DNA of 33,490 bases from a bacterium (GTDB taxonomy: Bacteria > Actinomycetota > Acidimicrobiia > Acidimicrobiales > Bin134), in the NCBI GenBank assembly GCA_026709815.1, contig JAPOSH010000180.1, forward strand, positions 1 through 33,490, given 5' to 3'. Positions 1-33,490 of this stretch are shown piece after piece (the stretch's first letter is position 1; each line of letters begins with the position of its first letter). The position numbers and the translations under genes are program-made. The notes beneath the pieces are model-generated. The model was not told where the DNA came from. It did no database searches and worked only from the letters and a program-made list of their open reading frames with translations.

Positions 1-537
1 GATCTCTGCCTGCTGGCGGCCGGGGCGCTGGTGGATGTGATCGCCCCCGACGTGGTTCCCGAATTGGAGGATCGGCCCGGCGTCACCGTCCATCGCCGCC
101 GGTACCGCACCGGCGATGTGGAGGGTTACCGGTTGGCGGTGGCGGCCACCGGCTGCCAGGAGGTGAACGCTGAGGTCTACCGCGACGGCGAGGCGGCCGG
201 GGTGTGGGTGAACAGCGCCGACGACCCCGACCATTGCTCGTTCACGCTGCCCAGCAGGCTGCGGCGCGGGCCGCTTTTGGTCACCTGTTCAACCGGGGGC
301 CGCAGCCCGGCGCTGTCGCGTTGGCTCCGCCGACGCTTGGAGGCAGAGATCGGCCCGGAATACGAGACCCTGCTATGCCTGCTCAGCGAAGCAAGGGAAC
401 GGATTCGGGCTGCGGGGATGACCACTGAGGACCGGGCTTGGCAAGATGTTCTGGATTCGGGAATGCTGGAGCTGATCCGCTCTGGTGAGACCAGGCGGGC
501 AAAAGAGATGATCGACCAGCTAGTCGACAACCCCTGA
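1..537 (+). CDS. Precorrin-2 dehydrogenase / siroheme synthase N-terminal domain, 5'-truncated by the window
   Basis: The frame is open from base 1, so the gene starts outside the window; the GTG at 31 is in frame but internal. The visible 178 residues match the NAD-dependent precorrin-2 dehydrogenase family (Met8p/CysG N-terminal). They begin in the Rossmann strand (GALVDVIAPD), pass the AATG loop, then the VNSADDPDHCSFTLPS dimer segment and the STGGRSPALSRWLRR motif. The NAD-binding Gly-rich loop lies upstream and is not seen. The family oxidises precorrin-2 to sirohydrochlorin and sometimes chelates iron. Its substrate would be supplied by the CobA domain encoded at 2735. hemA begins 7 bases after the stop. 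The family is confident; whether it also chelates iron cannot be decided here. Confidence 0.88.
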   Translation, partial: DLCLLAAGALVDVIAPDVVPELEDRPGVTVHRRRYRTGDVEGYRLAVAATGCQEVNAEVYRDGEAAGVWVNSADDPDHCSFTLPSRLRRGPLLVTCSTGGRSPALSRWLRRRLEAEIGPEYETLLCLLSEARERIRAAGMTTEDRAWQDVLDSGMLELIRSGETRRAKEMIDQLVDNP

Positions 538-544
538 TGAACCT

Positions 545-1795
545 GTGCCAGTACTTGCGATAGGCCTCAACCACCGATCAGCGCCGCTGGGCCTCCTCGA
601 GCGGATGACCATCGATGAGTCCCGCCTGCCCAAAGCGCTCACCGACCTGATCGGGCGCGATCACCTTTCTGAAGCAGTCGTGCTGTCTACCTGCAACCGC
701 ATCGAGGTCTACGTGTTCGCCGAGACCTTCCACGGGGCCTTCCAGAACGTGCGGGACTTTCTATCCCAGACCGCCCATGTGGCCCCCGAGCAGTTCAGCG
801 ATGCGCTCTATGCCCATTACGAGGCCGACGCCGTGTCGCATCTGTTCTCGGTGGTCTGCGGCTTGGACTCTGCGGTGCTCGGCGAGAATGAGATCCAAGG
901 ACAGGTGAAGAGCGCGTGGGAGAGCGCCCGGCTTGAAGGCACCTGCGGCGCCTCTTTGAACAACCTCTTCCGCCACGCCGCGGCGGTGGGCAAGCGAGCC
1001 CGTTCGGAAACCGGCATTTCCCGCCACATCACCTCGGTGTCCCAAGCCGCAGTGGCCCTGGCCGCCGAACGGCTGGGCGGGCTGGCCGGGGCCCGGCTGA
1101 TGGTGGTGGGGGCAGGCGACATGGCCGAGGGCATGGCCTCCAGCCTGGCCAAGAGCCAGGCTGCCGAAGTGGTGGTGGCCAACCGCACCACTGGTCGAGC
1201 CGCGCAGCTGGCCCAGCGCATCGGAGGCCGAGCGGTGGGCCTCGATGAGCTGGCCGCCGAATTGGCGGTGGTGGATGTCGTGCTGACCTCCACCGGCGCG
1301 TCGTCGATGATCCTGGAGCATTGCGATGTGGCCGAGATCATGGCCAAGCGGGGCAACCATCCGCTGCTGATCGTGGACGTGGCCGTGCCCCGCGACGTGG
1401 ATCCCGCCGCGGGCAGCCTCGACGGGGTGACCCTGCTGGATATGGAAGATCTGCGGGCTTTCGCCGATCGCGGCCTGCGGGAGCGCCGCGCCGAGTTGGA
1501 TCGGGTGCGGGACATCATCGACCACGAGCTGAACCGCTATCTGGACTACAGCTCGGCCCGGGAGGCGGCCCCCTTGATCGCCGCCTTTCACGCTCGGGCT
1601 GAGATTCTCCGCCAGGAGGAGCTGGACCGCCATGCCGGCGCGCTGTCGCCCGCCGAGCGGGCGGCGGCAGAGGCGGCCACCCGCGGCTTGGTGGGCAAGC
1701 TTCTCCACCAGCCCACCGTCCGGCTGAAGGCCGCGTCCGGATCGCCGCGGGGCGATCGCCTGGCCGAGGCACTCCGGGATCTGTTCGATCTTTAG
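545..1795 (+). CDS. hemA: Glutamyl-tRNA reductase
   Basis: First enzyme of the C5 pathway: NADPH-dependent reduction of glutamyl-tRNA(Glu) to glutamate-1-semialdehyde in the cytosol. The 416 residues match family length. The catalytic Cys is residue 50 in STCNRIEVYV, the same position as in E. coli. GLDSAVLGENEIQGQVK and the NADPH-binding VVGAGDMAEG segment follow, then the C-terminal dimerisation helices. The GTG at 545 is chosen because the product then begins MPVLAIGLNHRSAP, the typical N-terminus. An ATG at 537 overlapping the previous stop opens only an 8-codon frame that ends at 563, past the hemA start; it could couple translation, but this is weak. The product feeds HemL at 4246. Confidence 0.97.
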   Translation: MPVLAIGLNHRSAPLGLLERMTIDESRLPKALTDLIGRDHLSEAVVLSTCNRIEVYVFAETFHGAFQNVRDFLSQTAHVAPEQFSDALYAHYEADAVSHLFSVVCGLDSAVLGENEIQGQVKSAWESARLEGTCGASLNNLFRHAAAVGKRARSETGISRHITSVSQAAVALAAERLGGLAGARLMVVGAGDMAEGMASSLAKSQAAEVVVANRTTGRAAQLAQRIGGRAVGLDELAAELAVVDVVLTSTGASSMILEHCDVAEIMAKRGNHPLLIVDVAVPRDVDPAAGSLDGVTLLDMEDLRAFADRGLRERRAELDRVRDIIDHELNRYLDYSSAREAAPLIAAFHARAEILRQEELDRHAGALSPAERAAAEAATRGLVGKLLHQPTVRLKAASGSPRGDRLAEALRDLFDL

Positions 1796-1809
1796 TAGCA
1801 TTTAGCGGT

Positions 1810-2667
1810 ATGTTGCGCGCCGCCACCCGGGGCAGCGCTTTGGCCCGCTGGCAAACGGCCCACATTGTCGAGCTTTTGGGTGCCGCCGCCGACGTGCAGA
1901 CGATGCTGGTGGCCACCACCGGAGACCGATTGGCCGACGCGCCCATATCGGCCATCGGCGGCAAAGGAGTGTTCGTCAAAGAAGTGCAGGCCGCGGTGCT
2001 TGATGGCCGGGCGGATCTGGCTGTCCACTCGGCCAAAGATCTGCCCGCGGCCACCCCCGAGGGGCTGGTCATCGCCGCGGTGCCCCGCCGGGCCGACCCC
2101 CGGGATGCGCTGGTCGGCTGTCGGCTGTCTGAACTCCGCCCCAATGCGGTGGTGGCCACCGGGTCGGCCCGCCGCCGAGTCCAGCTGCGGGGCATCCGCC
2201 CCGACCTGGCCTTCGCCGAGCTGCGGGGCAACATCGGCACCCGGCTGGCCAAAGCCGCAGGCTACGACGCGGTGGTGATCGCCCAAGCCGCCCTGGAGCG
2301 CCTGGGCGAGCATCCGCCGGTGGCAGACGTTTTGGACTGTGAGGTGATGGTGCCACAAGTGGGGCAGGGCGCTTTGGCGGTGGAGTGCCGTGAAGACGAC
2401 CGCCGGGCCCGCGAGCTGCTAGCCGCCATCGAAGACGCCCCCACCCGGCGGGCGGTGGACGCAGAGCGGGCCTTCTTGGCTGCCTTGGGCGGCGACTGCA
2501 CGCTGCCGGCCGGCGCCCACGCCCGCGTCGACGGTTCCGCCATCGCCATGCGAGCGGTGCTGGCAAAAAGCCCCGACGGCCGATGCCGCACCATGGCGGG
2601 CCAAGGCGATGACGGGGAGGCGCTGGGCCGGGACTTGGCCCGCCGGCTGCTCGACGCGGTGGCCTGA
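1810..2667 (+). CDS. hemC: Porphobilinogen deaminase (hydroxymethylbilane synthase)
   Basis: Polymerises four porphobilinogens to hydroxymethylbilane in the cytosol. The 285-residue product starts at the ATG directly preceding the conserved TRGSALARWQT segment. It carries the VHSAKDLP active-site loop, the TGSARRRVQL and ELRGNIGTRLAK arginine motifs that bind the growing chain, and QVGQGALAVE. The dipyrromethane-cofactor cysteine is C230, in GGDCTLPAGAHA. The gene starts 14 bases after the hemA stop and is clearly in the same operon. The next reaction is carried out by the HemD half of the fusion at 2735. The porphobilinogen synthase (hemB) expected to supply its substrate is not in this cluster. 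Confidence 0.97.
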   Translation: MLRAATRGSALARWQTAHIVELLGAAADVQTMLVATTGDRLADAPISAIGGKGVFVKEVQAAVLDGRADLAVHSAKDLPAATPEGLVIAAVPRRADPRDALVGCRLSELRPNAVVATGSARRRVQLRGIRPDLAFAELRGNIGTRLAKAAGYDAVVIAQAALERLGEHPPVADVLDCEVMVPQVGQGALAVECREDDRRARELLAAIEDAPTRRAVDAERAFLAALGGDCTLPAGAHARVDGSAIAMRAVLAKSPDGRCRTMAGQGDDGEALGRDLARRLLDAVA

Positions 2668-2702
2668 TGACTGTGTTGTTGAATGTGACTGTGCTGTTCA
2701 AT
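2668..2702 (+). repeat. Imperfect 17-bp tandem duplication in the hemC-cobA gap
   Basis: TGACTGTGTTGTTGAAT (2668-2684) is followed at 18-bp spacing by TGACTGTGCTGTTCAAT (2686-2702), with two mismatches. This lies in the 67-base gap between hemC and the cobA-hemD fusion and is AT-richer than its surroundings. No function is evident. Confidence 0.5.
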
Positions 2703-2734
2703 ACCGCGCTGTTCAGTCGGGCGCGTCCGGTTCG

Positions 2735-4198
2735 ATGACCGTCTACTTGGTGGGCGCGGGGCCGGGCGATCCCGGGCTTTTGACCCTGAGAGGCGCTGAG
2801 GTGCTGGCGTGCGCCGATGTGGTGGTGTACGACCGGCTGTCTGCGGCCTCCTTGTTGGATTTGGCCCCGGCAGCCGCTGAGCGCATCTCGGTGGGCAAGC
2901 AGCCCGGCGGGCCCCGCACTTCCCAAGACGACATCAACGCGCTGCTCGTGGCTCGGGGCCGGGCCGGACAGCAGGTGGTGCGCCTCAAGGGCGGCGATCC
3001 CTTCGTGTTCGCCCGGGGCGGTGAGGAGGCGGCTGCGTTGGCCGCCGCCGGCGTGGCTTTCGAGGTGGTTCCTGGCATCACCTCGTCGGTGGCTGTTCCC
3101 GCTTACGCCGGCATCCCGGTGACCATGCGGTACTCATCCACCTCGTTCACCGTGGTCACCGGCCACGAGGACGGGGCCGAAGGCGAGGGGTCGGTGAACT
3201 GGGAGGCGGTGGCTGCTCTGGGCGGCACGGTGGTGGTGCTCATGGGGGCGGCCCGGTGCCGTGCCATCTGCAGCCGGCTCATCGCCGCGGGCATGGCGCC
3301 CGACACCCCCGCGGCCGCGGTGCAGTGGGGCACCCGACCCAACCAGCGCACGCTGCGGTCCACCCTGGCCGCCTTGCCCGACGCCGGTCCTGAGCCGCCC
3401 GCCACCATCGTGATCGGCGAGGTGGCGGCTTTGGATTTGACCTGGTTCGAGAGCCGACCCCTGTTCGGCCGCCGCATTGTCGTGACCCGCGCTCAACCCC
3501 AAGCCGCCGCGATGGCCGCTGAGCTCCGCCGTCGGGGGGCCGAGGCCATCGAGCTGCCGGTCATCGCCTTCGAGCCCCCCGAAGACGTTGAGCGCCTGGC
3601 CCGCGCCGCGGCCGAGGCCGGCCGCTACGACTGGGCGGTATTCACCTCGCCCACCGGCGTGGCCCGCTTCTTCGAGCATCTGCACGACGCCCGCAGCCTG
3701 GGGGGAGTGCGGGTGGCCGCCATCGGCCCCGTCACCGCCGCTGCGCTGGCCGACCGCAACGTGGTGGCCGACCTGGTTCCCGGCCAGTATGTGGCCGAGG
3801 CCCTGCTGGAGGCTCTGTGCGATGCGGCGGGGCCCCGGGCCTCGCAACGGGTGCTCATCCCCCGGGCCGAGATCGCCCGCGACGTGCTGCCCGACGGTCT
3901 GGTAGCCGCGGGCTGGGATGTGGATGTGGTGCCCGCCTACCGGACGGTGGCGCCGGTCCCCGATCCCGGTGCCGCCGCGCTGCTCGTCGAGGCCGAGGTC
4001 ATCGCATTCACGTCTTCGTCCACCGTGACCAACTTCGTGGACGCCTATGGCACCGACGCGGTGCCCGACATCGTGGCCAGCATCGGCCCCGTCACCACCG
4101 CCACCGCCCGCGACCGGGGCCTGCAAGTGGCGCTAGAGGCCTCCGAGCACACCGCGGAGGGCCTGATCGCCGCCCTCGAAGACTTCTTCACCCGCTGA
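2735..4198 (+). CDS. Uroporphyrinogen-III C-methyltransferase / uroporphyrinogen-III synthase fusion (CobA-HemD)
   Basis: A 487-residue bifunctional protein. Residues about 1-245 are a SAM-dependent CobA/SUMT domain, with VGAGPGDPGLLTLRGAEVL, VVYDRL, VRLKGGDPFVFARGGEE and VPGITSSVAVPAYAGIPVT. Residues about 250-487 are a HemD domain, starting RRIVVTRAQPQ and ending in a typical TAEGLIAALE tail. HemD closes hydroxymethylbilane to uroporphyrinogen III; CobA methylates it to precorrin-2, the substrate of the dehydrogenase encoded at the window start. The frame is open back to 2609, but I choose the ATG at 2735. The 42 extra residues overlap hemC in another frame and are not protein-like, while the ATG puts MTVYLVGAGPGDPG at the N-terminus as in the family. 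This fusion is known from Gram-positive bacteria. Confidence 0.95.
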   Translation: MTVYLVGAGPGDPGLLTLRGAEVLACADVVVYDRLSAASLLDLAPAAAERISVGKQPGGPRTSQDDINALLVARGRAGQQVVRLKGGDPFVFARGGEEAAALAAAGVAFEVVPGITSSVAVPAYAGIPVTMRYSSTSFTVVTGHEDGAEGEGSVNWEAVAALGGTVVVLMGAARCRAICSRLIAAGMAPDTPAAAVQWGTRPNQRTLRSTLAALPDAGPEPPATIVIGEVAALDLTWFESRPLFGRRIVVTRAQPQAAAMAAELRRRGAEAIELPVIAFEPPEDVERLARAAAEAGRYDWAVFTSPTGVARFFEHLHDARSLGGVRVAAIGPVTAAALADRNVVADLVPGQYVAEALLEALCDAAGPRASQRVLIPRAEIARDVLPDGLVAAGWDVDVVPAYRTVAPVPDPGAAALLVEAEVIAFTSSSTVTNFVDAYGTDAVPDIVASIGPVTTATARDRGLQVALEASEHTAEGLIAALEDFFTR

Positions 4199-4245
4199 GC
4201 TTCTCGCTGTCACAGCGGCAGCGCCCAAACCATAGTCTTGCGGGC

Positions 4246-5514
4246 GTGGCTACCAATCGGGGGTTATTTGAGCGGGCGCGGCGGGTGATTCCGGGCGGGG
4301 TCAACTCCCCGGTGCGATCGTTCCGGTCGGTAGGGGGCACCCCGTACTTCGTGGCCCGGGCGCAAGGGCCTCATGTGTGGGACGTGGAGGGTCGCCGTTA
4401 TATCGACTACGTGCAGAGCTACGGCCCCGGCATCTTGGGCCACGCCCACCCGGCGGTGACCGAGGCGGTGGGCGCCGCCGCGGCCGACGGCACCAGCTAC
4501 GGCGCTCCCACCGAGCGTGAGGTGCTGTTGGCCGAGGTGCTCTGCGACCGGGTTCCCGGCATGGCCTGGACCCGGCTCACCTCCAGCGGCACCGAGGCGG
4601 CGATGGCCGCCGTCCGGCTGGCCCGGGGGGCCACCGGGCGCAACAAGATCATCAAGTTCGCCGGCTGCTACCACGGCCACAGCGACGGTCTGCTGGCCGC
4701 CGGGGGCAGCGGGGTGGCCAACCAAGGGCTCGCCGACTCCGCAGGCGTCACGCCGGGAGCGGTGGCCGACACCGTGGTGGCCCCCTACAACCAGATTCCC
4801 GCGGTGGACGATGAGGTGGCTGCGGTGGTGGTGGAACCGGTGGCGGCCAACATGGGGGTGGTGGCCCCGGTCCCCGGCTTTCTGGAGGGGCTGCGAGCCG
4901 CCTGCGACCGGGTCGGGGCCCTGCTGATGTTCGACGAGGTCATCACCGGTTTCCGGTTGTCTCCGGGCGGGGCCACCGAGTGGTTCGGGGTGGTGCCCGA
5001 CCTGTGGTGCTTCGGCAAGGTGGTGGGCGGCGGATTGCCCATCGGGGTGTTCGGCGGACGGGACGAGCTCAAAGGACGGCTCGCCCCGCTGGGCGGCGTG
5101 TATCAGGCCGGCACCCTGTCGGGGAATCCGCTGGCCACCGCGGCCGGCCTGGCCACCCTGGAACAGCTCACCCCCGACGCCTACCGCACCCTGGCCCGCA
5201 CCGCGGCCCGACTGGCCGACGGCATGGCCGCCGCCGCAACCGAGGCAGGGGCGGTCTGCACTGTGCCCCGGGTGGGACCGTTGCTGGGGGTGTTCTTCTG
5301 CGCCGAGGCGCCGGCCGATTTCGACCAGGCCAAAGCGGCGGCGGAAAACGGCGTCTACCCTCGGGTGTTCCACTCCCTTTTGGAGTCCGGTGTGGCATTC
5401 GCCCCCGGCCCCTATGAGGCCCTGTTCCCCAGCCTGGCCCACACCGACGAGCACATCGACACCACGGTGGAGGCCTTCGCCGCCGCCCTGGAGAGGAACC
5501 CGGCCGCGGACTAA
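4246..5514 (+). CDS. hemL: Glutamate-1-semialdehyde 2,1-aminomutase
   Basis: PLP-dependent isomerisation of glutamate-1-semialdehyde to 5-aminolevulinate, the step after HemA. The 422 residues match the family. The N-terminus ERARRVIPGGVNSPVRSF is diagnostic. Further motifs are SSGTEAAMAAVRLARG, GCYHGHSDGLL, FDEVITGFRL and the PLP lysine K258 in CFGKVVGGGLPIG, then AGTLSGNPLA. The frame extends far upstream inside cobA-hemD, so the GTG at 4246 is preferred: it gives the normal length and lies 47 bases after the previous stop. The 3' end overlaps the convergent gene at 5511 by 4 bases. A downstream hemB between hemD and hemL, common in actinobacteria, is missing here. Confidence 0.95.
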   Translation: MATNRGLFERARRVIPGGVNSPVRSFRSVGGTPYFVARAQGPHVWDVEGRRYIDYVQSYGPGILGHAHPAVTEAVGAAAADGTSYGAPTEREVLLAEVLCDRVPGMAWTRLTSSGTEAAMAAVRLARGATGRNKIIKFAGCYHGHSDGLLAAGGSGVANQGLADSAGVTPGAVADTVVAPYNQIPAVDDEVAAVVVEPVAANMGVVAPVPGFLEGLRAACDRVGALLMFDEVITGFRLSPGGATEWFGVVPDLWCFGKVVGGGLPIGVFGGRDELKGRLAPLGGVYQAGTLSGNPLATAAGLATLEQLTPDAYRTLARTAARLADGMAAAATEAGAVCTVPRVGPLLGVFFCAEAPADFDQAKAAAENGVYPRVFHSLLESGVAFAPGPYEALFPSLAHTDEHIDTTVEAFAAALERNPAAD

Positions 5515-6758
5515 GGCGCAGAGGTTGCCCGGGAAACCCTCGCCGCGGCCTTGAAGATATGCTCAGCCGGGCCGGGGTTGTCGGGGTCCATGAGGTTGGC
5601 CATGATCCGCAGCGCCCACGCCATGGCCGGGCGCGACTGCATGCCCACCCGGGTGAGCCCGCGCAGCAGCGTCGGCCTGCCGATCAGCCCGGCGAATATC
5701 CGGGCCACCCGGAAGTACGCCCCGTAGTTCTCCTCCAGCATGGTCGGATACCGGCCGATCACCCCGCTGTCGCCGGTGGCGATGGCCTCGGCCACGAGGT
5801 CGGCGGCCATCTTCCCGGTCTCATAGGCGTAGTCGATGCCCTCGCCGTTGAACGGGTTCACCGACCCGGCCGCATCCCCCACCACCAGATGGTTGGGGCC
5901 TGCCTTGGGGTTCACCGACCCGGCCATGGGCAGGCGCCCTCCCACCGGGTCCATCAGCGGGCGGTCGGGGTCGATCTCCCAGTAGGCGGGCAGGGTGGCG
6001 GCGAACTCCCTCATCAGGTGCGAGGTGTTCACCGAGCTGTAGTGGCGGAAGGTGGACAACAGCCCGACGCCCACGTTCACGCATCCGTCGCCCAGCGGGA
6101 ATATCCAGCCGTAACCGGGCAGGGAGTCGCCGTTGCGGTCTCGCATGTCGAGCGCGCTCTCGATCCACGGGGTGTCGTGCAGCGGGCTCTCGAAATAGGT
6201 GCGGATGGCCATGCCCTGGGGGTAGGTCCGGTCTCGGGCGGCGCCCAAGGCCCGACCGAACCGGGAGTTGGCTCCGTCGGCCACGGCCACATATCGGGCC
6301 TGGATCTGACGGGTTCTTCCGGTGGCCTTGTCCACCACCTCGGCGCCGTCGAGCAGCCCGTCGGCCAAAAGCGGCCGGGTTGCCTCGGTGCCCAGCGCCA
6401 GCGCGGCGCCGGCGCCCACCGCGTGGTCGGCCACAAGCTGGTCGAGGTCTCGTCGCCGCACCACATAGCCGTAGTCGGGAAACACCGGGTGCTGGGGCCA
6501 GGCCAGCTCCATGGTGCGCTTGTGGGCCACGGCCCGCAGGCCGCCATAGCGGTGATAGCGGGGGAGCTCTTGGCCCAGCCCCATGTCGCACAGCGCCTTG
6601 ACCGCCCGGGGGGTCAGGCCATCGCCGCAGGTTTTGTCGCGGGGGAACTGCTTGCGTTCCACCACCACCACGTCAAGGCCGTGGCGGGCCGCCCAGTAGG
6701 CGGTGGCCGCGCCGGCAGGCCCCCCGCCCACCACCAGCAGGTCGTGGCGCCTGCTCAT
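5511..6758 (-). CDS. Geranylgeranyl-reductase-family FAD oxidoreductase, possible menaquinone side-chain reductase
   Basis: A 415-residue flavoprotein. The N-terminal dinucleotide fold has GGGPAG at residues 11-16, an acidic VVVVERK strand end, and the family motif FPRDKTCGDGLTPRA. The second FAD motif is ADGANS (160-165), and GDAAGSVNPFNGEGI (294-308) closes the FAD site. The closest functional families are archaeal and plant geranylgeranyl reductases and mycobacterial MenJ, which saturates a double bond in the menaquinone tail. The neighbouring respiratory genes make menaquinone modification the best guess; lipid isoprenoid reduction is the alternative. The ATG at 6758 lies 38 bases after the cytochrome c stop on the same strand, so the two are probably cotranscribed. 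No strong ribosome binding site is visible. Confidence 0.8.
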   Translation of the reverse strand: MSRRHDLLVVGGGPAGAATAYWAARHGLDVVVVERKQFPRDKTCGDGLTPRAVKALCDMGLGQELPRYHRYGGLRAVAHKRTMELAWPQHPVFPDYGYVVRRRDLDQLVADHAVGAGAALALGTEATRPLLADGLLDGAEVVDKATGRTRQIQARYVAVADGANSRFGRALGAARDRTYPQGMAIRTYFESPLHDTPWIESALDMRDRNGDSLPGYGWIFPLGDGCVNVGVGLLSTFRHYSSVNTSHLMREFAATLPAYWEIDPDRPLMDPVGGRLPMAGSVNPKAGPNHLVVGDAAGSVNPFNGEGIDYAYETGKMAADLVAEAIATGDSGVIGRYPTMLEENYGAYFRVARIFAGLIGRPTLLRGLTRVGMQSRPAMAWALRIMANLMDPDNPGPAEHIFKAAARVSRATSAP

Positions 6759-6796
6759 CGGCGAATGTCGCGGTGAGAAACGTTGCGGCTGCTCAA

Positions 6797-7591
6797 TCAG
6801 CCCGCTTCGATCCCGGCCTCGTTGAGCAGGGCTCGCAGCGTGCTGGGGAAGGTCTGCCCGATGGCGAATGTCCGGTCATCGGGAACGACTTCTTCGGCCT
6901 CGAACAGCTCTTCGAGGTCATGCAGGTCGGCTTCGCCGGCGCCTCCGAGCTCAACCCGCTCGTAGTAGACCACGGCCAGGATCTCCCGAGCATTCAGCTT
7001 GTCGCCGTTGGAAGGCATGCCGTTGGCTGCTCCCAGTGACACGTCGCCGTCGTCGCCGTAAGGAGTGCCGGGCTCGGCCGGCGAACCGTTGACAACCCAG
7101 ATCACTTGGTCTTCCCAGTCGTTGAACGTGGCCATGACCTCGCCGTCGCTCAGCGCCGGGCCGACCCCGCCACCGCCCTCGGCGCCGTGGCAGCCTGCGC
7201 AGCCCCCGGCGCCCTCGTAGACCTCCCGGCCCAGGGCGATGATCTCGCTGTCGCGCTCTGGGGCCTCCAGAGTGCCGGCGAAGATGATGGCCCAGAACGG
7301 CAGGAACAGAAGCACTGGCACGGCCCAGAACGGGATCTTCTTGCGGGTCAGCGCGGCCTGCACCCACGGCTTTGTCGGCTCCGGCTGCGGTTCGGGCGCC
7401 GGCTCCAAGTCGGGAAGCTCGGGCAAAGAGGGGGTCGTCGCAGCCGCCGGCGCCTGGGCTTGGGCCACCGCGGGAGCAGCCGAGGTCTGCGCCGGTGGGA
7501 CCTCGACAACCGGCTCCTCGCCGAGGGTAGCGCCGAGGTCTTTGCGGCGATCCCGCGATCGTTGCAGCAGATGCTCTGGTACTTCTACCAA
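6797..7591 (-). CDS. Membrane-anchored monoheme cytochrome c with proline-rich cytoplasmic N-terminus
   Basis: A 264-residue protein from a TTG start at 7591, chosen because AGGAGG stands 4 bases upstream. An in-frame ATG or GTG start further up would lack this site. Residues 3-8 are VPEHLL followed by an Arg-rich stretch. Residues about 25-75 are Ala/Pro/Glu-rich, a single transmembrane helix spans about 86-107, and the heme-binding C131-AG-C134-H135 follows. M192 in NGMPSNGDK is a plausible axial ligand. Residues after about 215 are an acidic tail not usual for small cytochromes. The heme domain should face outside. It is divergent from the bc-type operon and shares its N-terminal motif with the subunit IV protein at 10228, so it probably belongs to the same electron-transfer chain. 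Its partner is unknown. Confidence 0.85.
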   Translation of the reverse strand: MVEVPEHLLQRSRDRRKDLGATLGEEPVVEVPPAQTSAAPAVAQAQAPAAATTPSLPELPDLEPAPEPQPEPTKPWVQAALTRKKIPFWAVPVLLFLPFWAIIFAGTLEAPERDSEIIALGREVYEGAGGCAGCHGAEGGGGVGPALSDGEVMATFNDWEDQVIWVVNGSPAEPGTPYGDDGDVSLGAANGMPSNGDKLNAREILAVVYYERVELGGAGEADLHDLEELFEAEEVVPDDRTFAIGQTFPSTLRALLNEAGIEAG

Positions 7592-7595
7592 CGCT

Positions 7596-7601
7596 CCTCC
7601 T
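7596..7601 (-). promoter_or_regulatory. Shine-Dalgarno site fixing the TTG start of the cytochrome c gene
   Basis: On the minus strand AGGAGG is followed by AGCG and then TTG (7591-7589). It is the strongest ribosome binding site seen near this gene and outweighs the longer reading from 7621. Confidence 0.7.
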
Positions 7602-7694
7602 GTATGACTCTGGGCCGGCACAGCCTCCGGCCCCGCGCCACATTACGCCCGCCCAACACCAACGGCCTAACTATGAGCTTCCTCCCAATGCTGT

Positions 7695-7722
7695 TTGATT
7701 CCGCGGTGCGGCCTGCTACGGT
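7695..7722 (+). promoter_or_regulatory. Candidate sigma70-type promoter upstream of the coiled-coil gene
   Basis: TTGATT (7695-7700) and TACGGT (7717-7722) are separated by 16 bases, 48 bases before the ATG at 7771, in the divergent intergenic region. Spacing and hexamers are acceptable for a housekeeping promoter, but the match is not strong enough to be sure. Confidence 0.3.
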
Positions 7723-7770
7723 GGGGCCAACCGCTTCCCCCTTCTTCAATCCTCCTAGAGGGAGGGTCTG

Positions 7771-8103
7771 ATGAACACTGCTATCGCGACGACCTTGATC
7801 GGCGTTTTGGGCGCGGGCCTGTTCGGCGGCCTGTACGGGATGTTCTTCCACTTCATGCGAGCGGTCAACGCCAAGTTCGAGAGCATCGACGACAAGCTCG
7901 GTCGCCTCAGCGACGACATCCATGCCCTGGACACCAAGTTCACCGCCCAGATCAAGGACTTGGAGGTCAGGCTCACCGACAAGTTCACCGGCCAGATCAA
8001 GGGCTTGGATACGAAGTTAACCGCTCAGCTCAGAGAGCACGGCGAGCGCCTGGCCCGGATCGAGGGCAAGCTCGGCATCGACTACCCCGTCGAGGCCGCC
8101 TGA
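7771..8103 (+). CDS. Small membrane-anchored coiled-coil protein, function unknown
   Basis: A 110-residue product with a good ribosome binding site (GAGGGAGGG just before the ATG). Residues about 4-28 form one hydrophobic helix, followed by a charged heptad-like region (about 32-102) rich in Leu, Lys, Asp and Glu, ending LARIEGKLG. Residues 55-84 contain near-repeats (DTKFTAQIKDL, TDKFTGQIKGL, DTKLTAQLREH) encoded by a DNA-level duplication. I recognise no specific family; similar small anchored coiled coils are found as phage holin-accessory-like (XhlA) or DUF1640-like proteins, and nothing here distinguishes these. It sits between the divergent cytochrome c gene and the b6f-like operon, with 253 bases separating it from the latter, so cotranscription is uncertain. 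Confidence 0.7.
   Translation: MNTAIATTLIGVLGAGLFGGLYGMFFHFMRAVNAKFESIDDKLGRLSDDIHALDTKFTAQIKDLEVRLTDKFTGQIKGLDTKLTAQLREHGERLARIEGKLGIDYPVEAA
7935..8009 (+). repeat. Intragenic 30-bp near-identical repeat, 45-bp period
   Basis: Bases 7935-7964 and 7980-8009 match at 28 of 30 positions, both starting CAAGTTCACCG and ending CTTGGA. A third, more diverged copy follows from about 8015. The 45-base period adds 15 residues to the coiled coil without breaking the frame. Confidence 0.75.
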
Positions 8104-8233
8104 CAGGCGACTCAGCCCTGACGAAGCGCGGTTCGCTTACCCCCCAGGCACACCGCATCCTCGGCATGCCGCCCATAGCCTGCTCGCCGGGTGGCCGCGG
8201 AGCGCGCACGGTGCCTAGTGGCCCGTCTGGGCA

Positions 8234-8261
8234 GGGCGCGCCCGGGGGTGCTCGGGCGCCC
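8234..8261 (+). terminator. GC-rich hairpin between the coiled-coil gene and the b6f-like operon
   Basis: GGGCGCGCCCG (8234-8244) can pair with CGGGCGCCC (8253-8261), leaving a two-base bulge and an 8-base loop. No T-tract follows, so it is at best an actinobacterial-style U-less terminator. The rest of 8104-8356 shows no gene I can support; TACTAT at 8320-8325 is a possible -10 box for the operon but lacks a well-spaced -35. Confidence 0.3.
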
Positions 8262-8356
8262 GTTGCAGGAGTTCGGGGCAGCAGCCACTTTGATGTGCAG
8301 GAATGCGGGGCGGGGCTACTACTATTTCTCACGACCGTACCCACAAGGGGAGGATT

Positions 8357-8941
8357 GTGGCCGCGAACAGGCCCATAGACATCGCCGTCACCAAGTTCTA
8401 CAAGGCCCTCGGGGGATGTTTCGTCCTCTATCTGGCGCTGTGGGCCTTCATCGCCGTCCACCAGTACGACGAGGGCCTGGGGGCGCCGTACTTCAACGTG
8501 GCCTTCACCGCCTCTTTGGTGGTAACCGTGCTGGCTGTCGTGGCCTTCTTGGAGTACGCCCGCCGCCGGCCGGTGGGCAAGTACCACACCTGGGGCGAAG
8601 CCATGCTGGGCGCGGCGCTGGTCTTCTTCTTGCTCTTCTGGGTGTATGGCGTGGTGCCCCATCAATGGCTGGTTTACGCCGACAGCGAGCTCGGGTGGCG
8701 CAAAGACCGCTTGGTGGAGGGCTACCACGTGGGCAATCAGGGCATCATCGCCTGGGCACTCCCCTTCGATCTCCCCTACTTGGTAGTGCGCGACGTGGTC
8801 GCGGTGCTGATCTACGGTTTGGCCTTGGCCGGCAACATCGCGGGCTGGATGGTGTGGCAGAACCGGGGCAAGACGGCGCCAGTCGAGGTGGAGAAGTCCG
8901 AGTACGGGCGACCGATTGTGAGAGAGGGGGCGAGTGTCTGA
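8357..8941 (+). CDS. Four-helix membrane protein, first gene of the b6f-like cluster
   Basis: A 194-residue protein from the GTG at 8357, preceded by AAGGGGAGGA. An ATG at 8303 is in frame but gives an unlikely N-terminus without a ribosome site. Hydrophobic helices lie at about 16-34, 46-65, 80-100 and 145-165. Loops contain several His and aromatic residues (VHQYDEG, KYHTWGEAM, VPHQWLVY, EGYHVGN), and the tail is charged. I do not recognise the family. The stop overlaps the ATG of the ferredoxin gene (TGATG), so the two are translationally coupled. With the cytochrome b, Rieske and cytochrome c genes downstream, it is probably a subunit or accessory of the quinol oxidase, perhaps the membrane dock of the ferredoxin. 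The His residues could bind heme, but no classical pair is clear. Confidence 0.75.
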   Translation: MAANRPIDIAVTKFYKALGGCFVLYLALWAFIAVHQYDEGLGAPYFNVAFTASLVVTVLAVVAFLEYARRRPVGKYHTWGEAMLGAALVFFLLFWVYGVVPHQWLVYADSELGWRKDRLVEGYHVGNQGIIAWALPFDLPYLVVRDVVAVLIYGLALAGNIAGWMVWQNRGKTAPVEVEKSEYGRPIVREGASV

Positions 8942-9357
8942 TGGCCGGCACCGATGCCAACCCCCCTATGCCGGAGTTCCGCGACGACTACGTGCTGGTT
9001 GAGGTGGACAACGACTACCTCCAGAGCAAGGTGAAGCCCAAGCAGTTCATCCACATCGACCAGTCCGAGTGCATCATGTGCGAAGGCTGCGTGGACATCT
9101 GCCCGTGGAAGTGCATCCACATGGTGGCGCCCGATGCGGTGGACATGGCGGTGGGCGCCGAGCAGCCCGGCGTCGATCCCAGCGACCACGTGATCTTCAC
9201 CATCGACGAGGACGCCTGCACCCGGTGCGCGCTGTGCGTGGACCGGTGTCCCACCGGCGTGATCACGCTGGGCCGACTGGGCGACCCCGGCGGCGATGGC
9301 GACCCGCATCAGCGGATGGGCAGCTACGGCTACGGCTACGGCATGCGGTTGGCCTAG
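8941..9357 (+). CDS. 2x[4Fe-4S] ferredoxin-type protein of the b6f-like cluster
   Basis: A 138-residue soluble iron-sulfur protein. The first cluster motif is C44-IM-C47-EG-C50-VDI-C54-P and the second C93-TR-C96-AL-C99-VDR-C103-P, so two [4Fe-4S] clusters are expected. An extra Cys58 follows the first motif. The N-terminal 40 residues have a VLVEVDND stretch, a loop of about 30 residues separates the motifs, and the tail is Gly/Tyr-rich (GSYGYGYG). No secretion signal is visible, so it should act in the cytoplasm. It resembles NuoI-like and 8Fe ferredoxins. Its placement directly before cytochrome b suggests electron exchange with the quinone pool or the complex; this is inference, since no such subunit exists in standard bc1 or b6f complexes. 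Confidence 0.9.
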   Translation: MAGTDANPPMPEFRDDYVLVEVDNDYLQSKVKPKQFIHIDQSECIMCEGCVDICPWKCIHMVAPDAVDMAVGAEQPGVDPSDHVIFTIDEDACTRCALCVDRCPTGVITLGRLGDPGGDGDPHQRMGSYGYGYGMRLA

Positions 9358-9399
9358 AACTAAGGCCCGGAACGGACGGAAAAGGACTCAGGGAGAACA

Positions 9400-10185
9400 G
9401 TGGCAAAGCAGCCAAGACCGCCGGCGAGCGAGCGAGCCAAGCAGGCTATGAGCGGCATGATGAGCAATGTCCAGGGGTCGCAGGCCTGGTCGTCGATCTT
9501 CCGCCCCGGCTCCATCTTCCGCAAGGGCTACAGCGACAGCCCCCGGAACCGCAGCTACGTGATCATGAACAGCGTGCTGTACCACCTGCACCCGGTGAAG
9601 GTGAAGCGCCACGCGGTGAAGGTCAGCTACACCCTGTGCTTGGGCGGTCTCAGCTTCTTCTTGTTCATCCTGCTCACCGTGACCGGCATCTTCTTGATGT
9701 TCTTCTACCGGCCCACCGCAGCGCAGGCTTGGGACGACATCTACACCCTCCAAACCTCGGTTGCGTTCGGGCTTTTGGTGCGCAACATGCACCGATGGGC
9801 CGCCCATCTCATGGTCATCGCCGTGTTCTTGCACATGGCCCGGGTGTTCTACCACGGGGCCTACAAGCCGCCCCGAGAGTTCAACTGGGTCATCGGGGTC
9901 ATCCTTTTGACCCTCACCCTGCTGTTGTCGTTCACCGGGTATCTGCTCCCGTGGGATCAGCTGGCCTTGTGGGCGGTGACGGTGGGCACCAACATGATGG
10001 GGTTCACCCCGGTATTCGGCGATCAAGTGCGCTTCGTGCTGCTCGGAAGCGTGGAGATCGGCACCGACACGCTGCTGCGATGGTATGTGCTGCACGTGCT
10101 GATGCTGCCCTTCGTGATCGTCATATTCATGGCCATCCACTTCTGGCGAGTGAGAAAGGACGGAGGTATTTCCGGACCGCTCTAA
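9400..10185 (+). CDS. Cytochrome b6-like subunit with predicted covalent heme c site
   Basis: A 261-residue protein from the GTG at 9400, with four transmembrane helices after a 70-residue basic N-terminus. Heme ligands are H131/H145 (13 residues between) in [16 protein letters not shown] and H232/H247 (14 between). That spacing is the cytochrome b6 pattern. C80, in [10 protein letters not shown], lies exactly 51 residues before the first heme His, as Cys35 does in cytochrome b6, and FYRPT and PREFNW also match b6. A high-spin heme c on the stromal-like side is therefore predicted. The C-terminal helices are encoded separately at 10228, unlike the fused QcrB of most Actinobacteria. It should oxidise menaquinol together with the Rieske protein at 11024. 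Confidence 0.95.
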
Positions 10186-10227
10186 AGACGGCGCGACAGC
10201 GGCGTTTTCGGCCCGACCCGAGATCCC

Positions 10228-10998
10228 ATGGCGGAAGTCCCCGAACACCTCTTAAAACGAGCCCAACAAGCCCGTGACCGCGCCCAAGCCCAAAAGGGCG
10301 GCGGCGATGCGGTCGCGCCCGAATCCTCGGGCGCCCCGGCCTCGGGGCCCTCAACCGGCCCGAAGATCCCCGACCACCTGCTGGACCGCTCCAAGTCGGC
10401 CCGCCAGCAGGCTGCGTCCGCCGGCACCGCCCCGGCGACCGCGGCGGCGGCCACCGCGCCGATGCCCGTCGGCCCGGCCGCCCCTGAGCCCACCGGTCCC
10501 GGGGGCGGTACCCAACGACTCCTCACCGTGGTCAAGTCGGGCTCCATCCAAGACGTCAAAGCCACCCCCACCGACAAGGTCCACGTGTGGCCTCACCTGC
10601 TGGTGGTGGAGTTCGTGGCCGCGCTGGTTGTCACCGCTTTCACCCTTATCTTCGCCATCTTCGTGAACGCCCCGCTGCTGGAGCTGGCCAACTTCAACGA
10701 GACGCCCAACCCGTCCAAAGCCCCGTGGTACTTCCTCGGCCTCCAAGAGCTGCTCACCATGTTCCATCCCATGGTGGCGGGGGTGACCATTCCTGGCATC
10801 GCCCTGTTCCTGCTGATCTTGGCGCCGTATGTAGACCGCGGTCCCGGAAAGAGGCCCGAAGATCGCAAGTTCGCCATCTCGCTCATGACCATCCACCTGA
10901 TGTTCTGGGCCATCCTGGTTCTCATCGGATCCTTCTTCAGAGGTCCCGGTTTCAACTTCGTCTTCCCGTGGGAAGCCGGGTTGTTCTTCGACCTCTAA
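10228..10998 (+). CDS. Subunit IV-like cytochrome b C-terminal subunit with VPEHLL-motif extension
   Basis: A 256-residue protein. Residues about 118-256 are the cytochrome b C-terminal/PetD-type domain, with helices at about 121-146, 182-200 and 218-238. The Qo-site motif usually PEWY reads A165-P-W-Y168 in NPSKAPWYFLGLQE, so the usual glutamate is absent. The first 115 residues are an Ala/Pro-rich extension not present in plant subunit IV. They carry two copies of a short motif, VPEHLLKRAQQARD (4-17) and IPDHLLDRSKSARQ (47-60). The same motif begins the cytochrome c encoded at 7591. The extension should lie in the cytoplasm and may bind a common partner. The start follows the cytochrome b6-like gene by 42 bases. 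Confidence 0.92.
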   Translation: MAEVPEHLLKRAQQARDRAQAQKGGGDAVAPESSGAPASGPSTGPKIPDHLLDRSKSARQQAASAGTAPATAAAATAPMPVGPAAPEPTGPGGGTQRLLTVVKSGSIQDVKATPTDKVHVWPHLLVVEFVAALVVTAFTLIFAIFVNAPLLELANFNETPNPSKAPWYFLGLQELLTMFHPMVAGVTIPGIALFLLILAPYVDRGPGKRPEDRKFAISLMTIHLMFWAILVLIGSFFRGPGFNFVFPWEAGLFFDL

Positions 10999-11023
10999 GG
11001 ATGAATGGCACGAAAGACTGACT

Positions 11024-11896
11024 ATGGGCGTCGCACTCTCCATCGCCATACCGATCATCGTCATCGCCGCGGTGATCGTGTTGATCGGCGCGGCCCGCCG
11101 CCGGGAGACCATGGCGGCCGAGGGGCGGCTGGGCCGGGAGACCCGCCGTCGGGACCGGGGACGGGTGGACATCGTCGATCGGCCCGGAGCAGCCGACGCC
11201 CCCACCGGCAAAGAGGTGGAGCGGGCCGCGGTGATCGCTCGCCAGCAGGCAGGCGCCGATTTAGTGGAGGCAGCCGACGCATCGCTACGGGAGTGGACGC
11301 CGCCCGATCCCGCCGCCGTCGGGGTGAGCCGCCGGCAGTTCTTGAACCGCAGCACCGTGGCCATGATGGGCTTCGGCCTCACCGGTTTCGGCGCCGCCTG
11401 CGTGGCCTTTCTGTGGCCGCCGTTCGTCACCGGCTTCGGCGCCGATGTGAACGCGGGCTCGGTGGAGAAGCTCAAGTCTGACATCCAGGGCTCCAACGGC
11501 TTTCTCTACCGCGCTGACGCCCGGGCCTGGATCACCGAGTACCCCGCAGCTGCGTTGCCCAAGGCGCAGGCCGCGTACAGCGCCCCGGAGTTGTCCGGCA
11601 TGGAGGCGGGTCTCCTCGCCCTGTTCCAGAAATGCCCGCACTTGGGCTGTCGGGTGCCGTCGTGCGTGACCTCGCAGTGGTTCGAGTGCCCCTGCCACGG
11701 TTCCCGCTACAACCAGGCCGGTGAGAAGCGGGGCGGGCCGGCCCCCCGGGGCATGGACCGGTTCGCCATGTCGGTGAATTCGAAAGGGGAGTTCATCATC
11801 CGCACCGGCACCGTGATCGACGGGCCGCCCATCGGGGTGAACACCACCGGCCAAGAGCCTGAAGGCCCGAGCTGTCTTGGGGGGGCATCGCACTGA
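11024..11896 (+). CDS. Rieske [2Fe-2S] protein of the b6f-like complex
   Basis: A 290-residue protein with two hydrophobic segments, at 3-22 and about 111-133. Between them is a charged cytoplasmic-type region. The second segment follows SRRQFLNRS, a twin-arginine-like signal typical of Rieske proteins. The cluster is bound by C204-P-H206 (in CPHLGC) and C222-P-C-H225 (in CPCHGS), with C209 and C224 forming the expected disulfide. RYNQAGEKRGGPAPRGMDRF is the usual proline loop region. The protein accepts the first electron from menaquinol and passes it to the diheme cytochrome c encoded next. The extra first helix makes it longer than plant Rieske proteins and resembles the multi-helix actinobacterial type. 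The stop overlaps the next ATG (TGATG). Confidence 0.95.
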   Translation: MGVALSIAIPIIVIAAVIVLIGAARRRETMAAEGRLGRETRRRDRGRVDIVDRPGAADAPTGKEVERAAVIARQQAGADLVEAADASLREWTPPDPAAVGVSRRQFLNRSTVAMMGFGLTGFGAACVAFLWPPFVTGFGADVNAGSVEKLKSDIQGSNGFLYRADARAWITEYPAAALPKAQAAYSAPELSGMEAGLLALFQKCPHLGCRVPSCVTSQWFECPCHGSRYNQAGEKRGGPAPRGMDRFAMSVNSKGEFIIRTGTVIDGPPIGVNTTGQEPEGPSCLGGASH

Positions 11897-13227
11897 TGCC
11901 GCTGTTCGCCGCTTCAACCCAGCGCAATCTGGGCATGGCCATCGCGGTGGTGGCCATCGTGGGCTTCGCCGTCTACCTCATCTACAACGTGTTGTGGGCC
12001 GGCCGGGGTGAAAAGGGCGCCGAGCTGGATCTCGCCCCCAACCGCAAGCCCTACCTCAGCGACGAGGAACTGGAGACCAAAAAGCTCGACCTTGCCTTGG
12101 TCAGCGGCCTGGTCACCCTGGTCATCATCGGCGTGGCCCTGCCGCTGTACTGGCTGGGCGAGCCCGGACGCCAGCAGGGCTATGTGGACTACTCGCGAGA
12201 GCAGTTCACCAGCCGGGGCGCCGGCCTGTACGAAGAGTCCTGCTCCAGCTGCCACGGCGGCGGCGGCCTCGGCGGCAGCACCGACCACACCGTGACTGAC
12301 GACAACGGTAACTTCGTGGCCGCCATAAAGTGGGCGGCCCCTCCGCTGACCACCACGCTGTACCGCTTCTCCGAAGAAGAGGTGCGCCATGTTCTGAACT
12401 ACGGCCGGCCGCCCACCCCCATGCAAGCCTGGGGCGAGCCTGGCGGCGGCCCGCTCACCTCTCAGCAGGTCGACGAGCTGATCCAGTACATCCAAAGCAT
12501 CCAGCTCACCCCGAACGAGGTGCAGGGCGAGGTGCTGGACGGCCTGGTGCTTCAGGTTCGAGAAGACGTCTTGGCCGCCGACGGCGCGCTGCGCGACCGA
12601 CTGGAAGCGGCCAACGCCGCCGTGGCGGCCGCGGGTGCCGATGAGAGCGCCGCGGAGGTGGCCGCTCGCAACCTCGCAGCCCTCGAGGAGGAGCTGCGAG
12701 AGGTGAGCGAGCAGCACATACGCGACCTTGCGCCGTCTGACCGGGGTGAGCTGCTGTTCAACAACGGAGTGCACGGCTGTGCCCGCTGCCATACGCCTCG
12801 GGACTCCTGGCAGTTCACCGGGCCGGAAGAAGAACCGGGCGCCGGCCCGGTCACCCTGGAGAGGGGTTCTGAGGCCGAAGCCGAGACGGTGGCCCGACTG
12901 GGCGGTTTGATCCCCGCCTACATCCCCGGCGGCGGCGGGTTCGGGCCCAACCTCACCAACGGCGCCACCCTCCGGCAGTTCGACAGCGCCGAGGGCCATG
13001 CCGGATTCATCATTGTCGGCTCTCAGGAGGGTGTGGGTTACGGCAATTTCGGCCAGGGCGACGGCGGGGGCCAGATGCCGGCCTTCGGCGTCTGCGTGGG
13101 CGACCGGGACTCGGGCGAGCGCAGCCCCATCTTCGGATTCTGCACCCTCACCGATGGCAGCGCCCGACCGGGCACGCTGACCGCCGAGCAGATCGACGAC
13201 ATCGTGGCCTACGAGCGGGGAATGTGA
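11896..13227 (+). CDS. Membrane-bound diheme cytochrome c
   Basis: A 443-residue protein with hydrophobic helices at about 12-33 and 66-87, then two class I-like heme domains. Motif 1 is C116-SS-C119-H120, with M176 (PPTPMQAWG) as a plausible sixth ligand. Motif 2 is C295-AR-C298-H299, with the Met in GGGQMPAFG near the C-terminus. Residues about 205-280 between them are Glu/Ala/Leu-rich and probably helical or coiled-coil. It replaces cytochrome c1/f as electron acceptor of the Rieske protein, as in Gram-positive bc complexes with diheme subunits. The C-terminal domain has a long Gly-rich insertion (PGGGGFGPNLTNG). The stop overlaps the following GTG. Confidence 0.92.
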   Translation: MPLFAASTQRNLGMAIAVVAIVGFAVYLIYNVLWAGRGEKGAELDLAPNRKPYLSDEELETKKLDLALVSGLVTLVIIGVALPLYWLGEPGRQQGYVDYSREQFTSRGAGLYEESCSSCHGGGGLGGSTDHTVTDDNGNFVAAIKWAAPPLTTTLYRFSEEEVRHVLNYGRPPTPMQAWGEPGGGPLTSQQVDELIQYIQSIQLTPNEVQGEVLDGLVLQVREDVLAADGALRDRLEAANAAVAAAGADESAAEVAARNLAALEEELREVSEQHIRDLAPSDRGELLFNNGVHGCARCHTPRDSWQFTGPEEEPGAGPVTLERGSEAEAETVARLGGLIPAYIPGGGGFGPNLTNGATLRQFDSAEGHAGFIIVGSQEGVGYGNFGQGDGGGQMPAFGVCVGDRDSGERSPIFGFCTLTDGSARPGTLTAEQIDDIVAYERGM

Positions 13228-14366
13228 GCATGGGCCCGGTCGTTTCCGCCGCAGGCGCTCTCGGGGCTATCTCGTTCGACAACGAGATCCGCGGCCTTTT
13301 GACCGTTCTGCTGGGGTGCGCCGTCCTCATGGGATCGGTGTGGCTCATCATCTCCACCAACACCGGCTTTCGCCTCGGCACCCTTATCGCCATATCGGCC
13401 ATCTTCGGGTGGACGGTGATGATGGCGTTCCTCTGGGCGCTGTACGGCATCGGCCTTCAGGGGGCCCGCCCCACCTGGGAGGTGCAAGCCATCCACATCG
13501 GCAACCCCTCGGTGTCGGACAACGAGGCCGATCCGCCCCCGGCGATCCTCGACGATCTACCCAATCCGGTTACCTGCGCCGCCTTAGGCGACGGCGACTG
13601 CCTGCCCAAGGCCATCGAGGTCGTGCGGGAGATGGGCAGCAGCGCCCAGAGAGCCAACCTGGATTCGATCGACGCCAGCGCCATCCGAGCCAACGTGGTG
13701 ACCTTCAACGATGCGCTGGCCGATGGCGATCCCCGCAAGCTGGTCGGGGCCGGGATCGATGACGAGGTGCAGCGGCTGGTCGAGGAGCAGCGCATTCGCA
13801 ACGAGGATCTGACCCTGAGCGAGCTGAAAGGCGTCGCCCCCGAGCTCACCGAAGAGGCCGAGCGCCGGGGCTGGCTGGAGACGGGCGACTGGAACCTGGA
13901 GACCACCCAGGCCGCGGGGGAGGCCATCACCGCGGCCAGCGACTATCTCGCCCAGGCCGATTTGGGCTTCCGCGCCACCGACGAGCAGAGCAACTCCTTC
14001 GTGGTCCTCGATGCCTTCCAGCAGGGGGGCAAGCCCGAACGGCTCAACAACGGGGTGTGGGAGCGGGTCAGCAACAAGATCATCACCAGTGCCATGCCCC
14101 GCCATCCCGCCAACTACACGGTGGTGCAGGTTCAGCGTTCCACATATCAGGATCCGGTGGCCGGCCAAGCGCCGCCTCCGGTTCAGGTAGATCCCGAAGA
14201 ACCGGTCATCTCGGTGCTCATGGAGCGAAACCTGGGCCGGTTCCGCCTGCCGAGTATTCTGGTGACCATCGGCGCGGGGTTGTTGTTCTTGGTCTCTCTG
14301 CTGATGCTCCACACCCGCGATCTGGAAGTCCGCCGCCGTTTGGAGGGCGAGGGCGCAATATCATGA
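13224..14366 (+). CDS. Unrecognised three-helix membrane protein linking the b6f-like and nuo genes
   Basis: A 380-residue protein beginning at GTG 13224 (overlapping the cytochrome stop) or ATG 13230. Two hydrophobic helices lie at about 24-45 and 50-72, then a 270-residue acidic, mostly soluble domain, then one helix at about 343-363 and a basic tail. There are only two Cys, in the NPVTCAALGDGDCLPKAIEV segment, and no heme, iron-sulfur or nucleotide motif that I can see. The soluble domain should be exported and may carry a disulfide. Translational coupling to the diheme cytochrome gene suggests a structural or assembly subunit of the complex. I do not know its family, and no functional name is justified. 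Confidence 0.75.
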   Translation: MSMGPVVSAAGALGAISFDNEIRGLLTVLLGCAVLMGSVWLIISTNTGFRLGTLIAISAIFGWTVMMAFLWALYGIGLQGARPTWEVQAIHIGNPSVSDNEADPPPAILDDLPNPVTCAALGDGDCLPKAIEVVREMGSSAQRANLDSIDASAIRANVVTFNDALADGDPRKLVGAGIDDEVQRLVEEQRIRNEDLTLSELKGVAPELTEEAERRGWLETGDWNLETTQAAGEAITAASDYLAQADLGFRATDEQSNSFVVLDAFQQGGKPERLNNGVWERVSNKIITSAMPRHPANYTVVQVQRSTYQDPVAGQAPPPVQVDPEEPVISVLMERNLGRFRLPSILVTIGAGLLFLVSLLMLHTRDLEVRRRLEGEGAIS

Positions 14367-14389
14367 TCGCATCGGGCTCATGATCGCAT
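14361..14389 (+). repeat. 12-bp direct repeat before nuoA
   Basis: TCATGATCGCAT occurs at 14361-14372 and again at 14378-14389, spanning the end of the previous gene and the leader of nuoA, followed by a run of seven G. It looks like a small local duplication. An operator role is possible but unsupported. Confidence 0.5.
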
Positions 14390-14406
14390 TGGGGGGGTAG
14401 GCCGCG

Positions 14407-14874
14407 ATGACGGGCCAATATCTGCCGATCTTCGCCCTCGGCGTCTTGGCCGTGCTGTTCGCCGCCCTCAGCTTCGGCGCTTCCCGGCTGCTGGCCCCGC
14501 GGCGGCAGACCAAGGCCAAACTGGCCCCCTACGAGTGCGGGGTCGAGGAGAGCACCGATGCCCCGGAGCGGTTCGGGGTCAGGTTCTTTCTCATCGCCAT
14601 GATCTTCATCGTCTTCGACATCGAGATCATCTTCTTGTATCCCTGGGCGGTGTCATACCGCGACCTGGGCTTGTTCGGGCTGGTGGCCATGGGCATTTTC
14701 GCCCTCGCGGTGTTCGAGTCGTTCGTGTACCTCATCGGCAACGGCGCTCTGGACTGGGGGCCCTCTCGCCCCATATGGCGGCGCGATCCGCAGGTGTCGG
14801 CTCGCCGCACCAGCGACACCACCGTCCGCCGAGTCGGCTTAGACGGACGACGCGCCCCCCAGCAAGCACCATGA
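14407..14874 (+). CDS. nuoA: NADH-quinone oxidoreductase subunit A
   Basis: Small membrane subunit at the quinone-binding end of complex I, 155 residues with three helices at about 6-28, 60-82 and 88-112. The diagnostic motifs are PYECGVEES (loop residue Cys) and RFFLIAMIFIVFDIEIIFLYPWA, with the conserved acidic residues in helix 2. The C-terminal 35 residues are a basic, probably disordered extension. It is the first of 14 consecutive nuo genes, 40 bases after the preceding membrane protein gene. Confidence 0.97.
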   Translation: MTGQYLPIFALGVLAVLFAALSFGASRLLAPRRQTKAKLAPYECGVEESTDAPERFGVRFFLIAMIFIVFDIEIIFLYPWAVSYRDLGLFGLVAMGIFALAVFESFVYLIGNGALDWGPSRPIWRRDPQVSARRTSDTTVRRVGLDGRRAPQQAP

Positions 14875-14911
14875 GGCTCTGGCGGCGTCAAACGCAACGG
14901 GGGGCTGAAGC

Positions 14912-15508
14912 ATGAAGCTGCCGCTCTTGGGTGATGCCGGGGCCATCGCCGACCACGGGCTCGAGGGGGTCGACCACAACTTCGTGACCGGCAAGCTCGA
15001 GGATCTGGTCAAGTGGTCGCGGGCTCGGAGCTGCTGGCCGGCCACCTTCGGCTTGGCCTGCTGCGCCATCGAGATGATGGCCACTGGCGGCGCCCATTAC
15101 GACTTGGCCCGCTACGGCATGGAGGTGTTCCGAGCCTCTCCCCGCCAAGCCGATCTGATGATCGTGGCCGGCCGGGTGTCCCAGAAGATGGCGCCCATCC
15201 TGCGTCGCATCTACGACCAGATGATGGAGCCCAAGTGGGTGATCTCCATGGGGGTGTGCGCCTCCAGCGGCGGCATGTTCAACAACTACGCCATCGTGCA
15301 GGGGGTGGACCAGGTGGTGCCGGTGGACGTGTACGCCCCTGGCTGCCCGCCCGGCCCGGAGACCCTCATGCACGCCATCTTGACCCTCCACGACAAGATC
15401 ACCAGCGGGGAGATCGCCCGCCGCCGAACCGAGACCGGCGCCGGGGCCAGCCTCGCCGTGAGCCAACAAGACGGCCAATCATCGACGGGCGTGGTGATCC
15501 GCCGATGA
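14912..15508 (+). CDS. nuoB: NADH-quinone oxidoreductase subunit B (N2 cluster)
   Basis: Carries the terminal [4Fe-4S] cluster N2, which passes electrons to menaquinone. In the 198 residues the ligands are the tandem C50-C51 ([10 protein letters not shown]), C116 (GVCASSGG) and C145 (APGCPPGPE). The [10 protein letters not shown] segment and [19 protein letters not shown] are typical. The C-terminal 30 residues are a Ser/Arg-rich extension. The stop overlaps the nuoC start (ATGA). Confidence 0.98.
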
Positions 15509-15972
15509 ACGACAGCAGCGGGCATGGCAGTTTGCCCACGGGCGACTCGGTGCGCCATGTGACGCGCCAACAGCTCGCCGAGACGGTGGCCGGCTTGCGC
15601 GACGAGGGCTATGCGTCGGTCCTCGACGTGACCGCGGTGGACTACCTCGAGCACCCCGGCCGCACCGACCTGCCCCCCGAGGTGGCGCCCGAGCGCTTCG
15701 AGCTGGTGGTGACCCTCATCTCCCACGTCGCCCCGGCCCGCATCCGGCTGCGAGTGCAGGTGCCGGCCGACGATCCCACGGTGCCCACCCTGTTCGACCT
15801 TTTCCCCGGCACCGAGGCCCTGGAGCGGGAGGTGGCCGACATGTTCGGCATCGTCTTCGAGGGCCACCCCGACCCCACTCGCATCCTCATGCCCCCCGAT
15901 TGGGAAGGCCATCCGCTGCGGAAGGACTTCGCCGTCGGACAGATCCCCGTGCAGTTCAAGGCCACCCGATGA
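15505..15972 (+). CDS. nuoC: NADH-quinone oxidoreductase subunit C
   Basis: Peripheral-arm structural subunit, 155 residues, separate from nuoD (not fused as in E. coli). The frame is open from 15013 inside nuoB; the ATG at 15505, overlapping the nuoB stop, is chosen because the product then has family length. Signature: [20 protein letters not shown] followed by [16 protein letters not shown], which is the complex I 30-kDa signature. The stop overlaps the nuoD ATG. Confidence 0.96.
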
Positions 15973-17258
15973 GCGCGTCGCAGGTAGTGGCGCAAGCCGT
16001 TTCGGATGAGGCCGTCCGCCGTCGAGACGACAGCGCGGTGCTTCGCATCGGCGAGGACGACGGCGAGCGCCTCGAGGCCGAGGCCGGCGCCAGCGACACC
16101 CGCATGATCATGAACATGGGGCCTCAGCATCCCAGCACCCACGGGGTGCTGCGGCTGATGCTGGAGATGGAGGGGGAGACCGTGATGCGGTCCAAGCCGG
16201 TCATCGGCTACCTCCACACCGGCATGGAGAAGACGGCCGAGACCCTCACCTACCTGCAAGGTCCCACCAACGTGACCCGCATGGACTACGCCTCCCCGCT
16301 GTTCAGCGAGCTGGCCTTCTCGATGGCCACCGAGGCGCTGTTGGGCGTGGCGCCTCCCCCCCGGGCCACCTGGATCAGGATGCTGATGTGCGAGCTGAAC
16401 CGCATCAGCTCCCACCTGCTGTTCCAGGCCACCAACGGCATGGACATCGGGGCGGTGTCGATGATGCTCTACGGCTGGCGCGAGCGGGAGGAGGCCCTGC
16501 GGCTGCTGGAGACCATCACCGGCCTGCGGATGAACCACAACTACATCCGCCCCGGCGGGGTGGCCGCCGATCTGCCCGACGGCTGGCGCGACCGGGTGCT
16601 CACCCTGATCGACGCTCTGCCGGCCCGGCTCGACGAGTTCGACACCCTGCTCACCGGCCAGCCCATCTATCGGGAGCGCCTGCAAGGCGTGGGGGTCATC
16701 AACACGGCCGAGTGTCTGGCCTTGGGGGTGACCGGGCCTATTCTGCGCTCCACCGGCTATGCCTGGGATCTGCGCCGGGACATGCCCTATCTGGCCTATG
16801 AACAGGTGGACTTCGACGTGGTGGTGGGCACCTACGGCGACTGCTTCGACCGCTATGCCATCCGGCTCAACGAGATCAGAGAGTCCATCGCCATACTGGC
16901 CCAGATCCTCGACCAGATGCCGCCGGGCGACTATCGGGTGCAGGACAAGAAGGTGACGCCCCCGCCTCGAGCCCGCATCGACGAGTCGATGGAGGCTCTC
17001 ATCCACCACTTCAAGATCTTCACCGAGGGGTTCAAGGTGCCCGCGGGCGAGGTGTACGCCGCGGTGGAATCCCCCCGAGGGGAGCTGGGCTGCTACATGG
17101 TGTCCGACGGCTCCGCAGTGCCCTACCGCATGCACATCCGGGCCCCCAGCTTCGTGAACCTGCAAACCCTGCCCCATTTGATGCGAGGGGGCATGGTGGC
17201 CGACGCGGTGGCCGTCATCTCCTCGGTCGACCCCATCATGGGGGAGGTGGACCGCTAG
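15969..17258 (+). CDS. nuoD: NADH-quinone oxidoreductase subunit D
   Basis: The 49-kDa-type subunit that forms the quinone pocket with NuoB. The 429-residue product starts at the ATG overlapping the nuoC stop; a longer in-frame reading from 15900 would run into nuoC. MNMGPQHPSTHGVLRL holds the conserved His of the quinone site, GYLHTGMEK the conserved Tyr region, and the end SVDPIMGEVDR is canonical. About 45 N-terminal residues precede the core and are variable in actinobacteria. Confidence 0.97.
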   Translation: MSASQVVAQAVSDEAVRRRDDSAVLRIGEDDGERLEAEAGASDTRMIMNMGPQHPSTHGVLRLMLEMEGETVMRSKPVIGYLHTGMEKTAETLTYLQGPTNVTRMDYASPLFSELAFSMATEALLGVAPPPRATWIRMLMCELNRISSHLLFQATNGMDIGAVSMMLYGWREREEALRLLETITGLRMNHNYIRPGGVAADLPDGWRDRVLTLIDALPARLDEFDTLLTGQPIYRERLQGVGVINTAECLALGVTGPILRSTGYAWDLRRDMPYLAYEQVDFDVVVGTYGDCFDRYAIRLNEIRESIAILAQILDQMPPGDYRVQDKKVTPPPRARIDESMEALIHHFKIFTEGFKVPAGEVYAAVESPRGELGCYMVSDGSAVPYRMHIRAPSFVNLQTLPHLMRGGMVADAVAVISSVDPIMGEVDR

Positions 17259-17260
17259 CC

Positions 17261-17881
17261 ATGGCCCGCCTCAGCCCGAGTTCCCTCGCCGTTGCCCAGG
17301 AGATCATCAGCCGCTACCCGGTGGCCCGCTCCGCGCTCATCCCGCTTTTGCACCTGGCTCAGGAACAAGACGGCCATGTCACCGAGGAGGCTATGGCTCA
17401 CATCGCCGAGCTGGTGGGCGTGGCCCCCGCCGAGGTGATGGGCACGTGCAGCTTCTACGAGATGCTCAAGCGGGCGCCGGTGGGGGAGTACATGGTGAAC
17501 ATCTGCAATGGCATCTCCTGCCACCTTCTGGGCTCATCGGAGCTGATCCACCACGCCGAGGCAACTTTGGGCGTGAAGCCCGGCGGGACCACCGACGACG
17601 GCAAGATCACCCTCGAGGCCGTGGAATGCATCGCGGCCTGCACCGAGGCCCCCTGCTTGCAGGTCAACTACCGCTACCGCAACAGGGTCAGCATCACCGA
17701 CTTCGACCGGCTGGTGGACGACCTGCGGGCCGGGACCGCGGGGGTGGCGCCCCACGGCAAGCTGGCCATGGTGCGCCAGCACATCGGCGACGACCGCCGG
17801 GCCGGAGCGGCGCCCCCCGACGGCCAAGGCCAACCGGCCTGGCTGGCCCGCAATCCCTCCGACGCCGAGGCCGGCCCGTGA
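17261..17881 (+). CDS. nuoE: NADH-quinone oxidoreductase subunit E ([2Fe-2S] N1a)
   Basis: Thioredoxin-fold subunit of the NADH dehydrogenase module, 206 residues. N1a ligands are C82 and C87 (NICNGISCHLLG) and C123 and C127 (ECIAACTEAP), matching the C-x4-C-x35-C-x3-C pattern. The N-terminal helical bundle and the TCSFYEML motif are present. The last 45 residues are a Pro/Gly-rich tail. The gene starts 2 bases after the nuoD stop, and its stop overlaps the nuoF GTG. Confidence 0.97.
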   Translation: MARLSPSSLAVAQEIISRYPVARSALIPLLHLAQEQDGHVTEEAMAHIAELVGVAPAEVMGTCSFYEMLKRAPVGEYMVNICNGISCHLLGSSELIHHAEATLGVKPGGTTDDGKITLEAVECIAACTEAPCLQVNYRYRNRVSITDFDRLVDDLRAGTAGVAPHGKLAMVRQHIGDDRRAGAAPPDGQGQPAWLARNPSDAEAGP

Positions 17882-19215
17882 GCGCGCCCGCTCCGCCCGA
17901 CTTGCGGATCATCACCTCTCGGTTCGAGTTCGAGGACGGCCACACTCTGGCCGGCTATGAGCGCACTGGGGGTTACGGCGGGCTGCGACGGGCCCTGACC
18001 ATGGCGCCGGCCGACGTCCACGGCGAGGTCCGCATCGCCAGCCTGCTGGGCCGGGGCGGCGCCGGGTTCCCCGCCGGGGTCAAGTGGGGGTTCTGCCCCC
18101 CGGGGGTTTGGCCCCGCTATCTGGTGGTGAACGGCGACGAGTCCGAGCCCGGCACCTACAAGGACCGCCTGCTCATGGAGCGCGACCCCCACCAGCTCAT
18201 CGAGGGGTGTCTGATCGCCTGCTACGCCCTCGGTCTGTCGCAGTGCTTCTTGTACGTGCGGGGCGAGATGGCCCATGCCCAAGAGCGGTTGGCGTCCGCG
18301 CTCAACGAGGCCTACGAGGCGGGCTACGCGGGGGCCAACGTGCTCGGGGCCGAGGACTTCTCCGTGGACATCACCCTGCACTGGGGGGCCGGGGCCTACA
18401 TCGTCGGGGAGGAGACCGCCCTCATCGAGAGCCTGGAGGGCAACCGGGGGATGCCCCGGCTCAAGCCCCCCTACTTCCCGGCCTCCATCGGCCTCTACGG
18501 CCAGCCCACCATCGTCAACAATGTGGAGACCCTGTCCAACCTGCCGTGGATCGTGGCCAACGGCGGCGAGGCCTTCGCCGCCATGGGGGCCGAGAGTTCC
18601 ACCGGCACCCGGGTGTTCGCAGTGTCGGGCCATGTGGCCACCCCCGGCGTGTTCGAGGTGCCCTTCGGCACCACCACCTTCCGGGACATCATCTTCGACC
18701 CCCGCTACGCCGGCGGGATGCGCCCCGGCCGCACCCTCAAGACGTTCATCCCCGGCGGGGCCTCGTCCCCCTGGTTCTTCGACGAGCACCTCGACCTGCC
18801 GCTGGAGAAGGCGGCGGTGGACCAGGCCGGCTCCATGCTCGGCTCGGGGGCCATCGTGGTCATGGACGACACCACCGACGTGGTGAGGGCCTGCCACAAC
18901 GTGGTGCGGTTCTTCGCCCGGGAGTCCTGCGGCAAGTGTACGCCGTGCCGGGAGGGCACCTCCTGGCTGGAGAAGATCCTGAGTCGCATCCTGGCCGGAC
19001 AGGGCCGCCCCCAAGACCTGGACCTGTTGATGGACGTGTGCGACAACATCAGCCCCGGCATCAAATGGCCGCCCCGTCAGACCACCATCTGCCCGCTGGG
19101 GCCGTCAGCCGTGTCGCCCATCGCCTCGGCCCTGGAGCGGTTCCGGGGCGAGTTCGAAGCCTACTTGCCCGCGGCCGCGGTCTCGGTGGCCACCAGCTCG
19201 GGGGCGGCGCCGTGA
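17878..19215 (+). CDS. nuoF: NADH-quinone oxidoreductase subunit F (NADH/FMN, N3 cluster)
   Basis: Oxidises NADH and holds FMN and [4Fe-4S] N3. 445 residues from the GTG overlapping the nuoE stop (GTGA); longer in-frame readings would overlap nuoE. NADH/FMN motifs: GRGGAGFPAGVKW (59-71), NGDESEPGTYKDR, GAGAYIVGEETALIESLEG. N3 ligands: C351, C354, C357 (ESCGKCTPCREG) and C405 (TICPLGPSA). The product couples to NuoE and NuoG. Confidence 0.98.
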   Translation: MSAPAPPDLRIITSRFEFEDGHTLAGYERTGGYGGLRRALTMAPADVHGEVRIASLLGRGGAGFPAGVKWGFCPPGVWPRYLVVNGDESEPGTYKDRLLMERDPHQLIEGCLIACYALGLSQCFLYVRGEMAHAQERLASALNEAYEAGYAGANVLGAEDFSVDITLHWGAGAYIVGEETALIESLEGNRGMPRLKPPYFPASIGLYGQPTIVNNVETLSNLPWIVANGGEAFAAMGAESSTGTRVFAVSGHVATPGVFEVPFGTTTFRDIIFDPRYAGGMRPGRTLKTFIPGGASSPWFFDEHLDLPLEKAAVDQAGSMLGSGAIVVMDDTTDVVRACHNVVRFFARESCGKCTPCREGTSWLEKILSRILAGQGRPQDLDLLMDVCDNISPGIKWPPRQTTICPLGPSAVSPIASALERFRGEFEAYLPAAAVSVATSSGAAP

Positions 19216-21755
19216 GCGACCAGGAGACCTCGGTCAACATCACGGTGAACGGCCAGCCGGTGCAGGCCGTCCCCGGCGAGTGGGTCATCGCCGCCGCCGA
19301 GCGGGCCGGGGTGTACATCCCCCGTTTCTGCTACCACCCCCGGATGAGTTCGGTGGGCATGTGCCGAATGTGCATCGTGGACATCGACACCGGCCGCGGC
19401 CCCGCCCTCCAGCCCTCCTGCATGGTCGCGGTGAGCGAGAACATGGTGGTGGACACCACCTCCGAGCAGACCCGCAAAGCCCAAGACGGCGTGCTGGAGT
19501 TCCTGCTTTTGAACCACCCGCTGGACTGTCCGGTGTGCGACAAGGGGGGCGAGTGCCCCCTCCAAGACCAGACCATGGCCTACGGTCCGGGCGAGAGCCG
19601 GTTCGTGGAGGAGAAGCGCCACTTCGAGAAGCCCATACCGGTGAACAGCCTGGTGTATCTGGACCGCGAGCGCTGCATCCTCTGCGACCGCTGCACCCGG
19701 TTCGCCGACGAAGTGGCCGGCGACCCGCTCATCACCTTCCAAGACCGGGGCGACCAGACCCAGGTGAACACCTTTCCCGATCTGCCTTTCTCCTCCTATT
19801 TCAGCGGCAACACCGTGCAGATCTGCCCGGTCGGGGCGCTCACCGCGGTGCCCTACCGCTTCAAAGCCCGCCCGTGGGACCTCACCGAGGTGGAGTCCAC
19901 CTATCCCAACCCAATGGGCGACCGGGTGGTGGTGCAGGCCTCCCGCGACCAGGTGCTGCGCTATCAGGGGGTGGACAGCGACGCGGTCAACTGGGGTTGG
20001 CTCACCGACAAAGACCGGTTCGCCTTCGAGGCCGGGGCCAGCGATCTCCGCCTCAAGACGCCGCTGGTGCGGGGTACCCCGCTGGGCCGCTTCGACCCCG
20101 CTGGCCAAGAGCTGGTGGAAGCCACCTGGGGCCAGGCCCTCAGCGGGGCTGCGGAGGCCATAAAGGCGGCGGTGGCCGACAAGGGCCCCCATTCGGTGGC
20201 GGTTCTGGGCGGGGCTCGCCTGCCCAATGAAGACCAGTACGCGTGGGCCCGGCTGGCCAAAGGAGTCATCGGCACCGACCACGTTGATGCCCAGCTCGAC
20301 GACGGCCTGCCGGCGCACGCCGTGATCGGCCTGCCCCGGGCCACTGTCAGCCGGGCTTGTGCTCCCGGCGGAACCGTCGTGCTGCTGGCCCCCGATCCCA
20401 AAGAGGAGCAGGGCACCCTGTACCTGAGGCTCCGCCACGCCATCGTCAACGACGGCGTGCAGCTCATCGAGCTGACTCCCCGAGCCACCGGCCTCAGCCA
20501 CTTGGCCGCGTTTCGGCTGCACCACCGACCCGGCGAAGCCGCCGCCGTTGCTGCCGCCTTGATGGGCGGCCACATCGAAGCCGGACCCGACGGCGCCATC
20601 GGCGGCGTTGCCGCTGTTGATGTGGCGGCGGCCGCGGTGGCAATCGCCGACCGGTCCGACAAGCCGATCACCGTCGTCTTGGGCCGCCCGTCGCTGGCCG
20701 AGTCGGCTGATTTCACCGTCGGCGCCGCCGCGGAGCTATCCCGGTTCGCCAACCTGCTGAGCGCTGGCGGCCGGCCGGGCATCGCCTTTTTGCCCGCGCT
20801 GCACCGGGGCAACGTGTTCGGGGCGCTGGATATGGGCTTGGCCCCCGGGCTGCTGCCCGGTCGGATCTCCCTGGCCGAGGGCGGCCCGGCGCTGACCGAG
20901 TCGTGGGGTTCGGTGCCTGCCGCCCCCGGAGTCGGCGCCCGCGGCATCTTGCAAGCCGCAGCCGAGGGCCGAATCGACGTGCTGATCCTGTTGGGCGTCG
21001 ATCCGCTGGGCGACTTCCCCGATCGGCGACTGGCCGAAGAAGCCCTTAGCGGCGCAGGGGTCATCGTGGCCTCCGAGTTGTTCTTGAATCCGTCGTCGGC
21101 TCGGGCTCACATCGTGTTCCCCGCCGCGGGGTTCGCCGAGCGGCGGGGCACCCACACCAATCTGGAGGGGCGCATAACCGCGCAGCGCCAGGTCGTCACC
21201 CCGCCCGGCACCGCCCGGGCCGACTGGGCCATCGCCGCCGAGCTGGCCCGCCGCCTCGGCGCCGACTTCGGCTTCAGCTCGCCCGAGGACGTGTGGGATG
21301 AGATCGCCCGGGTGGCCCCGTCGCACCGCGGGCTGTCGCTTGAGGCCATCGAGGCCGCCGGCGACGGTGCTCTGGTCGCTGACAGCTCCATCGCCTTCGC
21401 CCCCCCGGAGGGCATAACCCCGGTGCCTGCGGTGGATGCCTACTCGCTTCGACTGGTGGCTGCTCGGCGCATGTACGACCGAGGCACGCTGGTCCAGCAC
21501 GCTCCCTCGCTGGCCGGTCTGGCCCCTGGGGCGGTCTTGGCCCTGAATCCCTATGACTTCGATCGTGTCGGCGTTGAGCCGGGGGCGGTTGTGCAGGTGA
21601 TCTCCAGCGGGGGCGAGGTGCAGGCGCCGGTGCAGGCCGACCCCGGCGTGCCCCGGGGCACGGCGGCCTTGGGCTATAACCATCCCGACCTAGATGTGCG
21701 GGATCTGGTTGATCCCGGCACCGCGGTCACCGACCTGAGGGTCCAAACCCGATGA
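19212..21755 (+). CDS. nuoG: NADH-quinone oxidoreductase subunit G, lacking the N7 cluster ligands
   Basis: 847 residues from the GTG overlapping the nuoF stop; the frame is open far upstream inside nuoF but that part is not NuoG-like. N1b: C40, C51, C54, C70. N5: H102, C106, C109, C115. N4: C155, C158, C161, C205. The molybdopterin-oxidoreductase-like C-terminal half follows. Where E. coli NuoG has its optional N7 cluster (Cys-x2-Cys-x3-Cys, then LCDRGRF), this protein reads VESTYPNPMGDRV and GWLTDKDRF, with no Cys from 206 to 270. The flanking framework is still recognisable, so this looks like secondary loss of N7, which is not on the main electron path. Confidence 0.97.
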   Translation: MSDQETSVNITVNGQPVQAVPGEWVIAAAERAGVYIPRFCYHPRMSSVGMCRMCIVDIDTGRGPALQPSCMVAVSENMVVDTTSEQTRKAQDGVLEFLLLNHPLDCPVCDKGGECPLQDQTMAYGPGESRFVEEKRHFEKPIPVNSLVYLDRERCILCDRCTRFADEVAGDPLITFQDRGDQTQVNTFPDLPFSSYFSGNTVQICPVGALTAVPYRFKARPWDLTEVESTYPNPMGDRVVVQASRDQVLRYQGVDSDAVNWGWLTDKDRFAFEAGASDLRLKTPLVRGTPLGRFDPAGQELVEATWGQALSGAAEAIKAAVADKGPHSVAVLGGARLPNEDQYAWARLAKGVIGTDHVDAQLDDGLPAHAVIGLPRATVSRACAPGGTVVLLAPDPKEEQGTLYLRLRHAIVNDGVQLIELTPRATGLSHLAAFRLHHRPGEAAAVAAALMGGHIEAGPDGAIGGVAAVDVAAAAVAIADRSDKPITVVLGRPSLAESADFTVGAAAELSRFANLLSAGGRPGIAFLPALHRGNVFGALDMGLAPGLLPGRISLAEGGPALTESWGSVPAAPGVGARGILQAAAEGRIDVLILLGVDPLGDFPDRRLAEEALSGAGVIVASELFLNPSSARAHIVFPAAGFAERRGTHTNLEGRITAQRQVVTPPGTARADWAIAAELARRLGADFGFSSPEDVWDEIARVAPSHRGLSLEAIEAAGDGALVADSSIAFAPPEGITPVPAVDAYSLRLVAARRMYDRGTLVQHAPSLAGLAPGAVLALNPYDFDRVGVEPGAVVQVISSGGEVQAPVQADPGVPRGTAALGYNHPDLDVRDLVDPGTAVTDLRVQTR

Positions 21756-21790
21756 GCGCGGGTGTTCGGGGCCGGTGGGGCGAGAGCTGA
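21752..21790 (+). other. 12-codon bridging mini-ORF between nuoG and nuoH
   Basis: ATG at 21752 overlaps the nuoG stop (ATGA). The frame encodes MSAGVRGRWGES and its TGA (21788-21790) overlaps the nuoH ATG (TGATG). It could carry ribosomes from nuoG to nuoH; a functional peptide is unlikely. Confidence 0.4.
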
Positions 21791-23007
21791 TGACAGCGGT
21801 TCTCGGTCCCAGCGTGTTCGGTCTCGACCCTCTCTACATCGGCGGGGTGGGCTTGGCCGAGGTGCTCGTCACCCTGCTCAAAGTGGGAGTGGCCTTCGCC
21901 TTTCTGCTGGTGGCGGTGATGCTGATGATCTGGTTCGAGCGCAAGCTCATCAGCGACATGCAGAACCGCATCGGCCCCAGCCTGGCCGGCCCGTTCGGCA
22001 TCTTCCAGACCCTCGCCGACGGCATCAAGCTGTTCTTCAAAGAAGACCTCATCCCGGAGCGGTCTGACCGGCTGGTCTTCAAGCTGGCCCCCTACCTGTC
22101 GCTGGTGCCCGCCTTCTTGGTGTTCGCCGTGGTGCCGATAGGAGGAGACTTCAACGGCGGTGATGGCCGCGTCTCCCTCTTCGGCCACGAGACCTTTCTG
22201 CAAGTGTCCGACCCGCCGGTGGGGATCTTGTTGGTGCTGGCCCTGTCGTCGGTGGCCGTTTACGGGGTCATGCTGGCCGGCTGGTCGTCGGGCTCCAAGT
22301 ACCCGCTGCTGGCCTCGGTTCGGGCCTCAGCCCAGATGGTCTCCTATGAGGCCGCTCTGGGCCTGTCTCTGGCCGCGGTGCTGCTGAAGTCGGGCAGCTT
22401 GTCCACTAACCAGATCGTGTCCGAGCAGGCGGTGTGGAACTGGAACCTATGGGTCACCTGGGTGGTCCCCATGGTCGTCTTTTTGATCGCGGTCACCGCC
22501 GAGCTGAACCGTCCGCCTTTCGACTTGGTGGAGGCCGAGCAGGAACTGGTCGGGGGTTTCCACACCGAGTACAGCTCCATCCGGTTCGCCTTGTTCTTCT
22601 TGGCTGAGTTCATGAACACCATCACCATGTCGGCCATCATCGTGACGCTGTTCTTGGGCGGCCCCAACGGCCCCGACTTCACCACGGTGGGCTGGCTGTC
22701 GGGCCTTTTGTGGTTCTTCGCCAAGCTGGTGCTGTTCTTGTTCACCTTCGTGTGGCTGCGGGCCACCCTGCCCCGTTTCCGCTACGACCAGCTCATGGAC
22801 TTGGGCTGGAAGCTGCTCATCCCGCTGTCGTTGGGCTGGCTGTTGGTGCTGGCCTCCTATGACATCGCCGGCGACCGGGGCTGGAACCGGGCTGCGGCGG
22901 TGATCGTTATGCTGGCTGTCATGGCCGCGCTGGCCGCCCTGCTCGGTTTGGCCCTGCGGGCCGCCCGCCATCGCCGAGAACTCGATCCGCAAGGAGGATT
23001 CGCCTGA
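21790..23007 (+). CDS. nuoH: NADH-quinone oxidoreductase subunit H
   Basis: Membrane subunit joining the two arms and forming the quinone chamber, 405 residues with about eight core helices plus an extra hydrophobic segment near the C-terminus. [34 protein letters not shown]-type core, [26 protein letters not shown] and [15 protein letters not shown] are all present as the family requires (each named here only by short motifs). The ATG at 21790 is preferred over GTG 21775 because it overlaps the mini-ORF stop and follows GGGGCGAGAG. The stop overlaps the nuoI ATG. Confidence 0.97.
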
Positions 23008-23684
23008 TGGGATACCTCCGAGGATTCGCCGTCACGTTCCGCAAGCTGTTCAAGGGCACCGCCACCGGCCGGGTGGTCACCACCCAGTACCCCGACGAGA
23101 AGCGTCCCAAGCCGGTGCGCTTTCACGGCCGCCATGTGCTCAACCGCTACGAGGACGGCATGGAGAAGTGCATCGGGTGCGAGTTGTGCGCAGGGGTCTG
23201 CCCGGCCCGCTGCATCTACGTGCGGGGCGCCGACAACTCGCCTGACGATCCGGTGTCACCCGGCGAGCGCTACGGCTACGTTTACGAGATCAACTACCTG
23301 CGGTGCATCCACTGCGACTTGTGCGTGGAAGCCTGCCCCACCGAGGCCATCACCGAGTCGAAGCTGTTCGAGTTCTCGTTCACCAGTCGGGCCGACGCCA
23401 TCTACACCAAAGACGAGCTGGTGGTGGGTGACGACGGCCGCCCCCAGCAGCTTCCCTGGGAGGATTGGCATCCCGGTGACGACGAGCACACCTCGGCCTG
23501 GGTGCGGGCCACTTCGCCGTCGGGCCGGGCCGACTACGAGGGGAAGGTGGCCTGGTCGGGCGAGCTGGGCTATGGCATCCGCCCGCCCGAGCAAGGCCAG
23601 GCCGCAGACGAGGCGTCCGACTCCGGCCATCACGACCGCCATGGCTTCGACGACCCTCACGACGCCCATGGGGGCCACCGCTGA
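23007..23684 (+). CDS. nuoI: NADH-quinone oxidoreductase subunit I (N6a/N6b), His-rich C-terminus
   Basis: Ferredoxin-like subunit with two [4Fe-4S] clusters. Ligand sets are C55, C58, C61, C65 ([12 protein letters not shown]) and C100, C103, C106, C110 ([12 protein letters not shown]). 225 residues is longer than the E. coli protein. The extra C-terminal part from about 125 ends in a His/Asp-rich tail ([18 protein letters not shown]) that could bind metal. The ATG overlaps the nuoH stop. Confidence 0.97.
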
Positions 23685-24235
23685 TGGAGACCGCGATCTT
23701 CATCGTGTGCGCGGCCATCGTGTTGGCCGGGGCGCTGGGCGTGGTGCTGGTTCGCAACCCGGTTCACGCCGCGCTGAGCCTGGTGGGAACCCTGTTCGGC
23801 ATGGCCGTGCTGTTCCTCAACCTGGAAGCCCATTTCCTCGCCGCGGTGCAGATCATCGTCTACGCCGGCGCCATCGTGGTGCTGTTCTTGTTCGTGATCA
23901 TGCTGCTGGGCGTGGACCGGCTCGAAGATCTGTCGGTGGAGCCCATCGCCGGTCAGCGCGTTTTGGCCGCCGTCGTCGGCTTGGGCACTTTCGGGCTAGC
24001 GGCGGCCGTCTTGGCCACCAGCGACATCGGCTTGCCAACCCAACCGGCCCTCACCGGGCCGATCACCGACCAGTACTCCAACCTGCGCCAGATCGCCGAT
24101 GTGCTGTTCACCGACTACGTGTACGCCTTTGAGGCCACCGCCGCCCTGCTCACCATCTCGGTGGTGGGCGCGGTGGTCATGTCTCGGCGAATGGCTCGCG
24201 ACGACCAAGCCCGCCAAAGCGCGCAAGACGATTGA
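23684..24235 (+). CDS. nuoJ: NADH-quinone oxidoreductase subunit J
   Basis: Membrane subunit of the proton-translocating arm, 183 residues with five helices. [20 protein letters not shown] and [21 protein letters not shown] (the pi-bulge helix region) are the family signatures. The gene overlaps nuoI by one base (TGATG) and nuoK by one base. Confidence 0.97.
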
Positions 24236-24537
24236 TGGTCACGGCCTCCTGGTACCTGATTCTGGCCGCTGGGCTGTTCACCATTGGCGCGGTGGGCCTT
24301 TTGGTGCGGCGCAACCCGCTGATCATGTTCATGTGCGTGGAGCTGATGCTCAACGCGGTGAACCTCACCTTCATCACCTTCGGGCGGGAACTGGGCGACA
24401 TCGGCGGGCAGGTGTCGGTGTTCTTCGTACTGGTGGTGGCCGCCGCCGAGGTGGTGGTGGGCCTCGCCATCGTGGTGGCCATCAACCGCCGGCGGCCTCG
24501 GGCCACCGCCGATGACCTTTCGGCGCTGAAGGGATAG
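24235..24537 (+). CDS. nuoK: NADH-quinone oxidoreductase subunit K
   Basis: Small antiporter-like subunit, 100 residues and three helices. The conserved membrane glutamates are E36 ([11 protein letters not shown]) and E72 ([10 protein letters not shown]), the same numbers as in E. coli. The ATG at 24235 overlaps the nuoJ stop; a TTG directly before it is in frame but unneeded. Confidence 0.97.
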
Positions 24538-24550
24538 GCCGGAGACGCTT

Positions 24551-26491
24551 ATGGACGCGCTGGTTGACCTGGTCTGGCTGATCCCCGCTTTCCCGCTGGC
24601 CGGGGCGCTGATCCTCATGGCGCTGGGTCGCCGCCTGGGAGAGCCCCGGGCGGGCTGGCTGGCCACCGCGATGATGGGCGGATCGTTTATCGCCACGCTG
24701 TTGGTGTTCATCGGGCTCCTGGGCCGCGACGGCGACGAGCGGGCAATAGTGCTCACCCTGTTCGAGTGGGTGCCAGCGGGCAGCCTGGCCGTGGACATCG
24801 GCTTTCTGGCCGATCCGCTGTCGATCACCATGGCCCTGTTCGTGACCGGGGTGGGCGCTCTCATCCACCTGTACTCCATTGGCTACATGCACGGCGACGA
24901 GGGCTTCTCCCGGTTCTTCACCTACCTCAACCTGTTCGCCTTCTCCATGCTCATGCTGGTGCTGGGCGACAACCTGCTGTTGGCCTTCTTGGGCTGGGAA
25001 GGGGTGGGGGCCTGCTCCTACCTGCTGATCTCGTTCTGGTTCGGCGACGAGGCCAACGCCTCGGCGGGCAAAAAGGCGTTCGTCACCAACCGGGTGGGTG
25101 ACTGGGGCTTTCTCGTGGCCATGTTCCTGGCGTTTTTGACCTTCGGATCGCTCCAATACGGGGAGATCTTCTTCGAGATCGAATCGAACGGGGTGGCCGC
25201 GGGCACCGCATCGGCCATCGTGGTGCTTTTGCTGGTGGGCGCGGCGGGCAAGTCGGCGCAGTTCCCGCTGCACATCTGGCTGCCCGACGCCATGGCCGGT
25301 CCCACTCCGGTGTCGGCCCTCATCCACGCCGCCACCATGGTCACCGCCGGGGTGTACCTGCTCACCCGGATGAACCCCGTCATCGCCGAGGCCCACGGCT
25401 GGGTGCCCGACCTCATCATGTGGGTGGGCTTGGGCACTGCGCTGATGGCCGCCACCATCGCGGTGGCCCAAAACGACATCAAGAAGGTGCTGGCCTACTC
25501 CACCGTGAGCCAGCTGGGGTTCATGTTCGTGGCCGTGGGCTCGGGGGCCTATGTGGCCGCCGTCTTCCACATGGTCACCCACGCCTTCTTCAAAGCGCTT
25601 CTGTTCTTGGGGGCCGGGTCGGTGATCCACGGCATGGACGGCGACCAGGACCTCCGCCGCTACGGCGGGCTGGCCCGGCTGCTGCCCATCACCTCGATGA
25701 CCTTCGTGGCCGGCTGGCTGGCCATCGCCGGCGTGCCGCCGTTCTCCGGCTTCTGGTCGAAAGATGAGATCCTGGCCTACGCTTACGGCGAGAACAAGGT
25801 GCTGTGGCTGCTGCTTTTGGCCACCGCCGTCCTCACCGCCTTCTACATGACCCGGCTGGTGCTCATGGCCTTCTTCGGCCCCCGACGCTGGACAGAGGGC
25901 GCAGACGAGCAAGCCGAGGCCGGTGACGGGGAACAACCTCTGCCCCGCCGCCACCCCCACGAATCACCGTGGACGATGACTGCGCCGCTGGTGCTGCTCG
26001 CGGGCTTGGCGGTGGTGGCCGGAGTGCTGAACCTGCCCTTCAGCAAGGATCTGCACTTTTTGGAAACGTGGCTGGCGCCCGCCTTGTTCGGCAACGCCGC
26101 CCATGTGCCCTTCGGCGGGGGCACCAAGTGGGTCCTGGGCGCGGTGGCCGTCATCGGGAGCCTTCTGGGAGTCTCGGCCGGGGCCGCAGTGTACGCCCGC
26201 CGCCGGATCGACCCGGCCCGCATCGAGCGCCCCTTTTTGGCCCGGGCCTGGCGCATCGACGAGATGGTCACAAACTTCATGGGCGGTCCCGGCCGCCGGG
26301 CGTTCGAGCGCACTGCTGAGTTCGATCAGCAGGTGGTGGACGGCGCAGTCAACGGAACCGGTGCTCTGATCCGCCGGGCCGGAACCCGTTTGAGGGCGGC
26401 CCAGACCGGATTGGTCCGCAGCTATGCCCTGGGCATCGCCATCGGCGCGGTGGGCTTGTTGGCCTGGTTCGTCTCGAGGGCGGGCTTCTGA
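24551..26491 (+). CDS. nuoL: NADH-quinone oxidoreductase subunit L
   Basis: Largest antiporter-like subunit, 646 residues with about 14-16 helices including the long lateral helix near the C-terminus. GWEGVGACSYLLI carries the conserved Glu, and K234 in GKSAQFPLHIWLPDAM is the channel lysine. ALIHAATMVTAGVYL and VSQLGFMFVAVG are further family motifs. It starts 13 bases after nuoK and its stop overlaps nuoM. Confidence 0.97.
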   Translation: MDALVDLVWLIPAFPLAGALILMALGRRLGEPRAGWLATAMMGGSFIATLLVFIGLLGRDGDERAIVLTLFEWVPAGSLAVDIGFLADPLSITMALFVTGVGALIHLYSIGYMHGDEGFSRFFTYLNLFAFSMLMLVLGDNLLLAFLGWEGVGACSYLLISFWFGDEANASAGKKAFVTNRVGDWGFLVAMFLAFLTFGSLQYGEIFFEIESNGVAAGTASAIVVLLLVGAAGKSAQFPLHIWLPDAMAGPTPVSALIHAATMVTAGVYLLTRMNPVIAEAHGWVPDLIMWVGLGTALMAATIAVAQNDIKKVLAYSTVSQLGFMFVAVGSGAYVAAVFHMVTHAFFKALLFLGAGSVIHGMDGDQDLRRYGGLARLLPITSMTFVAGWLAIAGVPPFSGFWSKDEILAYAYGENKVLWLLLLATAVLTAFYMTRLVLMAFFGPRRWTEGADEQAEAGDGEQPLPRRHPHESPWTMTAPLVLLAGLAVVAGVLNLPFSKDLHFLETWLAPALFGNAAHVPFGGGTKWVLGAVAVIGSLLGVSAGAAVYARRRIDPARIERPFLARAWRIDEMVTNFMGGPGRRAFERTAEFDQQVVDGAVNGTGALIRRAGTRLRAAQTGLVRSYALGIAIGAVGLLAWFVSRAGF

Positions 26492-28071
26492 TGATGGTTT
26501 TGCCCGCCATCATCTTTTTGCCCCTGGTGGGGGCGGCGGCCATTGCGCTGATTGCCCCGTCGCGCTCCATGGTGCTCAAGCCGGTGGCGGTGGCCGCCTC
26601 GGCCGCCACCGGGGCGCTCACCTTGTGGCTCATGGCCGCCTTCGACAAGCACGACAGCGGCTTCCAGTTCACCCAGCTCAACGAGTGGGTCGGCTCGGCC
26701 GGCATCTCCTGGCACGTCGGGGTGGACGGCATCTCGCTGTTCTTGGTGGTGCTCACCGGGGTGCTGTTTCCCATCGCCATCGTAGCCTGCGACCCGCCCC
26801 ACGACGCCAAGGCCTACTACATCTGGATGCTGGTGCTGGAGACCGGTTGCCTGGGCGTGTTCTTGGCCCTGGATCTGGTGCTGTTCTTCTTGTTCTTCGA
26901 GATCGTGCTGGTTCCCATGTATTTCCTGATCGGCAAGTGGGGCCATGCAAACCGCAAGTACGCGGCCACCAAGTTCTTCTTGTTCACCATGCTGGGCTCG
27001 GCCCTCATGCTGGTGGGGATGCTGGCCCTGGCCCTGCTCACCGCCCGGGAGACCGGCAACGCCGTCACCTTCAACCTCTTGGAGCTGGCCGACAGCGCAG
27101 GCGAGCTGCCCACCATCACCGCCCGGTGGATCTTCCTGTCGTTCCTCGTGGCCTTCGCGGTGAAGGTGCCCCTGTTCCCGGTCCACACCTGGTTGCCCGA
27201 CGCCCACACCGAGGCCCCCACCGCCGGCTCGGTGATCCTGGCCGGGGTGCTGCTCAAGCTGGGCACCTACGGGCTGGTCCGCTTCGGCCTGTATCTGTTC
27301 CCCGAGGCGTCCCGCTATTTCGCCCCGCTGCTGTTCACCCTGGGGGTGATCGGCATTCTCTACGGCGCGGTGGTGGCCACCATGCAGCGCGACCTGAAAC
27401 GGCTGGTGGCCTACTCCTCGGTGGCCCACCTCGGGTTCATCGTGCTGGGCATCTTCTCTGTCAACATCGAGGGCGTCGAGGGCGGGTTGCTCCAGATGGT
27501 GAACCACGGCTTGTCCACCGGGGCGCTGTTCTTGCTGGTGGGATTCATTTACGAGCGCCGCCACACCCGGCAGATCTCCGAGATGGTCGGGTTGCAGAAG
27601 GCCGCGCCGGTGCTGGCCGCGGTGTTCACTGTGGTGATGCTGTCGTCGGTGGGCCTGCCCGGCTTGAACGGCTTCGTGGGCGAGTTCTTGATCTTGGCCG
27701 GTGCTTTTGTGGCCCACCGCTGGTGGGCGGTGGTGGCCGCGGCCGGGGTCATTCTGGCCGCGCTGTATCTTCTGTGGGCCTACCAGCGGGTGTTCCACGG
27801 CACTCCCGACGATGCCAACCGGTCGATGCCCGACCTCAGCTGGCAGGAGAAGCTGGTGATGGCGCCGCTGGTGGGGCTCATCGTGTTCTTGGGGGTGTAT
27901 CCCAAGCCGGTGATAGAGCGCATGGAGCCCGCGGTGGCGGCCTTGATCGAGCACATGGAGGAAGCCGAGGGGTTTGAATCGCCCACGGTGGCCGACCGGC
28001 CTGAGGGCAGCTTCGAAGAGCTCCGCGCCCTGCTGGAGCACCACGGCGGAGACGAAGGAGAGGGCCACTGA
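26491..28071 (+). CDS. nuoM: NADH-quinone oxidoreductase subunit M
   Basis: Antiporter-like subunit, 526 residues and about 14 helices. FFEIVLVPMYFLIG holds the conserved Glu and AVKVPLFPVHTWLPDAHTEAP the channel Lys. VAYSSVAHLGFIVLG and GLPGLNGFVGEFLIL follow. The start is a tandem ATGATG overlapping the nuoL stop. A soluble acidic C-terminal tail of about 40 residues (FEELRALLEHHGGDEGEGH) is unusual in length. The stop overlaps nuoN. Confidence 0.97.
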   Translation: MMVLPAIIFLPLVGAAAIALIAPSRSMVLKPVAVAASAATGALTLWLMAAFDKHDSGFQFTQLNEWVGSAGISWHVGVDGISLFLVVLTGVLFPIAIVACDPPHDAKAYYIWMLVLETGCLGVFLALDLVLFFLFFEIVLVPMYFLIGKWGHANRKYAATKFFLFTMLGSALMLVGMLALALLTARETGNAVTFNLLELADSAGELPTITARWIFLSFLVAFAVKVPLFPVHTWLPDAHTEAPTAGSVILAGVLLKLGTYGLVRFGLYLFPEASRYFAPLLFTLGVIGILYGAVVATMQRDLKRLVAYSSVAHLGFIVLGIFSVNIEGVEGGLLQMVNHGLSTGALFLLVGFIYERRHTRQISEMVGLQKAAPVLAAVFTVVMLSSVGLPGLNGFVGEFLILAGAFVAHRWWAVVAAAGVILAALYLLWAYQRVFHGTPDDANRSMPDLSWQEKLVMAPLVGLIVFLGVYPKPVIERMEPAVAALIEHMEEAEGFESPTVADRPEGSFEELRALLEHHGGDEGEGH

Positions 28072-29567
28072 TGCTCCCGCTCCTGGCTCAGGCAGAAATC
28101 CCCGACATCGCGTGGCTCCCCTTGGTGCCCCACATGGTGATGGCCGGGGCTGCGGTGCTGTTGTTGACCATCGTGTCGCTGGCCGGAGGCCGGCTGCCGA
28201 AGTGGTTTGCCTCGGCGTGGACGACAGCCGCGGGTCTGGGAGTGATGGCCACCGCTATTCCGGTGTGGATACGGGTATGGCGACGAGGTCCCCACTCGAC
28301 CATCGCCGACTCGATCGGGGTGGACGGGTTCTCGGTATTCATCATCGTGCTGCTGGCCGCCACGGTGATCTTGACCGCTCTCATCGCCGACGGGTTCCTG
28401 CGCCGGGAGGGCGTCGACGGCCCGGCTTTCTACGTGCTGTTGATGTTCTCGGCTGCCGGCGGCATGACCATGGCGGTGGCCGACAACCTCATCGTGTTGT
28501 TCTTGGGCCTGGAGATCCTGTCATTGGCGGTGTATGTGCTGGTGGCCATGCACCTGCGCCGGGCCGAGTCGCAGGAGGCGGGCATCAAGTACTTCGTGCT
28601 GGGGGCGTTCGCCTCGGCGTTCCTGCTCTACGGCATCGCCCTGGTGTACGGCGCCACCGGATCGCTCAACCTGTACGCCATCGCAGGGATGGTCGACGAC
28701 GATCTGAGCGATAACGGCCTGTTGCTGGCCGGCATGGCCATGTTGCTGGTGGGGCTGGGGTTCAAGGTGGCCGCGGTGCCGTTCCACGCTTGGACTCCCG
28801 ACGTCTACCAGGGGGCACCCTCGCCGGTGGTGTCCTACATGGCCGCCGGGGTGAAGGCGGCCGGGTTCGCGGCGCTGCTTCGGGTGTTCGTCGGCGGCTT
28901 CGGGGGATTGGCCGGCGATTGGCAGCCGGTGGTGTTCGGACTGGCCGTCGCCAGCCTGGCCGTCGGGTCGATGCTGGCCATCGTGCAGACCGACGTCAAG
29001 CGGATCTTGGCCTATTCCTCTATCAGCCATGCCGGGTTCATCCTCGTCGGGGTGCAGGCCGCCACCGATGACGGAGTGTCCAGCGTGCTGTTCTACCTGG
29101 CCGCCTACGCCGCCATGGCCATCGGCAGCTTCGCGGTGATCACCGTGGTGAGCGGCCCGGGCGACGAGGGCGCCGGCATCGACGGCTTGCGGGGCTTGGC
29201 CGCCCGCCGTCCGCTTTTGGCCGCCGCCTTCACCGTGCTGTTGCTGTCGCAGGCCGGCATCCCGTTCACCGCCGGGTTCTGGGCCAAGTTCGAGGTGATC
29301 TCGGCCGCGGTGGACGCACGCTCCTTCTGGCTGGCGGTCATCGCCATGCTGGCCGCCGTGGTGGCTGCCTTCTTGTATTTGCGGATCGTGGTGGCCATGT
29401 TCCTAGATGCCCCCGATGCCGGTGCCCCCCGCCTGCGCATCCCCCGGAGCCCCGCACTGGCCATCGCCATCGTGGTGCTGTTCACCCTGGCCTTCGGCGT
29501 CTACCCCGAACCCCTCCTCAACCTAGCCGACGACGCCCTCTTCAACCTCTGGCTCACCCCCCGGTAA
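28071..29567 (+). CDS. nuoN: NADH-quinone oxidoreductase subunit N
   Basis: Antiporter-like subunit, 498 residues and about 14 helices. GLEILSLAVYVLVAM carries the conserved Glu, GFKVAAVPFHAWTPDVYQGAP the channel Lys, and LAYSSISHAGFILVGV is the discontinuous-helix motif. It completes the nuoA-N set. The last 67 bases are overlapped antisense by the methyltransferase gene. No terminator-like hairpin is evident after the stop. Confidence 0.97.
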   Translation: MLPLLAQAEIPDIAWLPLVPHMVMAGAAVLLLTIVSLAGGRLPKWFASAWTTAAGLGVMATAIPVWIRVWRRGPHSTIADSIGVDGFSVFIIVLLAATVILTALIADGFLRREGVDGPAFYVLLMFSAAGGMTMAVADNLIVLFLGLEILSLAVYVLVAMHLRRAESQEAGIKYFVLGAFASAFLLYGIALVYGATGSLNLYAIAGMVDDDLSDNGLLLAGMAMLLVGLGFKVAAVPFHAWTPDVYQGAPSPVVSYMAAGVKAAGFAALLRVFVGGFGGLAGDWQPVVFGLAVASLAVGSMLAIVQTDVKRILAYSSISHAGFILVGVQAATDDGVSSVLFYLAAYAAMAIGSFAVITVVSGPGDEGAGIDGLRGLAARRPLLAAAFTVLLLSQAGIPFTAGFWAKFEVISAAVDARSFWLAVIAMLAAVVAAFLYLRIVVAMFLDAPDAGAPRLRIPRSPALAIAIVVLFTLAFGVYPEPLLNLADDALFNLWLTPR

Positions 29568-30910
29568 CCGGCCAACGCGCTCAACGCAGCCGCGTAACCC
29601 AGGGGCATCGGCACAGCGTCACCGATCCACTTAGCGAGTTGAGACCGAGATGGTGATGCCCCAGATTCTGTGATGAAACGGTAGTCAAGAGGGAACCCTT
29701 GAATTACTGCCGCTTCGCGCGGAGTAAGTGTACGACGTTCTGTTGGGTGGATGAAGCGGCCTCGGCCTGGAGTGGTAAAGCCTGTTGTGATGGTAGGAGC
29801 AGGCTCATTGGGACGCATCCGACCGTATACCGACGTATAGCTTGTGCCTTCTTTGTGGCACTCAGGGCGCTCGGATAGCGCTAAATCATACTCATCGTTG
29901 TCGAAAAGCCAGTCAATCCGTCTCTGATTCTCCTCATTATGTTCCGTCGACTGATCCAGCGGATCTGCAGGATCAGCAGGCCAAGCGTCTAGGTGGCTCA
30001 GTGCCCACTCCAGAGTGCGGGGTTTTTTGTCGGCCAAGCATTCCGCTATCGACTCTAGCGGTATTGGCTCTGAGTGGCGGCATGCTACCATGAAGTACCG
30101 CTTCCGGGTTTGTGGCCAGCCCATCTTGTCACAAGCCAGTACGCCGTCAGTCACCTGATAGCCCACCGACTCTAGTAGCGCTCTCGTGGTGGCGATAACA
30201 CTGGCGTCGTCGTGTACTACAGCGGGCACGTTTTCGATTAGCACTCGGTCGATCTTGGCAGCCACTGCGAAAGCGGGGACAGTAAGCAAGAGGTGGTTTC
30301 GCATGTCAGATCTTCGCGATCGATTATTCAAGTTCGAATGGCCTTGACATGGCGGTCCAGCGGTCAGCAGGTCAGCTCGACAGGCAGCGTCGGCCAGTTC
30401 ATCGTCAAGCAGTTCAGGTGCATAGGTAAATGTTGCCGCCTCGCCGCTGCCACGAACTCGAAAGTCGACCAGCGAGGTCACTGAATCGGTACAGCGAAGT
30501 CGTACATCGTGGTTTGCAGCCAACGTTCTAGTAGCATCGACATCTGAGTCCACAATTACTTCGTTGATTACTGAATAGCCCATCTCGTGAGCCAACTGCC
30601 TCACGCCTAAGGCCAGCCCTCCTGATCCACAGAACAGATCAACTACGCCTAGCCAGCTTGTGTCCTGAGCTGAAGAAGGAAGCCTCCCTTCCAAGTAAGC
30701 GGTCCACCACATGCCTAACGGATCTGATCGAGCTGCTCTCTCGTCGCCGGGGTATACCATGACAGATGAATCGATTACCCGCGACCCCAGTGTGAGTCGG
30801 CGGATCAGCCGGTCGGCATCAAAGTGAAAGCTCCGATCAGGCCGTAGCTTATCGAAATGACAGTCATCGATCTGCTGGAGCGAACGAGAGTTAGTCAAGA
30901 CTGTTCTCAT
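29501..30910 (-). CDS. DNA (cytosine-5-)-methyltransferase
   Basis: A 469-residue C5-cytosine methyltransferase. SAM-binding motif I is DLFCGSGGLALG (91-102) and catalytic C188 sits in GPPCQGHSN. ENVP (227-230) is motif VI, QTRKRYF (267-273) motif VIII, and APTITT with RRTLTPREAAVIQGFP and IGDAVPMPLG are motifs IX-X. About 85 N-terminal residues precede motif I. The product methylates cytosine in an unknown sequence, probably protecting host DNA from a partner nuclease. The ATG at 30910 overlaps the upstream gene by 20 bases. The last 20 or so residues (from about RGVSQRLK) are antisense nuoN sequence, so the original C-terminus was probably shorter. Confidence 0.93.
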   Translation of the reverse strand: MRTVLTNSRSLQQIDDCHFDKLRPDRSFHFDADRLIRRLTLGSRVIDSSVMVYPGDERAARSDPLGMWWTAYLEGRLPSSAQDTSWLGVVDLFCGSGGLALGVRQLAHEMGYSVINEVIVDSDVDATRTLAANHDVRLRCTDSVTSLVDFRVRGSGEAATFTYAPELLDDELADAACRADLLTAGPPCQGHSNLNNRSRRSDMRNHLLLTVPAFAVAAKIDRVLIENVPAVVHDDASVIATTRALLESVGYQVTDGVLACDKMGWPQTRKRYFMVACRHSEPIPLESIAECLADKKPRTLEWALSHLDAWPADPADPLDQSTEHNEENQRRIDWLFDNDEYDLALSERPECHKEGTSYTSVYGRMRPNEPAPTITTGFTTPGRGRFIHPTERRTLTPREAAVIQGFPLDYRFITESGASPSRSQLAKWIGDAVPMPLGYAAALSALAGYRGVSQRLKRASSARLRRGSG

Positions 30911-31628
30911 CGTGGTTTGCCAACCCGATCCGCAATTCCTGTAGAAGGTCTTCGGCCTCAGATTGGCTGTATATATTCAAGAGCATATTAGACCATGTCC
31001 GGTTAACCCGTTTTGCGAATTCTCTGAGATCTTCGGTCATGAGACGGTCAGCGGCCTGAAGCTCGACTATCGCTCTGGTAAGCATGGGCGCTGTAGCTGT
31101 ACGGACCCGTAGAACATGGCTGCGCCAGAAGTCGGTGGCTTTGGGGAGCTCATAGGCGAGATCAGCGTGTTCTGCCCCTCCCAGCGCTGAGATTCTCAAG
31201 AACATCCGGAGCAAAACGCACTCCGCCTGATTTTTGCCATCGATATATTTCATATGGTTACCGTTCTCAAACGACTTCTTTTCTCGCCAGGCGATAAAGT
31301 CCCAGAAATAACCAATGCTTAGGTATCGCCAGAATCCGGGATCGTCCAGCACTGGAAACGGAACTGACGTCTGGGGTTCATCTCTGGATAAGAGTGCGTT
31401 ATAAAGGTGTTTTGCTGCTTCCCCTTCAATCGGATCCTTATCACGAGCCAAACGGTTTTCTTGATGCAACGTTGAGATCTTGCGTGCCGCCTCTTTGAGA
31501 GGGGCCAGGTTTAGGTCGTCGCCGTCGCCTACCCACTGAGCTTCAATGTTGAGTTGACGGTTTAACGAGTTAAACCGCTCTTCGGCGAGTCCCCGACAAG
31601 AACTCAATGTCAGCGTCGGATACCTCAC
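30891..31628 (-). CDS. Protein resembling DUF6339, cassette partner of the methyltransferase
   Basis: 245 residues from the GTG at 31628, chosen because it overlaps the upstream stop (GTGA). The frame is open to 31814, but that extension is Cys/Pro-rich and antisense-like inside the previous gene. The product is soluble and mostly helical, with a DDPGFWRYLSIGYFWDFIAWRE-type core around 95-117. No nuclease motif is clear. From memory this pattern resembles DUF6339 proteins found beside cytosine methyltransferases, HSP90-like ATPases and Z1-domain proteins in actinobacterial restriction-type islands; I could not verify it. A role in restriction or its control is inference from context. Confidence 0.6.
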   Translation of the reverse strand: MRYPTLTLSSCRGLAEERFNSLNRQLNIEAQWVGDGDDLNLAPLKEAARKISTLHQENRLARDKDPIEGEAAKHLYNALLSRDEPQTSVPFPVLDDPGFWRYLSIGYFWDFIAWREKKSFENGNHMKYIDGKNQAECVLLRMFLRISALGGAEHADLAYELPKATDFWRSHVLRVRTATAPMLTRAIVELQAADRLMTEDLREFAKRVNRTWSNMLLNIYSQSEAEDLLQELRIGLANHDENSLD

Positions 31629-32194
31629 GAGCCCTCCGAGAATGAGTCGATTAGGGTCTTTTTTACTCCCAGGGCATTTTCGGCGAGGGCAATGAAGCGG
31701 GCAGGGTTGGAGATCGCATCGGCGATAAGTTGATTGCGCTGCGTGGCATCGGCCCCAGACCCGGCAATGAGTCCGATGATTCGGCCCAGAAGGGAGTCCT
31801 GGAGTGTTTCCCAAGATGTGTCTTCAAGCTCTTCAGACCGTCCAGCGCAGGCAAGTACTACTCCGGCAATGAAGTCACAAGCCAACTGAGTTTGGAGAGC
31901 CTTGCTGACGGGAGAACTGGCTGCGTGGTCGATTTGAGTCAGCAGTTCCGTATCCACGTACAACTCGGGTTGTTCGCTCTCGTCGTAGGGCTCAAGCGGG
32001 TTGTGTTCGCCGATGCTGAAGTAGCGGACGGTCTTCATTGGCAGGTTGAGCCGTTGTCGGGCCTCATGGTCAAGCGGCGTGGGCCGGAACATCTCCTTGG
32101 CGGTCTCGGTCTCAAGGCGGAAGCTGACTTTGGCTAGCCAGGTTCCCTTGCGCCAAGGCTTTCGTGCTGCCGGTGGCTGGTCGGCGAGCAGCAC
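31625..32194 (-). CDS. 3' part of a split cassette gene, function unknown
   Basis: The only usable start in this frame is GTG 32194, giving 189 residues. However, the frame stays open upstream to 32428 with protein-like sequence (for example ALGLVVTAYTKYLK and HGTIIVAYV) and no ATG, GTG or TTG. The small gene ending at 32392 is in the adjacent frame and runs straight into it. The most likely state is therefore one gene of about 329 residues (31625-32613) broken by a single-base change between about 32392 and 32428. The product is soluble, with FSIGEHNPLEPYDESEQP and a helical C-terminus; no family or active site is recognised. Its stop overlaps the start of the next gene, as expected within an operon. 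Confidence 0.6.
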   Translation of the reverse strand: MLLADQPPAARKPWRKGTWLAKVSFRLETETAKEMFRPTPLDHEARQRLNLPMKTVRYFSIGEHNPLEPYDESEQPELYVDTELLTQIDHAASSPVSKALQTQLACDFIAGVVLACAGRSEELEDTSWETLQDSLLGRIIGLIAGSGADATQRNQLIADAISNPARFIALAENALGVKKTLIDSFSEGS

Positions 32195-32391
32195 GACGTA
32201 GGCAACGATGATCGTGCCGTGGGTGCTGGCCTGAAGGGCCGCGGGACGGTCAATACCAGTAAATTCGCGTGTGCGTGGAACTGTTTCAAGGTCATCTAAG
32301 CCGTGTCTTACCAGGGTATCGGTGATCTTGAGGTACTTGGTATATGCGGTGACTACGAGGCCGAGGGCAGTGGGATCGCATTCTGATTCTT

Positions 32392-32613
32392 CTATACCGG
32401 TGCCAAGGTCTTCTTGAAATCGGCGAACTCAGTTGCATCGGTCGCCCAGGTCAGTTCGGGTTTGGTCCGTAGCCACTCCTCATGCGTCCCAACCACGATT
32501 TTGGAGTCAGGCTCGCAGCTTTGATCGCCCATGTGGAATCGAACACTCTCCAGTGCCCGATTGAACTCCACGGGAACTGAAAACGGCCGGACATGACGGG
32601 TTTCCCGGGACAT
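32392..32613 (-). CDS. 5' part of the same split cassette gene
   Basis: 73 codons from an ATG that lies 3 bases after the stop of the preceding gene. Product begins MSRETRHVRPFSVPVEFNRA and contains KIVVGTHEEWLRTKP; it ends ADFKKTLAPV at a TAG. The adjacent frame continues the likely true sequence (FQEDLGTGIEESECDP), so this is read as the N-terminus of a roughly 329-residue protein with 31625-32194. I see no canonical slippery heptamer in the overlap, so decay or a sequence error is more likely than programmed -1 frameshifting. Confidence 0.55.
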   Translation of the reverse strand: MSRETRHVRPFSVPVEFNRALESVRFHMGDQSCEPDSKIVVGTHEEWLRTKPELTWATDATEFADFKKTLAPV

Positions 32614-32616
32614 CCG

Positions 32617-33375
32617 CTACTCGCTCGTGATGGGCTCGCTGGGCAGCAGATCAACCTCCGCGGAGACCCTGCCTGCCCATAGTGCGAGGTGCGGGTCGCT
32701 GGCGAACTCAAAGGTAGCTGGACTGTCGCGGTGGAGCATCCCAATGAAGTTTCCCGGGTCTTCGGTGGCATCGAACCCTTCAGGAGCATTGATCTCCAGT
32801 TCCACTCGATCACCTGAACGCCCGTCCTCATCGAAGAGGTAACGAAGACGAATGAGAGATTCTGAGCAGTCGCCTTCGTAGTTGTCGCTCAAAGCGAACT
32901 CGGCTTGACCAGTGACTCGCACCTGCCTGTCGTCAACCGGCTCGGCCATCGGGGTCAAGTGGATTGTCACTGGTCGGGGTTCGGGGACAGGTCCCGACGT
33001 GCCTGAGCCAGCTCCTCTCATGATCTTGGCCATGATTCGGTCAAACTCGGGAAGGCGCACTTGTTCTTGTGGCCGTGGTGACGGTTTGAGGTCTTCTCTG
33101 AGCTTATTGACATGCCTCTTGATTCGGTCAAGCAATTTGCGGGCCGCTTCATAGTTGGCCGCGGTGTTACTAGTGTCGGAGTCGTCGTCGGCCTTGGTCT
33201 GCCAGGCATCGTGACTCTTTGGCTCAGTGTCGCGTAGAGCGTCATCGATTGAGTCATCGGCGACGAATGTTCCTCTGACGAATGGCGTAGTTCTGCCCGC
33301 GTCCCAGTACTCCACCACCATGCGTGGTTTGCGCATCAACGCGACTAGGCTGCGGTGGTCAGTGGGCGTCGACAT
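32617..33375 (-). CDS. C-terminal part of a larger cassette protein, unrecognised
   Basis: 252 residues from ATG 33375. There is no ribosome binding site before this ATG, and the frame remains open and protein-like upstream (LGLVANPDDWSYPHQ) to a TAA at 33481-33483, with no other start codon. I therefore suspect that the true gene is longer, begins beyond the window, and is interrupted near 33481. The visible part has an N-terminal region (KPRMVVEYWDAG, GTFVADDSIDDAL), a helical Lys/Arg-rich middle (about 75-115) and an acidic, beta-rich end. No motif assigns a function. It may be the tail of the ATPase or helicase that such cassettes usually carry; this is inference. The downstream gene starts 3 bases after its stop. 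Confidence 0.5.
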   Translation of the reverse strand: MSTPTDHRSLVALMRKPRMVVEYWDAGRTTPFVRGTFVADDSIDDALRDTEPKSHDAWQTKADDDSDTSNTAANYEAARKLLDRIKRHVNKLREDLKPSPRPQEQVRLPEFDRIMAKIMRGAGSGTSGPVPEPRPVTIHLTPMAEPVDDRQVRVTGQAEFALSDNYEGDCSESLIRLRYLFDEDGRSGDRVELEINAPEGFDATEDPGNFIGMLHRDSPATFEFASDPHLALWAGRVSAEVDLLPSEPITSE

Positions 33376-33490
33376 GTCGGTCTGGGTTTGATGGGGATAT
33401 GACCAGTCGTCCGGGTTCGCAACTAGCCCGAGAGTTGAGGTTCCCCCCGTTGGCTGGACACGTGGTTTATGCGGCTTGGTTTAGTCGTTG

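Follow-up and report, generated by a model that had tools for sequence, protein, structure and literature searches.

The operon for the b6f-like Rieske/cytochrome b complex of an Acidimicrobiia-type actinobacterium opens with two genes, encoding a four-helix membrane protein (MP) and a 2[4Fe-4S] ferredoxin (FD), which are very probably subunits or obligate partners of the complex. Both lie in a 33,490-nucleotide stretch of contig JAPOSH010000180.1, referred to here as the window. The linkage of MP, FD and cytochrome b is far beyond chance in Actinomycetota, the phylum to which all genome counts and surveys below are confined. FD is likely to stand at the cytoplasmic side of the complex and to exchange electrons with its N-side cofactors. 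The direction of this exchange is the least certain point; input into heme cN and menaquinone is favoured, with at best an even chance of being correct. These readings draw on the gene linkage, the loss of the pair together with the complex, the cluster motifs, the heme-cN cysteine and a homologous reductase domain in the same operon slot, and from these physical binding, location and electron path are inferred. The genes are listed in Table 1.

Table 1. Genes of the b6f-like operon and its divergent neighbour in the window
Feature	Position	Strand	Characteristics
Membrane-anchored monoheme c-type cytochrome, divergent	6797..7621	-	Conserved neighbour
MP, very probably a dedicated accessory subunit of the b6f-like complex	8357..8941	+	No named family; upstream of FD and cytochrome b
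FD, 2[4Fe-4S] ferredoxin	8941..9357	+	N-terminal extension DY..EVD...L...VKPKQF; C-terminal GY.YGMR tail; Fer4; homology to paralogue reductase
b6-type cytochrome b (petB/ExtP-like)	9400..10185	+	Four heme b His ligands; Cys80 at the b6 heme-cN position
Subunit IV (petD/ExtQ-like)	10228..10998	+	Long cytoplasmic N-terminal region; APWYF Qo motif; invariant Glu128 near the heme-cN/Qn site
Rieske [2Fe-2S] protein	11024..11896	+	CPHLGC ... CPCHGSRY
Membrane-anchored c-type cytochrome subunit	11896..13227	+	Two CxxCH motifs
Conserved membrane protein	13224..14366	+	No known family; end of bc genes; kept in 63/80 loci, some of the remaining loci being cut by contig ends

The MP and FD genes

MP starts at a GTG codon preceded by a GGGGAGG ribosome-binding site and comprises 194 codons, ending in a TGA stop (8939-8941). 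As the initial annotation had it, the genes overlap by TGATG, with base 8941 common to the MP stop and the ATG start of FD. FD encodes 138 amino acids up to its stop at 9355-9357, and cytochrome b begins with a GTG 42 bp further on.

AlphaFold2, given 49 aligned sequences, predicts MP helices at residues 6-38, 48-70, 79-110, and 141-171 (mean pLDDT 85, pTM 0.75). The three C-terminal helices form the core among relatives, while the first helix is present in some only, mainly the close relatives of the window. Conserved residues include Trp79, Gly98, Pro101, Asp146, Gln168, and Arg170, as well as a C-terminal S.YGRPLV tail, with TGGYR/K in deep members. By the positive-inside rule, both ends of MP and its RRRP loop would be located on the cytoplasmic side. 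It had been suggested that His-containing loops of MP could bind a cofactor. However, His35, His77, and His124 are local and unconserved, and His102 is replaced by Ser or Asn in deep members, so this suggestion is unsupported and a histidine-bound cofactor in MP is unlikely. The window protein matches no Pfam or NCBIfam family above cut-off. Fold searches likewise gave no solved fold or fold relative that stood out, as the best Foldseek E of 2.2 and the best VIA-align Z of 7.9 are within the noise level that applies to helical bundles.

FD contains two complete CxxCxxCxxxCP motifs, as expected of a bacterial 2[4Fe-4S] ferredoxin, and has many Fer4-family matches. Fer4 is its only domain type and there is no FAD/NAD(P)-binding reductase domain. 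The eight cysteines of the two clusters show no variation, from the window through to deep members of the phylum. The N-terminal extension that precedes the clusters is also conserved across the phylum, with Tyr17 and Val22 invariant and Leu27 and Val-Lys-Pro-Lys (31-34) nearly so, making it a plausible docking element. FD has no evident signal peptide or export signal in its sequence and should therefore be cytoplasmic. Its predicted structure is of low confidence (pLDDT 42). The FD proteins of the nearest named relatives, by which the organism is judged to be of Acidimicrobiia type, are 97% identical. One genome carries two equally scoring FD copies (G376:C1:224482-224892 and 604493-604903), and a search of plasmids and viral contigs found no FD.

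Linkage and loss across the phylum

A scan of genome contigs for FD found MP upstream and cytochrome b downstream in all of the best 80 loci (80/80), typically with 3-20 bp between the matched regions of MP and FD. The converse count begins from the 56 b6-type cytochrome b genes in 149 phylum genomes, of which 52 have FD directly upstream, 49 have MP, and 46 have both. Within these 149 genomes, any FD or MP match that lacked a neighbouring cytochrome b lay at a contig end. The initial annotation described the pair as immediately preceding cytochrome b and named conservation of the gene neighbourhood as one means of checking its proposal, with occurrence mostly away from cytochrome b as a contrary outcome; the counts clearly side with the former. 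An earlier search detected MP in 38/296 phylum genomes, with cytochrome b adjoining at every non-self locus retrieved and FD between the two at all retrieved loci except L024 and L025.

Of 148 class genomes, 126 have MP and 121 have FD; a close b6-type cytochrome b is present in about 124. Nearly all genomes with this cytochrome b also have MP and FD, and the exceptions in the inspected tables are mostly contig ends or losses of FD. In 14 genomes of the same order without MP and FD, cytochrome b is represented solely by a distant QcrB type (E about 1e-21 to 1e-29), indicating that the pair is present and absent together with the b6f-like complex.

FD has been lost with MP still abutting cytochrome b in G383, G318, and the G151 lineage. 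Since MP is retained upon these losses, it is the more constant partner, and the persistence of MP and cytochrome b in several lineages without FD indicates that FD is not essential to the complex. Separate lineages in which FD is gone and MP is retained directly before cytochrome b are seen at L144, L145, and L150. Following FD loss the N-terminus of cytochrome b may be under relaxed conservation, as seen in L145 (6/27 vs. 4/158 elsewhere) but not in L144.

Several unusual loci were also encountered. An apparent natural fusion of FD to cytochrome b in G396 proved to be a frameshift, with the C-terminus of FD out of frame before cytochrome b, and was discounted as evidence. At L143:2251-3474 a frameshift joins FD and cytochrome b, by assembly error or true mutation. 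No genuine FD gene fusion was found. A third class is represented by L147:4264-6397 (-) of G338, where an MP-like gene overlaps a divergent cytochrome b (45%) accompanied by subunit IV, with neither FD nor the heme-cN Cys. An Acidimicrobiia-type operon is also present on a MAG contig labelled Bifidobacterium breve (L083), a record that is probably mislabelled or contaminated.

The b6f-like complex and its neighbours

The cytochrome b of the window is split into b6 and subunit IV, as in b6f, and has both the heme b histidine pairs and the heme-cN cysteine. Its phmmer alignment to solved cytochrome b6 chains spans 187 residues and takes in the heme cN/ci Cys. The heme b ligands His131, His145, His232, and His247 are conserved along with Cys80 in all covered FD-type cytochromes b, and Cys80 is found in 146/146 FD-type cytochromes b vs. 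0/13 others of the same phylum. FD-type sequences also share an invariant His62 in the cytoplasmic stretch at the N-terminus. Position 128 of subunit IV adjoins the position facing heme cN in b6f when aligned by eye. All covered FD-type sequences have Glu there (108/108), and those of the reductase type described below have His (11/11). The Rieske pattern CHGS.Y, found in 84/84 window-type sequences, contains the Ser/Tyr pair typical of high potential.

Plant and cyanobacterial cytochrome b6f shares the split cytochrome b, the four heme b ligands and the heme-cN cysteine with the window complex, but contains cytochrome f. The c-type subunit of the window matches Cytochrome_CBB3/Cytochrom_C and no cytochrome f family, hence the complex is termed b6f-like rather than b6f. 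A ferredoxin link to b6f has long been discussed for cyclic electron flow, and we know of no solved b6f structure with a stable ferredoxin or MP-like subunit. The original view that neither protein is a standard bc1 or b6f subunit is upheld.

Two further systems bear comparison. The window cytochrome b is above the cut-off for ExtP from the selenite/tellurite operon of Geobacter (306 vs. 290 bits), whereas subunit IV is far under that for ExtQ (52 of 150 bits, NCBIfam) and the neighbours are bc and nuo genes, otherwise unlike an ext operon. The actinobacterial QcrABC (bcc complex) carries out the same metabolic step with a different type of cytochrome b, the type found in the same-order genomes that lack the pair. 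The window proteins fall short of all three of its cut-offs (QcrB 118.7/500, QcrA 20.7/275, QcrC 20.8/200 bits).

The divergent genes upstream of MP encode the c-type cytochrome of Table 1 and a relative of MenJ-like menaquinone reductase. The bc genes are followed by nuoA, nuoB, and further nuo genes, among them those of the NADH module (NuoE, F, and G); the organism encodes a complete complex I with this module. Across the phylum, nuo genes are located 3' of the bc genes in 63/80 FD loci, with some of the others cut by contig ends. A C-5 cytosine DNA methylase gene (29501-30910, -) lies downstream of the nuo genes. A peptide, VPEHLLxR[SA], occurs at the N-termini of both the divergent c-type cytochrome (7582, -) and subunit IV, which has two copies (10237 and 10366, +). 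The peptide is found again in relatives and may serve as a shared docking motif.

Reductase-type relatives

A second class of cytochrome b, 46-60% identical, is found in several Actinomycetota. In its operons the FD slot is occupied by a GltD-like NAD(P)/FAD reductase of ~600-800 aa that combines Fer4_20 and Pyr_redox_2 with a 2[4Fe-4S] domain at its C-terminus, on which the FD profile scores 44-65 bits compared with 39 bits for the NuoI of the window. These paralogues (L153-L163, e.g. L154:1295-5512) form Rieske/cytochrome b operons resembling those of Kuenenia. Their gene order is that of the window, with the FD-like domain directly before cytochrome b. However, the domain is fused to the reductase, MP and the heme-cN Cys are absent, and His replaces Glu128 of subunit IV. 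Based on the homology and the identical slot, FD is most plausibly a free-standing version of the ferredoxin portion of such a module, and MP would be a further subunit in the membrane.

Kuenenia stuttgartiensis encodes b6f-like complexes with an Fe-S/FAD NAD(P) reductase (Kuste4569-4574 and Kustd1480-1485; PMC12954380). This reductase is modelled as cytoplasmic, at a distance that would allow electron transfer with heme cN or with an extra heme at the interface; AF3 models place an extra heme on a His from the N-terminal portion of cytochrome b. Electron output to the NAD(P) reductase has been proposed (PMC12954380). Like the window, Kuenenia combines a split b6f-like cytochrome b with an operon-encoded Fe-S protein on the cytoplasmic side, and the electron path proposed there, between heme cN/bN and Fe-S clusters, is also proposed here. 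The differences are considerable. The Kuenenia subunit is a large FAD/NAD(P) reductase, a domain absent from the window, where FD stands alone with the undescribed MP, and the window c-type subunit has two haem motifs as opposed to the hexa- and octaheme subunits of Kuenenia.

These complexes limit the claim that ferredoxin input to such a complex would be new. Extra cytoplasmic Fe-S/NAD(P) reductase subunits are already known from anammox b6f-like complexes (PMC12954380). The open-access literature searched yielded no description of a stand-alone ferredoxin and MP as standard equipment of Acidimicrobiia.

Electron path and direction

The best overall explanation, to which we assign an even chance, adds MP and FD as dedicated subunits to a b6f-like Rieske/cytochrome b complex that oxidises menaquinol, with FD feeding heme cN. 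MP would lie next to cytochrome b6 in the membrane, its conserved basic loop and YGRPLVKKG-type C-terminal tail on the cytoplasmic side, and would help to hold FD at that side. The two [4Fe-4S] clusters of FD would then exchange electrons with heme cN at the Qn site. In the favoured direction, a low-potential cytoplasmic donor would reduce FD, which would pass electrons through heme cN to menaquinone. The outcome would be a respiratory ferredoxin:menaquinone activity attached to the Q-cycle. Input is favoured because the complex retains heme cN and the Glu, as do Qn sites that reduce quinone, and because FD is dispensable for the basic complex. That a permanently bound ferredoxin, held by an undescribed membrane subunit, injects low-potential electrons at heme cN into menaquinone is a tentative proposal and rather more doubtful.

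Two 2-oxoacid:ferredoxin oxidoreductase-type proteins encoded in the genome could reduce ferredoxin. Their phyletic pattern does not co-vary with that of FD, as such enzymes occur in genomes without FD (G166, G210, G220) and were not found in the FD-bearing G102 and G364. Phyletic coupling to this donor was therefore rejected. Of the ferredoxin electron input originally envisaged, a cytoplasmic electron-transfer role is favoured by the homologous reductase domain in the same slot and the strictly conserved heme-cN Cys, whereas the input itself gains no support from a co-varying donor.

The main rival to input retains the same subunits in the same place and reverses the flow. Quinol oxidation at Qp would bifurcate, with one electron passing to the Rieske protein and cytochrome c and the other through the b hemes to FD, which would then reduce cellular ferredoxin or, via another enzyme, NAD(P). 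It owes its rank to the paralogous complexes, which have NAD(P) reductases in the FD slot and are proposed to bifurcate, as put forward for Kuenenia (PMC12954380), and to the high-potential Ser and Tyr of the window-type Rieske protein, which suit output by the argument of the same study (PMC12954380). Nonetheless, output seems unlikely as the heme-cN Cys and Glu128, both missing from the reductase type, are retained in FD-type complexes, suggesting an ordinary Qn site, and with a complete complex I including its NADH module the need for output is not evident.

Ranked third is a structural, assembly, or regulatory role for MP and FD, with FD as a redox sensor or a linker, for instance to complex I, rather than a turnover route. 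The loss of FD while MP remains and the nuo genes that follow the bc genes at most loci would fit such a role; against it stand eight cluster cysteines that are all invariant across the phylum and a homologous domain that is part of a redox enzyme in paralogous operons, and we regard it as improbable. By its core sequence FD is a standard 2[4Fe-4S] ferredoxin and could be an ordinary soluble protein whose gene is merely carried in the operon. This is very improbable given that FD is confined in the 149 genomes to the vicinity of cytochrome b apart from contig ends, is absent where the complex is absent, and has an N-terminal extension conserved across the phylum.

Significance

FD and MP probably form a cytoplasmic plug for electron exchange with the complex. 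The module is a near-constant feature of the b6f-like respiratory complex in a large, mostly uncultured group of soil and marine actinobacteria, and the reductase-type paralogues show that this complex has received different redox modules at its cytoplasmic face. Whether ferredoxin can reduce b6f directly through heme cN has long been an unsettled question in photosynthesis. The presence of a common, genetically fixed ferredoxin beside a heme-cN-type b6 in non-photosynthetic respirers makes this old question testable without photosystems, and at least one carrier organism is an isolate rather than a metagenome bin, cultured Acidimicrobiia being exemplified by strain EGI L10123 (L054). The main respiratory complex of a large class of actinobacteria would also gain two subunits. 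If the proposed input is true, these respirers would have a constitutive equivalent, independent of photosynthesis, of the cyclic electron flow that ferredoxin drives, and it would be standard equipment in Acidimicrobiia and several related lineages.
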